Positions 1-64,000 of a stretch of 64,000 nucleotides of DNA are shown in pieces (position 1 is the first letter of the stretch; each line of letters opens with the position of its first letter). The position numbers were made by a program, and so were the translations under genes. Below the pieces are notes generated by a model. The model saw only the letters and a list, made by a program, of their open reading frames with translations. It was not told where the DNA came from and ran no database searches. Source of the DNA: Alphaproteobacteria bacterium (lineage in GTDB: Bacteria > Pseudomonadota > Alphaproteobacteria > Sphingomonadales > Sphingomonadaceae); assembly GCA_030426245.1 (NCBI GenBank), contig JAUHYZ010000006.1, positions 44,351 to 108,350 on the forward strand, read 5' to 3'.

Positions 1-216
1 CTTGTAAGTTTGGGGTGCATCGCCCAAATCCGGGGCAATGGAAGAGCGGCACGTTGTTTGATCGAAAATGCCTTCAAGGCCTGCGACCGGCCCGTACCGC
101 GTCGCCTACGAATAAAGGTAATGTCTTTGCCGATCTTTCAAGCGAGGCGGTTCCACAGCTGCGTAGCCATAAATTTGAAGTGCTTGCAGCGGCATCGGTT
201 GCGGGGCGATCGGCGC

Positions 217-1104
217 ATGAATGAGCAGTTGAGCGTCGCGGTCGTCATCGCCAGCCTTGGCCGCCCCAATCTGATTGCAGACCTGATTGGCCGTATGGAG
301 CGCCAATCGGTCAAGCCGGACGTCCTGCTTTTTTCTACCGTCTCGGCCGATGACCTACCGGCAGATTTTGTCGAGAACGAGTACGTAAAGTCCGTTTTCG
401 CTCCCAAGGGCCTGACGTTTCAGAGAAATGCTGCGCTCGATTACCTCGGCGACCGATACGACATCATTCTGTTCTACGACGACGACTTTATCCCTTCGAT
501 CTATAGCGTCGAGAATGTCGCGCGGTTCTTCGCGGCCTTTCCCGAAGTCGTGGGCGCGACGGGGGACGTGCTTGCAGACGGTATCCAAACGACGGGCATA
601 GATACGGCCGAAGCCGATGCGATCGTTTCGGCTCACGATGCGCGCCGATCATTTCCGCTCGAAATCTTCTCGGAGCTCCCAGGGCTATATGGGTGCAACA
701 TGGCCTATCGCAGCTCCGCCATCGGAGATCTGCGTTTTGACGAAAGGCTGCGCCTCTATGCCTGGCAGGAAGATTTCGATTTCGCCAAGGCGCTCGGTCC
801 GCGCGGCAAGATCGTCAAAACGCCTGCCTTCGCCGGGGTCCACATGGGCGTCAAACATGGCCGGGAATCGGGATTGAGGCTGGGTTATTCGCAGGTGATC
901 AATCCGCTCTACCTCGTTAGCAAGGGCACGATGCCGATTGATTTTGCCGTCATTCTAGTCGGCAAAAATCTTGTGGCCAACCACATCAAGATGTTCAGGC
1001 CGGAACCTTGGGTCGATCGGCCGGGTAGGGTGAAAGGAAACTGGCTCGGCCTGCTTGATGCACTTCGCGGGCGCCTGACGCCCGAACGGATCGAGAGTCT
1101 GTAG
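217..1104 (+). CDS. Family 2-like glycosyltransferase
   Basis: Predicted cytoplasmic glycosyltransferase of the GT-A fold, about 295 residues, transferring a sugar from a nucleotide-sugar donor to an unknown acceptor. It opens with a typical GT2 beta strand (SVAVVIASLGRPNLI) and carries the acidic metal/donor motif FYDDDF near residue 88. A later YAWQEDFDF segment resembles the catalytic ED region. The ORF track opens this frame at base 10, but the first ~69 codons look nothing like a GT N-terminus, so I start at the ATG at 217, just before the Rossmann-like strand. The gene stands alone with no polysaccharide genes in view. Fold is fairly sure; substrate is unknown. Confidence 0.75.
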   Translation: MNEQLSVAVVIASLGRPNLIADLIGRMERQSVKPDVLLFSTVSADDLPADFVENEYVKSVFAPKGLTFQRNAALDYLGDRYDIILFYDDDFIPSIYSVENVARFFAAFPEVVGATGDVLADGIQTTGIDTAEADAIVSAHDARRSFPLEIFSELPGLYGCNMAYRSSAIGDLRFDERLRLYAWQEDFDFAKALGPRGKIVKTPAFAGVHMGVKHGRESGLRLGYSQVINPLYLVSKGTMPIDFAVILVGKNLVANHIKMFRPEPWVDRPGRVKGNWLGLLDALRGRLTPERIESL

Positions 1105-1282
1105 CACCAAATAGGCAAAAGCATGCCCTGCCGCATTCGCTGCATTGTCGGTATCGCTGACCTCTCATCCACACGCAGGACAAACTTATTGTCCCGTTTG
1201 CAACTTCGGATGTGGTTAGTTCTGTTTCAACCGGTTACCATGATTGTGACGTAAAGGAAGAGAAGCCGCAGCGCGCGACACC

Positions 1283-2392
1283 ATGCCCCTCAGTCGTAAA
1301 TCGATATCTTGCCGCCCATTTTGGGTCGCAGCCTGTTTTCTGCTGAGCAGTTGCGCGGCCTCCGAAGAGGATGGCGGGTCCGAAGCAGTGGCCGTCGTCG
1401 CCCAACAGCCGCAAAGGGTTCCACAACAGCTTCGGGTCGAAGTCGTGGGCTCTTCCCGGGCGGAAATCTCTGCCGAGTTGCATCCCGAAGCTGCGGGCCT
1501 GGTGCGTTCCGTTCGCTTCTCGGCGGGTGGCTATGTCAGAAAAGGGCAGCCGCTGGTCGAACTCGACAGCCGCCGTGAGCGCCTGTCCGTTGAAGCGGCG
1601 GAAGTGCGCCTTCGCGAGGCATCTCAGCTCCTGTCGCGCTATCGCAGGATCGAGGGCACAGGCGCAATCTCGCAAAGCCAGATCGAAGCAGGCGAGACTG
1701 CTGTGGCCTCTGCCAGAGTGGAGCTGGAACAGGCGAAGACCGCGCTTGCCGACCGCACGGTAACGGCTCCCTTTTCAGGCCATATCGGACTCACCGAGAT
1801 CGATGTCGGGGATCGTATCGCGCCCGATACGATCATTGCGCAGCTTGACCGCCGGCAAACGTTGTTCGTCGACTTTCCTGCTCCTGAAACGGCCTTTGGC
1901 CGTCTGGGGCCGGGGTCCGCAGTCACCGTCTCGCCATTTTCCGAACCTGACCGAATGATCGAGGCCAAGGTCATCGCGACCGATTCGACGATTTCCGACG
2001 AACAGCGCACCTATGTCGTTCGCACGGCGATCGACAATTCGGACGACACGCTGCGCCCTGGGATGAGCTTTCGTGTGCTTTTCGTGGATAGCGGACGGGT
2101 TCTTCCCAGTGTGCCTGAGGAAGCGATCGTCTGGGGCGGAGACGGTTCCTATCTGTGGGTGGTGCGCGATGGTGCCGCGAAACGAGTGCCCGTGACGATT
2201 GCGGCGCGCCGGGAAGGCAGCGCTCTGGTAGAGGCTGAACTGGCCGCAAACGATCTGGTGATTGTGGAAGGCGTGCAGAAGGTGCGAGAAGGCCAGGCGG
2301 TCAGGCTGGTCAAACCGCGGCAGGAAGACGTGCAGGATATCGAAGTGGATTCCGCTGAAGCGGCAGGCGCCGAGCCTGGGCCCGAGGCGTGA
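1283..2392 (+). CDS. RND efflux periplasmic adaptor (membrane fusion protein)
   Basis: Adaptor subunit of a tripartite RND pump, linking the inner-membrane transporter to the outer-membrane channel. The N-terminus is a lipoprotein signal with lipobox LLSSC, so the protein should be anchored on the periplasmic face. A lipoyl/hairpin region follows (GGYVRKGQPLVELDSRRE near residues 75-95, then a coiled-coil stretch), then LTEIDVGDRIAPDTIIAQL and beta-barrel segments, typical of HlyD_D23/AcrA. Its length of 369 residues is normal for the family. The stop overlaps the transporter start (GTGA), so translation is probably coupled. Exported substrate cannot be read from sequence. Confidence 0.92.
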   Translation: MPLSRKSISCRPFWVAACFLLSSCAASEEDGGSEAVAVVAQQPQRVPQQLRVEVVGSSRAEISAELHPEAAGLVRSVRFSAGGYVRKGQPLVELDSRRERLSVEAAEVRLREASQLLSRYRRIEGTGAISQSQIEAGETAVASARVELEQAKTALADRTVTAPFSGHIGLTEIDVGDRIAPDTIIAQLDRRQTLFVDFPAPETAFGRLGPGSAVTVSPFSEPDRMIEAKVIATDSTISDEQRTYVVRTAIDNSDDTLRPGMSFRVLFVDSGRVLPSVPEEAIVWGGDGSYLWVVRDGAAKRVPVTIAARREGSALVEAELAANDLVIVEGVQKVREGQAVRLVKPRQEDVQDIEVDSAEAAGAEPGPEA

Positions 2393-5300
2393 AGGAAAAG
2401 AACGATCTTCCGCTTCTGGCGGTGAAACGGCCGCTGCTGATCGGTGTACTTAATCTCCTGATCGTGATCGCCGGTATCGCGGCATTCCTCGGTGTAGAGG
2501 TGCGCGAATTACCCAATATCGATCGGCCCCGCGTCACCGTGCGCGCTACGCTGCCCGGCGCTGCGCCAGAAACGATGGACGCCGAGGTGACGAGCGTTCT
2601 GGAAGATGCGGCGGCTCGCGTTTCCGGCGTTCGCCAGATCAGTTCTGCCAGCGAAGAGAACAACTCGCGCGTCCATCTGGAATTCAACCCCGGTACCGAT
2701 CTCGATACGGCAGCTGCGGATGTGCGCGAGGCAGTGAGCCAGATAACCCGCGACCTCCCTGATCGGGTGGAGCAGATTCAGATCGTCAAAGCCGATGACG
2801 AGGCGAGTTCGATCATGACGCTCGCTGTTTCGAGCAGCTCCCGGGACGAAGCCGAACTCAGCAGTATCGTCGAAAACGACATTATTCCCGAGCTGCTGAC
2901 GGCGGAGGGCGTGGCGAGCATCAATCAGTTCGGGTCTCGTCCGCGCCAGATGCGCGTAGTCGTCGATCCGCAGCGCCTGCGCCGCTTCGAGCTTACGATA
3001 TCGGATGTGGCTGCTGCGCTGCAGGGCGCACCCTTCGACGTTCCGATCGGCAGCTTCAGATCGGACGCTCAGGAACTGCTGGTCAGAGCGGATGCAAGCG
3101 CCAGCGACCCTGCGCTGATGGCGGATGTCGTTATCCAGGGCAACACTCGGATTGGCGATGTCGCACGCACATATTTCGCGCCGGCCGACGCGACCAATTT
3201 TGTGAGGCTGAATGGCGAGCGCGTGATTGGCTTGGGGGTGATCAGGCAGGCCAGTTCGAACACGATCGAAATTTCGGATTCGATCAATCGAACGGTCGAA
3301 CGATTGAACGAGCGGTTTTCCGACATTTCGGTCGACGTAATTTCCGACGACGCCGAATTCATCCGCATTTCCGTGCGCGAAGTGCTGATAACGCTGCTTT
3401 TCACAATCGCCGTTGTCGTTTGCACGATGCTGGCGTTTTTCCGATCGGTCAGAACGACGATCATTCCCGCGACCTCGATCCCCGTGGCTTTGGTTGGTGT
3501 CATTGCGGCAATCTGGCTGCTCGGCTTTTCGATCAACTTGCTGACCTTGCTGGCGCTGGTGCTGGCGACGGGACTGATCGTGGACGATGCGATCGTAGTG
3601 CTCGAAAACACGCAGCGTCTGCAGGGCAAGGGCATGGCGCAGCGCGCCGCTGCAGTGCTTGGAACGCGCCAGGTCTTCTTTGCCGTAATTGCGACGACGG
3701 CTGTGCTGGTTTCGGTCTTCGTGCCGATCTCTTTCCTGCCGTCCGAAACCGGGCGATTGTTCAGGGAGTTCGGCTTCGTCCTGGCGATCGCGGTGATCAT
3801 CTCGTCATTTGTGGCGCTTTCTCTCGTTCCAGCCCTTGCCGCACGCCTGGATCTGACTTCGGCTTCGAGCAGCGGCTGGCTTTCCGATAAAGGCCGCAAG
3901 ATCAACCGATGGTATCAAGCGGGCCTTGGCCGATGTCTGGACCGACCATGGCTAACGGTGGGTGGATCGCTCGCCGCCGCCGTGATGGCTGCGCTGCTCT
4001 ACGGCACGATCGAAAACGAACTTGTCCCCGATGAGGATCGCGGCTCGGTGCGGATATTTGCGACCGGCCCCGATGGCGTGGGGATCGACTTCATGGACCG
4101 GGAACTGGACGAGATCGAGGCACAGCTCGCTCCTTTGGTGGAAAGCGGCGTTGTTCGTTCCACGCTTTCCATTGTCGGCCGCTACGACCCAAACCGAGTT
4201 CTGGTCTTTGCGACACTTGCGCCGTGGGGTGAACGCGACGTGAGCCAGACCGAAGTGGTTCGCCAATTGACAGGCCCCATGCAGAATATCCCAGGCTCGC
4301 GGGTCAATGTCAGCGGGCGCGGGACTTTGAGCTTCGGCGGCGGCGGAACGGATGAACTCGAAGTCGCGCTAACCGGCCCGGATTACCCGGAGATTTATCT
4401 TTCGGCGCAGGAACTGGCGAGGGCTATCGATACACAGTCCAGCATTCTATCCAATCCGGACATTTCCTATCAGCCAACCCAGCCACAGGTTTCTCTCGCG
4501 ATTGACCGGCGCAGCGCCGCGGACCTGGGCGTGGATCTCGACGACCTGGCGATTACCCTGCGTTCCATGGTGGGGGGCACGGAAATTGCGGACCTCAATG
4601 TCGATGACGAGGCCGTGCCAATCTTCCTGACCTCCGAGGCCGTGTCGATCACCAGTCCCGACGATTTGCGAAACCTGTATGTGCGGGGCGATGGCGGGCG
4701 CCTGGTTCCACTTACAAATGTCACGAGTCTGACGGAGCAGGGCATCGCGGCCGAGCTTGACCGCACCGAACAGCGCCGAGCGATCGAGTTTGACGTAAAC
4801 GTCGCCCCGGGCACTGCGCTGGAAGCCGCGGTCGCCGAGATTCGCAGGCTCGCCGACGAGACCGTGGCCGACAATATCGACATGGTTTTGCAGGGCGAGG
4901 CGGAAACCTTGCAGGAAACGACCCGGGATCTGCTGCTGACCTACTTCTTTGCCTTCGTGATCGTCTTCCTTGTACTGGTGGCGCAATTCGAGCGGCTCAC
5001 CAGCGCATTGGTGGTGATCCTGACGATTCCCTTTGCGCTTGCTGCTGCGATCCTATCGCTCTTCTTGTCGGGCATTTCGCTCAACATTTACTCGCAGATC
5101 GGCCTGGTGATGCTCATCGGTCTGATGGCCAAGAACGGCGTTCTGATCGTGGAGTTCGCGGACCAATTGCGTCACCAGGGGCGTGATTTGCGCAGCGCGA
5201 TCGAAGAGGCCGCGTCGATCCGGCTTCGTCCCATCGCCATGACTTTGATTTCGACCGTGCTTGGAGCGCTTCCGCTGGTTCTGGCAAGCGGAGCGGGTGC

Positions 5301-5493
5301 AGAGGCACGCGAATCGATCGGCTGGGTGATCTTCGGCGGACTGGGTATTGCGGCAATCTTCACCCTGTTTCTGACGCCCGTCTTCTATTTCGGCATTGCC
5401 CGTTTCGGGAAGCCGCGCAGCATGGACTTGGCCGGACTTGAAGAGGAAATCGCCAATGTGGACGAGGGCGAGGCACTTGGAGCAAGGGCGTGA
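2389..5493 (+). CDS. RND family efflux transporter permease (AcrB/MexF-like)
   Basis: Proton-driven inner-membrane transporter of 1,034 residues, the usual length of the HAE-1/HAE-like RND family. The first transmembrane segment (LLIGVLNLLIVIAGIAAFL) is followed by the conserved ELPNIDRPRVTV region. The TM4 motif LATGLIVDDAIVVLEN contains the paired acidic residues used for proton relay, and the second repeat has LIGLMAKNGVLIVEFA. Two large periplasmic loops alternate with two TM bundles. The start is the GTG at 2389 overlapping the adaptor stop; the stop overlaps the next gene as TGATG. Substrate range is unknown. Confidence 0.95.
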   Translation: MKEKNDLPLLAVKRPLLIGVLNLLIVIAGIAAFLGVEVRELPNIDRPRVTVRATLPGAAPETMDAEVTSVLEDAAARVSGVRQISSASEENNSRVHLEFNPGTDLDTAAADVREAVSQITRDLPDRVEQIQIVKADDEASSIMTLAVSSSSRDEAELSSIVENDIIPELLTAEGVASINQFGSRPRQMRVVVDPQRLRRFELTISDVAAALQGAPFDVPIGSFRSDAQELLVRADASASDPALMADVVIQGNTRIGDVARTYFAPADATNFVRLNGERVIGLGVIRQASSNTIEISDSINRTVERLNERFSDISVDVISDDAEFIRISVREVLITLLFTIAVVVCTMLAFFRSVRTTIIPATSIPVALVGVIAAIWLLGFSINLLTLLALVLATGLIVDDAIVVLENTQRLQGKGMAQRAAAVLGTRQVFFAVIATTAVLVSVFVPISFLPSETGRLFREFGFVLAIAVIISSFVALSLVPALAARLDLTSASSSGWLSDKGRKINRWYQAGLGRCLDRPWLTVGGSLAAAVMAALLYGTIENELVPDEDRGSVRIFATGPDGVGIDFMDRELDEIEAQLAPLVESGVVRSTLSIVGRYDPNRVLVFATLAPWGERDVSQTEVVRQLTGPMQNIPGSRVNVSGRGTLSFGGGGTDELEVALTGPDYPEIYLSAQELARAIDTQSSILSNPDISYQPTQPQVSLAIDRRSAADLGVDLDDLAITLRSMVGGTEIADLNVDDEAVPIFLTSEAVSITSPDDLRNLYVRGDGGRLVPLTNVTSLTEQGIAAELDRTEQRRAIEFDVNVAPGTALEAAVAEIRRLADETVADNIDMVLQGEAETLQETTRDLLLTYFFAFVIVFLVLVAQFERLTSALVVILTIPFALAAAILSLFLSGISLNIYSQIGLVMLIGLMAKNGVLIVEFADQLRHQGRDLRSAIEEAASIRLRPIAMTLISTVLGALPLVLASGAGAEARESIGWVIFGGLGIAAIFTLFLTPVFYFGIARFGKPRSMDLAGLEEEIANVDEGEALGARA

Positions 5494-6881
5494 TGGGCCG
5501 ATGCACAGGGTTGGTGCTGTGTTGTCTGCTGCTGTCAGGCTGTCTGGCATCCATTCCGGAAGCGCGCGGGCCGCAGGACGTTTCCATGCCGGAGGCCTAT
5601 GCAGCCAAGTATCGGCCGCCTTCTGGGGCGGAAGAGCAATGGTGGCGCGGCTTCGATGATCCGGCGCTTGAAGGGCTGGTCGAAAAGGCCCTCGCACAGA
5701 ATCTCGATATTACTGCGGCACGGGCGCGGCTGGAGCGCGCCAGAGCCTTTCTGAGAGCGGAACGCGGCGACCGGTTTCCATCGCTCGACCTGGCGGGTTC
5801 CATTGAGCTGGAAAGCTCGTCCGACGGAGATGTCACTTCTGCCTCTGCCGGCGCCTTCGCCCTCTTCGATCCCGACCTTTCGGGGCGTCTGTCCGCCGAA
5901 ATACAGGCGGCCGCGGCGGCGGCCTCGGCAGCGGAATATCTGGTTGCGGATCAGCGCAGGATCATAGCAGCCAGCGTTGCACTGCAATTCATCGAACTGC
6001 GCCGGACGGGCGAACGCCTGGCGCTTCTCGAGCAATCAACGCAATTGCAGGAGCAAACGCTGCGTGTGGTGACGCTACGATACGAAGCGGGATTATCTGC
6101 GAATCTCGACGTACGCCGCGCGGCTGCAGATCTCTCGCAAACGCGCGCCCAGCGGGGGCTGCTCGAACTGGAGCGCGCGCGCGCCGCCCACTCGCTGGCA
6201 GTGCTCGCAGGAGAAACGCCGGGCGAAACGCCCATGGCGGGCGATACTGCACCTGGCATACCCAGCTATGGAGAAGGGCCGCCAATTGGCGTACCTGCGG
6301 ACCTGCTGCGCCGCAGGCCCGATCTGCTCGTGTCCGAAGCGCGATTGATCGAGGCAGCAGCGCAGATTGGCATTGAGCGGTCCGACCTGATGCCTTCCCT
6401 CACCATTCCCGGAGAGGTGATCGCGGGAGACGGCACGGTCGACGGTCTTTTTTCGGAAGTTCTGCTGACTGTCGGCGCGGCATTGGACCTGCCGCTCTTC
6501 GATGGAGGGCGGAGACGGGCGGAAGTCGACGCCGCGGAAGCGGAAGCGGAGGCGCGCTTTTCGGATTACCGGCAATCCATTCTTGAGGTTTTGGCCGAAG
6601 TCGAAAATGCGCTGGCCGCGATCGAGGCATATTCGGACCGTAACGAAGATCTGGCGCAGACGATTGAAGAGAGCGAAGCTGCATTCAACCAGTCCAACGC
6701 GCTCTATCGGGAAGGGCTCGCCACGCTGTTCGATGTCCTCGATTCACAGCGGCAGCTTATTGCCAGCAGGGAATCTCTCATCGACAGCCAGGCCGCGCTG
6801 GCAAGCTCCATTGTGAGGTTGTTTTCGGCCGTGGGAGACTCTCCTGAACTTCCGAGCGAAGATGAATTGCCGCTAGACTGA
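5493..6881 (+). CDS. Outer-membrane efflux lipoprotein, NodT/OprM type
   Basis: Outer-membrane channel of the pump, about 462 residues. It has a lipobox (LLLSGC) and the typical EQWWRGFDDPALEGLVEKAL opening followed by AARARLERARAFLRAERGDRFPSL. Two repeats of long amphipathic helices follow, with NLDVRRAAADLSQTRAQ and LLRRRPDLLVSEARL, hallmarks of the NodT subfamily of OprM/TolC channels. The ATG at 5493 overlaps the transporter stop (TGATG); a GTG one codon upstream is the only alternative. It is the last gene of the efflux operon, and I see no local regulator. Confidence 0.93.
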   Translation: MGRCTGLVLCCLLLSGCLASIPEARGPQDVSMPEAYAAKYRPPSGAEEQWWRGFDDPALEGLVEKALAQNLDITAARARLERARAFLRAERGDRFPSLDLAGSIELESSSDGDVTSASAGAFALFDPDLSGRLSAEIQAAAAAASAAEYLVADQRRIIAASVALQFIELRRTGERLALLEQSTQLQEQTLRVVTLRYEAGLSANLDVRRAAADLSQTRAQRGLLELERARAAHSLAVLAGETPGETPMAGDTAPGIPSYGEGPPIGVPADLLRRRPDLLVSEARLIEAAAQIGIERSDLMPSLTIPGEVIAGDGTVDGLFSEVLLTVGAALDLPLFDGGRRRAEVDAAEAEAEARFSDYRQSILEVLAEVENALAAIEAYSDRNEDLAQTIEESEAAFNQSNALYREGLATLFDVLDSQRQLIASRESLIDSQAALASSIVRLFSAVGDSPELPSEDELPLD

Positions 6882-7290
6882 CTGTGCCGCGGTATTCCGC
6901 CGCTGTCGGGAAGCTTCTGACATCGACGAGATAATCGCCGAGCCGGGCCTGCGCATGTGTGAGCAAGACTTTATTATAGAGTATGATAATTATTTCAGAT
7001 TGGCTGCGATGCCATTCTTATGGGTGTGATTTTTGATGCGCTGAGTATGGCTCCTGGCGAATCTTCGCATCAGGATGGCCATCTATATAATTGTAATATA
7101 ATGATAAAGAACAATATCTCATTGTGCTTCTATATTATCTCTAGGCCGTCGCCGATGGGGAGGGTTCCCGAGGCTGGCACTGTTCTTCTGGCTGATCGAG
7201 AATAAATTAGAATTGAATTGAAATTATGGGCTCGTATAAGGAGGGGGTGAGAGAAAGAAGCCGTTCGAGCCAGTCCAAGGGAGAGCCAGG
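6882..7290. other. AT-rich intergenic region, no convincing gene
   Basis: About 410 bases between the efflux operon and the luciferase-like gene, unusually AT-rich from roughly 6960 to 7220 with long A/T stretches. A 61-codon ORF (7020-7205) has a composition unlike the neighbouring proteins and no good ribosome binding site, so I do not call it. The segment contains AATTATTTCA (6988-6997), identical to part of a motif ahead of the hydrolase gene near 10.17 kb. It probably holds the promoter of the following gene. Confidence 0.5.
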
Positions 7291-8427
7291 TTGAGCCAGA
7301 TACGCAATGTCCGGACCGGGGTGTTCCTGCCGCCGCATCACCCCAATGACGAAGATGTGGCGCTCTGCATGCAGCGGGATTTCGAACTCGTCGAATGGCT
7401 CGAGGATCTCGGTTTTTCCGAGGTCTGGATGGGAGAGCACCATTCGGGCGGAATGCAGCCCTATGGCTCACCGGAGATGTTCGCCGCCGCTGCGATCGAG
7501 CGGACCAAGCGCATCAAGGTCGGCGCGGGCGTGATCTCGGTTCCCTATCATAATCCCTTCATGGTGGCGGATCGCATCCTGCAACTCGACAACCAGACGC
7601 GAGGCCGGGCGATGTTCGGTTTCGGTCCGGGCATGCTGGTTGCCGATGCGGCGATGCTCGGCATTGACCCAACACAGCAGCGCGAGCGGCTGATTGAAGG
7701 TGTCGATGTCATCATGCGGCTTATCGATGGCGAAATGGTGACGCAGGAAAGCGACTGGTTCACGCTGAAGAATGCGCACGCGCATCTCGCGCCCTATTCC
7801 TGCCCGCGTCCGCAATTCGCAGTGGCGACGTCACGCACGCCCACGGGATCGCGCCTGGCGGGCAAGTATGGCTTCGGTATTCTCACCCACGGCGCAGGCG
7901 ATGTCGCCGGCAGCTGGAAAGTCGCGGAGGAATCCGCGGCAGAGAACGGCAACACGATGTCGCGTGAAGATCTGCGGGTTGTGGTCAACTTCCACCTGGC
8001 GGAGAGCCGTGAAGAGGCGCTGAAACAGATGGAGTTCGGCGTTACGCCGTGGATCGAATATCTCGGCGCGCTCAATCCCAAGGCCTATGCCGAAGTGCAG
8101 GAAAAGGCCGGATCGGATATCGGCAAGTTCGTCGATTCACGCGGCGCGCTGGCTGGCACGCCGGACGATGCCGTCGAATTCCTCGAAGCGCTGTGGGAAA
8201 AGACCGGCGGTTTCGGCTGCCTGCTGATGACCGGCACCAACTGGATGCCTTTCGAAGCGACCAAGCGCTCCTACGAATTGATGGCCCGTTATGTGATGCC
8301 GAAGTTCCGCGGTACGAACCAGCGGCGCCAGGCCTCCCTCGAATGGGTCCATTCCAAGCGCGAGGAATTCAGCGGGATGAATGCTGCTGCGGTCGAAAAG
8401 GCCCTCAAATCCAGCGGGCGCAGCTGA
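7291..8427 (+). CDS. Luciferase-like (LLM class) flavin-dependent monooxygenase
   Basis: TIM-barrel flavin monooxygenase of the bacterial luciferase superfamily, 378 residues, expected to use reduced FMN or F420 supplied by a partner. Visible family features are FLPPHHPNDEDV near the N-terminus, DLGFSEVWMGEHHSGG (residues ~45-60), and RIKVGAGVISVPYHNPFMVADRILQLDNQTRGRAMFGFGPG, the canonical core. The TTG start at 7291 is supported by AAGGGAG about seven bases upstream. It is the first gene of a catabolic cluster and could oxidise a ketone or other hydrophobic ring compound. No dedicated flavin reductase lies next to it. Substrate is unknown. Confidence 0.88.
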   Translation: MSQIRNVRTGVFLPPHHPNDEDVALCMQRDFELVEWLEDLGFSEVWMGEHHSGGMQPYGSPEMFAAAAIERTKRIKVGAGVISVPYHNPFMVADRILQLDNQTRGRAMFGFGPGMLVADAAMLGIDPTQQRERLIEGVDVIMRLIDGEMVTQESDWFTLKNAHAHLAPYSCPRPQFAVATSRTPTGSRLAGKYGFGILTHGAGDVAGSWKVAEESAAENGNTMSREDLRVVVNFHLAESREEALKQMEFGVTPWIEYLGALNPKAYAEVQEKAGSDIGKFVDSRGALAGTPDDAVEFLEALWEKTGGFGCLLMTGTNWMPFEATKRSYELMARYVMPKFRGTNQRRQASLEWVHSKREEFSGMNAAAVEKALKSSGRS

Positions 8428-8455
8428 ACGATAAGCGGCACAGGCCGGCACCGGT

Positions 8456-10117
8456 TCAGCTCGTCTCGGGAAGTTCCGTCACGGGCACCAGCAGATAAGA
8501 TCGGGCTTCCGGCCCGGTGTGGAGGTGCTGCGTCCCCGAATTCACCGTATCCTCGTGCCGCGAATAGAGCTGGGGCTTGGGCGGAGTGAAGATGTCGCGG
8601 CCCTTGATCCGCAGGCGAAGGACGTCCCCGGCCGCAAAGCGCGTGCCTGACGGCAGTATCTCGATATCCGCCTGCAAGACTTCGCCCGGGCGGACCTTCA
8701 ACTCGCTGCGATTTGCCAGCACCGGCTGGAACTCGGTGGAGCGATCCGGGTCCAGTTCGCGGCGCGACAGGCGCAGCCAGCCGAAGGCCAGTGGAGCATC
8801 CTCGAACACGGCCCAATGGACGAAAGGCGTGGCAGCGGCCCCTTGCTCCAGCTTGTCCAGAGCGACGAAGATGTCCATGTCATCGCCCTGTTCGATCGAA
8901 ACGAACAGGCGCAGCTTCATGTGTCCGACCAGCTCGGTCTCTTCCTCGAAGCGATAGTCGAAGTGCAGCTCCTGCGCCTCGTCGAGCGGATCGTAACCTG
9001 CCTCAGCGGCGCTTGTCGGCGGCTCGCTGCGCATGGAGGCGGCGGAAGCATCGAGATATAGCTTCCGGTAGTCTGTGCCTTCCACAGGCCATTGCTGGGC
9101 ACTCTTTTGCGTCGCCACGCCTGCACGATCGCGAACATGCAGGCGTACTTCGGGCCAATCTTCCAGGCCGCTTTCCTCCCCTTTCAGGAAGTAATCGAAG
9201 AACGCGGTCTGCCTGGCGATCGATTGCGGTTCGTAATAATAGGCCCATTTCTTGCTGCCATGCACTTCGAGCCATTTCTGCGGAGAAGATATGCGCTTGT
9301 ATCCTTCCAGCGTACCGCGCGTGTGCACGCCATGGTCGCTCCAGCTTGCAACGACATAGGCGGGAACTTCGATGTCTTCGAACTTCGCGACCTTGGATTG
9401 CCAGTATTCGTCGAAGAACTCGCTTTCGCTTGTATGCGCCCACAGGTCTTCGACCCGGTTCTCCGAAACGCCCCAGCGGGTCTGGATATAGGGCCAGAAG
9501 AAGGTTTCCGGGATGCCGCCATGGCGCACGATCTCGTTATAGGTGTCCGACCAGCCTTCCCATGGATTGATCGCGGCGAGATACGGCGGGCGCAGCGCGG
9601 CGACTTTCCATTGCGACGATGCGAGATAAGAGACGCCGGAGAGACCGACCTTGCCGTTGCTCCATTCCTGCACTCCGGCCCATTCGATCAGATCGTAATG
9701 CGCCCGGGCCTCCTGCGGAGAAAAGAAGCTGGCATTGGCGTCCGAATACCATGTTCCCAGCGTGTCCGCGATCACCACGGCGTAGCCTTGTCCGGTCCAA
9801 TAGACGGGATCGGGCGCCTCGAAGATGGTGAGGTCCGACTGCCATTCTGCCTGGACGCCCGATGCCGGATAGATCGTGGCGAGTGGAGCGGGATCGTGCT
9901 TGCCGTAAGGAGTCCAGACGACGAGGGGAGGGACCTTGCCTGCATTGGCGGGCCGGAACAGGTCGACATACAGGTGGTGCCCGCAGCGGGTCGGTACGAT
10001 CACGTCCCGCTCGATAATCATGCCGTCCTGTTCGCGGCGCTCATACTGGCGCGGCCTTGCGCCCCGGAACTCCGGCGAATTCAGCGCACGGCGCAGACGC
10101 TCGCGATAGGCTGCCAT
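8456..10117 (-). CDS. CocE/NonD family alpha/beta hydrolase
   Basis: Hydrolase of the X-Pro dipeptidyl-peptidase / cocaine-esterase family, 553 residues. The N-terminus has RDVIVPTRCGHHLYVDLFRPAN and PLVVWTPYGKHD, the usual entry to the alpha/beta core. The nucleophile motif is GLSGVSYLASSQW (Ser in GVSYL), and the C-terminal half is the jelly-roll domain (RFEEETELVGHMKLRLFVS). No signal peptide is seen, so it is probably cytoplasmic and cleaves an ester or amide. GGAGGAG precedes the ATG at 10117. It is transcribed opposite to the luciferase-like gene and likely cotranscribed with the amidohydrolase upstream. Confidence 0.9.
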   Translation of the reverse strand: MAAYRERLRRALNSPEFRGARPRQYERREQDGMIIERDVIVPTRCGHHLYVDLFRPANAGKVPPLVVWTPYGKHDPAPLATIYPASGVQAEWQSDLTIFEAPDPVYWTGQGYAVVIADTLGTWYSDANASFFSPQEARAHYDLIEWAGVQEWSNGKVGLSGVSYLASSQWKVAALRPPYLAAINPWEGWSDTYNEIVRHGGIPETFFWPYIQTRWGVSENRVEDLWAHTSESEFFDEYWQSKVAKFEDIEVPAYVVASWSDHGVHTRGTLEGYKRISSPQKWLEVHGSKKWAYYYEPQSIARQTAFFDYFLKGEESGLEDWPEVRLHVRDRAGVATQKSAQQWPVEGTDYRKLYLDASAASMRSEPPTSAAEAGYDPLDEAQELHFDYRFEEETELVGHMKLRLFVSIEQGDDMDIFVALDKLEQGAAATPFVHWAVFEDAPLAFGWLRLSRRELDPDRSTEFQPVLANRSELKVRPGEVLQADIEILPSGTRFAAGDVLRLRIKGRDIFTPPKPQLYSRHEDTVNSGTQHLHTGPEARSYLLVPVTELPETS

Positions 10118-10164
10118 GTCGGCATCTCTCCTCCTGCAGCTCGTCCATGAGCAGCAGCAAGCAG

Positions 10165-10186
10165 AATTATTTCAACAGGCATATAA
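10165..10186. promoter_or_regulatory. Possible shared operator/promoter element, copy 1
   Basis: A 22-base segment upstream of the CocE-type gene that matches 16 of 22 positions of a segment at 14822-14843 and 14 of 22 of one at 11898-11919, by hand alignment. All three lie in gene-start regions of the same catabolic cluster that contains a TetR regulator. On the minus strand it reads as GTTGAAATAATT, which could equally be part of a promoter. Function is inference only. Confidence 0.35.
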
Positions 10187-10188
10187 AT

Positions 10189-10995
10189 TCAATCACCGAA
10201 ATAGAGCCGGCAAGCGGCGGCATGAATCCGCTCTCTCTGGCGGGGATCGGGCACGATCCGCTCGAACTGTTGCAGCGCGGCGGCGTAGGTCATGGTCTTC
10301 TCATGCTCCACGAATGGCCAGTCACTTCCCCATAACAGCCTCTCGGGTCCGGCATCCTGTAGCAGAATTCCCGCGAGTTCCTGCACCATGCTTTCCGGCC
10401 CGATGCGAAATCCCGCGGAAATCTTGATCCATGTCTTGCCGCGATGGACCGCGGCGAGGGCCGCCTGGAAGCCTTCGCAGGAGGCGCCTTCTTCTACCGA
10501 TGGCCGTCCGAAATGGTCGATGACGATTGGCATGCCATAGTCTTCCAGCTCCGCGATCACGCCGGGAAGGCGGCGGCCATTGTCGTGCAACTGCACGTGC
10601 CAGCCGAGATCGGCGACAGATGTCAGCAGCGCGCGGTATTCTGCAGAACGCAGATCCGGCAATTCCTTCGTGCTGCGCCATTGCAGGCGAATGCCGATCG
10701 CACCGCTGGCAGCCATCTCTTGCAGCGCAGGGCGCTCAATTGCCGGATCGACGATCACCGTGGTTTTCAAATTCGGATGAGCGGCGCAGGCATCGAGCGC
10801 ATAGCTGTTATTCGTGCCGAAGACACTGGCGGCAGCCAGCACCGCCCTATCGATCCCACTGGCCGCCAGGCAGGATAGATACTCTTCCAGCGGCGCCTCA
10901 TATTCCGGGTGGGACCAGGCGTCCGGCGCCAGTTCCATGCCGTGATGGAAGATATGCGCATGACAATCGACCGTCTTCGCAGTGCCTTCAGTCAT
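10189..10995 (-). CDS. Amidohydrolase family metal-dependent hydrolase
   Basis: TIM-barrel amidohydrolase of 268 residues, close in layout to the 2-pyrone-4,6-dicarboxylate hydrolase / 4-sulfomuconolactonase / decarboxylase group. The metal-binding HxH is at residues ~11-13 (VDCHAHIF), a mid-protein His lies in VIDHFGRPS, and the catalytic Asp lies in LLWGSDWPFVEHEKT near the C-terminus. GGGGAAAG precedes the ATG at 10995. It sits directly upstream of the CocE hydrolase on the same strand, so the two probably act in sequence on one substrate, such as a lactone or ring-cleavage product. The exact reaction is not determined. Confidence 0.87.
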   Translation of the reverse strand: MTEGTAKTVDCHAHIFHHGMELAPDAWSHPEYEAPLEEYLSCLAASGIDRAVLAAASVFGTNNSYALDACAAHPNLKTTVIVDPAIERPALQEMAASGAIGIRLQWRSTKELPDLRSAEYRALLTSVADLGWHVQLHDNGRRLPGVIAELEDYGMPIVIDHFGRPSVEEGASCEGFQAALAAVHRGKTWIKISAGFRIGPESMVQELAGILLQDAGPERLLWGSDWPFVEHEKTMTYAAALQQFERIVPDPRQRERIHAAACRLYFGD

Positions 10996-11170
10996 TTGCT
11001 TTCCCCGCTAAAATTTTCCTGTTTTCAGTATCTAATGGCAGCAGTCTGCAAGGCCTTGTCAAGCAGGTGAAAGTCGCATTTCTTGCGCGGTTCCTGCAGT
11101 CGAGCTAGGGAAATGGCGAGTTTTCCGGGCCTTGGTCGGACCGGCAACATTTTCTCACGATGGAAACGCA

Positions 11171-11872
11171 GTGGCCCGAGCAAGCGAAGACACTCAAGAA
11201 AAGAAGGCGGGAAAGAAAAACGCCGTCAAAACCGGTTCCCGATCAAAGGGCAGGCCTGCAGGCAAACGCGGGATCGGCAAGGAACATCTGATCGAAAAAA
11301 CGATCGAACTACTCCGCACTGTGCCTCCGGAAAAACTCTCGCTCTCCATGGCGGCACGCCATGCCGGCGTGCATCTCACTCTGTTCAAATATTACTTCAA
11401 CGACCGCACACGGTTGCTGGTCGATGTGGCGCGCAATCTTTCGCGGGAGCTTGGAGACGGTGTCGCCGCGACGGAAAAGTCGGGACAGACCGCGATCGAA
11501 CGGCTGCGCATTCGTATCGATGCGATGGTCGAGTTCTTCTTCGTGAACCCGTTCTACCACCGGCTGATGGTGGAGATCATCGGCGAGGATAACGATCCGC
11601 TGGCGACGGAGCTCATCGATATCTGGATGACCAAAACGCTCGACATCTATCGGGAGATTATCGACGAAGGCGTGGGGGAAGGTTCTCTCCGCCCGGTTGA
11701 CCCCTATTTCACTTTCATCGCCATGATGGCTTTGTGCGAGCAATATCAGCACGTTTCCCGGCTGGCGCAGCCGGGCGCCGCTGGCAAGAGGCCTTCGGCC
11801 GAGGAGACGGCCAGGCGCTACAAGGCTTACGTGTACGACCTGCTGTTTCAGGGCGTCGCCGCCGAAAAATGA
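11171..11872 (+). CDS. TetR/AcrR family transcriptional regulator
   Basis: Ligand-responsive repressor-type regulator of about 233 residues. After a Lys/Arg-rich leader, the DNA-binding domain reads IGKEHLIEKTIELLRTV...LSMAARHAGVHLTLFKYYFNDRTRLLVDVA, a clear TetR helix-turn-helix. The C-terminal half is a helical ligand domain. The ORF track opens at a TTG (11132), but the GTG at 11171 has GGA spaced about eight bases upstream and keeps only a short basic tail, so I prefer it. It is divergent from the amidohydrolase operon and upstream of the Rieske gene, so it probably controls this cluster; the motifs at 10165, 11898 and 14822 are candidate targets. Confidence 0.85.
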   Translation: MARASEDTQEKKAGKKNAVKTGSRSKGRPAGKRGIGKEHLIEKTIELLRTVPPEKLSLSMAARHAGVHLTLFKYYFNDRTRLLVDVARNLSRELGDGVAATEKSGQTAIERLRIRIDAMVEFFFVNPFYHRLMVEIIGEDNDPLATELIDIWMTKTLDIYREIIDEGVGEGSLRPVDPYFTFIAMMALCEQYQHVSRLAQPGAAGKRPSAEETARRYKAYVYDLLFQGVAAEK

Positions 11873-11897
11873 AGCCGCGGCGAGCCGCCCGTCCGGC

Positions 11898-11919
11898 ATA
11901 TATTTAAAGTGTACTATAA
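11898..11919. promoter_or_regulatory. Possible shared operator/promoter element, copy 2
   Basis: A 22-base AT-rich segment upstream of the Rieske gene. It matches 15 of 22 positions of the segment at 14822 and shares the core GTACTA with it. It may be the operator of the adjacent TetR regulator or simply the promoter of the oxygenase. Confidence 0.35.
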
Positions 11920-11972
11920 AATATTTCCATCCTCGTCCGAGCGTGTTATTCCGCCCGCCAACGAGGATGGAT

Positions 11973-12983
11973 ATGGCAATGAGCGAAAACGCACCTGAAT
12001 TGGGCAGGCCCGAGTTCCCACAGCGCCCGTATCGCGGCGGTGAATATGGCAAGGAACATGACGGCACCTATCTGATGAACTGGAACCCGATCATGCTGGC
12101 GGAAGACCTTCCGCAAGGGCAGGTGATCGGGAAGGATTTTCTGGGCACACGGGTTATCGTCTATCGCCAGGAAGACGGAACGCCGGTGGTGCAAAGCGCC
12201 TATTGCCCGCACATGGGCGCCGATCTTTCCTGCGGCGAGATGGTGGAAGGGCAGGTGCGTTGCCCCTACCATTTCTGGAAATTCGGGCCGGACGGACAAT
12301 GCACCGAGATTCCGGAGGAAGACACGATCCCCGGTGTGGCGCGCATTTACAATTATCCGGCGGCGGAGCGCTGGGGGTTCATCTGGGCCTTCAATGGCGA
12401 AGAACCGCTTTATGACCTGCCCGAGATGCCGAACATTGCTGAAGAGGATCTGGTGTACAAGCCGTTCCACCGCGGGTTGAGGCCGATCGAAGGCTGGATC
12501 GGGTCATCCAATATTGTCGATTTCCAGCATCTGAAGACGGTGCATGGAATTCCCGATCCCTATCCCAAGAAAGTGGAATTCAGTGATTATCTGCTCGATG
12601 TCCGCCAGGAATCGGACAACCGGGTGGTCGATACGCGTCTGCATGGTTGCACCTGGCTGACTGCGCATGCGCGGTTTTCCGATGGGCTGGAGCGGTTTTT
12701 CATGGCCGGCGGATCGCAGGTTGCGCCGGGTTGGTCGGACTCCTTCTTCCTGGTCGCATTGCGGCGTTCCGAGGCGGAGGAAATGGGCGAAAAAGCGGTG
12801 CAGGAAGAATTCCGGAAGCGGATCGAATACATGATCAAGCTTTATTCGGAAGACGAACCGATCCTCTATTCGATCCGGTTCAGGGGCTATCGAAAGAGCG
12901 CCCTGATCCGGGCCGACCGTTATATGGGCGAGTTCCTCCGCTACCATGATGCATATCCGCGTAAGGCGCCGTTCGACGTCTGA
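11973..12983 (+). CDS. Rieske non-heme iron oxygenase, alpha subunit
   Basis: Terminal oxygenase of a Rieske system, about 336 residues, similar in architecture to the single-component oxygenases (KshA/PaO/VanA-like). The [2Fe-2S] site is CPHMGADLSCG...CPYHFWKF (CxH and CxxH) around residues 75-98. The mononuclear iron site is DFQHLKTVH in the catalytic domain. Of three close ATGs, the one at 11973 is best spaced from ACGAGG. An SDR gene follows after 14 bases, suggesting hydroxylation then dehydrogenation. No ferredoxin or reductase gene is nearby. Substrate is probably a hydrophobic ring compound, which is inference. Confidence 0.92.
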   Translation: MAMSENAPELGRPEFPQRPYRGGEYGKEHDGTYLMNWNPIMLAEDLPQGQVIGKDFLGTRVIVYRQEDGTPVVQSAYCPHMGADLSCGEMVEGQVRCPYHFWKFGPDGQCTEIPEEDTIPGVARIYNYPAAERWGFIWAFNGEEPLYDLPEMPNIAEEDLVYKPFHRGLRPIEGWIGSSNIVDFQHLKTVHGIPDPYPKKVEFSDYLLDVRQESDNRVVDTRLHGCTWLTAHARFSDGLERFFMAGGSQVAPGWSDSFFLVALRRSEAEEMGEKAVQEEFRKRIEYMIKLYSEDEPILYSIRFRGYRKSALIRADRYMGEFLRYHDAYPRKAPFDV

Positions 12984-12997
12984 TTTGGGAGGCAGCA

Positions 12998-13738
12998 ATG
13001 GCACAGCAATTGGACGCGAAAGGGCGCATTGCCCTGATCACCGGCGCCAATAAGGGGATCGGCTTCGAGATTGCGCGGGGCCTCGCCGAAAAAGGTGCAA
13101 CGGTGCTGATCGGCGCACGCCGGCCGCAGGCTGGCGAGGAGGCGGCTCAGGCGCTGCGGCAGGAGGGCTGGGCTGCAGTGCCGGTGACGATCGATATCGT
13201 CGATGAAGCGTCAGTGGCTGCGGCTGCAGAGCAGATCGCCGAACAATTCGGGAAGCTGGATATTCTGGTCAACAATGCCGGCATTTCGATTGAGCGCGGC
13301 AAGGAACCGAGCGAGTCCGATGTCGCATTGATGCGCGAGACTTACGAAACGAATGTGTTCGGTGTGGTTGCGGTGACCAATGCAATGTTGCCGTTGCTGC
13401 GCAAGTCCGATGCAGGGCGGATCGTGAATCTTTCGAGTGGGCTGGGCTCCTTCGCGTTGCGTTCAGGCCCCGATGCGCCGCTCTCTCATATGCGGTCGCT
13501 GGCCTATAACTCTTCCAAGACCGCGCTGAACGCGCTGACGGCGAATTATGCGAACGAGTTCGAAGGCACGCCGATCAAGATCAATTCCGCCAATCCGGGA
13601 CTCTGTGCGACGGATCTGACATTCGGCAATGGCCGCCCGGCATCGGAAGGGGCAGTCGCTGCAGTGGAACTGGCGCTGGCGGGCGCTGACGGGCCCAATG
13701 GCGGCTTCTTCGGCGATCAGGGAAAGGTGCCCTGGTAG
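12998..13738 (+). CDS. Short-chain dehydrogenase/reductase
   Basis: NAD(P)-dependent SDR of 246 residues. The Rossmann glycine motif is TGANKGIG at residues ~14-21, followed by NNAG near residue 90 and the catalytic YNSSK near residue 168; NLSSG carries the catalytic Ser. The GARR at the end of beta-2 suggests NADPH preference. GGGAGG precedes the ATG. It lies just after the Rieske oxygenase on the same strand and probably oxidises or reduces its product. The overall form resembles plant/bacterial carbonyl reductases. Confidence 0.93.
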   Translation: MAQQLDAKGRIALITGANKGIGFEIARGLAEKGATVLIGARRPQAGEEAAQALRQEGWAAVPVTIDIVDEASVAAAAEQIAEQFGKLDILVNNAGISIERGKEPSESDVALMRETYETNVFGVVAVTNAMLPLLRKSDAGRIVNLSSGLGSFALRSGPDAPLSHMRSLAYNSSKTALNALTANYANEFEGTPIKINSANPGLCATDLTFGNGRPASEGAVAAVELALAGADGPNGGFFGDQGKVPW

Positions 13739-13766
13739 GCGCAGCGGGATGTGAGGCCCGCGCCGG

Positions 13767-14759
13767 TCAGACTGCGCGCATGGCGATCAGGGAGCAACCT
13801 TCTGTCAGCGGCTTGACGTCGACCAGAGCAAAGCCCGCATCGGCGCCCAGCTTTTCCATTTCGGCCAAAGTGCGTTCCTTCCCGTTGATCGGCATCATCA
13901 CCATGTCCTGACGAACGACGTCCTCATTTTCCGGCTGCACGATTTCCGGCATGATCCTCTCGACGATCAGCAGATCTGTGTCCTTTGCCATGGCCGCGCG
14001 GCAATTGGCCAAGATGGCTGCGCATTCCGCATCGTCCCAATCGTGCAGGATGAATTTCAGGACCAGGCAGTCCGCACCGGGGGCGACGCTTTCGAAGAAG
14101 CTCCCGCCGGTAAAGCGCGCGCGCCCGGCCACGCCGGCATCCGCCAGATAGTCAGCTGCCCCCTTTTCCACTGCAGGCAGATCGTAGATCACACCATGCA
14201 GCGCGGGATTGGCCAACAGGACTTCCGTCAAAAGCCCGCCAAATCCGCCGCCAACGTCCATCACCAGGTCATAGGAACCGAAATCGTGCACCTGCGCCAT
14301 CGCCTTGGCCACTGGCCGCGATTGTTCGGCCATGGTGCGGTTGAAAGCCTGGGCATCGAAAGTGCTGGCGTGCAAGCCGTCGAAATCGCCGCCGCCCTGG
14401 CCGGGTTCGCCGGTTTCCAGCGTATGGCCGATTGTGCCGAGCGACGCCATGACTCGGCCGCCCCAATGGATCGAGAGACTGCGCAGCGAGTTTTCCGCAT
14501 CGGATTTGAGCTGCGCGCCCATGGGGGTGATTGCAAAGGAACTGGCTCCGGCATGTCTGCAGACCGACAGGGTGGAAAGTGCGCGCAGCACGCGAAAGGT
14601 CGTCTCCCCGTCCAGGCCCAGTTCCGCGGCAAGGGCGCCGGCTTCCCGGGGTGTTTCCTCAAGCGCATCGAACAGACCGGTGCGCACGCCCTCATAGATC
14701 AGCCGGGTGCGCCAGCCGGCGGTGATCATGGCGCGCAATGCCTGATTGTCTTCTTGCAT
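13767..14759 (-). CDS. SAM-dependent O-methyltransferase (acetylserotonin OMT-like)
   Basis: Class I methyltransferase of 330 residues with the two-part layout of small-molecule O-methyltransferases. The N-terminal dimerisation/winged-helix domain includes LIYEGVRTGLFDAL. The SAM site DVGGGFGGLL sits near residues 165-175, with FILHDWDDAEC (His-Asp pair) in the position of the catalytic His region. It would methylate a phenolic hydroxyl or similar group. It converges with the SDR gene and is divergent from the solute-binding protein. Such enzymes occur in natural-product and aromatic pathways; the substrate is unknown. Confidence 0.88.
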   Translation of the reverse strand: MQEDNQALRAMITAGWRTRLIYEGVRTGLFDALEETPREAGALAAELGLDGETTFRVLRALSTLSVCRHAGASSFAITPMGAQLKSDAENSLRSLSIHWGGRVMASLGTIGHTLETGEPGQGGGDFDGLHASTFDAQAFNRTMAEQSRPVAKAMAQVHDFGSYDLVMDVGGGFGGLLTEVLLANPALHGVIYDLPAVEKGAADYLADAGVAGRARFTGGSFFESVAPGADCLVLKFILHDWDDAECAAILANCRAAMAKDTDLLIVERIMPEIVQPENEDVVRQDMVMMPINGKERTLAEMEKLGADAGFALVDVKPLTEGCSLIAMRAV

Positions 14760-14821
14760 GCCTGCGGCGATGCCTCCTCCAATTGATCGAAACCTGATCG
14801 TGGCGCATTGTCGTCCGCGCC

Positions 14822-14843
14822 AATAATTTCAACCGTACTAGAA
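14822..14843. promoter_or_regulatory. Possible shared operator/promoter element, copy 3
   Basis: A 22-base segment in the divergent region between the O-methyltransferase and the solute-binding protein, similar to the segments at 10165 and 11898. It includes ATTTCAAC and GTACTA. It may be bound by the TetR regulator at 11171; this rests on hand alignment only. Confidence 0.35.
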
Positions 14844-14939
14844 TAACTTGCGATGACCCTGCAAGTCGTTTATCCGTTCAGCAATCCGGCGCGGAGGCGG
14901 ACCCCATCGCCACTGCGGAAACAATCCGGGAGGATGCAA

Positions 14940-15965
14940 ATGAAGGCGCTGCCGGCAACTTTCGGCATGATCATACGCGTGGCTTTGGTGAGTTTGTGTG
15001 CCTTTCTGGCGCTTTCTGCGTCGGGCTGCACGTCCCCCCAAACTGCTCCATCTCCGCCGCCCGATAACGATCTTCGCACACATGGAATGCTTTCGACGAT
15101 CGAATTGGCGCCCTTGCATTATGCGATCGCGCAGCTGGATGCCGCGCAAAGCCCAGTTGCGCATGGCGGGATCCCGAATCTCTATGACGGATCGCGCTTC
15201 AATGCGGCCACCGATGCGGACCTTGCCGGTCATGCAGATACGCAGGCCTTGCGGGAATCGCTGAAACATCCGGATCTGCGGATCATCCTGACGATAACGA
15301 AGGGGCACTACCGCATCGTGGCCAAGCGCTCGTCCGGGATCGATTCGATTGCCGACCTTCAGGGCAAGCGCGTGGCGATGATCGAGGAAACCTCTTCGCA
15401 TTTCTATCTCGACCGTCTGCTCGGGATTGAGGGCATGTCGGACAAGGATATCGAGATCGTAACCCTTGAGCGGCCGCATGATAGCTCGGACGTGCTGGTG
15501 GATGGGGGTGCCGATGCCCTGGCGATGTGGGAGCCGGAGGCGCAGCTCGCGATCGACAAGCTGGGCGATGACGCGATCGTCTTGTCCGGAGAGGCGAATT
15601 ACGACGAGCTTTACAATCTGCATACAACGCAGGCGAAGCTGGACGATCCGGCCACGCGGGAGAAGATCGTTCGTTTCGTTGCCAAGCTCATCCAGGCATC
15701 CAGCGCGATCGAGCGTGACCCGTCTGACGCGATTGCCCTGGTTTCGGCGGCGACTGATTATCCCGAAGACTTGATCGGGGTTTCATGGCCTCACCACACC
15801 TTTATGACCAGCCTTGCACCGGAACTGTTGGATACGCTGGTTGCAGAGGAGGAATGGTTGGCTGCCCGGTCGGGTCGCGAGCCCCGTTCACGCGAGGAAT
15901 TGGCCAAGTTGATCGATCCGTCGGTGGAGGCCGAGGCGCGCCGTTTGCTCGCTCAAGGCCAATGA
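14940..15965 (+). CDS. ABC transporter solute-binding lipoprotein (NMT1/SsuA-like)
   Basis: Predicted periplasmic lipoprotein of about 341 residues with lipobox LSASGC. The mature part reads like an SsuA/NMT1-type binding protein: a DLQGKRVAM strand, SHFYLDRLL and VDGGADALAMWEPEAQLAIDKLG. These normally bind sulfonates, thiamine precursors or aromatic acids. GGGAGG with a six-base spacer supports the ATG at 14940, well inside the longer ORF. No ABC permease or ATPase gene is next to it; instead an MFS carrier follows. It may serve a distant transporter or be a sensor or substrate scavenger. Confidence 0.82.
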   Translation: MKALPATFGMIIRVALVSLCAFLALSASGCTSPQTAPSPPPDNDLRTHGMLSTIELAPLHYAIAQLDAAQSPVAHGGIPNLYDGSRFNAATDADLAGHADTQALRESLKHPDLRIILTITKGHYRIVAKRSSGIDSIADLQGKRVAMIEETSSHFYLDRLLGIEGMSDKDIEIVTLERPHDSSDVLVDGGADALAMWEPEAQLAIDKLGDDAIVLSGEANYDELYNLHTTQAKLDDPATREKIVRFVAKLIQASSAIERDPSDAIALVSAATDYPEDLIGVSWPHHTFMTSLAPELLDTLVAEEEWLAARSGREPRSREELAKLIDPSVEAEARRLLAQGQ

Positions 15966-16140
15966 TTCCCGGCCATAACCGTGCTGGGATTGCAGTCGGC
16001 GTGTGCCTGGTTGAGCCTAAACAGGCGTTGTTTCATCATTTGAATTCTAGATGGATATAATAAAATGGTGGAGAGAGCTGGAGGGCGAACGCGATGACGC
16101 AATGGCGGGCTAATCGCTCCGGCTCGGGAGTTCTGGCGGT

Positions 16141-17523
16141 ATGAGCAGTGCGGGAAACGCAGCGCCGCAAACGAAGGCGTCTGCTGATGAGGCTGCGGTC
16201 GGCGATGTCTTGGATGGCTTGAAGACAGTCCGTCATAATTATTGGGCACCGGCGCTGCTTGGTTTCGTCATGCTGTTCGATTCCTGGGACAGCATCGCGA
16301 TGGCGCTCGTCATTCCGAGCATTTCCCAGGAATGGGGGCTGGACCCGCTGCAGATGGGCGTTCTGATCTCGGCCAGCTATATCGGACAATTCATCGGAGC
16401 GGTTTCCCTCGGCGCTGTGGCCGAGAGATATGGCCGCCTGCCGGTCATCCAGTTGACCGTCATCTTGATGTGCGTGTCCGCACTTGCCTGTGCCTTTGCC
16501 ACAAGCGCAGACATGCTGTTCTGGATACGATTGTTTCAAGGCATCATGATCGGCGGGGCGATGCCCGTTTCGATTACGTATGTGAATGAACTTGCGCCAA
16601 CACACTGGCGCGGCCGCTATTTCGGGATTTTTCAGACTTTGGCGGTTTCGGGCTTCAGTGTTGCGACACTGCTGAGCCCCTTCATCGTTCCCACTCTCGG
16701 TTGGCGCTGGATGCTCGGGCTTGGCGCCATTCCGCTTGTCCTGGTTCCGCTTATCTGGATGACCTTGCCGGAGTCTCCGCGTTGGCTCGCCCGTTTGGGG
16801 CGGCTGGAGGATGCCAATCGGGCGTTGGCAAAACTCGGTGGAAAGGCCGCCAAATTCCCTCAGGAAGGTGCGCACGAGCCTGAACCCATCTTGCTGGGCA
16901 TTCGCCGCTGGGCGAGCGTCCTGAAGCTGTTCTCGGCGGATTTGAGGGGGCAGACTATTACGGTCACTCTGCTTTGGTTCCTCACCATGTTTACCAGTTT
17001 CGGTTTGACGACCTGGGCCCCTTCCATATTCGTCAACGTCTACCAGATCCCGATTGATCGGGCCTTGACCTACACTGCGATTTCCAGCGTCATCCTGCTC
17101 TTCGTGCTGGCTTCTACCGGCTTTCTCATCGACAGGTTTGGCCGGCGGCCCTTCGCGCTTGGAGGGCTGGCCGTGGCAGGTACTGCGCTTGTTGGGATGG
17201 CGGTCTTCAGCCCGACGCAGGAATCGCCAGTCGTCACCGCCGTTATCATCGGCAAAGTCGCCATCTTCTTCGGAACGTACATTTTGTGGCCATACACGGC
17301 CGAGAGCTTCCCCACGCATGTGCGTGCGGTCGCTCTTGGATATTCCAGTTCGATCGGCCGCGGTGCATCCATGATGACCCCGATTTTCGTGGGATTCGTC
17401 CTGAATCAAGGCGCAGCTATCGAGATTGTCTTCGGCAGTTTCGGTGTATGTGCGCTTCTTGCCCTCGTTGTCTGGCTCACCAGAACGCGCGAGACGGTCG
17501 GGCGCCGCCTGGAAACGATCTAA
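16141..17523 (+). CDS. MFS transporter (aromatic acid/sugar-porter-like)
   Basis: Twelve-TM major facilitator of 460 residues. The first helix has FVMLFDSWDS, in the position of the DGYD motif of aromatic acid:H+ symporters. The loop 2-3 signature is AERYGRLPVI, and loop 6-7 has LPESPRWLARLGR, as in sugar/aromatic acid porters. The second-half copy of the loop motif is FLIDRFGRRPFALGG. It is the last gene of the first catabolic cluster and probably imports its substrate or exports an intermediate. Its end converges with the TonB receptor gene. Substrate is inferred only from context. Confidence 0.9.
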   Translation: MSSAGNAAPQTKASADEAAVGDVLDGLKTVRHNYWAPALLGFVMLFDSWDSIAMALVIPSISQEWGLDPLQMGVLISASYIGQFIGAVSLGAVAERYGRLPVIQLTVILMCVSALACAFATSADMLFWIRLFQGIMIGGAMPVSITYVNELAPTHWRGRYFGIFQTLAVSGFSVATLLSPFIVPTLGWRWMLGLGAIPLVLVPLIWMTLPESPRWLARLGRLEDANRALAKLGGKAAKFPQEGAHEPEPILLGIRRWASVLKLFSADLRGQTITVTLLWFLTMFTSFGLTTWAPSIFVNVYQIPIDRALTYTAISSVILLFVLASTGFLIDRFGRRPFALGGLAVAGTALVGMAVFSPTQESPVVTAVIIGKVAIFFGTYILWPYTAESFPTHVRAVALGYSSSIGRGASMMTPIFVGFVLNQGAAIEIVFGSFGVCALLALVVWLTRTRETVGRRLETI

Positions 17524-17626
17524 GGGCAAGCCCCCGAGCCGGACTTCCAGACCAAGCAGGGACGCGTAATAGCGGTTTGCTTAGCCAGCGTGTTCGATCA
17601 CGCAAAGCGCGGTTTCAAATCAACAT

Positions 17627-17663
17627 CAAAAAATGGGCCGGCACTTTGATGGGTGCCGGCCCA
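17627..17663 (-). terminator. Rho-independent terminator of the TonB receptor gene
   Basis: An 11-bp perfect stem (TGGGCCGGCAC / GTGCCGGCCCA, 8-base loop) followed, on the minus strand, by a run of about six T. It lies 33 bases past the stop codon of the TonB receptor gene and in the convergent gap with the MFS gene. Confidence 0.85.
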
Positions 17664-17695
17664 GTTCCATGCTTACGGGAAATGTCGGAACGGGA

Positions 17696-20485
17696 TCAGA
17701 ACTTTGCGCTGATCCCGAAATCGGCATTCACGCCGTAATCCTCGCGAGCCGAGATGCGGCTCGGAATACCCTGGTAGTCGATTTCCGGCTCTTCGCCGAT
17801 ATTGGAGACGGAACCGAAGATCTCGATGCCTTTCATGATGCGATAGCCGAGGCGCGCATCCAGCACAGTGCGGGAGCCGATATAACCATCGCTGGTCGGA
17901 CTGCCGCCGACACCCGTGAGGTAAGCATCGCGATAGCTGACGGCTAAGCGCGCTTCGAGCGGGCCCTTCTCATAGAACAAGGCACCGCCCGCCAGCCATT
18001 TCGACTGTCGGAAGAACGGCAGATCGTCGCTTTCGCGCCCCGGCACGTCCACGCTTGAATCAACATATGTGACATTGGCCGATACACCCAGACCATCCAG
18101 CGGTTCCGGCAAGAAACTGAAACGTGTGGTCATGTTCGCTTCGATGCCGAACAGCTCGCCACTATCCGCGTTTTGCGGCTGAGAGAGGCTGATCAGATCG
18201 ATTCCGGCAAATGTTACGTCCAGAAGTGTTTGTGTGTAGATCGGGTTCTCGATCTTCTTGTAGAAGGTCGCGAGCGCGAAGACCGTATCCGCATCGGGAT
18301 AGTACTCTGCGGAGAAGTCCAAGCCCATTGAGGTGTAGGGCTCAAGGTTCGGGTTGCCCGCTTCGCCTTCGAGATCTTCTTCCTCGAATGTGGGCACGAC
18401 ATCGCTGTAGTTCGGGCGGCCGATCGTATTCGTCCACGCTGCGCGGATCACCACTTCGGGCTGAGGACGGTAATTCAGCGCCAGGCTGGGCAGCACATGC
18501 GTGTATTCCTTGTCGAGCGATAGCGGCTGGAAGAAGGTGTCGACCGGGTTGCCGTTATCATCGCTGTTGCGAACGGCCATGGCATTGTAGGTGCCGCTGG
18601 TGTGTTCGACACGGACACCGCCGATGACGGTCAGATCGCCGAATTCCAGGCTCGCCATGCCGTAGCCGGCATAGATCTGCTCACTGATCTTGTAGTCCGA
18701 CGCCACATCGTTCTCTGCAGTTTGCCCTTCGTCGAGCTCAAGCAGGCCGGGATTGTCGGCAAAGAAATAGTCCAGCACGCCCTGGTAATCCATCGCCGGA
18801 CCGAAATCGTACATGCCGCCGTAATAGCCGGAAATCGGGTCCAGCACCGCGCCGGTATCGGCAAAGGTTACGTCGTCCACCGGCTCCCATTGTTCCTGAT
18901 AATTGTCGCGGTCCTTGCTCCGATCGGTGAACTTTGCACCGAATTTGACGAAGCTGTCGGTTCCATTCTCGAAGTCGATCTGCACGTCTGCCTTGGCGGC
19001 GTGGAGATCTTCATCAATCGTTTCGCGGCGCAGGCGAATGCGGCGCAGCGGGAAAGTGCTGGGATCGTACAAGGCATCGTCAATGCTGACGAAGGTCGGC
19101 ATTGCCTCACCCAGAAGAATGGTGGAGACGTTTGTGCTGCCGGTCCGGAATTCGATATCGTCGCGCACCGGCGTATGTTCCTGCGCGTGAGCGTAGGTGT
19201 AGTTGAGCTTCACTTCGACATTGCCCAAACGCCAGTCAACGCCCGGTGATATGTTGTAGAGCTTCTGCGTCTGTTCGTTCTGACGGAATTCGCGGGTTGC
19301 CCGGCCTTCGTCATAGGTGACCTCGTTGCCCGAAATAACAACGTCTCCGCGATACATATCGTAGTCGAACTGATCGCGGCTCTCATGGTCGGTGAATTCG
19401 TTGTAGATTGTGTTCAGATAGACGCGCATGTCGTCGCTCGGACGCCATTCCAGATTGGCAATCGCGCCGATGCGTTCACGCATGATGGAATAATCGTACA
19501 TGCGGTAGCCCGTCGGGGCCCAGATGCCGCTATCGATCTCTTCCCAGCTGAGCGGATTCACCAGGTCGCTGTCAATAAAGCGCTTGGAATAGCTCGCACC
19601 GATCACAATTCCGAATTGGCTCTCATTTCCGAATACTTCGCCGTGCATGGCACTGGCACCGTAGCCAAACTTGTCAGCTTTACTGCCATACATGCCGCGT
19701 GCGGACAGAAAGGTGAAAGGCGTGCTCTGGTCGTAGGCGCTGGGCGTGGCGATATTGATTGCGCCGCCGATTGCATTGGCGTCGTAATCTGGAGTGACCG
19801 TCTTGATGACCTCGATGGAACCGACAAGCGCGGACGGGATCGTGTCCAGCGCGACGCGGCGGCCTTCCGCTTCGGGAATGCCGACGACATTGCCATCGAT
19901 CGTTACCAGGTTGAGATTGGAATCGACGCCGCGGATCGTGACGTAGCGCGGTTCGCTCTGGTCCAGTTCCACTGATACGCCGGGGAGCCGCTGCAGTGCT
20001 TCTGCAGTGTTGTAATCGGGCAGCTTGCCGATCCCGTCGGAAGAAACAACGTCGGAGACGACCGCCAGGGATCGTTTGCGTTCAATGGCCAGCAAGCGCG
20101 AGGCGCGGGCACCGGTGACGATAATCGCGTCTCCGCTATCGCCGTTGGCCAATGCGATGCGGCCATTTGCCGTCACTGCACCTTCTGCCGGAACTGCGGC
20201 CTGCAGGGTTACGCTCTGATAGCCGGGCTGGCTGACCGTCAGAACGTAATCGCCCGCTTCCAGGCCATAGAGAACATAGCGGCCATCCTGATCGGTTACG
20301 ACGGAGATATCCGATCCCTCTACGCTTACAGTCGCGCCGCGCACCGGGCGATCCAGTGCGGCACTGGTAATGGTGCCCGAAAGGTCTCCGGCAAGGGCCG
20401 TACCTGGAATGCAGACGCTGGCGAGTACGGCCGCGCGCAGGATGCTGCGGCGGCTGCCCTTTCGGGCGATCTTGATAAGGCTCAT
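17696..20485 (-). CDS. TonB-dependent receptor with N-terminal regulatory-like domain
   Basis: Outer-membrane active transporter of about 929 residues. A signal peptide ending ALA is followed by a carboxypeptidase-regulatory-like domain (residues ~32-110: DLSGTITSAALDRPVRGATVSVEG). The plug begins near residue 125 (IIVTGARASRLLAIERKRS) and includes LQRLPGVSVE and VTIRGVDSNLNLVTIDG. The rest is the 22-strand barrel ending in FGISAKF, with terminal Phe. The ATG at 20485 is chosen because AGGG lies upstream and the signal peptide starts there, 16 codons inside the track ORF. It is divergent from PhoD. Sphingomonads use such receptors for polymers or phosphorylated compounds; the ligand is unknown. 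Confidence 0.93.
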   Translation of the reverse strand: MSLIKIARKGSRRSILRAAVLASVCIPGTALAGDLSGTITSAALDRPVRGATVSVEGSDISVVTDQDGRYVLYGLEAGDYVLTVSQPGYQSVTLQAAVPAEGAVTANGRIALANGDSGDAIIVTGARASRLLAIERKRSLAVVSDVVSSDGIGKLPDYNTAEALQRLPGVSVELDQSEPRYVTIRGVDSNLNLVTIDGNVVGIPEAEGRRVALDTIPSALVGSIEVIKTVTPDYDANAIGGAINIATPSAYDQSTPFTFLSARGMYGSKADKFGYGASAMHGEVFGNESQFGIVIGASYSKRFIDSDLVNPLSWEEIDSGIWAPTGYRMYDYSIMRERIGAIANLEWRPSDDMRVYLNTIYNEFTDHESRDQFDYDMYRGDVVISGNEVTYDEGRATREFRQNEQTQKLYNISPGVDWRLGNVEVKLNYTYAHAQEHTPVRDDIEFRTGSTNVSTILLGEAMPTFVSIDDALYDPSTFPLRRIRLRRETIDEDLHAAKADVQIDFENGTDSFVKFGAKFTDRSKDRDNYQEQWEPVDDVTFADTGAVLDPISGYYGGMYDFGPAMDYQGVLDYFFADNPGLLELDEGQTAENDVASDYKISEQIYAGYGMASLEFGDLTVIGGVRVEHTSGTYNAMAVRNSDDNGNPVDTFFQPLSLDKEYTHVLPSLALNYRPQPEVVIRAAWTNTIGRPNYSDVVPTFEEEDLEGEAGNPNLEPYTSMGLDFSAEYYPDADTVFALATFYKKIENPIYTQTLLDVTFAGIDLISLSQPQNADSGELFGIEANMTTRFSFLPEPLDGLGVSANVTYVDSSVDVPGRESDDLPFFRQSKWLAGGALFYEKGPLEARLAVSYRDAYLTGVGGSPTSDGYIGSRTVLDARLGYRIMKGIEIFGSVSNIGEEPEIDYQGIPSRISAREDYGVNADFGISAKF

Positions 20486-20650
20486 GGAGAGGATCCCTGT
20501 AAGATTGAGTTGGTTTGCTTGGACGGCGGCCAACTATGCCCAGGGCGTGACGCTGCTATGAACTGTATGCAATTGTGCAGCGTCAGATTTGCGACCGTAT
20601 TGTCTGATTATCGAAGCAAAAGTGTCACGCAGCTCCTGTAGCCGTGGGGC

Positions 20651-22297
20651 GTGGCACAGCCGATTTCCTTCCCCTTCCTGTCGCGCCGTACGCTGCTGAA
20701 AGCTGCGGCTCTCGGCTCTGCGGCAGGTCTTCTGCCGGGATCCCTCCAGGCAGCCCGCGCGAGCGGTTTCACCCATTCGGTGGCAAGCGGCGATCCGCTG
20801 CAGGACAGTGTGACTTTGTGGACACGCTTCGTCCCCGCTTATGGCGGAATTTCGCAATTGAGAATGGAGCTGGCCGGGGATGAAAATTTCCGCGACGTCG
20901 TGACGCAGGGCTCCGCCCTGGCCGGTCCGGAGACGGGCTATTGCGCGAAGGTGCGGCCTCAGGGGCTGGAGCCGGGGCGATGGTACTATTACCGCTTCAC
21001 CGCGCCGGACGGACGCATTTCGGATACAGGCCGCACGCGCACTCTGCCGGCCGGCCCGCTCGATAAATTCCGCATCGGCGTGTTCTCCTGCGCAAACGCC
21101 ACTTCGGGATGGTTCAACGCCTATGGCCACGCCGCAGAGCGAGACGATCTCGACCTGGTCGTGCATCTGGGAGACTACATCTACGAATCCACGCTCTCGC
21201 GTTCGGACGCGCTGAAGGAATTGGCCTTAAGCCGGAACATACAGCCGCAGCACGAGATCCTTAGCCTGCTGGATTATCGCCGGCGCTATGCCAGCTATCG
21301 CATGGATGCAGACCTGCAGGCGATTCATCGCCGCTATCCCATGATCGCCATGTGCGACGATCATGAAACCGTGAACAATAGCTGGGATAACGGCGCCGAA
21401 AATCACGGCAGCCATGAAGGGAGTTGGGCTGCGCGGCTAGGGGCGGCGATGCAGGCATGGCACGAATGGATGCCGATGCGCAGTGCCACTTATTCGAGGT
21501 ATGAGCTCGGCGATCTCGCCAGCCTGTTCCGGTTGGAGACGCGCATACTGGGCCGCAGCAAGCAGCTTGATCTGGGCGCCTGGCTGGAAGGTAAATCCGA
21601 TCCGCTCGCGGCAGCGGCTGACTTCAGGGATGGCCCCCTGGCCGATGCCGCCCGCACGATGATGGGGGCGGATCAGGAACAATGGCTGGCGGAAGGATTT
21701 GCCCGTTCCTGCGCAGCAGGAACCAAGTGGCAGATTCTGGCGCAGCAAGTGATCATGGGCACCACGATCATGCCGCATGATTACATGGCCTGGTTCAAAC
21801 CCGGCGAACCGCCCAGCGCGGACAAGAAAGCGGAATTGGAACTCGCCGTGAAGCTGGGCGAAATCGGCCTACCCACCAGCATGGACCGGTGGGATGGCTA
21901 CCCGGCAGCGCGCAGCCGCTTGCTTGCCGGTGCGCAGGCAGCGGGGGCGGATCTGGTCGTACTGAGCGGGGACAGCCATAATGCCTGGGCTTTCGAACTG
22001 GAAAATGACGGCCAGCCAGCAGGCGTGGAATTCGCCGGCCACAGCGTCTCCTCGCTGGGCATGGACAAACGCTATTTCGGGGACCCGCAGGCCATCGCAC
22101 GCAGTTATCTGGAGACGAACCCGAACATCAGATGGTGCGACACCAGCCGCCGCGGCTACATGGTGGCGGACATCACGCCAGAAGCCGTGACCAATGAATG
22201 GCTGTTCCTGCATTCCAGGCACCAGCGCTCGCTGGAAGTGCTGGACCGGCACAAGATGCAGGTACGCAAGGGCGAGCGCAGGCTGGCCCCTGCCTGA
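20651..22297 (+). CDS. phoD: PhoD-type alkaline phosphatase/phosphodiesterase
   Basis: Secreted phosphatase of 548 residues. A twin-arginine signal (SRRTLLKAAALGSAAGLL) starts near residue 10, as in PhoD enzymes exported folded with Ca2+/Fe3+. The N-terminal Ig-like domain has FTHSVASGDPLQDSVTLWTR, the PhoD signature. Metal-site motifs are HLGDYIYES, CDDHETVNNSWD and LSGDSHNAWAFEL. The start is a GTG at 20651 with a weak ribosome site. It is divergent from the TonB receptor and followed 19 bases later by a secreted propeller-like protein. It releases phosphate from organic mono/diesters in the periplasm or outside. Confidence 0.92.
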   Translation: MAQPISFPFLSRRTLLKAAALGSAAGLLPGSLQAARASGFTHSVASGDPLQDSVTLWTRFVPAYGGISQLRMELAGDENFRDVVTQGSALAGPETGYCAKVRPQGLEPGRWYYYRFTAPDGRISDTGRTRTLPAGPLDKFRIGVFSCANATSGWFNAYGHAAERDDLDLVVHLGDYIYESTLSRSDALKELALSRNIQPQHEILSLLDYRRRYASYRMDADLQAIHRRYPMIAMCDDHETVNNSWDNGAENHGSHEGSWAARLGAAMQAWHEWMPMRSATYSRYELGDLASLFRLETRILGRSKQLDLGAWLEGKSDPLAAAADFRDGPLADAARTMMGADQEQWLAEGFARSCAAGTKWQILAQQVIMGTTIMPHDYMAWFKPGEPPSADKKAELELAVKLGEIGLPTSMDRWDGYPAARSRLLAGAQAAGADLVVLSGDSHNAWAFELENDGQPAGVEFAGHSVSSLGMDKRYFGDPQAIARSYLETNPNIRWCDTSRRGYMVADITPEAVTNEWLFLHSRHQRSLEVLDRHKMQVRKGERRLAPA

Positions 22298-22316
22298 CCG
22301 GAGAAACGCGTAACCG

Positions 22317-23168
22317 ATGCACCGCCTGCTTCCCATTCTGCCTGCCCTTGTGGGGGTTGCCGTGCCCGCCGCCGCCGAAGCGCCTGCAATTTTGCAGCTG
22401 GAGGCGGAGGAGATTGAACGGCTCGAAGCACCGGAGGCACGCCAGGGCGTGGCAGTCGATGCCGGCCATTTTTATGCAGTCGGCAATGCCGTGATCGCAA
22501 AATATTCCCGCGTGACGGGAAAGCGCGTGGCCGAGTGGCGGGACGAACCGGGCGGCCCGGTGATCCATCTTAATTCGTGCTTTGTCGACGGATCGGAATT
22601 GGCCTGCGCCCATTCCAACTATCCGCATGTGCCTTTCGCCAATTCTGCCGAGTGGTTCGACCGAGAGAGCCTGAAGCCTACACGGTCCAAATCGCTTGGC
22701 GTGATGGATGAAGGATCGCTGGTCTGGTTCGATCATGTGCCGCAAGGATGGATCGTCGGCCTGGCGCATTATGACGGCGAGACTGGGCTGGGCTTCAAGG
22801 ACAACAGCTATGCCGCTGTGGAGCTCTACGATCCCGAATGGCGGCGTGTCGGGGGCTGGGCTCTCCCGGAGACGGTAATGGAGCGTATTGCGCCTAAGGC
22901 GGCCTCTGGCGGCGCTATAGGCCCTGACGGCTACCTTTATGTCATGGGGCATGACCGGCCGGAAATGTATGTTCTCGGCAAGCCGCTTGCCGGGCCGTAT
23001 CTCGTCCACATCGCGACGATCGCGATCGATGCGGAAGGGCAGGCCTTCGACTTCGATGAAAGCGATCCCGGCACGGCCTGCGCGATCAGTCGTCCCAATA
23101 GGCAGATACGCTGCTTCCGCATCCCCGAAGTTCCTGAAAATGCCGGCCTTTACCGCCCGTTCAAATAA
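22317..23168 (+). CDS. Secreted propeller-like protein of unknown function
   Basis: A 283-residue protein with a clear signal peptide (LPALVGVAVPAAAEA). The mature part has repeated four-strand-like units with GVAVDAGHFYAVGNAVIAKYS, SLVWFDHVPQGWIVGLAHYDG and GGAIGPDGYLYVMGHDRPEMYVLG, suggesting a beta-propeller. I do not recognise the family; catalytic residues are not evident. It follows PhoD by 19 bases and is probably cotranscribed, so a role in using a phosphate ester or binding a related ligand is plausible but unproven. Confidence 0.7.
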   Translation: MHRLLPILPALVGVAVPAAAEAPAILQLEAEEIERLEAPEARQGVAVDAGHFYAVGNAVIAKYSRVTGKRVAEWRDEPGGPVIHLNSCFVDGSELACAHSNYPHVPFANSAEWFDRESLKPTRSKSLGVMDEGSLVWFDHVPQGWIVGLAHYDGETGLGFKDNSYAAVELYDPEWRRVGGWALPETVMERIAPKAASGGAIGPDGYLYVMGHDRPEMYVLGKPLAGPYLVHIATIAIDAEGQAFDFDESDPGTACAISRPNRQIRCFRIPEVPENAGLYRPFK

Positions 23169-23330
23169 CCAGTTGCGACGGCTGGTTTCCCGTTCTCCAC
23201 GTGCGCCGGAAATCCGGCGGATATGTCATCCCTCTCCGGATCAGGCAGTCGGCTCCGCCGGGTATGGTGCTGGGCTGTCTTTAAAAAAGTGCCGAATCTG
23301 ATGTTTGATTCAGGCTTCATAAAGAGCCGC

Positions 23331-23462
23331 TTGTTAGAGACGGTGTCGCAAGGTGAGATTCGACCCAACAATCAGTGCTTTGCAAACAACTTGCGATCTA
23401 GTCGGAAGCGAATAAACGATTACGATCGACGCCCGGGAGTTCTGCTCCCGGGCTTTTTCTTT
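23331..23462 (+). ncRNA. Candidate small RNA ending in an intrinsic terminator
   Basis: The nearest upstream gene ends at 23168, and no ORF reads into the terminator at 23431. The stretch before it (AACAACTTGCGATC and following bases) is unstructured and A-rich, like an sRNA seed or Hfq site. The 5' end is a guess. I cannot assign a family; it may instead be a long 3' UTR of the propeller gene. Confidence 0.35.
23431..23462 (+). terminator. Strong rho-independent terminator
   Basis: Nine-bp perfect GC-rich stem (GCCCGGGAG / CTCCCGGGC) with a five-base loop and a TTTTTCTTT tail. It lies 260 bases past the nearest upstream gene. The tail and following bases (TTTTCTTTGCCCATTGC) are repeated exactly after the terminator at 61888. 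Confidence 0.85.
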
Positions 23463-23828
23463 GCCCATTGCCGCCATTTCCTCAGGATAGACTCCTTCGC
23501 GGCCTTGAAAGCTGTCAGGCTGGGACACGGGCTTCTCCAGTATTGGCGCAGCGGCCAGTGTTATCTGGTTCGTGCCGATCCACTTCGAGAAACATGAAGG
23601 CGATTTCAGGTTTGCCGAGAGCTTTATCATTAACGGCTCGGCAAGAAGGACAAGAGTCGATAATGCCGCTTGAGTCTTAGAGGCTAATTGCGCTTGGTGG
23701 GATCAGTCTTGTGTAGTTCCTCTTCTTCGTCGGCGCTGCGTTTCTTTTGCGCCGAGTATCGATCAGGCAGGAGCTCGATCTAGGCATCCAGCCGCTGCGT
23801 TTGGAGAACGATCTGTTTCGGAAACGCA

Positions 23829-25145
23829 ATGTTGGAAAACAGTCTGTCACAGGAAGCGCGGTTTCGGTCCGAGCTCAATCCCAAACGCGGCTCGCTCTTT
23901 GCGGTGGCTTCCGCATATCTGGTTACGATTGCTGCCTTGGTTGCACTGGTGATGTTCATCACGAGCTTTCGCGAAGCCGGCGTCAGGCTCGAAGAAATGC
24001 AGGTCGCGCAGAACCGGTCTGCGGCAATCGAACATTTGGCTTGGGAAATCGATACGCGAAGGCCCGTTGCTGAACTTGAAGCGAAAGTGGCGGAGTACCG
24101 GAAATTCGCCGAACAGGAGGCGGGCCTTCTGGAAGAAGAGCAGAGCGCCGTGCCGGGCGACCGGTTCCGATTGGCGGATATCGAAGAACTCGAACGTCTG
24201 GTGTCGGCGGATGGCGAAAGCCGGTCTCAATTGGCCGAATTGGCCGCGCGTATCGCAAGTGACGAAGCGTCGAGGGTAGGGCTCATCCAGGCGGAACTGA
24301 ATGAGGCGCGCCGGCAATCCGTTGTCTACGCCGTCTTGCTCGCTGCACTGGTGCTGTTCGGGGCCATGGGCGGCGCATGGTACTTCCTGCGGCGGTCAAG
24401 GCACCTCGAAAAGCTGCTTAAAGAACGCTCGGAAGAGCTTGAAGAGGTCGATCGCTCAAGGCGCCTGTTCTTCGCCCAGGCCAGCCATGAACTGCGAACC
24501 CCGGTTACGGCGATGCGCGGCGAAGCCGAAGTGGCGCTTGCCGACAACGATATGGACCTGGAAGCGATGCGGGAATCGCTCCAGCATGTCGTTTCCTATG
24601 CGAGCTTTCTGGGCCATCGAATTGAGGAAATGATCGGGCTCGCGCGCACGGCCGACGGCAAGGTGCACCTGAAATCCGATCAGCTGGATCTGCGAGACAT
24701 CGTGATCGAAACAGTGCGGGATGCCAGGGCCTATGCGGAATCGGTCGAGGTGGACCTTCGCGTCAGTGTTCCGGACCAAGCGGTCAATATCGTCGGCGAT
24801 GCCGAGTGGCTGCGCCGGGCACTGTTGGCGGTAATTGAAAATGCGCTCAAATTCTCGCCGATGGAAGGTTCGGTAAGTGTGGAGTTGACGGTCAAGGACC
24901 TTGTCGCCCATGTCCAGGTTTCGGACGAGGGGCCGGGGGTCACTCCCGATGAATTGCCACTTATTTTCGATGCCTACTACCAGACGGAGACGGGCAAGGT
25001 TCGCGGAGGCAGCGGGTTGGGGCTCGCTCTTGCGCGCTGGGTGGTCGAGCAGCACAGCGGGACGGCGAGAGCCGAGAACATCGGGAAACTCTCGCGCCAA
25101 GGCTGCCGTGTGACTTTGACATTTCCACCGGGGCGAACGGCATGA
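23829..25145 (+). CDS. Two-component sensor histidine kinase
   Basis: Membrane sensor kinase of 438 residues. TM1 spans about residues 22-45, a ~110-residue helical, acidic periplasmic segment follows, and TM2 lies near 158-178 (VVYAVLLAALVLFGAMGGAWYFL). After a short coiled coil comes the phospho-acceptor H-box ASHELRTPVTAMRGE, then the ATPase motifs ENALKFSP (N box), DEGPGVTPDELPLIFD (G1) and GGSGLGLALARWVVEQHSG (G2). Its stop overlaps the regulator start (ATGA). The periplasmic part matches no sensor domain I recognise, so the signal is unknown. Confidence 0.93.
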   Translation: MLENSLSQEARFRSELNPKRGSLFAVASAYLVTIAALVALVMFITSFREAGVRLEEMQVAQNRSAAIEHLAWEIDTRRPVAELEAKVAEYRKFAEQEAGLLEEEQSAVPGDRFRLADIEELERLVSADGESRSQLAELAARIASDEASRVGLIQAELNEARRQSVVYAVLLAALVLFGAMGGAWYFLRRSRHLEKLLKERSEELEEVDRSRRLFFAQASHELRTPVTAMRGEAEVALADNDMDLEAMRESLQHVVSYASFLGHRIEEMIGLARTADGKVHLKSDQLDLRDIVIETVRDARAYAESVEVDLRVSVPDQAVNIVGDAEWLRRALLAVIENALKFSPMEGSVSVELTVKDLVAHVQVSDEGPGVTPDELPLIFDAYYQTETGKVRGGSGLGLALARWVVEQHSGTARAENIGKLSRQGCRVTLTFPPGRTA

Positions 25146-25825
25146 AAAAGATATTGTTGGTGGAAGATGACGTTGGGATCGCGCGATTCATTTCCCAGGG
25201 CCTGCGCGCGCGCGGGCGGGAAGTTCACTGGGAACGCGTCGGCAAGGACGTCGTCGATCTCGCCTGCACCGGGGAGTTCAACACGGTAATCCTGGACCTG
25301 CTGCTGCCGGACCGCGACGGTCTGGATATCTGCGCGGACATCCGGGCCGCCGATGTGGGCGTGCCGGTCTTGATGCTGACGGCGCGCGGGGGGCTTGATG
25401 ACCGGTTGGACGGGTTCGCGGCCGGCGCCGACGACTATCTTCGCAAGCCCTTTGCTTTCGATGAACTGATCGCCCGGGTCGAAGTGCTGGTACGCCGCGA
25501 CCGCCTCCGCAGGCCCGATCCGGTTCGGATGGGCAAGTTGCGGGTTGACCTGGAAGATCGGGCTGCGGAATGGGATGGCGTGCCGATCGAACTTGGCCGG
25601 CGGGCATTCGCATTGCTGACAGCTCTTGCGAAAGCCGGCGGCAAAGTCGTTTCCAGGGAGGCTCTGATCGACGAAATCTGGGGACCGGACTCCGATATCA
25701 CGGAGAATTCCCTAGACGTTTGCGTCAGTACGCTGCGCCGCAAGCTGGAGACCGTGTCGCCTCAGATCGAGATCGAAACCGTGCGCGGGCAAGGCATTGC
25801 GCTTCGCGTCAACGAACCGAACTAG
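25142..25825 (+). CDS. OmpR/PhoB-family response regulator
   Basis: DNA-binding regulator of 227 residues, partner of the upstream kinase. The receiver domain has the acidic pair in LLVEDDVGIARF, the phosphorylated Asp in VILDLLLPDRDG near residue 51, and the conserved Lys in LRKPFAFDELIARV. The C-terminal winged helix reads LTALAKAGGKVVSREALIDEIWG and DVCVSTLRRKLE. It overlaps the kinase gene by four bases. Its end nearly touches the convergent PAP2-type gene. Target genes are unknown. Confidence 0.94.
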   Translation: MKKILLVEDDVGIARFISQGLRARGREVHWERVGKDVVDLACTGEFNTVILDLLLPDRDGLDICADIRAADVGVPVLMLTARGGLDDRLDGFAAGADDYLRKPFAFDELIARVEVLVRRDRLRRPDPVRMGKLRVDLEDRAAEWDGVPIELGRRAFALLTALAKAGGKVVSREALIDEIWGPDSDITENSLDVCVSTLRRKLETVSPQIEIETVRGQGIALRVNEPN

Positions 25826-26979
25826 CGGTTCGCCGCTTTGTCATCGTTGCGCAGTCCAGGGTTGGGCGGAACGGCAAGGGCCGGTTGAACCACGCCTTCT
25901 CCCACGATCATCGAGGCGAGGCTTCCTGTAAGTTTCCAGATGACGATGGTCACAAGGATGGAGACATATGCGTCGACCGCATAGTGATAGGCGAGATGGA
26001 CGGAGCCGATCACGATCACGATGCTGAAGATGCCGAAGAAGGTGCTCAGCGACCGGGATTTCGCCTTGATCGCGAAAAAGAACAATGTGACGAGCGCGAC
26101 ATGCATCGATGGCATGGCGGTTATGCCACGGCCCAGGCCTCGATTGCCTTCCAAATACCATGTCAGCAACGACTGCTGCACATCGAGCACGAGTATTGGA
26201 AACCGTTCGTTCGCACTGCGCAGGTAATCCATCTGTTCTTCATAGTAGCCGAGCCCGAGCAAAGGCTCGATGAAGCAGGGCCCGACCGAGGCGAAAGTCG
26301 TGGCCATGACAATGCCGATCAGCGTCCAGATCGAAAAGAACCCGATGAAATAGCGGCAACGCAGCTTCCGATCATTCTCGAACAGCGCAAAGTAAACTCC
26401 GCCAACGTAAATCAGCAGGACCCACACATGATAGGCGAGCGAGACAAAGGATGTGGCCATTGGATAGCCCAAGAGGGGCTGCAGCAAGCGCCAGGGGTCT
26501 GCCCCATGGATCTGCTTGTCCAGCGCAATCCAGGTCGCATCCCAAGTGTAATCGTTGAACAGCGGAATGGCGCTCTTCATCGCGGAGAAAGCGGGCATGA
26601 AGATCACCAGCGCAACAATCATCGGCAGTCCGCGGGCAATGCGGTTGCGAACGGCCCGGCTCTTCAAGCGCTCATACAGGAACCGGATCGGGCTGTGCGG
26701 CCGCTCGCGATAAAGTTCGCGGAATGCGATCGGAACGAGGATCAGGAACAATGTTGCGGCATACAGGATCAAATTGCTGAGATACGATCCGAAACGCAGC
26801 GCTGGCACGCCCTTCGCTGTTAGCGCGGACACGAGAACCAACCAAACGACCAAGATGCCCGCCAGGACGACCCGGTCTTCTCTCAGGGGTATGAAGCGGC
26901 CAAGAAAGTCGAACAATGCATAGCCCCGTTGCGGCAGCCCAGTCTGGGCAGATTTGCTTGGCCTTCGGCTCGCCGTCAA
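25822..26979 (-). CDS. PAP2/Aur1-like membrane phosphotransferase
   Basis: Polytopic membrane protein of 385 residues with the C-terminal PAP2_3 (inositolphosphotransferase Aur1/Ipt1-like) motifs. GITAMPSMHVA supplies the catalytic Ser-x-x-His, and HLAYHYAVDAYVS supplies the second His and Asp. About eight TM helices can be drawn. Family members remove or exchange lipid phosphate head groups. Because sphingomonads make glycosphingolipids, a sphingolipid head-group role is an attractive but unproven inference. The start is a TTG at 26979, ten bases after the upstream membrane-protein gene ends, so the two are probably cotranscribed. Confidence 0.8.
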   Translation of the reverse strand: MTASRRPSKSAQTGLPQRGYALFDFLGRFIPLREDRVVLAGILVVWLVLVSALTAKGVPALRFGSYLSNLILYAATLFLILVPIAFRELYRERPHSPIRFLYERLKSRAVRNRIARGLPMIVALVIFMPAFSAMKSAIPLFNDYTWDATWIALDKQIHGADPWRLLQPLLGYPMATSFVSLAYHVWVLLIYVGGVYFALFENDRKLRCRYFIGFFSIWTLIGIVMATTFASVGPCFIEPLLGLGYYEEQMDYLRSANERFPILVLDVQQSLLTWYLEGNRGLGRGITAMPSMHVALVTLFFFAIKAKSRSLSTFFGIFSIVIVIGSVHLAYHYAVDAYVSILVTIVIWKLTGSLASMIVGEGVVQPALAVPPNPGLRNDDKAANR

Positions 26980-26989
26980 ATGCGTGCGG

Positions 26990-27820
26990 TCAGGGCACCG
27001 CGATGCGTTGGCGGAATGTGATGTTTACCCGGTTGGAGAGCAGGAGATAGGGTAGCCAGATTGCTGCGCTGATCATTACTTTCTTGATGTTGCCGGAGAG
27101 CAGATCCTGAAGCGCGTCGGCCACTTGCGGCGGAAGATCCGGGATGACCGCCACCTGCTTGGCAATCGTTAGCTGAAGCACAATGTCGAGCGCCCAGGCG
27201 AATGCCAGCATTCTCGGGAACAGCGGAACCGACCTCAAGGCCATGATGAAACAGATCATATAGAGCAGATTCATCGCGATCGCATCGAACGCCATCATCT
27301 GGAAAATCGCAGTGCCCCAATCGGGCGCGTGGTTGTTCATGGCAGGAACGGCCATGAGAAATTCGAAGCTGCGCACCGGAATGTTGAGCAGCATGCCCAG
27401 AAGCAGTGAAGCCATGAACCCGGTGGGGCCGAACAGGGGATGCTGGCGCGCACTCACTACATCGAGTTTGCGCCAGCGGCCATAGAAGGCCAGCCGGATA
27501 TGGGGTTGAGCGGAAAGCAGGCCGCGCGGGAAACTGCCTGCGGCCAGTGCGTAGCCGATGGGCGGGGCCAATCCGACCAGTAGATAGGGTACCGCAATCT
27601 CCGCAAGATCGCTTGCCGTGTGGATCGGCGTAATAGCGAAGAACGACCGCAGGGCCGCGCCAAGGCCGAAGATTACCAGCCAGGCAAGCATGATCGAGCC
27701 CATCCGGTTTTCAAGAAAGAAGGCAAGGGCCTTGCTGCGTTCTGTTAGGTCGGCCTGTGTCTTTTGAATAAATCTGCGAAGGTTTTCGCTAGAACTCCGT
27801 GCCGCGAAGTTGTTATTCAT
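26990..27820 (-). CDS. Polytopic membrane protein of unknown function
   Basis: About 276 residues with four to six hydrophobic segments, including SIMLAWLVIFGLGAALRSFFA and TGFMASLLLGMLLNIP. The C-terminus AAIWLPYLLLSNRVNITFRQR resembles the end of DUF2569/YdgK-like proteins, but the rest does not, so I give no family. I prefer the ATG at 27820 over the track start at 27901, because the first 27 codons are Arg-rich and unlike a membrane-protein N-terminus and GGTGG precedes 27820. It is followed closely by the PAP2-type gene. Confidence 0.65.
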   Translation of the reverse strand: MNNNFAARSSSENLRRFIQKTQADLTERSKALAFFLENRMGSIMLAWLVIFGLGAALRSFFAITPIHTASDLAEIAVPYLLVGLAPPIGYALAAGSFPRGLLSAQPHIRLAFYGRWRKLDVVSARQHPLFGPTGFMASLLLGMLLNIPVRSFEFLMAVPAMNNHAPDWGTAIFQMMAFDAIAMNLLYMICFIMALRSVPLFPRMLAFAWALDIVLQLTIAKQVAVIPDLPPQVADALQDLLSGNIKKVMISAAIWLPYLLLSNRVNITFRQRIAVP

Positions 27821-27986
27821 ATTGGCCACCACCCTTATTCTTGGCCTTCGAAATTGGCTTCTTGATCCAGCCAATGACCGTCGAGGCTGTGGCTGCATCA
27901 CATTGAAATGTCCGGCCTAACAAAACGAATCAGAACTCGATTCTTTCCGCTGTTACAGCCTCCCAAAGGTGCGCTGATCTTGTTCA

Positions 27987-27994
27987 TTAACCAT
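27987..27994 (+). promoter_or_regulatory. CtrA-like half site
   Basis: TTAACCAT, the half-site recognised by the alphaproteobacterial cell-cycle regulator CtrA, 286 bases before the pilin ATG. Pilin transcription is CtrA-dependent in Caulobacter. Confidence 0.4.
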
Positions 27995-28190
27995 GTGGCT
28001 TCATTCTGGCTGCGGCTAACCTCCTAGAAAAATAAGGTAAATTTTTTGCTAACGGTTTACGATTGACTGCGCTTTGAAACCGCAGGAAAGTTATCAACAG
28101 TCCTGGGGGGATTCCGCATTTGGTCTCCGGCGCAAACGCTGAGACAAACAAAAACAGCGGTCGCGTCGTTTCCTTTTGTTCCCTTCTGAC

Positions 28191-28198
28191 ATGGTTAA
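28191..28198 (-). promoter_or_regulatory. CtrA-like half site, inverted
   Basis: ATGGTTAA, the reverse complement of TTAACCAT, 82 bases before the pilin start codon and thus in promoter range. Confidence 0.45.
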
Positions 28199-28279
28199 CC
28201 GGAAATAGAAGCCGGGGCCAAAATTGCATTGAGCCGGATCAGCTCACTTCGCCGATCCGGTTATGTTGGGGAAATTACG

Positions 28280-28471
28280 ATGTCTCGCTTTATCAAATCT
28301 TTCGTTGCTGACGAATCCGGCGCTTCTGCGGCGGAATACGCCCTTATTCTTGTCGTTGTCGGTCTTGGTATCGTGACTGCCGGTGTTGCTCTTCGCGATG
28401 CAATTGCCGGAGCAATGAGCGATACTGCTGACTGTATCGATACAGCGGATACGGGCTCGCCTTCCTGCTAA
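28280..28471 (+). CDS. flp: Flp family type IVb pilin
   Basis: Major pilin of the Tad (tight adherence) pilus, 63 residues. The prepilin site is ESG|ASAAEYALIL, with Glu at +5 and Tyr at +6 of the mature chain, the Flp hallmark, followed by one hydrophobic helix. It would be cleaved by the CpaA peptidase encoded at the end of the locus. The ATG at 28280 has GGGG eight bases upstream; the track's TTG start adds 17 codons without a role. A stable hairpin directly after the stop may set pilin expression above the downstream genes. Confidence 0.93.
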   Translation: MSRFIKSFVADESGASAAEYALILVVVGLGIVTAGVALRDAIAGAMSDTADCIDTADTGSPSC

Positions 28472-28479
28472 TTTGGACT

Positions 28480-28509
28480 CCCGGTCCACCGGTTTGACGG
28501 TGGGCCGGG
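28480..28509 (+). promoter_or_regulatory. Intercistronic hairpin after the pilin gene
   Basis: A 12-bp stem with one G-U pair (CCCGGTCCACCG / CGGTGGGCCGGG) and six-base loop, nine bases after the pilin stop. There is no U tract, so it is probably a stabiliser or partial terminator that favours pilin mRNA over the assembly genes. Confidence 0.6.
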
Positions 28510-28552
28510 TATTCAACGCGCTCGTTGAGTGCGCAATTTGGCAGGGGGTAAA

Positions 28553-29437
28553 ATGGGGCAACGCAACCTCATAATAATTGTTGCGGCGGTCGTTCTCGGC
28601 CTGTTCGCGGTATGGCTGGCGAATTCCTGGTTCTCGAGTGTCGAGGAGCAGCAGGAACGCGTGGCTGCCGAACAGGACCTTGTTCGCATAGCGGTTGCAC
28701 GCCAGGAACTCGATTTCGGTTCGCCGCTCACTGCCGACAATGTTCGTATGGTGAGTTGGCCGGCGAATTCCGTCCCGGCTGGCGCTTTCCGCAGCTCCCA
28801 GGATTTGATCTCGGCCAACCGCGTCGCCATTCGGCCGATTGCCAATGGCGAGCCCATTCTCGATTCACGCATTTCTGGCCGGGCGGTGCTTTCGGCCAAT
28901 CTGGCACCCGATGCGCGCGCTTTTTCCGTTTCGATCAATGCCGTCACGGGCGTCGCTGGCTTTGTGACCCCCGGCGATGTCGTCGATGTGCTCCTGACCC
29001 GTCAGATGCCTGGTGAAGGAGCGAACAACGACGACAGGATGACCGTGGTACTGCTCGAAAACATTCAGGTGCTGGCGGTTGACCGGCGGTCGGGCGAGAA
29101 CCAGACCGATCCGGCCGTAGGCAAAACGGTAACTTTGGAAGTCGATCAATTCGGTGCGCAGAAGCTGGCCTTGGCCTCTCAACTCGGCACTTTGTCGCTG
29201 GCCCTCCGCAACGTCGAAAGCCAGGTTGTCGGCCCTACCACAACCGTGACGGCGAGAGACCTGGGCGGGGAGGGATATTATCTTCCGGGCAGGCCTTCGG
29301 CGCCGCAGCAAGCTTATTATGCACCGTCCGCGCCCACTGCACCGGCCCGCACGCGCCGCACCTCCTCCGGTCCTTCGATGACGATCTTCAGGGGAACGGA
29401 AGACACTGCCTATGAGGTGAATCGCTATGGCGAATAA
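28553..29437 (+). CDS. cpaB: Flp pilus assembly protein CpaB/RcpC
   Basis: Periplasmic/inner-membrane assembly protein of about 294 residues. It has one N-terminal TM helix (LIIIVAAVVLGLFAVWLANSW), then a SAF-like domain (VRIAVARQELDFGSPLTADNVRMVSWPANSVPAGAF) and an RcpC-type region (ISGRAVLSANLAPDARAFSVSINAVTGVAGFVTPGDVVDVLLT). It is thought to help the secretin function. The ATG at 28553 follows GCAGGGGG. Its end overlaps the secretin gene by 11 bases. Confidence 0.93.
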   Translation: MGQRNLIIIVAAVVLGLFAVWLANSWFSSVEEQQERVAAEQDLVRIAVARQELDFGSPLTADNVRMVSWPANSVPAGAFRSSQDLISANRVAIRPIANGEPILDSRISGRAVLSANLAPDARAFSVSINAVTGVAGFVTPGDVVDVLLTRQMPGEGANNDDRMTVVLLENIQVLAVDRRSGENQTDPAVGKTVTLEVDQFGAQKLALASQLGTLSLALRNVESQVVGPTTTVTARDLGGEGYYLPGRPSAPQQAYYAPSAPTAPARTRRTSSGPSMTIFRGTEDTAYEVNRYGE

Positions 29438-30869
29438 GACACTCTTGGGCTGCACGGCACTGGTGGCCATGGCCCTTACCGGGCCAGTCTTGCCGGCCAC
29501 AGCAGCGGCCCAGACTTCGGCGCGGGAGCTCCATGCTGGCACCTTGGAGGTGCCGCTCAACAAGAGCCAGGTCGTGACAACGGACCGTGCGATCAACAAG
29601 GCGATGATCGGCAACGCGTCCATTGCCGACGTTCTGCCGCTGACGGATCGCTCCGTTTATGTGCTCGGCAAGACGATGGGCACAACCAGCCTGACGCTCT
29701 ACGATGCGGGCGGGCGCGTCCTTGCCGTGATGGACGTCGCGGTCGGCCCCGATGTGAATTCCTATCAGGATCAGGTTACCCGCTTGCTTCCCGGCAGCGA
29801 AATCAAGGCCTCGATCTCCGGCTCCTCCATCGTTTTGACGGGGCTGGCCAAGGATCCGGGAGAGATCGACCGCGCTATCCAGCTCGCCAGGACTTATGCC
29901 GGCGACAATGTCGTCAATCTGGTCGGCGTCGGCAGCAGCCAGCAGGTCATGCTGGAGGTCAAATTCGCCGAAGTGAAGCGCTCTATCGGCGAAGAAGTCG
30001 GTGTGCGCGGTTTTGCAGGCTCCAGCGACGGCACTTTCAATAGCGCCATTGGACCGGGGGCGTCCGTCACCTCTGGGGTCGATCCCATTTCCGGGCTACC
30101 GGCCAATGTATTTGGCGTAAGCGATATAACCAACAGCTTCGGCGTTTTCGGCAAGACCTTCACCGCCATCGGTCTCGATTTCGACGCCTATCTCGACGTG
30201 CTCGAGACAAAGGGTTTCGCCAAGACTCTTGCAGAGCCGACCCTTGTCGCATTGTCGGGCGAGAAGGCGTCTTTTCTTGCCGGCGGCGAGTTCCCGATAC
30301 CGGTGGTCCAGTCCGGCCGGACCGGGGGCGAGAATGCCGTTGGAAGTGTCACTGTTGAATTCAAGCCCTTCGGTGTCAGCCTTGGATTCACTCCGACTGT
30401 GCTCGGCGACAAAACGATCAACCTAAAGGTCGAGCCAGAAGTCAGCTCCATCGATCCCGCCGCGTCGATCCAGCTCAATGGGATTTCCATCCCCGGGCTG
30501 CAGACGCGCCGGGCAAGCACCACGCTGGAGCTTCGCGACGGAGAGAGCTTTGCAATTGCCGGGCTGCTTCAGCAGGATTTCCAGACGACGGTCAATCAGG
30601 TGCCGCTCCTCGGTTCGATCCCGATCCTCGGTGCGCTGTTCCGTTCAACCGAGTTTCAGAAGGGCGAAACCGAGTTGCTGATCGTCGTGACCCCGCGGCT
30701 GGTGGCAGCGATCAAGCCGGAACAGGTCGTTCTGCCCACGGATCGCGTCAAGGATCCCGACGCAGTGCGAACCATCATGTTCGGCGAAGCCTACGATCCC
30801 AAGCCGGCCGACGAGATGCAGGCTCCGCAAGCCGAAACCACAGGCGAGGTGGATGACTATGAGTATTGA
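29427..30869 (+). CDS. cpaC: Tad pilus secretin CpaC/RcpA
   Basis: Outer-membrane secretin through which the Flp pilus exits, 480 residues. It has a signal peptide ending ATAAAQ, then an N-terminal domain of the pilus/BON type (LEVPLNKSQVVTTDRAINKAMIGNASIADVLPL) and a C-terminal secretin domain with VQSGRTGGENAVGSVTVEFKPFGVSLGFTPTV and VPLLGSIPILGALFRS, the classic secretin signature. It overlaps both neighbours, fitting a tightly coupled operon. Confidence 0.94.
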   Translation: MANKTLLGCTALVAMALTGPVLPATAAAQTSARELHAGTLEVPLNKSQVVTTDRAINKAMIGNASIADVLPLTDRSVYVLGKTMGTTSLTLYDAGGRVLAVMDVAVGPDVNSYQDQVTRLLPGSEIKASISGSSIVLTGLAKDPGEIDRAIQLARTYAGDNVVNLVGVGSSQQVMLEVKFAEVKRSIGEEVGVRGFAGSSDGTFNSAIGPGASVTSGVDPISGLPANVFGVSDITNSFGVFGKTFTAIGLDFDAYLDVLETKGFAKTLAEPTLVALSGEKASFLAGGEFPIPVVQSGRTGGENAVGSVTVEFKPFGVSLGFTPTVLGDKTINLKVEPEVSSIDPAASIQLNGISIPGLQTRRASTTLELRDGESFAIAGLLQQDFQTTVNQVPLLGSIPILGALFRSTEFQKGETELLIVVTPRLVAAIKPEQVVLPTDRVKDPDAVRTIMFGEAYDPKPADEMQAPQAETTGEVDDYEY

Positions 30870-31152
30870 TAGCCGCCTTCGCTGTGTGGCCCTGTTTGCT
30901 GCCCTTGCCATGTCGGCCGGCTGCGTAAGCAACACCATATTCGAAGCCGAAGGCGACACGCAGTTCGGCGATGCCAACCGTCAAACCATGATGGCACAGG
31001 TGATCGATCCGGACCCGCTATATGACGAACTCGTGCCCGTATCGAGCGGGGAACACGCCGCCGAAGCTGTCGAACGGTATCGCGAGGGCCGAGTGCGAGA
31101 GCCTGACACGATCAGGACGACAAGCGGGCTCGGCGGTTCGGGCGGCGACTGA
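30859..31152 (+). CDS. Small lipoprotein in the CpaD position
   Basis: A 97-residue predicted lipoprotein (lipobox MSAGC) between the secretin and the TadG-like gene, where Caulobacter-type loci carry the ~220-residue CpaD lipoprotein. It lacks the CpaD domain; the mature part is short, acidic and ends in a Gly-rich tail, with ANRQTMMAQVIDPDPLYDELVP as its only distinctive stretch. GAGG spaced nine bases favours the ATG at 30859 over 30853. It overlaps the secretin gene. A secretin pilotin-like role is possible but inferred from position only. Confidence 0.75.
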   Translation: MSIDSRLRCVALFAALAMSAGCVSNTIFEAEGDTQFGDANRQTMMAQVIDPDPLYDELVPVSSGEHAAEAVERYREGRVREPDTIRTTSGLGGSGGD

Positions 31153-31173
31153 TGCCCGGAGTATTGGAAGGGA

Positions 31174-32772
31174 ATGTTGAAGAGCAAAGGACATCGCAGG
31201 TCATTTGATTGCGGCGAAGGCGTTGTGCCTGAGGCCGGCTCTTCTTCATGCCTGTCTGATTTTGCCAAAGACAGTTCTGCCGCGGTTGCAGCCTTGTTTG
31301 CTGTCGGACTTTTCGTTCTGGTGGCCGCGGCCGGCGTCGCGTGGGACTGGACGCGGATGACGGCGATGGACAGCGAGTTGCAGAACGCCGCCGATCAGGC
31401 AGCGCTGGCGGCTGCGACCCAGCTTGACGGAGAGGCGGACGCAATCGCCCGTGCCACCAATGCTGCCAGCAATCTGGTGGCGAACATTTCGCGCATGTCG
31501 AATGATGGCGACGGTGCAGCGCTCACAGTTCAGACGATCACCTTCTATGACGGATATGATCAGGCGGATGACGAATTCGGCGACGAAACCGATGTGGATG
31601 CGGAAGCCGGCGCCGTAAGGGTCCAGATCACCCCGCGCGAGGCGGTCTACACGCTCACCCCCATAGTCGGGGTTATGCGCTCTGGCGATATTGGTGCCGA
31701 AGCCGCGGCGGCCTTGGGCTCGGCGATCTGCAATACGCCCCCAGTGATGATGTGCAATCCTTTCGAAGGCGATGACGTCAACGAGGATTGGGACGCCAAT
31801 GACTATGTCGGTGTCGGCCTGAAGCTGATCACCGACGACGCCGGTGCGCCTGGCAATTTCGGCTTTCTGCGCAACGGCCTGGGGACAGGCGCACAGGACC
31901 TGGCGCGTGCCCTAGGCTACAACAACCAACCGGGCGAATGCGTGCCCGGCCAGGGCGTGGAGACGGAGCCGGGCCTGAAGGATGTCGTCTTCAACGCGCT
32001 CAACACGCGCTTCGACATCAGTACCAACGGTGCGAATACGTGCCCCAATGGCGGTACATGCTCGGCCGCGCCAATCGTGCGCAAGGACCTGGTCAAGGGG
32101 AATGGCAACGGCAGTTGCGGCACGTCGGGTAACAAATCCTGGGGCCAACCGGTCGCTGGAGAACGTTATGCCCCCACTTCCGCAGCGGCGCTCGGCGTGG
32201 CTGAACGTGCGGCCGTCGCGGCGATGGGGCTGCCGCGCGATTTGTGCCATGCGTGGAGCGAGGACGGGAGCTGTGCGGCCGGCAGCGGTGTCGTCGGGAC
32301 GGGCGATTGGGATCGCGACGCCTATTTCGAGGTCAATTTCGGCTACGACAATGCGGGATGGCGTTCTGCGCTTGGTCTCTCTGCCGGAGACCCAGATCCG
32401 AGCCGATACGAGGTCTATAAATGGGAAGCAGGCCCGCCTGCCAAGGCAGGCAGCGCCGTATCTTCTGGAGGGAAGAGCGGCCACTATGCCCCTGTTTGCC
32501 GAACGACTGGTGGAATCGAGCGCCGGCTGATCACGGCTGCAGTTATCAATTGCGGTGCCGAAGGTGTGAAGGGCCATCAAACCAACGTGCGTGTTCAGCA
32601 ATGGGTTGAGTTCTTCCTAGTCGAACCCTCAATGAATCGCGATAACAATTCGGGCACAAAGATTACGGATGCCAACGACGTCTATGTCGAGGTGGTTCGC
32701 GCAGTAGATGTCGGTGACGACGGAGACAGCAGCACAGTTGTGAGGCGGGATATCCCGTATCTCATCCGATGA
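31174..32772 (+). CDS. TadG-like pilus assembly/pseudopilin protein
   Basis: A 532-residue protein with one N-terminal TM segment (AAVAALFAVGLFVLVAAAGVAWDW) followed by the typical Tad/TadG motif MDSELQNAADQAALAAATQLDG. The long remainder is periplasmic, Asn/Gly-rich and contains several Cys pairs (ICNTPPVMMCNPFEG, NTCPNGGTCSAAP), consistent with disulfides. Tad-domain proteins act as minor pilins or assembly factors. The ATG at 31174 is directly against GGAAGGGA; a TTG one codon later has better spacing and may be used instead. Confidence 0.85.
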   Translation: MLKSKGHRRSFDCGEGVVPEAGSSSCLSDFAKDSSAAVAALFAVGLFVLVAAAGVAWDWTRMTAMDSELQNAADQAALAAATQLDGEADAIARATNAASNLVANISRMSNDGDGAALTVQTITFYDGYDQADDEFGDETDVDAEAGAVRVQITPREAVYTLTPIVGVMRSGDIGAEAAAALGSAICNTPPVMMCNPFEGDDVNEDWDANDYVGVGLKLITDDAGAPGNFGFLRNGLGTGAQDLARALGYNNQPGECVPGQGVETEPGLKDVVFNALNTRFDISTNGANTCPNGGTCSAAPIVRKDLVKGNGNGSCGTSGNKSWGQPVAGERYAPTSAAALGVAERAAVAAMGLPRDLCHAWSEDGSCAAGSGVVGTGDWDRDAYFEVNFGYDNAGWRSALGLSAGDPDPSRYEVYKWEAGPPAKAGSAVSSGGKSGHYAPVCRTTGGIERRLITAAVINCGAEGVKGHQTNVRVQQWVEFFLVEPSMNRDNNSGTKITDANDVYVEVVRAVDVGDDGDSSTVVRRDIPYLIR

Positions 32773-33347
32773 GCCGCATGCGCCGCCTTTTCCTGCGCAA
32801 CGAGTGCGGTAATGCAGCGGCGGAAACGGTGCTGTTGCTGCCGCTCCTGTCTGTGCTCCTGTTCGGGGGAATGGAATTCGGCCATTTCTATTGGACCGAG
32901 CATCAGGTGATCAAGGCTGTGCGAGACGGCGCGCGCTTTGCTGGGCGGCAAGGTTTCGACGATTTCGATTGTTCGGCTGTCACCGATGCAGGCGTTGAAG
33001 CGGCAATCCAGAAGGTGACGCGTACCGGCTTTGTCAGCGGCGACAATCCCGAGGTCGACGGATCGGACAATCCGCTGGTTCGCGACTGGAGCGACGACAG
33101 CACGGTCACCGTTTCTGTCGAGTGCATTGCCGGCCAGGATTTCTCCGGTTCGGGAATCTACAAGGACTTCAAGCAGTCGGTCCTGGATGAGGAAAGCGGA
33201 GAGTATGAGGACGAAAGCATTGCCAAGAAGGTGATCGTTTCGGCCGAAGTCGACTACCCCGCGCTCTTCGGGGGCTTCGCTTTCCTGGATTTCCTAGAAG
33301 GGTACCAACTCACGGCATCTGCCGAGAGCCCGGTAATGGGGTTCTGA
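32769..33347 (+). CDS. TadE-like minor pseudopilin
   Basis: A 192-residue TadE/TadF-family pseudopilin. The N-terminus is CGNAAAETVLLLPLLSVLLFGGMEFGHFYWTEHQVIKAVRDGARFAGRQG: short basic leader, Glu in the mature +5 region, one TM helix and the conserved RDGAR stretch. It overlaps the TadG-like gene by four bases (ATGA). The periplasmic part has one Cys pair. It probably joins or primes the Flp pilus. Confidence 0.9.
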   Translation: MSRMRRLFLRNECGNAAAETVLLLPLLSVLLFGGMEFGHFYWTEHQVIKAVRDGARFAGRQGFDDFDCSAVTDAGVEAAIQKVTRTGFVSGDNPEVDGSDNPLVRDWSDDSTVTVSVECIAGQDFSGSGIYKDFKQSVLDEESGEYEDESIAKKVIVSAEVDYPALFGGFAFLDFLEGYQLTASAESPVMGF

Positions 33348-33350
33348 GCG

Positions 33351-34001
33351 ATGAAGCGGAACTTCCTTCGCAATCAATCCGGCGCCGGTGCGGCGGAGTT
33401 CGCGCTGATGCTCCCGCTGGTTGTTGTGCTGTTCTTCGGCATTATCGACGGCGGGCGGTATCTCTGGGAAGTGAACCGCGCATCCAAGGCGACGCAGGCC
33501 GGGGCCCGCGCGGCGGCTGTCACGCACATGGTGCCGCAGGGGCTTGCCAATTACAGTTTCGCAATCAGTGCGGGCATTCCCCAGGGGCAGCCCGTGTCAG
33601 GCGCATACTTCACTGGTGTGCAGTGCGAACGGGCAGGCGGGAGTTTGGACTGCAACTGGCTCGGCTCGCCGGACGAAGATTTCGATCTCGATCCGCTCGA
33701 CTGCGCGTTCGACACGGTGGTGAACCGGATGCGCGTTTTCATGCCGAGGCTGGATACGGAGAATGTCGTGATCGCCTATCACAACTCCGGCCTGGGCTTT
33801 TCTGGAGATCCGAGCGGTCCAGATGTTGCGCCGCTGATTTCCGTGCGCCTGAAAGATATCGATTTTCAGCCGATACTCACGGGCCTGTTCGGCCTTACCT
33901 GGCCGCTCCCAAGCTCGGATTACACGATAACTCAGGAAGACGGGATGGGTTGGAAATACGAAGAGGTCCCTAACGATAATGAATGCGATCCATCAGCATG
34001 A
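33351..34001 (+). CDS. TadE-like minor pseudopilin, second copy
   Basis: A 216-residue TadE-family protein related to its upstream neighbour. The N-terminus is SGAGAAEFALMLPLVVVLFFGIIDGGRYLWEVNRASKATQAGARAA, with the AAEFALMLP motif and one TM helix. Two Cys pairs lie in the periplasmic portion. It starts three bases after the previous stop. Tad loci often carry two or three such pseudopilins. Confidence 0.9.
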   Translation: MKRNFLRNQSGAGAAEFALMLPLVVVLFFGIIDGGRYLWEVNRASKATQAGARAAAVTHMVPQGLANYSFAISAGIPQGQPVSGAYFTGVQCERAGGSLDCNWLGSPDEDFDLDPLDCAFDTVVNRMRVFMPRLDTENVVIAYHNSGLGFSGDPSGPDVAPLISVRLKDIDFQPILTGLFGLTWPLPSSDYTITQEDGMGWKYEEVPNDNECDPSA

Positions 34002-34042
34002 CGCTCCACACTTCCCCGCTTGACCTAGGAAAGGAGACCGTA

Positions 34043-35202
34043 TTGCCACTTGCGCATCTCACGGTCGTGGCGACTGCAGAGGAGATCGACCGCCTACGGG
34101 CGAAGGCCGGCGAAAGCTGGGCGGATGAAGTGAACCTCGTTGCCATGCCTTTGACGGATCGTGTGCCCGACGAGATCGTGGACTCCGCGAAAGTCGTCAT
34201 TATGCAGGTCGACGCAAGCGAGCCGGTTTCGATGCGCCGCCTCGAACAGGTGCGTCAGCGCCGGCCGGAACTGCCGCAGATCGTCGCGCTGTCGAACGCC
34301 GACATTGCACTGGTTCGTACCCTGCTGCGCCAGGGTGTCGCCGATGTCGTATCCCTGCCGCTCGATCCGGATGAAATGTTGCAGGCAGCGATCTCTTCCC
34401 TGGAAGGCAGCGAGAGCGCCGTGAGCAGGGATGAAACGCTGGCGCCACTTGTCGGCGTGGTCCGCTCGCTTGGTGGGAGCGGGGCGACGACGCTGCTGAC
34501 TCATCTCGCCAGCTGTTTTGCCGATTCAGAAGGAGGCGCTGGCAAAGGGGCCTGTATCATCGATCTCGACATTCAGTTCGGGACCGTGACGGACATTATG
34601 GGGCTGACGCCACGCAGGACATTGTCGGACCTGCTCGACGCGGGAGACCGGCTGGACGGTCAGTTCCTGCGGTCCGTCGCCTCGGTTCACAATAGCGGGC
34701 TGTTTGTGATCGCCGCTCCAGAAGAAATCCTACCGATGGAGAGCATCGAAACGGATCAATTGCTCAAGGTCGTCGAGTTGGCTTGCAGGGAGTTCGACTA
34801 TGTTTTCCTCGACCTGCCTTCCGACTGGAGCAATTGGAGCCTCTCCGTCATGCTTCAGGCGGATTCTCTGCTGATGTTGGTCGAGCAGTCGGTCCCCAGC
34901 CTCAAGCAGGCCGTGCGCCGGCTCGAGCTTCTGAGGTCGATCGGCGTGCCGCGCTCGAAAGTGTCGGTCGTCGTGAACCGGGTCGAGAAACGGTTGTTCG
35001 GCAGCATCAGCCTTCAGGACATCGCCGAAACGCTCAAGCATGAAGTGATGGTTGGCCTGCGTGCCGATTGGCAGTCGATCAGTACCGCGCGCGATCAGGG
35101 CGTCCTGGTCAATGAGGTGAAGCCCAAAAGCCCGTATTATGCGGACGTGGTGAAGTTGTCGGGGATGCTGGAACATCGCCTTTCAAGCCGGGGGACGTCA
35201 TC

Positions 35203-35206
<4 letters not shown>
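34043..35206 (+). CDS. cpaE: Pilus localisation ATPase CpaE/TadZ
   Basis: MinD/ParA-like protein that positions the Tad machine, about 387 residues. An atypical receiver-like N-terminal domain comes first, then the ParA-like domain with VRSLGGSGATTLLTHLASCF. The P-loop lacks the usual signature Lys, as in many CpaE/TadZ proteins, so ATP binding may be altered. The TTG at 34043 is preferred because a perfect AAGGAG sits six bases upstream. ATGs at 33983 and 33998 (the latter overlapping the previous stop) have no ribosome site but remain possible. The stop overlaps CpaF (ATGA). Confidence 0.88.
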
Positions 35207-36572
<1,366 letters not shown>

Positions 36573-36573
<1 letters not shown>

Positions 36574-37574
36574 TGAACGGAGACCTCATCCGCTTCTTCG
36601 TGCTGCTGGCGGTCTTCGCCTCGGTCTTCCTGTTGCTGCAGGTCTCCTTACGGGTGGCTGCGGAGCGCGGCGCTTATTCTTCCGCGGTAAACAAACGGCT
36701 CAAACTCATATCCCGGGGCTTTGAGCGTGAGGATGTGTGGTCACACCTTCGCAGGAACGATCCGGCACTGTCGCGGCACAGCTCCGGCATAATGGGCGGC
36801 ATGCTTCGTTCGATACGCAGGGATCTCATGATGGCGGCCTTGCCCTTCGGGCCGGTGCAGGTCCTGTTCGCTATGATCATCATCTTTGCGGCAATCGTTC
36901 TTGTCACGAGTGTGATTGCATTCGTTTCGAATTACCAGATCACGGGCGGTGTGCTGCTGATCATCGTGGCATTTGCCGGGGCGTTGGCAATCGCACTTCC
37001 GCTTTTTGCGATTTCGTTTCTCGCACAGCGCAAGCGGCGGCGGATGCAGGAACAGTTCCCTGTGGCGCTCGACATTTTCGTCCGCGCCTTGCGATCCGGC
37101 CATCCGGTTGCCGCCGCGATCGAGCTGCTCACCCAGGAAATGGAAGATCCGATCGGTTCCGAATTCGGGCTCGTCGCGGACGAAGTGGCGTATGGGGCGG
37201 AGCTTACGGAGGTCCTTCATGCGATGGCCGAACGTTGGGATCTCGACGATATCCGGATGTTCGTGGTTTCGCTGTCGGTGCAGAACGAAACCGGCGGCAA
37301 TCTGGCGGAGATTCTGGACAATCTTTCGAAAGTGATCCGTGAGCGGTCGGCGCTTTATCTGAAGGTCAGGGCGTTGAGCTCGGAAGGCAGGATGACAGGA
37401 TGGCTGTTGACCGTGCTGCCCATTTTCACCTTCGTCTCGTTGTTCCTGGTCAATCCCGGCTTTTATCTCGAAGTCGCGGGAGATCCCATCTTCCTGATCG
37501 GATTTCCGGCTTTGCTGCTGCTGTATGTGGTCGGTGTGCTGATGATCCGCAAACTTGTGAATCTGGAGGTCTGA
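36573..37574 (+). CDS. tadB: Tad pilus inner-membrane protein TadB
   Basis: Polytopic platform protein of 333 residues with the T2SSF domain. TM segments lie at the N-terminus and around residues 90-155, then the cytoplasmic QEQFPVALDIFVRALRSGHPVAAAIELLTQE region and VSLSVQNETGGNLAEILDNLSKVIRER, both characteristic. Two C-terminal TM helices end the protein. It starts at a GTG overlapping the CpaF stop (TAGTG). With TadC it forms the membrane platform that couples the ATPase to pilin assembly. Confidence 0.94.
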
Positions 37575-37575
37575 A

Positions 37576-38547
37576 GTGCTCGAATTCCTGGCTTCCAATG
37601 ACCTTGCAAGGATCGCATTTCTGGCTTTGCTATTCGTCATAGTCGTTTACGCGGGCGTTGCCGCCGCGAACGCCGCCTCGCGCCGTGCCGCGATCAAGGA
37701 TGAGCTCAGGGCAATTTCCGGCAGGGATATGCCGGGTAGTGCTTCGCGTCTGACCGATGACAAGGAGACTGCATGGACCAGGCTGGCCGACCGGTTCGAG
37801 AAGAGCGGTTTCAACCTTGCCGACACGCGCGGAGGAGAGCTGCGCCAGAAGCTGATCGCCGCCGGTTATGAATCGCCTGCCGCCCCGAAGCTATTCACTC
37901 TGGCACGGCTGGCGATGGTGTTCGTTCTGCCGGGCTTCTTCATTCTTCTGTTCAGTGCCGCGGGTTACGAGCTGTCGCTTCTGCAGCTATACCTTGTCGG
38001 TGTCGGGCTGGCGGTACTGGGGCTCTATATCCCCAATCTGGTCATTACCGCAAAGGCCGACCGGCGCCGCGAAACGATCACGAACGGCTTTCCCGACTGT
38101 CTCGACCTGATGCTGGTATGCGTCGAAGCCGGCCTTGGCCTGGAAGCCGCGCTGGACAGGGTTGGGCGGGAAATGGCGCTGTCCCATCCGCTTGTCGCCC
38201 GGCTGCTTTCGCTTGTGACCTTGCAATTGCGGGCCGGCGCCCAGCGCGATGAAGCGCTGCGCAAGATGGCGGAAGCAAGCGGTGTGGACGAGATCAAGAG
38301 CTTTGCCACGCTGCTGATCCAGTCGGACAAGCTTGGCACGAGCATGGCCGATACATTGCGCGTCTACGCGGCCGAAATGCGCGAAAAACGCCGTTTGCGT
38401 GCCGAGGAAAAGGCGCATCGCATTCCGGTGCTGATTTCGATCCCGCTGGTCCTCTGCATGCTCCCGACAATGATTGGGGTGCTGATGTTGCCGGGCGTCG
38501 TCAGGATCGTGAGAGAACTGTTCCCTGCCCTTTCTGGAGGAGGTTAG
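37576..38547 (+). CDS. tadC: Tad pilus inner-membrane protein TadC
   Basis: Second platform protein, 323 residues, T2SSF domain. It shows GFPDCLDLMLVCVEAGLGLEAALDRVGREM and FATLLIQSDKLGTSMADTLRVYAAEMREKRRLRAEEKAHRIPVLISIPLVLCMLPTMI, both typical. The GTG at 37576 is preceded by TGGAGG. It pairs with TadB and is one base from it. Confidence 0.94.
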   Translation: MLEFLASNDLARIAFLALLFVIVVYAGVAAANAASRRAAIKDELRAISGRDMPGSASRLTDDKETAWTRLADRFEKSGFNLADTRGGELRQKLIAAGYESPAAPKLFTLARLAMVFVLPGFFILLFSAAGYELSLLQLYLVGVGLAVLGLYIPNLVITAKADRRRETITNGFPDCLDLMLVCVEAGLGLEAALDRVGREMALSHPLVARLLSLVTLQLRAGAQRDEALRKMAEASGVDEIKSFATLLIQSDKLGTSMADTLRVYAAEMREKRRLRAEEKAHRIPVLISIPLVLCMLPTMIGVLMLPGVVRIVRELFPALSGGG

Positions 38548-38548
38548 A

Positions 38549-39280
38549 ATGAAGTCGCTTGGAAGCATCGCATTGCTGCTCGCTGCAGGCACTGCACTCG
38601 CTGGATGCCAATCGCTGTTCGGAAACAGCTCCCAGGCAAGCTTCAATGCGGACGCTTCCAGTCCGGCCGGTGAAGAAGCTGCTTTCGCGGTCAGCCTGGA
38701 AGAAGGCAGGGCCTATCTGAAGCAGGGGCGCATCGCCGCCGCAATCGGGGCCTTCAAGGTCGCGCAACTTGGCAGGGACACAAGGGCTGAGGCGACAAAT
38801 GGGCTGGCCGTGGCCTATGCCCGGCTTGGGCGTCAGGATCTTGCAAGGCGGTACTTCGCTGCGGCTGCAAGGCTCGATCCGGGCAATCCGGTTTTCGCGG
38901 CGAACCTGGCTCGGCTGGAGCGGAACACGGCCTTGGCGCAGCAGGGAACATCTCCGGACACTGCCGAACTGGCGGTTGCGCAAGAGCAGAGCATACGGAC
39001 AGCGGGTGCAGACGCCGAAACCGGCAATTCGAAGATCGAGCGGCTTTCCAGAGGCACGGTGCACCTGCGGCTCAACAATTCCCAGCATGAAGCGCCGGAT
39101 ATGACCGTGGTCGCTCGGGAAACTGTGCAGAGCCCTTCGCATACTGAAGCATCGAACAGCGCCACGGCCGAGTATCCCGTGAGAGTGCGATTGCAGTCTT
39201 CCGATGGCGAAAGAACGGCCGTCGCCGATGCCGGCGGAACTCGGCAGGGAGCCTATCCGGTAAGGGTCAGTTTTAGGTAA
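38549..39280 (+). CDS. TPR-containing lipoprotein (TadD-like)
   Basis: A 243-residue lipoprotein (lipobox ALAGC) with two to three tetratricopeptide-like units (GRAYLKQGRIAAAIGAFKVAQLG; EATNGLAVAYARLGRQDLARRYFAAAARLDPGNPVFAANLARLE). This is the position and form of TadD, which helps secretin assembly. The C-terminal third is low-complexity and not TPR. It starts one base after TadC and its stop overlaps the peptidase start (TAATG). Confidence 0.88.
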   Translation: MKSLGSIALLLAAGTALAGCQSLFGNSSQASFNADASSPAGEEAAFAVSLEEGRAYLKQGRIAAAIGAFKVAQLGRDTRAEATNGLAVAYARLGRQDLARRYFAAAARLDPGNPVFAANLARLERNTALAQQGTSPDTAELAVAQEQSIRTAGADAETGNSKIERLSRGTVHLRLNNSQHEAPDMTVVARETVQSPSHTEASNSATAEYPVRVRLQSSDGERTAVADAGGTRQGAYPVRVSFR

Positions 39281-39753
39281 TGCTCGAAACACTGGTGTTG
39301 GCCGTATGCCTGGTGGTGGCGGCCGCCGGCACTGTCTGGGATGTCCGGAAGAGGCGGATCCCCAATCTCCTATGCGTCGGTATGGCGCTGGTGGCTTTCT
39401 GTTACGCATTGGTGTCGTTCGGGCTGGTTCAGGCCGGCAGTGCGGCCTTGCATGGTGTGGCCGCTTTATTGGTCGGGATGTTGCTCTTCCGATTTGCATT
39501 GATCGGCGGGGGCGATGCGAAGTTCTATGCCGCCGCCGCGTTCGGTGTGCCCCTGAACCAGGCTCTCTTGTTGCTGGGGTGGACTTCGATTGCCGGGCTG
39601 TTGCTGCTGCTGGTGATGGTCGCAATGCGGATGGGCGGAATGTCGATCGGGCCGCGCGATGCCCATGGCAGAGTTCTCGTTCCCTATGGCGTGGCGATTG
39701 GGCTGGGTTTCGCGCTGACCTTGCTTGGCGGACCGCCGGGGGATTTGGTTTAG
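39280..39753 (+). CDS. cpaA: Prepilin peptidase CpaA/TadV (A24 family)
   Basis: Small membrane aspartyl protease of 157 residues that cleaves the Flp prepilin and pseudopilins. The two catalytic Asp are in TVWDVRKRRIPN and GGGDAKFYAAAA (GxGD motif). About six TM helices are predicted; the N-methylation domain of larger PilD enzymes is absent, as usual for CpaA. It closes the Tad operon. Confidence 0.94.
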   Translation: MLETLVLAVCLVVAAAGTVWDVRKRRIPNLLCVGMALVAFCYALVSFGLVQAGSAALHGVAALLVGMLLFRFALIGGGDAKFYAAAAFGVPLNQALLLLGWTSIAGLLLLLVMVAMRMGGMSIGPRDAHGRVLVPYGVAIGLGFALTLLGGPPGDLV

Positions 39754-39870
39754 CCAAGCCGGCGCGCGGAATTTCCGGCCGCAGGGGATCCGGCGTGCCC
39801 CTTGGGTGCAGCGGCCGAAATCGAACAAGATTGTTGCATTGCAACACCTAGAAGCGTCTATGTTTCAGCC

Positions 39871-42800
39871 ATGATCCGCGCTGCACTCAACCACCTGACC
39901 CATTACCGCTATTCCCGCCCGATCACTTTGGGGCCACAAGTCATCCGCTTGCGCCCTGCGCCCCATACGCGCACGGCCGTTCCCAACTACGCCTTGAAGA
40001 TCCAGCCCGAAGGGCACTTCATCAACTGGCAGCAGGATCCGCACGGCAATTGGCAGGCGCGAGTGGTGTTTCCCGAGAAAGTCAGCGAATTCAGCATCGA
40101 GGTGGACCTGATCGCGGATATGACCGTGATCAACCCGTTCGACTTCTTCGTCGAGGAATATGCCGAAAATTATCCCTTCGCCTATGACGAAAAGCTGAAA
40201 AGCGATCTGGCGGCCTATTTCGACTGCGAAGAGCAGGGGCCGCTGTTCGAAGAACTGGTGGCCAGCCATCAGGGCTATAAAGGCCGTACGATCGATTTCC
40301 TGGTTGAGGTCAACCGCAAGCTCGAAGAGCGGATCGATTACGTCATCCGCATGGAAACCGGCACACAGTCGCCGGAACAGACGCTCGAGGTTGGCCGTGG
40401 ATCCTGCCGCGACAGCGCCTGGCTGCTGGTTCAGTTGCTGCGGCGGCTGGGCTTCGCGGCCCGTTTCGTTTCTGGATATTCGATCCAGCTCGTTGCCGAT
40501 GTGGAGCCGGTAGAGGGCCCCAAAGGCGTGACTGAGGACGTGGTCGATCTCCATGCCTGGGCAGAGGCCTATGTTCCCGGCGCTGGCTGGGTCGCGTTGG
40601 ATGCAACCTCCGGCATGTTCGCGGGCGAGGGCCACATTCCGCTTTGCGCCACGCCGCATTACCGGTCCGCATCGCCGATCGAAGGCATGGCGGAGCCGGC
40701 GGAGGTCGATTTCACTTTCGAGATGCGCGTCGACCGCGTGAAGGAAGCGGTCCGCATCACCAAGCCTTTCACGGACGAGCGCTGGCACGCACTGCTCGAC
40801 CTCGGCAAGAAGGTGGACGAGGATCTGAACGCGCAGGATGTGCGCCTGACCATGGGCGGAGAGCCGACCTTCGTTGCCGAGAATGCAGGCGAAGAACCCG
40901 AATGGAACGGCGAGGCCGTGGGGCCGACCAAGGCGGGATTTGCCGACCGACTGATCCGCAAGCTCGGCGAGGCCTTCGCCCCAGGTGCATTGCTGCACCA
41001 TGGGCAGGGCAAGTGGTATCCGGGCGAAAGTCTGCCGCGCTGGGGCTTCGCACTCTATTGGCGCAAGGACGGCAAGCCGCTTTGGGAAAATCCCACGCTG
41101 ATCGCCCTCGATCCCGAAGAGGATGACGAGCAGAAAGTCGATCCCGCGCAGGCCGAAGCTTTCCTGAATGCCGCCGCCAGCAATCTGGGGGTCGGCAGCG
41201 AGTTCGTGCACACCGTTTACGAGGATCCCGAAAAGTGGATCGAGCGTGAGGGCGAGTTGCCGGTCAACGTTTCCCCGCTCGATCCCAAGATCGAGGATCC
41301 CGAAGAACGTCAGCGTATCGTCAACACTTTCAGCCGCGGCCTGACCAAGCCGGTGGGCTATGTGCTGCCGATCCAGCGCTGGCAGGCGAAGCAGGAGAAG
41401 GAACCGCGGCGCTGGAAAAGCGAGCAGTGGCGCTTGCGGCGCGGTGCGTTGTTTGCCGTGCCGGGGGATAGCTCGCTCGGCTATCGTCTTCCGCTGGGTT
41501 CGCTGCCGCACGTCCCGAAGAGCGATTATCCCTATATCCACCCGCGGGTCGAAACCGATCCGCAGGCGCCGCTGGCCGATTTCCGCGAGCAGCGGCCTCA
41601 AGCGTCCGCGGAAGACCGCGAGAGTGCGGCACCTGCCGCGCAGATGCATCAGCGGGTCGAGCAGGCGGAAGGCAACCGTCAGGAAATTGTCGAACAGCAG
41701 ATCATCGAAGGGGCGGTTCGCACCGCCATCACGGTCGAGCCCAAAGGGACTTACCTTTCCGTTTTCGTGCCGCCGGTCGAGAGCATGGAGGACTTCCTGG
41801 AACTCGTCGCCGAGATCGAGGCAACGGCCAAGGCCATGAACCTGCCGGTCCGGATCGAAGGCTATCCCCCGCCACCGGATCCGCGGATCAACGTATTGAA
41901 GGTCACGCCCGATCCCGGCGTGATCGAAGTGAACATTCATCCGACCGCCTCTTTCGAGGAATTGGTCGATGTGACGACGCGGCTCTACGATACGGCGCGA
42001 GAATGCGGGCTGACCGCCGACAAGTTCATGGTCGATGGACGCTCGGTCGGCACGGGCGGCGGCAATCATCTCGTTCTTGGCGGGGAGAGTGTCACCGAAA
42101 GCGCCTTCATTCGTCGGCCCGACCTGCTGAAAAGCTTTGTGCTCTATTGGCAGCGCCACCCATCGCTGAGCTACCTCTTTTCGGGCCTGTTCATCGGACC
42201 GACCAGCCAGGCGCCGCGGATCGACGAAGCGCGGCATGACAGCCTTTACGAGCTGGAGGTCGCGCTGTCGCAAGTGCCACCGCCCGGCGTGCCGCCCAAA
42301 TTTCCATGGGTGGTGGACCTGCTGTTCCGCAACATGCTGGTCGATGTAACGGGCAATACGCACCGCACCGAAATCTGCATAGACAAGCTCTATTCGCCCG
42401 ACGGCCCAACAGGTCGCTTGGGGCTGGTAGAGTTCCGCGGGTTCGAGATGCCGCCGGACGCGAAGATGAGCGTGGCGGCGCAATTGCTGCTGCGCGCCAT
42501 GCTGGCATGGTTCTGGCGCGAGCCGCAGGATGGACCCCTGGTGCGTTGGGGCACCAGTCTGCATGACCGCTTCCTGTTGCCGCATTATTGCTGGTCGGAC
42601 TTTCTCGATGTGCTCGGAGATGTGCGGGAGGCGGGATACGATTTCGATCCCGACTGGTTCGAGGCGCAGCACCAGTTCCGCTTTCCCGTCCATGGAACGG
42701 TTCATGCCGGCGGGGTGGAGCTGGAGATCAGCCACGCGCTGGAGCCCTGGAACGTGTTGGGCGAAACCGGGGCGATCGGCGGCACTGTGCGCTATGTCGA

Positions 42801-43233
42801 TAGTTCAACCGAGCGTCTGCAGGTCAAGGCCAGCGGGTTGACCCCTGGCCGGCACGTCATCGGCTGCAATGGCCGCCGCGTCCCGATGCATTCGACCGGT
42901 AGGCAAGGGGAAGCCGTGGGCGGCGTGCGCTACAAGGCTTGGGCGCCGGCCAACTGCATGCACCCGCTGCTCGATGCGGATGCGCCGCTGACCTTCGACG
43001 TGTTCGATACGTGGAACGGCCGCTCCCTTGGCGGCTGCGTCTATCATGTGGCGCATCCGGGCGGCCGGTCTTATGACGATGTTCCGATCAACAGCTATGA
43101 GGCCGAGGCGCGGCGAAAGGCGCGGTTCCAGGAACATGGCCATACGCCTGGCAAGGCGCCCATTCCGCCGGCCGAAAACGGGGGGGATTTCCCGATGACG
43201 CTCGATCTGCGCAGACCCGTGGGGCTGGGATGA
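39871..43233 (+). CDS. Transglutaminase-like protein with DUF2126
   Basis: Large protein of about 1,120 residues. The N-terminal ~280 residues form a bacterial transglutaminase domain ([24 protein letters not shown], catalytic Cys in [14 protein letters not shown], His in [15 protein letters not shown], Asp in LDATSG). The remainder is DUF2126, with [25 protein letters not shown] and [27 protein letters not shown]. The ATG at 39871 begins the recognised domain; the track start is 23 codons earlier. Its stop overlaps the ATP-grasp gene. Comparative genomics predicts that the module builds or modifies a peptide; no reaction is established. Confidence 0.92.
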
Positions 43234-45746
43234 GCGACAGCGGGCTGTCTTCGGGCGATCCGGTGCAGAGTTCGGACCTGTTTGGCCCCGATCCCGGCAG
43301 CGATCCCCTGGCCTATTACATGACGTCCGAACCCGCGGCGGACATCTTCCTTGCCAGCAACCCCGAAGTCGCTTCGGCTTGGCGATCCTTCGCAGCCGGC
43401 CTGGCCGATCAGTGCCAATGCGATTTTTCCTCGCTCCAGCTCTATCTGGACCGGCATGTGGAAGATCTGGGCATGGCCTTTCGCCATACCGGGGACGAGC
43501 ATGAACGCCCCTGGCCGCTCAACCCCATGCCGATTGTCATAGGCGGCGAAGAATGGGCGGCAATCGAAGACGGGCTGGTCCAACGGGCCGAATTGCTCGA
43601 AGCCGTAATTGCCGATCTTTATGGGGCGCAGCGCCTGATACGGGACAAGCATCTGCCTGCCGCAGTTGTTTCGGGTAGTGCAAATTTTGCCCGCCGGGTT
43701 GTGGGCATGAAGCCTGCGGGCGGAAATTTCCTGCATGTCTGCGCGATCGATCTTGCCCGTGGTCCCAATGGGGAATGGCGCGTGCTGGGCGACCGCGTAC
43801 GCTTGCCGATCGGTATCGGCTATGCGCTGGAAAACAGGTTGGCACTTGGGCGCGCAACGGGCGGCTTGCTCGCTTCCATAGGGACCCGGCGGCAGGCGGG
43901 CTTCTTCGAAGCGTTGCGTCAAGGGATTGCCGCGAGTTGCGCGCGCGCAGAACCGCGCATGGCGCTGCTCACGCCGGGCCGGTTCAACCAGTCTTATCCG
44001 GAACAGGCCCATCTTGCCCGCCATCTCGGCATCTCGCTGGTGGAGGGACGCGACCTGACTGTGCGGGAAGGCAAGCTGTTCGTCCGTACAATCGCGGGTC
44101 TCAAGCGCATCGACGCGCTGTGGCGGTGGATCGGTTCGCGCGACATTGACCCGCTCAACTTCGATTCCCGTTCGCAGATCGGCGTACCCAATCTCGTCGA
44201 TGCCGCCGCCCAGGGGCTGGTCATAGCGAACTGGCCTGGTTCGGGCGTGGTCGAAAGCCGGGCGATGTCCGCTTTCCTGCCGCGCCTGGCAGAAGAAATT
44301 CTGGGCGAGCCGCTCAAATTGCCGAATGCCGCTACGTGGTGGTGCGGCGGCGAGGGTGAGCGTGCCTATGTCCTGGACAATCTCGATAGTCTGGTCGTCA
44401 GTTCGGCCTTCCGCAGGCCCGTAGCGGGCTTGCCGGACGGCCATACGCGGCTGGGAAGCAGCCTCTCGTCTCAAGAGCGGGAGGAGTTGCGGGACGGCAT
44501 GGCCAGGCGCCCGATGGACTACACGGCGCAGGAAGTCGTCAGCCTCTCGACCACCCCGGCGCTCGCCGATGGCAGGTTCGAGCCGCGCGGATTCACGGTC
44601 AGGGCTTTCCTCGCAAGGGACGAAGCCGGGAACTGGAAGACCTTGCAGGGCGGGTTTGCGCGCGTTTCCCAGACCGGAGACCTACGTACATCTCTGATGG
44701 GGTTGGGCGATATATCCACCGACCTGTGCATCGTCGATCCCGCCGCGCAGCAAGTCGCCGTGCCGCCGCCAAGGCTGGAAGCTCCGCAGGTTCGCCGTGA
44801 TCAGGGCCTGCTGCCCAGCCAGGCGGCCGACAATCTATTCTGGCTGGGCCGGTATGGCGAGCGGGCGCATCAGACCGTCCGGATAGAGCGGACACTGCTG
44901 GAGCAGGTCGCGATTACGGGCGAAGGAATGGGCGCGGTTACTGCGGTCACACGTCTTGCCAATCTGCTGCGTTCGCTAGGCGCCGCCCCGAAGGAAAGCA
45001 CTCGCTGGCAGCCCTCTCGCCTTGCCGGAGCGGCACTGAGCGACAGGAAGCTGTCGGGCTCGGTCCGCAGGATTTCGGAGCATACTGCGGCGATTGCATT
45101 GCTGCTTCGCGATCGCCTTACGCGGGACAGCTGGAGGGCAATACAGGGCACGATCCCGCGCTACACACCTGGCGATCTGGAAAGCATGTCTGGCGCGTGT
45201 GACAGGCTGGTGGAGCGTTTCGCGGCGCTTTCGCGCCTGATGGCCGATGGGCTAAGCCGCGGACCGGCATGGTCGTTTCTGGAGATGGGGACCTGTCTCG
45301 AACGCGCTTCGATGATCTTGCAGGCGGCGGGGGCCATGGTGCCCGGGAGCGCCAGTGCAGAGGATCTTTCGGCATTGCTAGACCTGGTGGACGGACAGTC
45401 GCTCTACCGCAGCCGGTATGTATCCATGCCCTATATCGCGCCCGTATTCGACATGGTGCTGCTGGACCCCGCCCAGCCGCGCGGCTTCGCGTTCCAGATC
45501 GGCCAGATAGAGCAGCATCTTGGCACTCTGCCGTCGCTGCGGGACGATGGCTTGCCCGAAGATCCAATCAGACGCGCGCGGCAGCTGCGCGCGCGGATCG
45601 AAGCCCTGGATGCCGAAGATCTCGACAGCGATACGATTGGATCACTGGGGCTCGATCTTGCTGGGCTCTCAAATGCAATCAGCCGCCGCTATTTCCTGCA
45701 GGATGAAGGCCCAGTCTCCCAAGCCAAGGCCAGGTTGCTGGGATGA
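43230..45746 (+). CDS. Circularly permuted ATP-grasp fused to alpha-E domain
   Basis: An 838-residue fusion. The first ~480 residues are the circularly permuted ATP-grasp domain ([89 protein letters not shown]). The last ~310 residues are the alpha-E helical domain ([27 protein letters not shown]). In many genomes these are separate genes. Predicted to be an amide ligase that joins amino acids or caps a peptide using ATP. It overlaps both flanking transglutaminase genes by four bases, so the three are one translational unit. Confidence 0.93.
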
Positions 45747-46615
45747 TCTACAACATTCGCCACGCAACCAAGGTGAAATACGCATCGCCCATTGCGCATG
45801 CGCTGTTCAATCTGCGGCTGATCCCCTGGAACTGGGCAGGGCAGACTTTCCGGAATTTCAGGCTCACGATTACTCCGCAGCCGAGCGAACGTGAAGATCA
45901 TGATGGGCCCTATTGCGTGAACACGACGCGCATTGCCTTCCGCGAAACGCTGAGCGAGTTCGACTTCCTGAGCGAGTTCGAGGTAGAGGTCGACGCGCCG
46001 GCCGATCCGGGAGACGGGCCCAGCGTGCAGTTGGTTCGAGACGACGCGCTGGAGATGCTCGACATTTCGGTGCTCTCTCCCGCGCCCTATCTGTTCGCTT
46101 CACGCATCGCCCAAAGCGACGACGAGATCCGCCGGTGGGCTTCGGGCCATTTCCTGCCCGATATACCGATCGTGAAGTCCGCGCGCGCCTTGATGAAGGC
46201 CGTGCATGACGAGTTCACATACAAACCCGGCTCCACGACAAGCGCAACGTCCCCTTCAGAAGCGTTCGGCCTGCGCAAAGGCGTGTGCCAGGATTTCGCG
46301 CATGTGATGATCATCGCGCTGCGCAGCCACGGGATTCCCGCCGCCTATGCTAGCGGATATCTGCGTACCAATCCGCCTCCGGGCAGGCCGCGGCTGGTGG
46401 GCGCCGATGCCATGCATGCATGGGTCAATGTCTGGTGCGGGAAGGATCTGGGCTGGGTGGGCTTCGACCCGACGAATGATTGCCTCGCGCGGTTCGATCA
46501 CATCCAGATCGGCATGGGCCGGGATTATGCCGATGTCGCGCCTATCGACGGGACGTTTGTCGGCACAGCGCCGCAACAAATGAAAACCGCTGTCGACGTG
46601 ATCGAAGGTAGCTGA
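45743..46615 (+). CDS. Transglutaminase-like cysteine protease family protein
   Basis: A 290-residue protein with the N-terminal bacterial transglutaminase-associated domain (YNIRHATKVKYASPIAHALFNLRLIPW) and a transglutaminase core. The catalytic triad is Cys in GVCQDFAHVMIIALR, His in AMHAWVNVWCGKDLGW and Asp in FDPTND. No signal peptide is seen. It ends the three-gene ATP-grasp/alpha-E unit and would act as a peptidase or transferase on its product. Confidence 0.92.
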   Translation: MIYNIRHATKVKYASPIAHALFNLRLIPWNWAGQTFRNFRLTITPQPSEREDHDGPYCVNTTRIAFRETLSEFDFLSEFEVEVDAPADPGDGPSVQLVRDDALEMLDISVLSPAPYLFASRIAQSDDEIRRWASGHFLPDIPIVKSARALMKAVHDEFTYKPGSTTSATSPSEAFGLRKGVCQDFAHVMIIALRSHGIPAAYASGYLRTNPPPGRPRLVGADAMHAWVNVWCGKDLGWVGFDPTNDCLARFDHIQIGMGRDYADVAPIDGTFVGTAPQQMKTAVDVIEGS

Positions 46616-46648
46616 ACATATTTGGCCCGAACCGGCGGGATCTGGGCG

Positions 46649-47050
46649 TCAGCTGTATGGCTCGCAGAGATTGTCGATTTTCCGGGAATTGAGATAGCCG
46701 CGCAAGGACGGCGTGGCCTGCGACCAGTCCGCGGCTTCGTCCGCGCGGACCGCGCAGAATGCGCGCCAGGCAATCGGATTGTCGATCAATTCCTCGATCA
46801 CCGGCAACCCGGCAATGGTTACCCTGCTGCCCTCATAGTTGCCCGTCACGAGGCCGGCGAATTCGCGCTCCGGGCCTTCGATGGAGATGGTACCTTCTTG
46901 CTGATCCACGGTGACGATGGTCGGCGCCTCGACTGCGAAGGCAAGCCAGATGCCAACGCAGATTGTCGCGATGAGCAAGGCGACACTGCCCAGAATTGCC
47001 CATCTGCTCCGGAAGCGATCAAGACCGCCGACAATGGTGTCTTCCTTCAT
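46649..47050 (-). CDS. Small single-TM membrane protein, unknown function
   Basis: A 133-residue protein with one hydrophobic helix (WAILGSVALLIATICVGIWLAFAV) near residues 18-41 and a ~90-residue domain probably in the periplasm. Only GYEGSRVTIAG-like strands and AWRAFCAVRADEAADW stand out; no family recognised. It converges with the transglutaminase gene and stands alone, so it may be conserved sphingomonad housekeeping. Start ATG at 47050. Confidence 0.6.
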   Translation of the reverse strand: MKEDTIVGGLDRFRSRWAILGSVALLIATICVGIWLAFAVEAPTIVTVDQQEGTISIEGPEREFAGLVTGNYEGSRVTIAGLPVIEELIDNPIAWRAFCAVRADEAADWSQATPSLRGYLNSRKIDNLCEPYS

Positions 47051-47174
47051 GAAGCTCGCTTCACCCGTTACGGTCGATTGCTTGGATTAATCCTGCTCAC
47101 ACCTTGGCGTCAATGCGGCGCGCTTGCCGTGAGGCAAGGCGCCTGAGGATCCCACACTACGGCTGCCTCTGCGT

Positions 47175-48227
47175 TCAAGCGAGTTCTTGGCGGACAATGC
47201 GCGTGCCTTCTACCATCGCCTTCAATTTGGCGCTCGCGATGTCGCGGGGGAGGTATTTGAGCCCGCAATCGGGCGCAATCACAAGTTTTTCAGCCGGGGT
47301 ATGTTCCAAGGCCCGGCGTATACGCGCGGCCACAAGCTCCGGCGCGTCGATGGCATGCGTCGACAGATCCAGCACCCCCAGAATGATTGTCTTTTCCGGC
47401 AAGGTCTCGAGGATCGAACAGTCAAGATCAGACTGTGCGGTTTCGATCGAGATCTGATCGATCGCGCTGTCTGCAAGTTCGGGCAGGAAGCTGTACCCTT
47501 CTGGGCGCTCATGGATCAGCGCCGCATATCCGAAACAGATATGTATCGCTGTCGTCCCCGGTACGCCATCCAGCGCCCTTGTCAGCGCCTTGAGGCCGTA
47601 TTCGCGGGCCTTGTCCGCTCTTGCCTGCATATAGGGCTCATCGAGCTGGACGATGTCGGCGCCGGCCGCGAAGAGATCCTTGATTTCCTCGTTCACGGCT
47701 GCGGCATATCCTAGTGCCAGCGCTTCGGGGTCGCCGTAATGATCGTCCTGCGCTTGCTGGGCCATGGTAAAGGGACCGGGGACTGTGATCTTGATCACGC
47801 GGTCGGTATGTGCCCGCATGAATTCGACATCGCGGACCTGGACGGGATGCTTGCGGGAAATCGGCCCGACCACGCGTGGGACCGGCACAGGCTCTCCACT
47901 GCGGTCCAGAGCGGTACCGTGATTGTCGACATCGACCCCTTCCAGCGCGGTGGCGAAGCGGTTGGAATAGCTTTCGCGCCGCATTTCGCCGTCGGTCACA
48001 ATATCGATACCTGCGGCTTCCTGCTCCGCCAGCGCGATGATGGTCGCATCGTCCCAAGCCTGCTCCAGCCATTCGGGGGCGACACGCCAGAGCTCTTTCG
48101 CGCGAGTTCGCGGCGGGAAGCGCGAGGCAAGCTTTTCCCGGTCTATCAGCCAATCGGGCTGGGAATGCGAACCGACCAGCGAGGTCGGCAGCTTGGGCAA
48201 CTGTGTCATTGGTAAGGCCATCTCCAT
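47175..48227 (-). CDS. MetE-like cobalamin-independent methyltransferase family protein
   Basis: A 350-residue TIM-barrel protein resembling the C-terminal half of cobalamin-independent methionine synthase. It starts with LPTSLVGSHSQPDWLIDREKL. The zinc ligands are present: His and Cys in AIHICFG, Glu in SIETAQSDLD, Cys in IAPDCGLKYL. Full MetE is ~750 residues, so this is the short stand-alone form, a group that also includes epoxyalkane:coenzyme M transferase and YxjG-like proteins. It therefore activates a thiol, but the methyl or alkyl donor is unknown. It is divergent from an exported SnoaL gene, with a perfect palindrome between them. Confidence 0.82.
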   Translation of the reverse strand: MEMALPMTQLPKLPTSLVGSHSQPDWLIDREKLASRFPPRTRAKELWRVAPEWLEQAWDDATIIALAEQEAAGIDIVTDGEMRRESYSNRFATALEGVDVDNHGTALDRSGEPVPVPRVVGPISRKHPVQVRDVEFMRAHTDRVIKITVPGPFTMAQQAQDDHYGDPEALALGYAAAVNEEIKDLFAAGADIVQLDEPYMQARADKAREYGLKALTRALDGVPGTTAIHICFGYAALIHERPEGYSFLPELADSAIDQISIETAQSDLDCSILETLPEKTIILGVLDLSTHAIDAPELVAARIRRALEHTPAEKLVIAPDCGLKYLPRDIASAKLKAMVEGTRIVRQELA

Positions 48228-48273
48228 TCAAATACCCAGCCGTAATTGTCCAAAGGGTGCAGCCGGGCTTTTC

Positions 48274-48287
48274 TGATACCGGTATCA
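48274..48287. promoter_or_regulatory. Perfect 14-bp palindrome, candidate operator
   Basis: TGATACCGGTATCA is a perfect inverted repeat in the divergent region between the MetE-like and exported SnoaL genes. It looks like a dimeric regulator site; no regulator gene is nearby. Confidence 0.5.
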
Positions 48288-48363
48288 CACTGTTGCGCTG
48301 CCTTGGAAGCGGAAGATCGTCAATCGTAGCGCCCCTTGCCATCGCACGGACCAGATGGCAGGA

Positions 48364-48376
48364 ATTGTTATACGAT
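48364..48376 (+). promoter_or_regulatory. ATTGKTAKRCRAT-type element, copy 1
   Basis: ATTGTTATACGAT, just ahead of the AGGAGG of the TAT-exported SnoaL gene. It shares its first ten bases with a site at 63524 ahead of another SnoaL gene and matches 11 of 13 bases of the site at 62653. Confidence 0.4.
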
Positions 48377-48389
48377 TCAGGAGGGTGAG

Positions 48390-48953
48390 TTGGATAGGCG
48401 AAAGATTTCGAGACGCAGTCTGGCGGCCGGAATGGCCACGCTTGGGGGCGCATTGATCGGCACGACGGCCGCTGTGGCGGCGTCCGCTTCAGGCTCGACG
48501 CGCAAGGGTTCCTCTGCAGGTGCTTCCAAGCTGCCGGCAGAAGATCGGCTGGATCTCATCGAGTTGATGTCGATCTATGCATGGGCCTATGACACGGAAG
48601 ATGCCGCACTGCTGGCTTCGACTTTCACGCCCGATGGCAAGCTTGTCGTCTTTGGAAATGTCCTTGTGGAAGGTCGGGAAGGTTTCTCAGCTTTCATCGA
48701 TCAGGCGAAGGAGATGAAGGGAGAGCATGGCTGGCAGCATTTGGCGGATCACCACGTGTTCCGCGACTATGACGGCCAGAGCTGCAACATCTATTCCTAC
48801 TACACGATGGCCGAGTCCGATCTGCAGGGTGGCAATGTGAACATGCGGGCTATGGGGTATTATGCCAGCCACTGCGTAAGGGATGGCACCGGTTGGCTGT
48901 TTACCGAACGTTCGGTTGTGCGCTGGAACGGCGAATTGCCGTTCAAGGCGTAG
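48390..48953 (+). CDS. TAT-exported SnoaL/NTF2-like protein
   Basis: About 187 residues with a twin-arginine signal (RRKISRRSLAAGMATLGGALIG) and a SnoaL_4-type domain: RLDLIELMSIYAWAYDTEDAALLASTFTPDGKLVV, then EGREGFSAFIDQAKE and WLFTERSVVRWNGE. Related folds act as dehydratases, cyclases or ketosteroid isomerases in the cytoplasm, so export is unusual. The TTG at 48390 is chosen because AGGAGG sits five bases upstream and the TAT signal begins there; the track start is 18 codons too long. It stands on the plus strand opposite the DoxX/SnoaL operon. Confidence 0.82.
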   Translation: MDRRKISRRSLAAGMATLGGALIGTTAAVAASASGSTRKGSSAGASKLPAEDRLDLIELMSIYAWAYDTEDAALLASTFTPDGKLVVFGNVLVEGREGFSAFIDQAKEMKGEHGWQHLADHHVFRDYDGQSCNIYSYYTMAESDLQGGNVNMRAMGYYASHCVRDGTGWLFTERSVVRWNGELPFKA

Positions 48954-49007
48954 CTTTTATTGTATTGCAGTAACGGGATTTGGCGGCGTGCATTGCGCCG
49001 CTATTTG

Positions 49008-49502
49008 CTATCCTGCCCGCTCTTCGTCAGTTTCCGCCGGGGCATGCGCCTGGATCACTTCCCAATGCTCGACAATCAGGCCGTCCTGCACGCGAAAGAT
49101 GTCCACCTCGCTATGGGGCGGCTGACCTTCTGTGGAAAAGACCAGTTGCTGAACAACGGCTAGGTCCTTGTTCGCCACAGTGTTCAATATCTTGCGCTGC
49201 TGAGCAGGCGACCCCCAGCCGCGTTCCTGCAGGCGCGCGGCGCGGCCTGCAGCGCCAGGCAGGAGCCCGTGCTCGACCAGCTCATCGCTGAAATATTGCT
49301 CGGCGGCTTCGTCCGGTTTGCCTTCCTCGATAGCCAGCTTGATGAAGCGGCCTGCAACTGCCGCAGCGCTCTTGTCCATCGCCGCTGCACTTTCGTAATG
49401 CGCGCGGCTGCGCGGTCCGTAATCGGTCGTAGTCCACAAAGTGAAGAGAATGGGCGCGGCAATTCCAAGCACGATAGCGATGACATGCGTTGCTGGGCGC
49501 AT
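49008..49502 (-). CDS. Membrane-anchored SnoaL-like protein
   Basis: A 164-residue protein with an N-terminal TM anchor (HVIAIVLGIAAPILFTLWTT) followed by a SnoaL-type domain: GRFIKLAIEEGKPDEAAEQYFSDELVEHG and SEVDIFRVQDGLIVEHWEVIQAHAP, the family C-terminal signature. It starts three bases after the DoxX gene stop and is the last gene of the long minus-strand operon. The anchor may replace the separate small TM protein found beside other DoxX genes here. Reaction unknown. Confidence 0.82.
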   Translation of the reverse strand: MRPATHVIAIVLGIAAPILFTLWTTTDYGPRSRAHYESAAAMDKSAAAVAGRFIKLAIEEGKPDEAAEQYFSDELVEHGLLPGAAGRAARLQERGWGSPAQQRKILNTVANKDLAVVQQLVFSTEGQPPHSEVDIFRVQDGLIVEHWEVIQAHAPAETDEERAG

Positions 49503-49505
49503 CGT

Positions 49506-49997
49506 TCAATGCTCCCATTCCGAATTGCCGAAGAGGCGTTTCACGCCCTTTAGCGACGGATCGCCCTGATTGCAGACCAGCATGGGCAGAAAGCGGTCCA
49601 GATGCGAGATCGCCATCAGACACAGCATGATGATGATCGCCACTGCGGTACCCGTGCCGAACCAGTCACCGTTGGTCGCATGATCGAAGAATGCGATACC
49701 GACACCGACCGGGAAGGCCAGCACGATGGCCAGCGGAACGAAGCGATTGGCGAGTAGCAGGGCGCCGCTTACCACTTCCATTCCCTTGACCAGATCGAAC
49801 ATGCCGCTTTCGATCATCGCGCCGATGAGGCCGGCACCTGCGGGCGATGAGCCGGGAGGCTGGGGGAAGAAGCTGAACCAATTGTTCAGCCCGTGGACTA
49901 AGAACCAGCCGCCAAAGAAGAACTGCACGCAGTAGACGACTATCTTGAATGTGGTTCCACTCTCCTTGGTGGCCGAGTTTGCAGCTTGGCTCGCCAT
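49506..49997 (-). CDS. DoxX-family membrane protein (copy 1)
   Basis: About 163 residues with four TM helices. It shares two motifs with the other DoxX proteins in this window: GGWFLVHGLNNWFSFFP in the first helix and LVKGMEVVSGALLLANRFVPLA later. The ATG at 49997 follows a strong GGGAGGGG; the long track ORF upstream of it is only the MFS gene read in another frame. DoxX proteins were named from a thiosulfate:quinone oxidoreductase and often occur in redox or oxidative-stress settings, but no activity is known for this group. It lies between an MFS gene and an anchored SnoaL gene. Confidence 0.85.
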   Translation of the reverse strand: MASQAANSATKESGTTFKIVVYCVQFFFGGWFLVHGLNNWFSFFPQPPGSSPAGAGLIGAMIESGMFDLVKGMEVVSGALLLANRFVPLAIVLAFPVGVGIAFFDHATNGDWFGTGTAVAIIIMLCLMAISHLDRFLPMLVCNQGDPSLKGVKRLFGNSEWEH

Positions 49998-50041
49998 TTT
50001 CCCCTCCCGATTATCCGTCCCGTAAGTCGATGGAAGCCCTG

Positions 50042-51358
50042 TCATTCTGCCGGTGCTGCCGCGCCGTGCCGCTTGCCCGGCATTGCCAGCATTGCAATTG
50101 TGACGAATGCCATAAGGATCGCCAGGAAAAGGAAGAAGGCGCTGACCCCTGCCAGTGCGACGAGATGGACGCCGCCCACTGCAGCCAATACGCCGCCGAT
50201 ACGTCCGATTGCGTCCGATGTGCCCACGCCGCTGGCACGCAGGTTTGGTGGATATATCTCCGCCACAAGCGTGTAGAGCGCCGTAACGATCGCAGCCGAG
50301 CCAATTCCGCCGAAGGCAAGAATGCTGAGCAGCACCGGTTCGCTCAGACGGCTGCCTGCAGATGTGTAGGCCAGTACCGCAGAAACGATCACCGTGATTG
50401 CGGCGCCTAGCGGGGCGACGCGGTGTAGACCGAACCGTCCGAGCAGCCAGCCTGCTAGCGGCGTCCCGACGATCGAGGCGATGGTCCACGCTGTGAGTGC
50501 GCCGCTGGCGAAGGACAGCGGATAGCCGAGCCGCGATAGGGCGACCGGGACCCAATTGAGCACGGCATTGCCGAATATGTAAGTGGCGAAGAACAGCCCC
50601 CAGATGCCAAGTGTCGCACCGGGATTGGCATGCAGCAATTGGACGAAACGCTTGTGAAAAGGCTCTTCCTCGCCGGCGGCAGCGGGCGCTTCGCGTGGCT
50701 CGTGGCTAATCCCAAGCCGTTCTGTAATACGCTTCAATTCGGCGCTTCGAGCTGGAATTTTAACAAGAAAATTAGGTGATTCCGGGACGAATATCACAAA
50801 GCAGATAAATACCGGAATGCTCAGAAGGGCGAACAGCCGGAACAATGCCTGCCACCCGAACTCAGGCAAGATTGCGGCGGATGCCAGGGCGGCGATGCTG
50901 AGCCCGGTGGGCAGCGACGCGACGGAGAAGCTGATTGCCAATGCGCGTCGCTCGAACGGAACGAGCTCGGTCAACAATGCCATGGATGCTGCAAAGAAGC
51001 AGCCCATGGCAACGCCTGCCAAAAGGACCGGGACGAAAAGTTGAAGGGGGGTCGAGGCAAATGTCGCCAAGGCTTCGAACAGACCCAACATCAGGAGCGA
51101 TGCCCCGATAAGGAAGCGCCTGCCGAAATTGTCGGCAATGACGCCGCCCGAGACCGCCCCCAAACCGGAACCAATCAGGACTGCCGCGATAGGCAATGCC
51201 ATGGCCGTATCTGGCAGGCCCCAATCTGCGATGATTGCCGGGGCGGAGACCGGCAACAGTTGGATGAAGGTCCCGCTCAGGACGAAGATTGCCATCAGAG
51301 AGGCAATTGTGGCGAATGGAGTGGGCCTGGTGCGCATCAGGCCGGTTTCCTTGCTCAT
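50042..51358 (-). CDS. MFS transporter
   Basis: Twelve-TM transporter of about 438 residues. The loop 2-3 motif is VIADNFGRRFLIG, the mid-loop is FVPESPNFLV, and the second half has AGWLLGRFGLHRVAPLG and the LVAEIYPPNLRASGVGTSDAIGRIGG region of the aromatic acid/organic cation porter group. The ATG at 51358 has GGGAGG upstream; the track start adds 44 unlikely codons. It sits between the MetE-like and DoxX genes of the minus-strand operon and probably imports the cluster substrate or moves an intermediate. Confidence 0.88.
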   Translation of the reverse strand: MSKETGLMRTRPTPFATIASLMAIFVLSGTFIQLLPVSAPAIIADWGLPDTAMALPIAAVLIGSGLGAVSGGVIADNFGRRFLIGASLLMLGLFEALATFASTPLQLFVPVLLAGVAMGCFFAASMALLTELVPFERRALAISFSVASLPTGLSIAALASAAILPEFGWQALFRLFALLSIPVFICFVIFVPESPNFLVKIPARSAELKRITERLGISHEPREAPAAAGEEEPFHKRFVQLLHANPGATLGIWGLFFATYIFGNAVLNWVPVALSRLGYPLSFASGALTAWTIASIVGTPLAGWLLGRFGLHRVAPLGAAITVIVSAVLAYTSAGSRLSEPVLLSILAFGGIGSAAIVTALYTLVAEIYPPNLRASGVGTSDAIGRIGGVLAAVGGVHLVALAGVSAFFLFLAILMAFVTIAMLAMPGKRHGAAAPAE

Positions 51359-51434
51359 TCTACTTGCCTCCCAAAAAGCGATGGAGTGGCCCGAAATCCT
51401 TCGCGCCACTCCCCGCGCATTCGCCGGATCGGCG

Positions 51435-52556
51435 TCAGCCCCAGACCTTGCGAGCCACTTCGACCACAAGTTCAAGCTTGCGGCGTTCATCGTCGACGGT
51501 GATCAGATTGCCCAGCTCGGTCGAGGCAAAGCCGCATTGCGGGCTGATCGCCAGATCTTCGAGCGGGACGAATTTAGTCGCCTCGTCGATCCGCTTGCAG
51601 AGATAATCGACATCTTCCAAATCGCCGACCTTCGTCGTGATCAGGCCGAGCACCACAACCTTGCCCTTGGGCACGAAACGCAGGGGTTCGAAGCCGCCGG
51701 CACGGTCGGTATCGAATTCCATAAGGAACCGGTCGGTGTCGACCTGTCCCAGCAGATATTCGGCTACGCTTTCATAGCTGCCTTCGGCGCCCCAGGAGCT
51801 GCGGTGGTTGCCGCGGCAGATATGCACGCCGCGGGTCACTCCTTCCCGCTTCATGGTGCCAAGTACGCGGTTGTCGATCTCTACCAGCCGCTCCAGTGTT
51901 CCGCGCGCATCGGCAGGATTTATGTCTCCTGTATGGGCGGCCTGGATCGTATCGATATAGCGCAGGGAATCGAGCTGGAGATAGGGCACGCCGATCTCGT
52001 GGAGCGCTTGGATTTCGCCCTGATAGAGTTTCACCAGGTCGTCGAGCAGTTCGTCCATGTCGGCATAGACGGCCTTGCTGATCTCGGGATCGAACAGTCG
52101 GGTGAACATGCTTGGGCTGGGGATGGTGATCTTGAAGGGGCCGGAGGCATTCTTCTTCAGGAACTCCGCTTCCTTGGTTGCGAAGCTGTGCTTGAGGCCG
52201 ATTTTTTCTGCTGCGACATAGTGCTGTGGAACAGTTTCTTCGGCGACGTCCGAATGCGCACCATGCCATCGGCGAGCGGGCTGTCCGCCGCCCGGGGCTT
52301 CCTTGCGCGTCGGGACAAGGCCGGAGAGCGAACTGGTCAGACCGCTCCCCCAAGCAGCGCGGCGGAATTCTCCGTCGCTCACCACTTGGATGCCGGTTTC
52401 CTTCTGCAGGACCAGCACGTCGCGAATTGCCTGGTCCTCTTCCTCCCGCAGGGCTTCTGCGGAGACTGCACCGGCTTCAAACTGACGGCGTTTGGCAAGC
52501 AGGCTTTCCGGTCGAAGAAGACTGCCGACCTGATCGGCACGAATGATATTTCCCAT
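51435..52556 (-). CDS. MetE-like protein (YxjG type), second copy
   Basis: A 373-residue stand-alone MetE C-terminal-type barrel. The opening RADQVGSLLRPESLLAKR is the signature of the YxjG/YxjH group. Zinc ligands are visible: GVHICRGNH (His, Cys), EFDTDRAG (Glu) and ISPQCGFAS (Cys). It would activate a thiol such as homocysteine, or accept a methyl or alkyl group from a pathway intermediate, e.g. removing a methyl group. TGGAG precedes the ATG. It is inside the DoxX/SnoaL operon, downstream of the double-SnoaL lipoprotein. Confidence 0.85.
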   Translation of the reverse strand: MGNIIRADQVGSLLRPESLLAKRRQFEAGAVSAEALREEEDQAIRDVLVLQKETGIQVVSDGEFRRAAWGSGLTSSLSGLVPTRKEAPGGGQPARRWHGAHSDVAEETVPQHYVAAEKIGLKHSFATKEAEFLKKNASGPFKITIPSPSMFTRLFDPEISKAVYADMDELLDDLVKLYQGEIQALHEIGVPYLQLDSLRYIDTIQAAHTGDINPADARGTLERLVEIDNRVLGTMKREGVTRGVHICRGNHRSSWGAEGSYESVAEYLLGQVDTDRFLMEFDTDRAGGFEPLRFVPKGKVVVLGLITTKVGDLEDVDYLCKRIDEATKFVPLEDLAISPQCGFASTELGNLITVDDERRKLELVVEVARKVWG

Positions 52557-52612
52557 CGTTAAACTCCAGATGTGTTTTGCGGTTCAGAGGCGCGCTGGCC
52601 TCTATTTCTTAT

Positions 52613-53620
52613 CTATTCCAGCGGGGCGGGGCCCTTGTGCCGGCCTTCTTCCAATGGTCCGTCGATAACCATCGAGCGGCCCGATACGCTGAAGGGCGGG
52701 ACGTCCTGGAAGACGTCCCAATGATCGGTGACTTTGCCGTCCCTGACGCGGAACAAATCCACAAAGGCCGTGCCCAGCGGATTGCTCTCGCTGGTTACCC
52801 AGCGATGGACGAGGACGAGATCACCATCGGCAATGGTACGGGCGAAGTGGTGCGTGCGATTGTCCGCAAGCCGCTGTTCCTCGCGTGCAGCCATGTAGTC
52901 GATCAAGCCCTGCCGGCCCGGAGGTATACGGGCGCTGTGCTGGTTCAGATCCTCTGCCACATAGGTTTCAATCGCTTCGATGCGCCGCCCGGGTTCCAGG
53001 CCCATATTCATGTAATCGAGAACCAACTTGGTATTGGCTTCGGGATCTCCGGTTGGATCGGGCTGGCCGCAAACCGGGTTCTCAACCGTATTGCCGGCCT
53101 GCTTCGCCTCTTCATAGGTCACACCGACACCGCAACCGACAGCCCGCTTTTCAGCGGTTTCTTCGTCGATCGGCATGATGACGTCCCAATGTTCGGCAAA
53201 CTGACCGTCTTCCACGCGCCAGATGTCGACGAAAATGCGGCCGGTGTCTTCGGGACTGGTAAAGACGTGCGACTTGACCGCCACGAACTGATCGTCGGCC
53301 ATGATATTGTGGACGACGTTCACATAGTCGTCGGTAGCGTCGTATTTCTCCGGTTCGGCATCCTTGCGAGCTTCGAGGAATTCTTCGTCACCCTGATTGC
53401 CGTCACCGATCCAGGGATCGTGCTGCATGATGTCCGGGGCGAAGTATTTCGCGAAGGCTTCGTTGGATTTCTTCTCCTGAGTGAGCAGCATCAGAAAATC
53501 GGTGATTGCAGCCCGGTTGGCTTCTCTTTGCGTCGGTGCTTGCGCTTCTTCCGCAGCCTCTGGTGCGGAGCAGGAGGCCAGAGCTAGCGCCGTAGCTGCG
53601 AGTGTAATCTTGCGGATCAT
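52613..53620 (-). CDS. Lipoprotein with two SnoaL-like domains
   Basis: A 335-residue lipoprotein (lipobox LALASC). It contains two tandem SnoaL units. The first includes FAKYFAPDIMQHDPWIGDGNQGDEEF and FVDIWRVEDGQFAEHWDVIMP; the second YVAEDLNQHSARIPPGRQGLIDYM and FVDLFRVRDGKVTDHWDVFQDVP. Both carry the QH and HWDV motifs of the family. A Cys pair in the linker may form a disulfide. It starts in a TAATG overlap with the upstream SnoaL gene. A tethered double-domain form is unusual for this fold. Confidence 0.88.
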   Translation of the reverse strand: MIRKITLAATALALASCSAPEAAEEAQAPTQREANRAAITDFLMLLTQEKKSNEAFAKYFAPDIMQHDPWIGDGNQGDEEFLEARKDAEPEKYDATDDYVNVVHNIMADDQFVAVKSHVFTSPEDTGRIFVDIWRVEDGQFAEHWDVIMPIDEETAEKRAVGCGVGVTYEEAKQAGNTVENPVCGQPDPTGDPEANTKLVLDYMNMGLEPGRRIEAIETYVAEDLNQHSARIPPGRQGLIDYMAAREEQRLADNRTHHFARTIADGDLVLVHRWVTSESNPLGTAFVDLFRVRDGKVTDHWDVFQDVPPFSVSGRSMVIDGPLEEGRHKGPAPLE

Positions 53621-54141
53621 TATTCCTCACTCCCATGACTGTATCCCGCAATGGACACAGAATTGAGGTCCATGCGGGCGAAGCGCCAGCCTTCGTCGGT
53701 CCGTGTGCATTGCATGGATATCTCGACCAGCATCATCGTGCCCAGGCTATCGATTTCGTGGCGCTTGTTGGGGTTGTAGCGGTGCTGTTGAACCAGCGCG
53801 GTGCCGGATGCGTTGTTGCTATCCACTATGTTCCAGCGAATGTTGTTTATGGCGTGGCGGCCGACCGTGGGCCGCTCGTTCGCCGCTATTCCGTCCCACA
53901 TCTCGCGAAACTTGGCGCGGCCTTCGACTTCCACCTGGCCATCGGCGGTCCAGATGCCGTCGACGGCAAACACGTCGGTCACTTTGGCCGGATCCACTTC
54001 GTCCAAGCCCTCGCCGTAAGTGTAGAGAATCTCGGTGCAGGCGTCCTTGATCAGGAGCATTTCGACCTGGCCCGGATCGTCATGGGCGATGCTTGGGGAG
54101 GCCAGTACACACAGAGCTCCCGCCGCGATTATCGGTTTCAT
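53620..54141 (-). CDS. Sec-exported SnoaL_4-like protein
   Basis: About 173 residues with a cleavable signal (IIAAGALCVLASPSIAHDD) and a SnoaL_4-type domain: IKDACTEILYTYGEGLDEVDPAKVTDVFAVDGIW, EGRAKFREMWDGIAAN, and TRTDEGWRFARMDLNSVSIAGY at the end. The ATG at 54141 is taken because GGAG lies eight bases upstream and it overlaps the stop of the 32-aa ORF (ATGA); the longer track start is not needed. Its own stop overlaps the next start (TAATG). Reaction unknown; the fold suits dehydration or isomerisation of a hydrophobic molecule. Confidence 0.85.
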   Translation of the reverse strand: MKPIIAAGALCVLASPSIAHDDPGQVEMLLIKDACTEILYTYGEGLDEVDPAKVTDVFAVDGIWTADGQVEVEGRAKFREMWDGIAANERPTVGRHAINNIRWNIVDSNNASGTALVQQHRYNPNKRHEIDSLGTMMLVEISMQCTRTDEGWRFARMDLNSVSIAGYSHGSEE

Positions 54142-54236
54142 GATTTGTCTCCGCGATGTCTGGCCCAATCGCGCAGGATCACCACCAGCAGCACGAAGGT
54201 GGCGAATAGCAGCGGACCATATTGATGGGGCATCAT
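54138..54236 (-). CDS. 32-residue transmembrane microprotein
   Basis: Not listed separately in the ORF track, where it is the tail of a longer shadow ORF. The frame from the ATG at 54236 encodes MMPHQYGPLLFATFVLLVVILRDW followed by a basic tail: a single TM helix with positive charges at the cytoplasmic end. Its start overlaps the DoxX stop as ATGA, and its stop overlaps the SnoaL start as ATGA, so it is tied into the operon on both sides. By analogy with the 77-aa ORF at 63183, it could be a small subunit of the DoxX membrane complex. Chance overlap is possible but unlikely at both ends. Confidence 0.6.
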   Translation of the reverse strand: MMPHQYGPLLFATFVLLVVILRDWARHRGDKS

Positions 54237-54748
54237 GGGCTGGAAGTCCTCAGGTAAGGAGCCCTCCAGAGTGGCCGCATCTTTGCCTTGGGTGTCACCA
54301 GAGGCAGGAAGTAATCGGCGTAGCAGGCCAGGATGAAGAGGTTGAAGCCGATCTCCCTCGCGCCTGAGAACACGATATTGGGTGAACCGTCGACGAAGAA
54401 ACAGAGATAGGCGATGATCACGCTGATGGGCAGCTCGATCGCGGCGGCCAATGGAACGAAACGGTTGGCGAGCAGGCAAATGCCTACCGTCATTTCGATC
54501 ACCTTCACCAGATCGTATAGGCCGATCTCTATCAGTTGCCCCATGAACGGGCCGATCGGCGAAAGTGCGGGATCGCCACCTCCGCCAATGTCGAAGATCG
54601 GGACGAAGTGATTGAGGCCGGAGATCAGGCTGTGCGCACCGAAGGCCATACGCACCCAGAGCAGCGCGTAGCGTGTCCAATCAATTTGGAACGCCTGTGC
54701 TTCAGACAAAGGGCTGGTCCTTTTCGCAATCCATGTCTCTCTCCCCAT
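54233..54748 (-). CDS. DoxX-family membrane protein (copy 2)
   Basis: About 171 residues with four TM helices. It carries RMAFGAHSLISGLNHFVPIF and LVKVIEMTVGICLLANRFVPLA, the two motifs common to the DoxX copies here. The ATG at 54748 is internal to the track ORF and begins MGRETWIAK; a weak GGTG is upstream, so the start is less sure. It is the first gene of the minus-strand operon and is divergent from the lactonase-like hydrolase, with the 13-base element at 54800 between them. Possible quinone- or redox-linked role, unproven. Confidence 0.83.
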   Translation of the reverse strand: MGRETWIAKRTSPLSEAQAFQIDWTRYALLWVRMAFGAHSLISGLNHFVPIFDIGGGGDPALSPIGPFMGQLIEIGLYDLVKVIEMTVGICLLANRFVPLAAAIELPISVIIAYLCFFVDGSPNIVFSGAREIGFNLFILACYADYFLPLVTPKAKMRPLWRAPYLRTSSP

Positions 54749-54799
54749 TGTCACCGTGATTCGGTGTTTCAACTTGACAGGGGACTGTAACGACGCTGG

Positions 54800-54812
54800 A
54801 TTGTTAGGCAAT
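54800..54812. promoter_or_regulatory. ATTGKTAKRCRAT-type element, copy 2
   Basis: ATTGTTAGGCAAT, with ATTG/CAAT inverted arms around five bases, in the divergent region between the DoxX operon and the lactonase-like gene. It matches the site at 57865 in 11 of 13 bases. Confidence 0.45.
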
Positions 54813-54830
54813 CATGGAAGAGGAAAATTT

Positions 54831-55736
54831 ATGCATCAGCAGCAACTCGGACGACTGAAAGTCAACAAGGTTCTCGAAAGCTACATGGCTTCTGCGGGCC
54901 TTCCGGTATCCATGATATTTCCTGACGTGACGCAGGACGACATGCAGAAGCTCGCCGGCTGGTGCCCGCTTCCCGAAGTGACGGAAGATCCGGCGACTTC
55001 GCTTATTGCACTGAGCGTGCACAGCTTCGTCATTCAGCTGGACGGACAAAATATCCTCATCGACAGCTGCAACGGCAACCACAAGACCAGAGCGCTCGAC
55101 ATGGTCGACAATCTCGAGACTCCTTACCTTGAGAATCTGGCTGCAGTCGGGTTGAAGCCCGAGGACATTCATTTGGTGATGTGCACCCATTTGCATTTCG
55201 ACCATGTCGGCTGGAACACCCGGCTTGAGAATGGTCGCTGGGTGCCGACATTCCCCAATGCCCGTTACCTCTTCGGCAAGCGCGACTATGAGCATTGGAG
55301 TACGCAGGACGATGAAGCCGAATTCATCCACCGACAGGCATTCGACGATTCAGTGTTGCCTGTGGTGCAGGCCGGGCTTGCGGACATAATCGACACTGAT
55401 GATCCCGTTGCCGTCCGGCAGGAAATTGGCAATGGGGTCTGGATCGAGCCGGCTTATGGTCATTCGCCAGGCTGCGTCACCGTTTCCGCGCAAGCAGACG
55501 GCGCTCCCGCGCTTTTTTGGGGCGACATCGTCCATCACCCCGTCCAGATGATCAGGCCGGAGCTCACGCTGCCGTTCGATCACGATCAACCGACTGCAGC
55601 CAAGACGCGTCTTGCCATGCTTGATCGTATTGCCGACAGCGACACGATCTGCTTCCCGGCGCATTTCGCCGATCCGTCAGTCGGCCGCGTACTTCGCGAT
55701 GGCTCAGCCTATCGTTATCAGTTCATCGACAGCTGA
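54831..55736 (+). CDS. Metallo-beta-lactamase-fold hydrolase (lactonase-like)
   Basis: About 301 residues with the zinc-binding THLHFDHVG motif (HxHxDH) near residue 125, then later HSPGCVTVS (His), WGDIVHHP (Asp) and FPAHFADP (His), completing a di-zinc site. The layout resembles AHL lactonases and N-acyl or ring lactone hydrolases. The ATG at 54831 has GAGG seven bases upstream; the track start is 25 codons too early. In this context it more likely opens a lactone in the degradation pathway than quenches quorum signals, which is inference. No signal peptide. Confidence 0.88.
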   Translation: MHQQQLGRLKVNKVLESYMASAGLPVSMIFPDVTQDDMQKLAGWCPLPEVTEDPATSLIALSVHSFVIQLDGQNILIDSCNGNHKTRALDMVDNLETPYLENLAAVGLKPEDIHLVMCTHLHFDHVGWNTRLENGRWVPTFPNARYLFGKRDYEHWSTQDDEAEFIHRQAFDDSVLPVVQAGLADIIDTDDPVAVRQEIGNGVWIEPAYGHSPGCVTVSAQADGAPALFWGDIVHHPVQMIRPELTLPFDHDQPTAAKTRLAMLDRIADSDTICFPAHFADPSVGRVLRDGSAYRYQFIDS

Positions 55737-55762
55737 CGCCGCTGGGATCGCTGGCAGGGGTT

Positions 55763-56260
55763 TCAGCAGACGCTGGTTTCCAGCCTGGCAAAGCGGCCGC
55801 GGTGGAATAATAGAGGATCCTTGTCCCCGTTTTCGAATGCCATGACGCGGCCGACCAGGATGATGTGGTCTCCGCCTTCATAGCGGTGCTCCGTTTCGCA
55901 TTCGAAACGCGCGGAACAGCCCTCAAGCAGCGGCACACTGCCCAGTCCGACGGAGGTCTGGATATTGGCGAAGCGGTCTTGATCCGAGGTGGCGAATTGC
56001 ATCGCCACGGCTTCCTGGTCGCAACTGAGCACATGGATGGCGAAGCGCGGTGCTTCCATGAATATGGAATAGCTGCGTGAAGTTCTGGCAACAGACCACA
56101 AGACGAGCGGTGGATCGAGAGAGACCGAGCTGAAACTGTTCGCGGTCATCCCGATCGGCGTACCTGCGCTGTCCAGTGTGGTGATTACCGTAACACCGGT
56201 TGCGAAATGGCCCAGCGCATCGCGAAAGCTGCGCAAATCGAATGGCGCGTTGTCAGTCAT
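55763..56260 (-). CDS. Flavin reductase (HpaC-like)
   Basis: A 165-residue split-barrel flavin reductase. It shows RDALGHFATGVTVITTLDSAGTPIGMTANSFSSVSLDPPLVLWSV, the core of the family, and later HIILVGRVMAFE. It supplies reduced FMN/FAD to a two-component monooxygenase; the obvious partner is the group-D oxygenase at 60055. It is the last gene of a minus-strand operon with the Rieske oxygenase and a YciI-like protein. Confidence 0.92.
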   Translation of the reverse strand: MTDNAPFDLRSFRDALGHFATGVTVITTLDSAGTPIGMTANSFSSVSLDPPLVLWSVARTSRSYSIFMEAPRFAIHVLSCDQEAVAMQFATSDQDRFANIQTSVGLGSVPLLEGCSARFECETEHRYEGGDHIILVGRVMAFENGDKDPLLFHRGRFARLETSVC

Positions 56261-56284
56261 CAGATTGGATATTGGCCGTAATGT

Positions 56285-56575
56285 TCAGCCGGCAGGCGGT
56301 TTCATGGCGGCGATTCGATAGCGTCGCACGGAGACCAGTTCGAACACTCCATTGGCGACGTAGGGATCGGCCTGCGCCAATTCTTGTGCGGCGGCATCGC
56401 TGTCCGCTTCGACAATAACGACGCTGCCCACCGGTTTGTCGTCACTGCCCAGCAAGGGGCCGGCGAGCGCCATGGCGCTGCCGAGCCCCTTGCGGTAGGC
56501 GATGTGATCCGGGCGCTTTTCCTCACGCGCAGTCGGATTGCCGAGTTCGCGATATTCGACGAGGAAATGCGGCAT
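56285..56575 (-). CDS. YciI-family protein
   Basis: A 96-residue YCII-domain (dimeric alpha-beta barrel) protein: FLVEYRELGNPTAREEKRPDHIAYRKGLGSAMALAGPLLG, then DPYVANGVFELVSVRRYRIA. Family members include muconolactone-isomerase-like small enzymes and dehalogenases with an active-site His/Asp. It lies between the Rieske oxygenase and the flavin reductase with gaps of 3 and 24 bases, so a role in the same pathway is likely. Activity unknown. Confidence 0.86.
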   Translation of the reverse strand: MPHFLVEYRELGNPTAREEKRPDHIAYRKGLGSAMALAGPLLGSDDKPVGSVVIVEADSDAAAQELAQADPYVANGVFELVSVRRYRIAAMKPPAG

Positions 56576-56578
56576 GGA

Positions 56579-57850
56579 TCAGGCGGCTTCTTGCGACGGC
56601 TGCAAGTGCTCGGCGAGCGGCTGGATATCCTGCCACTTCTTGTCCGGATCGAAGAAGAAGGTCTCCGCTGTGATTTCGCTCCAGTCGAGCTTCGCCTGAT
56701 CCGCTTCGGGCACTTCGCCCGTCTCGGCAAAATGTCTTGCGGCGCGCAGCATCATCCGGCGGAATGCCACCACAGCCATGTCGCTACGCCCCAGATGCTC
56801 CTTGGTACGATCGGCGATCTTGCCCATGGTCTCTGAAACCGCATGGTCTTCCAGCGCCACGCCCTTGATTCCGGACAAGTTGCCGTCCTTGGACTTCATC
56901 ATTTCGCGGTCCTGATTGTACCAGACGTCCTTGCCGTTGATCTTGAAGAACTGCTCGTCCCACACAACGCCGGATTCATCGATACGGTGTTCGCGATCGA
57001 TCGTCTGACCCGGATCGTAAAAGAACTGGATGTGCCAGGTGGATTCGTCGTCACGCGGAACGAAGGCGTTGACCAGCCGGCGGTTCCTCCGGAATTCCGG
57101 TGCTTTGGGGCCATCTGGCGGAATGAAAGTATAGAAGGGCAGTGGAACCTGGGTCATGCGGCCGTTCTTGGTCTGGTCATCCGCATTGCGCACGGCGCAA
57201 TAGCGCAGGCCGTAACGCGTAAATTCCACTTCCAGCTTCGGACGCAGATCCTTCTCATGCGGCCAGCGGGGTTCTTCGGACCACGGCACGGAGCGGTGGA
57301 GAATGCCTGCGTGGGAAGAGTCGACTGCCCCTTCGAGCGCTTGGGAATAGTTGCACTCATAGATCACACGGAAGGCTTCGCAGCTGCCTTCGGGCATGTC
57401 GAACCAGGGAAAATGCGGAAATTCGGGCTGATTTTCTTCCGGCCCCATATAAGTCCATACCATGCCGCCTGCGATGCGCGTGGGGTAGGCTTTGACCTTC
57501 ATGGCTTTTGCGAGCTTGGAGTTCTCGGGTTCGGCAGGCGTGTCGAGGCACTGGCCATTGACGTCGAATTTCCAGCCATGAAACAGGCAGCGCAGACCGC
57601 AATCTTCGTTGGCGCCCAGGGCGAGTGACGAACCGCGGTGCGGGCAGTGCTCGTCCAGCAATCCGACCTCTCCGTTGGAATCCATGAAGCAGACCAGGTC
57701 TTCGCCCATAAGCCGAATCCTGATGGGCTTGCCGTCCGGTTCCAACTCGTTGAGTACAACGGCCGGCATCCAGAAACGACGCATCATTTCGCCCATTGTG
57801 GTGCCGGGGCCAACCCGGCAAAGAAGCTCGTTATCTTCGTGAGAGAGCAT
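56579..57850 (-). CDS. Rieske oxygenase alpha subunit (phthalate dioxygenase-like)
   Basis: About 423 residues. The Rieske centre is CPHRGSSLALG...CLFHGWKF around residues 65-90, and the mononuclear iron site is EGAVDSSHAGILH. The opening MLSHEDNELLCRVGPGTTMGEMMRRFWMPAV is typical of the phthalate 4,5-dioxygenase/PobA group, which works with a separate reductase. The ATG at 57850 is best spaced from GAGGTG. No ferredoxin or reductase is encoded nearby. It leads an operon with YciI and flavin reductase genes and is divergent from the 97-aa protein. Confidence 0.93.
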   Translation of the reverse strand: MLSHEDNELLCRVGPGTTMGEMMRRFWMPAVVLNELEPDGKPIRIRLMGEDLVCFMDSNGEVGLLDEHCPHRGSSLALGANEDCGLRCLFHGWKFDVNGQCLDTPAEPENSKLAKAMKVKAYPTRIAGGMVWTYMGPEENQPEFPHFPWFDMPEGSCEAFRVIYECNYSQALEGAVDSSHAGILHRSVPWSEEPRWPHEKDLRPKLEVEFTRYGLRYCAVRNADDQTKNGRMTQVPLPFYTFIPPDGPKAPEFRRNRRLVNAFVPRDDESTWHIQFFYDPGQTIDREHRIDESGVVWDEQFFKINGKDVWYNQDREMMKSKDGNLSGIKGVALEDHAVSETMGKIADRTKEHLGRSDMAVVAFRRMMLRAARHFAETGEVPEADQAKLDWSEITAETFFFDPDKKWQDIQPLAEHLQPSQEAA

Positions 57851-57864
57851 TTGACGCACCTCGT

Positions 57865-57877
57865 TTTGTTAGACAAT
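57865..57877. promoter_or_regulatory. ATTGKTAKRCRAT-type element, copy 3
   Basis: TTTGTTAGACAAT in the divergent region between the Rieske oxygenase and the 97-aa protein; 11 of 13 bases match the site at 54800. It could be a regulator site or a promoter core. Confidence 0.45.
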
Positions 57878-57932
57878 AAGTTATTCTATCCTGACTCGCC
57901 CCCGGAGTCACTACCCTAATTGGAGAAACGGC

Positions 57933-58226
57933 GTGGACCTCGATGATATCCTCCCGATCGAGAATTTTTCAGACCTGACAATCCAGAATCTTGCCGACCG
58001 GATGCAGCGTTCGAACTCGTTCGAACAATATGTCTATCGCGAAAGCGAGATGGACGAATTGTGGCGCCTGCTGGACGTTGCAGTGCGCACCGGAGACCCG
58101 GATGGACTGCGCAGCGAAGAGAAACTGCGCATGATGCGCGACCTTGTGCACAAGGCGCATGACCTTGTCGGTATGGAAGGCAAGCCCAAGGAGGCGGCTG
58201 AGATTTTGCGTGAAGCGCTGATCTAG
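57933..58226 (+). CDS. Small helical protein of unknown function
   Basis: A 97-residue, mostly acidic and helical protein beginning MDLDDILPIENFSDLTIQNLADRMQRSNSFEQYVYRESEMDELW and ending in KPKEAAEILREALI. No family recognised; it is not clearly a LigA small subunit despite the nearby LigB-type enzyme. The GTG at 57933 has GGAG seven bases upstream. It is divergent from the Rieske gene with a shared promoter element, so it probably belongs to the pathway, perhaps as an accessory or sensor protein. Confidence 0.7.
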   Translation: MDLDDILPIENFSDLTIQNLADRMQRSNSFEQYVYRESEMDELWRLLDVAVRTGDPDGLRSEEKLRMMRDLVHKAHDLVGMEGKPKEAAEILREALI

Positions 58227-58290
58227 GCGCTTCGCCATCCGGCAGAGCTTTCGCATTCATGTAGGCCGGGCGCGAAGTCTTGCGCCAAGG

Positions 58291-58725
58291 TTATGTTTTG
58301 CTTGTCGCGACCAACAAATTGCATGGCAGATCATTCAGCAAACCGCTGCCAACCGAGCCTGCGAACCAGCGGGCAAGTACGCCTTTGTCGCTGTGACCGA
58401 CAATTACGAGATTGGCGTTCCACTCATGGGCGCAGCCAGCGATTTCCGCAGCAGGGTTTCCATCGCGAATGCTGGTGTTGACTTGCAATCCCTGACCGGA
58501 AAGGCGCTTCGCAGCTGATTCCAAGGCGGTTTCGATCTGTTCCCTTTCCATTCCCCAGATGTCGATCGTACCCAATCCCGGCTGAGGTACCATCTGGGTG
58601 GATGTCGCCAATATGCCAACCAGATGAATTTCCGCATTGCAGAGGTCGGCAAGGCCCGCACCCTGATTCAACGCAACTTCGCTGAATTCGGAACCGTCAT
58701 ATGCGACAAGAATCTTCTTATACAT
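58291..58725 (-). CDS. Universal stress protein (UspA family)
   Basis: A 144-residue single-domain Usp: MYKKILVAYDGSEFSEVALNQG at the start and NLVIVGHSDKGVLARWFAGSVGSGLL at the end. The ATP-binding G-x2-G-x9-G(S/T) loop is only partly kept (GHSDKG has wider spacing), so nucleotide binding is uncertain. GGAGGAG six bases before the ATG at 58725 fixes the start, against the longer track ORF. It lies 173 bases downstream of the LigB-type gene on the same strand. Confidence 0.87.
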   Translation of the reverse strand: MYKKILVAYDGSEFSEVALNQGAGLADLCNAEIHLVGILATSTQMVPQPGLGTIDIWGMEREQIETALESAAKRLSGQGLQVNTSIRDGNPAAEIAGCAHEWNANLVIVGHSDKGVLARWFAGSVGSGLLNDLPCNLLVATSKT

Positions 58726-58898
58726 AAGCATCTCCTCCGTGATCAGTTTTGCGAATGGCAGGGTAGGGCAGGCGGACCGCCAGCTCAACGCTGAAGCTAA
58801 GGACCAAACTGAGCCGATCGGTGGATGCTTGCGGACTCTTGCATCACTCCATGGGGGAAGGCGATGCGAGGCCGCAGTCAAGCCGCCTCCGGATTAGG

Positions 58899-59891
58899 TC
58901 ACTTCCAGTAGACGAAACCCATCGCATTGCCGGTTCCCGCCTCGCTACGATAGCAGGGGATATAATCCAGTACATGCGGTTCCAGACCAAGTTGGGCCAT
59001 TGCCCCTGCGACTGGAATCCAGTTCTTCATTTCGGAAGTCCCGTCGCGGAAGGTTCTTTCACCCAGTGCAAAGACTGGTTCGAAATCCTTCTTTTCCAAT
59101 GCGCCCAGAAAGGTCTTGTCGACATTCTCGTCCACGACGAAATGGGTCAGGCCGCCGCTGGCGATCAGCGCCACACGCAAGTTCGAATCCCATTCACGGA
59201 TCGCTTCCAGGATCGACTGGCCGAACTTGTAACAGCGGCGCATGGTCGGCTGATTCGGCGGGAAAAAGGTGTTCACCGTCACCATCACGCTTGGGCAGGG
59301 ATTGTCGCGCATAATGCGTCGATAGATAAAGCCCCAGGCATGCGGTGTTTCCGCGCGGGGCAGGTCGGACATCGCGGCGACATCGAATTCATCGGCAATC
59401 GCCTGCTCGATGATCTTGAGCGCCAACTCAGGGCAGCCCTTATAGTCCGCGCCGCCTGCCGGAATGTAGCCGGGCAGAGAAATTTCGATGCCTGGCGGCA
59501 GCTCTGCCTTACGTTCTTCAGAAAATTCGTAGTTGGTGATTTTGTTACCATAATGAACGCCGAAGGCCGGGTTCAACGTATTGCGATATATCTCATTTTG
59601 GTCGTTGCCGATGATTACGGCGACATCGACTTTGGCTTCTTCGAAAATGTCTGCCAGCTTTTCGATGTTCGCCTGGCATTCGATCTGTCGCTGGTCCCAG
59701 ACGTCCTTGTTGGCCTGTTCGGCGATACCTTCGCCTGCGCGAGCCTTCACCAAGTCGTCAAAGGACCAATCGCCGCCTTTCCAGGCATGCAACATCGACT
59801 TGTCTGAAGGAACGCGCTGGCCCCAGGTTTCCGTTTCCGTGACAAGCATGGGGCCGTGGCTCGTACCTATTCCAAGGACAACTTCCGCCAT
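58899..59891 (-). CDS. LigB-type class III extradiol dioxygenase
   Basis: A 330-residue ring-cleaving dioxygenase of the LigB/DODA superfamily. Iron-site residues appear as the His in GIGTSHGPM near residue 11 and in the IGNDQNE stretch; ASGGLTHFVVDEN carries the conserved catalytic His. It would cleave a catechol-like ring next to the hydroxyls with Fe(II). Protocatechuate 4,5-dioxygenase needs a LigA partner; none is clear here, so it may be a one-component form. It is divergent from the flavin monooxygenase, which fits hydroxylation followed by ring opening. Confidence 0.88.
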   Translation of the reverse strand: MAEVVLGIGTSHGPMLVTETETWGQRVPSDKSMLHAWKGGDWSFDDLVKARAGEGIAEQANKDVWDQRQIECQANIEKLADIFEEAKVDVAVIIGNDQNEIYRNTLNPAFGVHYGNKITNYEFSEERKAELPPGIEISLPGYIPAGGADYKGCPELALKIIEQAIADEFDVAAMSDLPRAETPHAWGFIYRRIMRDNPCPSVMVTVNTFFPPNQPTMRRCYKFGQSILEAIREWDSNLRVALIASGGLTHFVVDENVDKTFLGALEKKDFEPVFALGERTFRDGTSEMKNWIPVAGAMAQLGLEPHVLDYIPCYRSEAGTGNAMGFVYWK

Positions 59892-59981
59892 GAATATTCT
59901 CTCCAGTTGCGTTTTTGTCCGTCAGCCCAAGGGGCTGCAGGATTGGGCCTCTTGCAGACCCTTCCAATATCGGATACTCAA

Positions 59982-59994
59982 AATGTATACCATT
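59982..59994. promoter_or_regulatory. Short inverted repeat between divergent oxygenase genes
   Basis: AATGTATACCATT has AATG/CATT arms around five bases, the same geometry as the ATTG/CAAT element but only about 8 of 13 identical bases. It lies between the LigB-type gene and the flavin monooxygenase gene. Confidence 0.3.
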
Positions 59995-60054
59995 CTACGC
60001 CAGCCGGTCAATCGCGTCTCTCGCGGCGGGTAAAACATCAAGGAGAGCAAGAAG

Positions 60055-61293
60055 ATGGCATCAATCGCACAAAATGAGGGCGCAAAGCTCGTCGCAACCG
60101 CCAATCGTCCGGTTGTTTCGTCGAGTGAGGAAGCAATTGCGAAGGTTCGCGCCCTCTTGCCGGATATCACAGCCGCCGATTCAGTTGCGGATGACGAGCG
60201 GCATTTGCCCGACAGCATTGTAGAAAAAATGCGTGAGACGGGCCTCTTCGGCATCGTCATGCCGAAAAATCTTGGCGGTTCGGAGCTCGGCTTCGCAGAT
60301 CTTGTTCGTGTTACGGTTGAAATCGGTAAGGTTTCTGGTTCCGCCGCCTGGATTTATGGCGTGCTGGCTGGCCATAGCTGGCTGATCAACCTGTTTCCCG
60401 AAGAAGCGCAGCGCGAGATCATGAGCGATCCCACGACTCTGCTGGGAACGGTCTTCCGCCTCGGCGGCACAGTTGTCGAAGAAGGTGACGGATATCGTCT
60501 TACCGGCGGCAATGGCCGTTTCTGCTCGGGCATCGATTATGCCACCTGGGTAATCATCGGGAATGCCGTGCATAAAACTGACGGCACGATGGAGCCGCGC
60601 TTCTTTGTAGTCCCCAAGTCCGACATCGAAGTTGTGGACGATTGGTACACCATGGGGATGCGCGGCACGGGCAGCCGCTCGATCAAGATCGACAATGCCT
60701 TCATTCCTGCGCATCGCAGCTGCAGCCTTGCCGATATGCTCGCCGGCTCCACGCCGGGCGCGCGTGTGCATGAGGGGGCAATCTATCGCTTGCCATTTTC
60801 CAGCCTGGCACCATTCTCTATCATTGGCGCGCCGCTTGGCGTGGCCAAGGGAATGGTCGACCGCTTCGCCGAGAAAATCGGCGCAAAGCTGAGCGATGCC
60901 GATCCACTGCAAGTCGCCGAGCAATCCGCCACCCTGGCACGCATTGCGGAAACGGGCGGCGATGTCGACGCGGCGATCGCTCTGGTGATCAGCGATGCCG
61001 AAATGGTCAATCGCGCAAAAGAACCGAGTGATATTTCGGAAGTGCAGCGCGCGCAGATTCCGCGGAACTGGGCTTGGGCAGCGCAGCGTGCTCGCCACGC
61101 AGCCAACCGCGTATTCGAAGCCTCGGGCGGGACCTCCATCTATGATGGTCAGGAAATGCAGCGCGTGTTCCGTGATGTGAACTCGGGTGCACAGCACTTC
61201 GCTTTCACATGGGACAGCGCGATGACGGGTTATGGACGCGCTCTATGCGGTCTGAAGCCCGGCGAATTCGCGCTGCCCAGTAAGAAGAAATAG
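60055..61293 (+). CDS. Flavin-dependent monooxygenase (HsaA/acyl-CoA-dehydrogenase fold)
   Basis: A 412-residue group-D flavin monooxygenase with the acyl-CoA dehydrogenase fold. It shows LPDSIVEKMRETGLFGIVMPKNLGGSELGF, SAAWIYGVLAGHSWLINLFPEEAQREI and DWYTMGMRGTGSRSIKIDNAFIPAHRS, the pattern of HsaA and 4-hydroxyphenylacetate/chlorophenol hydroxylases. It uses reduced flavin, probably from the reductase at 55763, to hydroxylate a phenol to a catechol for the adjacent LigB-type enzyme. AAGGAG precedes the ATG, somewhat distant. Substrate could be steroid-like or another phenol; not determined. Confidence 0.88.
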   Translation: MASIAQNEGAKLVATANRPVVSSSEEAIAKVRALLPDITAADSVADDERHLPDSIVEKMRETGLFGIVMPKNLGGSELGFADLVRVTVEIGKVSGSAAWIYGVLAGHSWLINLFPEEAQREIMSDPTTLLGTVFRLGGTVVEEGDGYRLTGGNGRFCSGIDYATWVIIGNAVHKTDGTMEPRFFVVPKSDIEVVDDWYTMGMRGTGSRSIKIDNAFIPAHRSCSLADMLAGSTPGARVHEGAIYRLPFSSLAPFSIIGAPLGVAKGMVDRFAEKIGAKLSDADPLQVAEQSATLARIAETGGDVDAAIALVISDAEMVNRAKEPSDISEVQRAQIPRNWAWAAQRARHAANRVFEASGGTSIYDGQEMQRVFRDVNSGAQHFAFTWDSAMTGYGRALCGLKPGEFALPSKKK

Positions 61294-61344
61294 TTTCGTC
61301 TTGCGGGGGATGGGGAGAACCAAAGCTTCAACAGGAGTCTCTCT

Positions 61345-61866
61345 ATGACATACAGCCATGTCGCAGCATTGCTGCATTGGCTGATGGCCTTGCTGGTCAT
61401 CCTAATTCTCGTGCTCGGTCTTTTCGGAGATGCACTTGAGAGCATCATTTCGTTTTCCGCGATAACCTTGCACAAGTCGCTCGGCATGACAGTGTTCTTG
61501 CTGACTCTATTCAGGGGATTTTGGCGCATTGGGCACCGTCCTCCTCCGCTGCCCGAAACCACGCCGAAGTGGCAGATCGGCGCATCGCATGCGGTTCACT
61601 TCCTGATCTACGCGTTGATGCTGGGCTTGCCGTTGAGCGGATATATTTTCGGCGCCGCCGGCCCCTATCCGATGCAATTTTTCGGCCTGGATGTGCCCAA
61701 GATAGCGGTTGGCGAGGCCATGGGCGAAACGGCGCATAGCCTGCATGAGATCGGCGGTCTTACGATGGCAGGTCTTGTGGTGCTCCATATGGGGGCAGCG
61801 TTCTATCATCACTTCGTCCAGAAGGATGAATTGATCAATCGCATGCGACCCTGGCGGGCTGCCTGA
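61345..61866 (+). CDS. Cytochrome b561 family protein
   Basis: A 173-residue four-TM di-heme cytochrome b. His ligands are visible in VAALLHWLMALL, ITLHKSLGM, ASHAVHFLIYALM and TAHSLHEIGGLTMAGLVVLHMGAAFYHHF. It moves electrons between quinone and a periplasmic partner or superoxide. It follows the flavin monooxygenase by 51 bases and ends in a strong terminator. In a cluster with four DoxX membrane proteins it could provide their redox link, which is inference. Confidence 0.9.
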   Translation: MTYSHVAALLHWLMALLVILILVLGLFGDALESIISFSAITLHKSLGMTVFLLTLFRGFWRIGHRPPPLPETTPKWQIGASHAVHFLIYALMLGLPLSGYIFGAAGPYPMQFFGLDVPKIAVGEAMGETAHSLHEIGGLTMAGLVVLHMGAAFYHHFVQKDELINRMRPWRAA

Positions 61867-61887
61867 AGGCCAGACTGAGATAATGCT

Positions 61888-61924
61888 AAGGCCCCGGATC
61901 CTGTTTGGAGCCGGGGCCTTTTCT
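61888..61924 (+). terminator. Rho-independent terminator after cytochrome b561
   Basis: GGCCCCGG / CCGGGGCC stem extended by an inner TCC/GGA pairing, with a TTTTCTTT tail, 22 bases past the b561 stop. The tail continues as TTTTCTTTGCCCATTGC, identical to the one at 23455. Confidence 0.88.
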
Positions 61925-61947
61925 TTGCCCATTGCTGTGTTGAGCGC

Positions 61948-62595
61948 TCAGCGCGGCGGAGCCAGCAAGGCCAGGCTGCTCCAGGGAATGATCCCGATAA
62001 TCATGCCGATGGCCCACAAGGTCGAAATCGCACCGACGGTGTAGCTGAGCCAGCGCAAGGTGAACCTGACAGGCGCCGATTCGAATATCGAAGTCCATGC
62101 TGCCGGTTCGCCGCCCGGTTTCACAGTGAACATCTGCCGGTAATCGCCGAAATATTCGGACATCAGATAGGCCTGCATCACGAACACGCCTGCGCCGAAG
62201 AACAGCATGTCGAGAAAACTGGCCCAAAATGCCGCGCCGCTCAAATTGCCAGCCAGGAAGGGGCCGAAGTTTCCAAGGAAAGGAAACAGATCGAGCAGGA
62301 AGGTCATCAAGATGACTGGGAAGCTCAGCACCAGCATCAGCACGGCATAGCGGTTGAATATCAGAGCTAGCCCAAGCAGGATTTCCAGGACCTTGGCGGT
62401 AGAGAACATCCAGCTCGATTCCACGAGTACACGCAGAATTTCGTGCTTCACCGGTCCTTCGATCTGCTCATGCATATTGGGGAACGGTAGAATCTTGAAC
62501 CACCAATTGATGCCCGAGCACAGCGATTGGATTCCCAATAGCCAGCGCACCGCGACGATCGCGAAATTGCGATCATTCAGCTTAAAACCCTCCAT
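61948..62595 (-). CDS. DoxX-family membrane protein (copy 3)
   Basis: A 215-residue protein, longest of the four DoxX copies, with four to five TM helices. It has AVRWLLGIQSLCSGINWWFKILPFP and TAKVLEILLGLALIFNRYAVLM, a diverged form of the two shared motifs (NRYAVL instead of NRFVPL). A C-terminal TM helix (LSYTVGAISTLWAIGMIIGII) is extra. GGAGGGGAG precedes the ATG. It is divergent from copy 4 and ends facing the b561 terminator, so it may be a monocistronic unit. Confidence 0.85.
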   Translation of the reverse strand: MEGFKLNDRNFAIVAVRWLLGIQSLCSGINWWFKILPFPNMHEQIEGPVKHEILRVLVESSWMFSTAKVLEILLGLALIFNRYAVLMLVLSFPVILMTFLLDLFPFLGNFGPFLAGNLSGAAFWASFLDMLFFGAGVFVMQAYLMSEYFGDYRQMFTVKPGGEPAAWTSIFESAPVRFTLRWLSYTVGAISTLWAIGMIIGIIPWSSLALLAPPR

Positions 62596-62652
62596 AATCT
62601 CCCCTCCTGAACTTCACGCCGCATCGGCATGTCGGCTTGAATGATATATCTT

Positions 62653-62665
62653 ATTGGTAGACGAT
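62653..62665. promoter_or_regulatory. ATTGKTAKRCRAT-type element, copy 4
   Basis: ATTGGTAGACGAT in the 138-base divergent region between DoxX copies 3 and 4; 11 of 13 bases match the site at 48364. Confidence 0.45.
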
Positions 62666-62733
62666 CCATCTTCGATTGGCTAGCATCGCATTTGCTATAG
62701 AAATTTCAGAGAGTGACCGGAGGGGGAACGCCA

Positions 62734-63183
62734 ATGTGGCGGACAATCGAAAAATACGGCGTGGCTTTCTGCCGCTACTACCTAGGCGGCTTCAATCTGA
62801 TCTCGGGACTGAACTACTTCGTGCTGTTCTGGCCCCAGCCGAAGGTGACCGACGTTACCGGCAACGAGTTCGTGATCGCCGCAATGGATCTCAACCTGTT
62901 CACCTATGCCAAGATTTTCGAAATCATCGGCGGTGCGTGCCTGGTATTCAATCGCTTCGTGCCGCTGGGTCTCGTGCTGCTCATGCCGGTTACGATGAAT
63001 ATCTTCCTGGTCAACGTGCCCTGGTCGCCGCTGCCGCATGTTCAGCTGTCGGTGACACGCAACCTGTTGATGCATCTGATCCTGCTGGCGGCATATGCCA
63101 ACTATTTCTACCCGATGCTCAAAGCCAAGACCGCGCCGCAGCCGGTCTGGCGTGATCCCTCACGTATCTGGAGGTCTTTCTGA
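62734..63183 (+). CDS. DoxX-family membrane protein (copy 4)
   Basis: About 149 residues with four TM helices, carrying CRYYLGGFNLISGLNYFVLFWPQP and YAKIFEIIGGACLVFNRFVPLG. GGAGGGGG seven bases upstream fixes the ATG at 62734. Its stop overlaps the start of the 77-aa membrane protein (TGATG), and a SnoaL gene follows further down, repeating the DoxX / small TM / SnoaL order seen on the minus strand at 54 kb. Confidence 0.85.
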   Translation: MWRTIEKYGVAFCRYYLGGFNLISGLNYFVLFWPQPKVTDVTGNEFVIAAMDLNLFTYAKIFEIIGGACLVFNRFVPLGLVLLMPVTMNIFLVNVPWSPLPHVQLSVTRNLLMHLILLAAYANYFYPMLKAKTAPQPVWRDPSRIWRSF

Positions 63184-63416
63184 TGTTGGAGATATTCTTT
63201 GAAAACATGAAGGACGCGACCTTCAGCTTCGTCATGGACGGCAAGACCGACATGATGAGCCTCAATCCGCTGGAGCATACCAACTTCGAGATGATGGGGA
63301 CCATCTTCGGCATTGCCGGCTTGGTGATCACATTCGTGCTTAGCCGGCGCGGAGTGAAGGGCCAGTTGCCACACACATTTACCGACGAGGAAACGGAAGA
63401 AGACTCGCTCAAATGA
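63183..63416 (+). CDS. Small single-TM membrane protein next to DoxX
   Basis: A 77-residue protein with a polar N-terminal half and one TM helix (MMGTIFGIAGLVITFVLSRRG) followed by a basic then acidic tail. No family recognised. It overlaps the DoxX copy 4 stop by one base, so it is translationally coupled. Position and topology match the 32-aa ORF beside DoxX copy 2, suggesting a small partner subunit. Confidence 0.78.
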   Translation: MLEIFFENMKDATFSFVMDGKTDMMSLNPLEHTNFEMMGTIFGIAGLVITFVLSRRGVKGQLPHTFTDEETEEDSLK

Positions 63417-63523
63417 TGCAGCGTCTTTGACCGCCTTCAAAGCCCGGCCATGAGCCGGGCACTGGTTCGATTGAAGAGAGTGCCGCGCAGTAGACTCATC
63501 GGGCATTGCAGCCCGAGCTTTCG

Positions 63524-63549
63524 ATTGTTATACACTTTCGTTAAGCAAT
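63524..63549 (+). promoter_or_regulatory. Two adjacent ATTGKTAKRCRAT-type elements
   Basis: ATTGTTATACACT (63524-63536) is directly followed by TTCGTTAAGCAAT (63537-63549). The first shares its first ten bases with the site ahead of the SnoaL gene at 48390; the second matches the 54800 site in 10 of 13 bases. They precede the last SnoaL gene by 42 bases. Confidence 0.45.
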
Positions 63550-63591
63550 CTTGCGTGTCATTGAAATGGCCGTAGCCAAGGGAGAGAAGTT

Positions 63592-64000
63592 GTGAGCCGT
63601 TTGGCCCCCACTATCGCAGCAGCCATTGCGCTGGCAGTACCCACAGCCGCTTGCGCTCAAATGCCTGCCGAGACTGAGTCGACGAGTGCGGAAGCGCCGC
63701 TGACCTTGGCGGAAATCGCTACAATCCAGCAATTGTGCGGCAACGTTTCCCGTATGTATGCCCGTTATCTCGACGATAAGGATTGGGAGAATCTTCCTAA
63801 TGCATTCGCGGAAGACGGCGTATGGGAAGTCCTTGGCAACCGGATGCAGGGGCCCGAAGAGATTCAGGGCTACTGGAAGATGCGCACCGCGGATTGGACG
63901 CCCACTCATGGCCGCGTCCATCAGATTGCCAATGAGGTAATCGAAGTGATCGACCGTGATCATGCGCGCGGCACGTCCACTGTCTTCATCTATTTCTTCG
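63592..64000 (+). CDS. Sec-exported SnoaL_4-like protein, cut by window end
   Basis: This gene is absent from the ORF track because it has no stop before the window ends. The GTG at 63592 follows AAGGGAG with a seven-base spacer. My translation gives a signal peptide (LAPTIAAAIALAVPTAACAQ), then a SnoaL_4-type domain: LAEIATIQQLCGNVSRMYAR, DWENLPNAFAEDGVWEVLGNR and GPEEIQGYWKMRTADW. At least 136 codons are present, and the C-terminus lies outside the window. It is the third exported SnoaL_4 copy in this cluster and is downstream of DoxX copy 4. Confidence 0.82.
   Translation, partial: MSRLAPTIAAAIALAVPTAACAQMPAETESTSAEAPLTLAEIATIQQLCGNVSRMYARYLDDKDWENLPNAFAEDGVWEVLGNRMQGPEEIQGYWKMRTADWTPTHGRVHQIANEVIEVIDRDHARGTSTVFIYFF

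Follow-up and report, generated by a model that had tools for sequence, protein, structure and literature searches.

DoxX/MauE-like proteins (PF07681) are four-helix membrane proteins, while SnoaL and the IdmH-type cyclases, which have the SnoaL-like/NTF2-like cone fold (PF12680, PF07366), are soluble enzymes. In Mycobacterium tuberculosis, a DoxX-containing oxidoreductase complex is made up of DoxX, SodA and SseA. It may offer an analogy to the locus described here, with DoxX as the membrane partner of a soluble protein, although the partner is a different one and no fusion is involved. Within the portions of the sources available, a literature search for DoxX together with SnoaL found nothing related, and searches for DoxX with Sphingobium or with nuclear transport factor returned nothing on point. 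The Pfam and NCBIfam family names gave no function. The clade of DoxX copy 1 in this window, the whole 64,000-nucleotide stretch of Sphingomonadaceae DNA analyzed, differs from other DoxX/MauE-like proteins in having a C-terminal fifth transmembrane (TM) helix, TM5, either in cis or on a SnoaL protein, and a predicted periplasmic SnoaL partner. Unlike the soluble cyclases, this partner (P0001) appears to carry the TM5 of DoxX. The features of the locus are:

49506..49997, minus strand: DoxX copy 1 (P0002), 163 aa, four TM helices, without the C-terminal TM5 of its relatives.
49008..49502, minus strand: anchored SnoaL P0001, 164 aa, TM5 module plus SnoaL_2-type domain.
49374..49502, minus strand: TM5 module, P0001 residues 1-43, a homologue of the fifth TM helix at the C-terminus of proteins related to DoxX copy 1.
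49038..49367, minus strand: SnoaL/NTF2-like cone domain, P0001 residues 46-155, from alignment, AF2 model and fold search.
50042..51358, minus strand: MFS transporter (PF07690, E=4.8e-45; start could be 51490), upstream of DoxX copy 1 in the same direction.

DoxX copy 1 is a four-helix membrane bundle homologous to above-cut-off members of PF07681. Its own match did not reach the cut-off (E=0.022, 15.8 bits against 23.6), but it is homologous (E=4e-10) to a paralogue on contig C25 (36843-37184) that does (27.3 bits), and the AF2 model of a fused relative (L103) displays the four bundle helices. The sequence profile of the clade found no solved PDB chain. P0001 starts 3 nt after the DoxX stop (49506) at an ATG with GGGAG upstream and its N-terminus reads MRPATHVIAIVLGIAAPILFTLWTTTDYGPRSRAHY. 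The first-pass annotation had noted an N-terminal TM helix on this SnoaL neighbor, which we located at residues ~6-23 (HVIAIVLGIAAPILFTLW); the AF2 model (mean pLDDT 83.9) has a helix at 3-25 followed by the SnoaL/NTF2 cone. The annotation was also right that no small TM ORF lies beside DoxX copy 1, as the SnoaL gene 3 nt downstream and the MFS gene 44 nt upstream leave no room for one.

P0001 is of SnoaL_2 type with an NTF2-like cone fold despite scores below the curated Pfam cut-offs (SnoaL_2, PF12680: E=5e-5, 24.2 bits against 27; SnoaL: E=2e-4). Its best solved relative by alignment profile (E=3.3e-39), also ranked first in the fold search, is PDB 3G0K (Saro_2880 of Novosphingobium aromaticivorans), with which it has the motif DIFRV..G.IVEHWDV.Q in common. 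It also belongs to one family with the above-cut-off SnoaL_2 paralogue at 52613-53620. In the sphingomonad genomes G009, G104, G105, G117 and G236, close relatives of 3G0K are encoded 2-6 kb away from a DoxX of another type.

The pair of DoxX copy 1 and anchored SnoaL is kept in six genomes. Within this genome, 5 of the 11 DoxX copies have a SnoaL no more than 300 bp away, compared to 0.49 expected under random placement on the same contigs (p ~5e-5), and the DoxX-SnoaL pairing is thus more than chance. The genome (3.0 Mb, 79% complete) holds at least 11 DoxX-like and ~60 SnoaL-like places, a large joint expansion in its catabolic islands. Around the locus, two Meth_synt_2 (MetE C-terminal-domain) paralogues (47175-48227 and 51435-52556) flank the DoxX/SnoaL pair; in L074 the SnoaL_2 gene is directly followed by a 373-aa ORF of matching length. 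A SnoaL_4-type protein with a twin-arginine-like signal (SRRSLAAG) is encoded at 48393-48953, convergent with the anchored SnoaL, and similar genes occur in L098, beyond the anchored SnoaL, and in Sphingobium sp. SYK-6, where they follow DoxX copy 3.

Relatives of DoxX copy 1 on contigs C20, C25 and C60 and in genome G140 are longer (189-222 aa compared to 163), and the added C-terminal stretch forms a fifth TM helix, which aligns with the start of P0001; the C20 DoxX reads AMRGWLHALCIIAGILAPIGVTLLTTQDGGFRSLEHY near its C-terminus. The module has the motif MR..H.x.I..GIAAP...T.WTT.D.GPRS..HY. A leave-out HMM, built from only four anchored-SnoaL N-termini and run over 1658 proteins, matched the C-terminus of the C20 DoxX of the same genome (E=5.5e-15), the L103 fusion (E=6.7e-15), the C25 type (E=2e-6 and 5e-6) and further, weaker copy-1 DoxX proteins at E<=0.0033, the clear cases ranging from 5.5e-15 to 5e-4. 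The converse HMM, from DoxX C-termini, recovered P0001 at E=2.4e-11. TM5 is also present on DoxX proteins without an adjacent SnoaL (L109-L113) and is therefore a part of DoxX. Apart from P0001 itself, the SnoaL matches obtained from 385 genomes across the class aligned only from residue ~19 on, mostly from 28 or later, without a full TM5. One SnoaL (G030) aligning from residue 2 was rejected as a counter-example because it has a signal peptide and no DoxX nearby. By homology, and with high confidence, the helix of P0001 is the TM5 of DoxX.

The comparison of domain fusions across homologues that the first-pass annotation had called for yielded two single-ORF proteins of the order DoxX, TM helix, SnoaL, each known from a single MAG contig. 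A scan of genome contigs identified a 325-aa ORF in a Hyphomonadaceae MAG (L103:5004-5981) whose AF2 model (pLDDT 81) combines the helices of the bundle with TM5 (165-188) and a SnoaL domain. The second fusion, from an Altererythrobacter MAG (L102:9314-10285, 323 aa), is distant, with a long branch (2.97) and a linker helix of its own that the TM5 HMM did not match. The split form, in which a four-helix DoxX is followed by TM5-SnoaL, was found in the window, L098, L099, L100 (Sphingobium sp. SYK-6), L101 (S. jiangsuense) and L102; in other relatives TM5 sits on DoxX itself, and a separate SnoaL may be present or missing. In a tree of DoxX cores computed without the TM5 columns, the six loci of the split type formed one clade (support 89/96) and DoxX-TM5 was the state of the other copy-1 subgroups, for which reason it is taken as ancestral, although the deep branches are weak. 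In the SnoaL-domain tree the split and fused proteins formed one clade (96/97), apart from the SnoaLs beside DoxX-TM5. The split-form start coincides with a Met present in unsplit proteins (LAMRGWLHALC in C20, SAMRPLAH in L103). We infer that the simplest history would be one in which DoxX-TM5 joined SnoaL and later split again in front of TM5 at this pre-existing Met.

Since SnoaL is held by a helix that is the DoxX tail in relatives, and two relatives are single chains, DoxX and SnoaL very probably form one complex. The best overall explanation, in which we have good confidence, is that DoxX copy 1 and its anchored SnoaL neighbor each make up one half of a single membrane protein unit. The TM5 homology, the single-chain version in L103 and the conserved gene order are the parts of this model that the sequences show. 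The ~60 SnoaL places of this genome, many without a DoxX beside them, speak against it. The earlier suggestion that the parts act together gained strength from the two single-ORF proteins; its fusion reading held in that a real domain fusion points to a DoxX-SnoaL partnership, but the helix involved is TM5 and not the small TM protein at 54 kb. The unit would be an inner-membrane complex of the DoxX four-helix bundle, TM5 as fifth helix and a periplasmic SnoaL domain. A shift of the gene boundary in this lineage, from the C-terminal to the N-terminal side of TM5, would have made the helix part of the SnoaL product rather than of DoxX, and TM5 would pack back onto the DoxX bundle, holding SnoaL over its periplasmic face.

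The function of the unit is probably the handling of hydrophobic catabolic intermediates. The surrounding island holds a Rieske oxygenase with a LigXa-type C-terminal domain, a LigB-like dioxygenase, a flavin reductase, an acyl-CoA-dehydrogenase-type enzyme, a cytochrome b561 and an MFS transporter, and Rieske-type proteins (recognized by eye from a CPHR/CAHR..C.YHG motif) are also encoded no more than a few kb from DoxX copy 1 in L099, L101 and L103. The substrate may be a hydrophobic ring-type intermediate of this aromatic/terpenoid-type catabolic island, which the SnoaL cone would bind or isomerize/hydrate while DoxX provides access to the membrane or passes electrons to the quinone pool; this chemistry is tentative and on balance doubtful. 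P0001 retains the near-invariant residues H78, D134, F136, R137, E145, H146 and W147 of the alignment, of which H78, D134, E145, H146 and W147 were considered for a possible polyketide cyclase activity. A non-enzymatic tether or sensor, in which a SnoaL-fold binding domain signals through or stabilizes DoxX, fits as well because P0001 has lost a second His (VHHH to VQQL) that SYK-6, S. jiangsuense and others keep, and P0001 has diverged more than any other split member (branch 1.46 in the SnoaL tree). The five residues just named and the His kept by orthologues weigh against such a role, which we regard as possible but rather unlikely.

The model of two halves of one unit places the SnoaL domain of P0001 on the periplasmic side by prediction from the positive-inside rule. 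DoxX copy 1 is predicted N-in/C-in from its charges, so TM5 would run N-in/C-out with SnoaL in the periplasm; P0001 alone, with R31 and R33 behind the helix, is ambiguous in orientation unless its fused relatives are considered. The helix could also be an ordinary cleaved signal peptide exporting a soluble SnoaL, with DoxX as a mere neighbor; several other SnoaLs of these loci do have Sec-like signal peptides, and P0001 begins Met-Arg followed by a hydrophobic stretch. This is improbable because the homologous helix lies inside the chain of the L103 fusion and at the C-terminus of DoxX proteins; moreover, no A-x-A site was seen by eye at the helix end, and conservation across genera covers both the helix and the WTTxDxGPRSxxHY segment that follows it.

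The first-pass annotation had taken the anchored SnoaL for a fused version of the small TM and SnoaL proteins encoded separately at 54 kb. The features concerned, with the other DoxX loci of the window, are:

54233..54709, minus strand: DoxX copy 2, 158 aa, start placed at a TTG from the comparison to L098.
54138..54236, minus strand: small TM microprotein, 32 aa, predicted N-out/C-in, not homologous to TM5.
53620..54141, minus strand: SnoaL_4-type protein with a Sec-type signal peptide (PF13577, E=1e-13).
52613..53620, minus strand: double SnoaL_2 protein, lipobox LASC (PF12680, E=3e-18, two stretches).
61948..62595, minus strand: DoxX copy 3, 215 aa, with its own C-terminal extra TM helix.
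62734..63183, plus strand: DoxX copy 4, 149 aa.
63183..63416, plus strand: 77-aa protein with a single TM helix; overlaps DoxX copy 4 and is conserved in G140 and G119.

That fusion is likewise hard to sustain. Both loci do have a DoxX, one extra single TM helix and a SnoaL, and the small TM protein is, on comparison of its relatives, a genuine, separate conserved microprotein: a single-TM ORF of 27-36 aa directly follows DoxX in all seven copy-2-type loci examined (this genome's own, G550 and L098, G140, G119, SYK-6, G197 and S. jiangsuense). However, the small-TM and TM5 HMMs did not cross-match, and the small-TM HMM, run over the same 1658 proteins, recovered only its own family at low E and not the P0001 helix; the small TM was therefore rejected as the source of that helix. 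The P0001 helix also lacks the family pattern (MMPHQxGPLLFAT..LL...RD with a positively charged C-terminus), the net charge of the C-terminal flank being 0 compared to +2 in the small TM. From its positively charged C-terminus the small TM is predicted N-out/C-in, opposed to TM5, so the two helices are not equivalent. The SnoaL at 54 kb is of SnoaL_4 type whereas P0001 is of SnoaL_2 type, its SnoaL_2-type counterpart there being the double SnoaL_2 protein. Anchoring does not stand in for the small TM either, because copy-1-clade loci with an unanchored SnoaL also lack it. We consider the chance that P0001 is such a fusion to be very slight.

Members of the microprotein family include 54138-54236, L071:14988-15083, L074:16393-16485 and those in L191, L192 and L101; in several loci the ATG overlaps the DoxX stop. 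A 67-77-aa single-TM protein (MSLNPLEMTNFEMMGTI...) directly follows DoxX copy 4 in three genomes (63183-63416; L071:6276-6506; L074:9514-9717). In Sphingobium sp. SYK-6 (L067:8460-10412) the frame of an MFS transporter continues without a stop into a copy-2-type DoxX (650 aa); judging by the in-frame residues KKERMMW at the joint, this DoxX may also be started from an ATG of its own.

That the similarity between P0001 and the DoxX C-termini reflects shared hydrophobicity alone is barely credible: TM helices have a biased composition and the matches to L104, L105, L108, L110 and L112 are weak, yet among the many TM proteins in the database only DoxX/SnoaL clade members scored at E<0.05, bar one weak 65-aa ORF (E=0.027), and the C20 and L103 matches span 40 residues, polar GPRSxxHY tail included.

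Each DoxX of the window has one extra helix available, carried on the SnoaL (copy 1), a 32-aa ORF (copy 2), its own C-terminus (copy 3) or a 77-aa ORF (copy 4). It is conceivable, if somewhat speculative, that in sphingomonad catabolic islands the DoxX-like bundles form the membrane half of units with an anchored SnoaL fold, an undescribed family, each unit being completed by one extra TM helix (on DoxX, on SnoaL or as a separate 30-80-aa microprotein) and working at the periplasmic face on intermediates soluble in the membrane. DoxX proteins occur widely, and most of them have no defined function. A helix that moves between host genes, together with two single-chain DoxX-SnoaL proteins, would name a physical partner and a membrane side for DoxX, and as the split pair occurs in the genetically tractable Sphingobium sp. 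SYK-6, DoxX would become testable as a two-part membrane enzyme or carrier.
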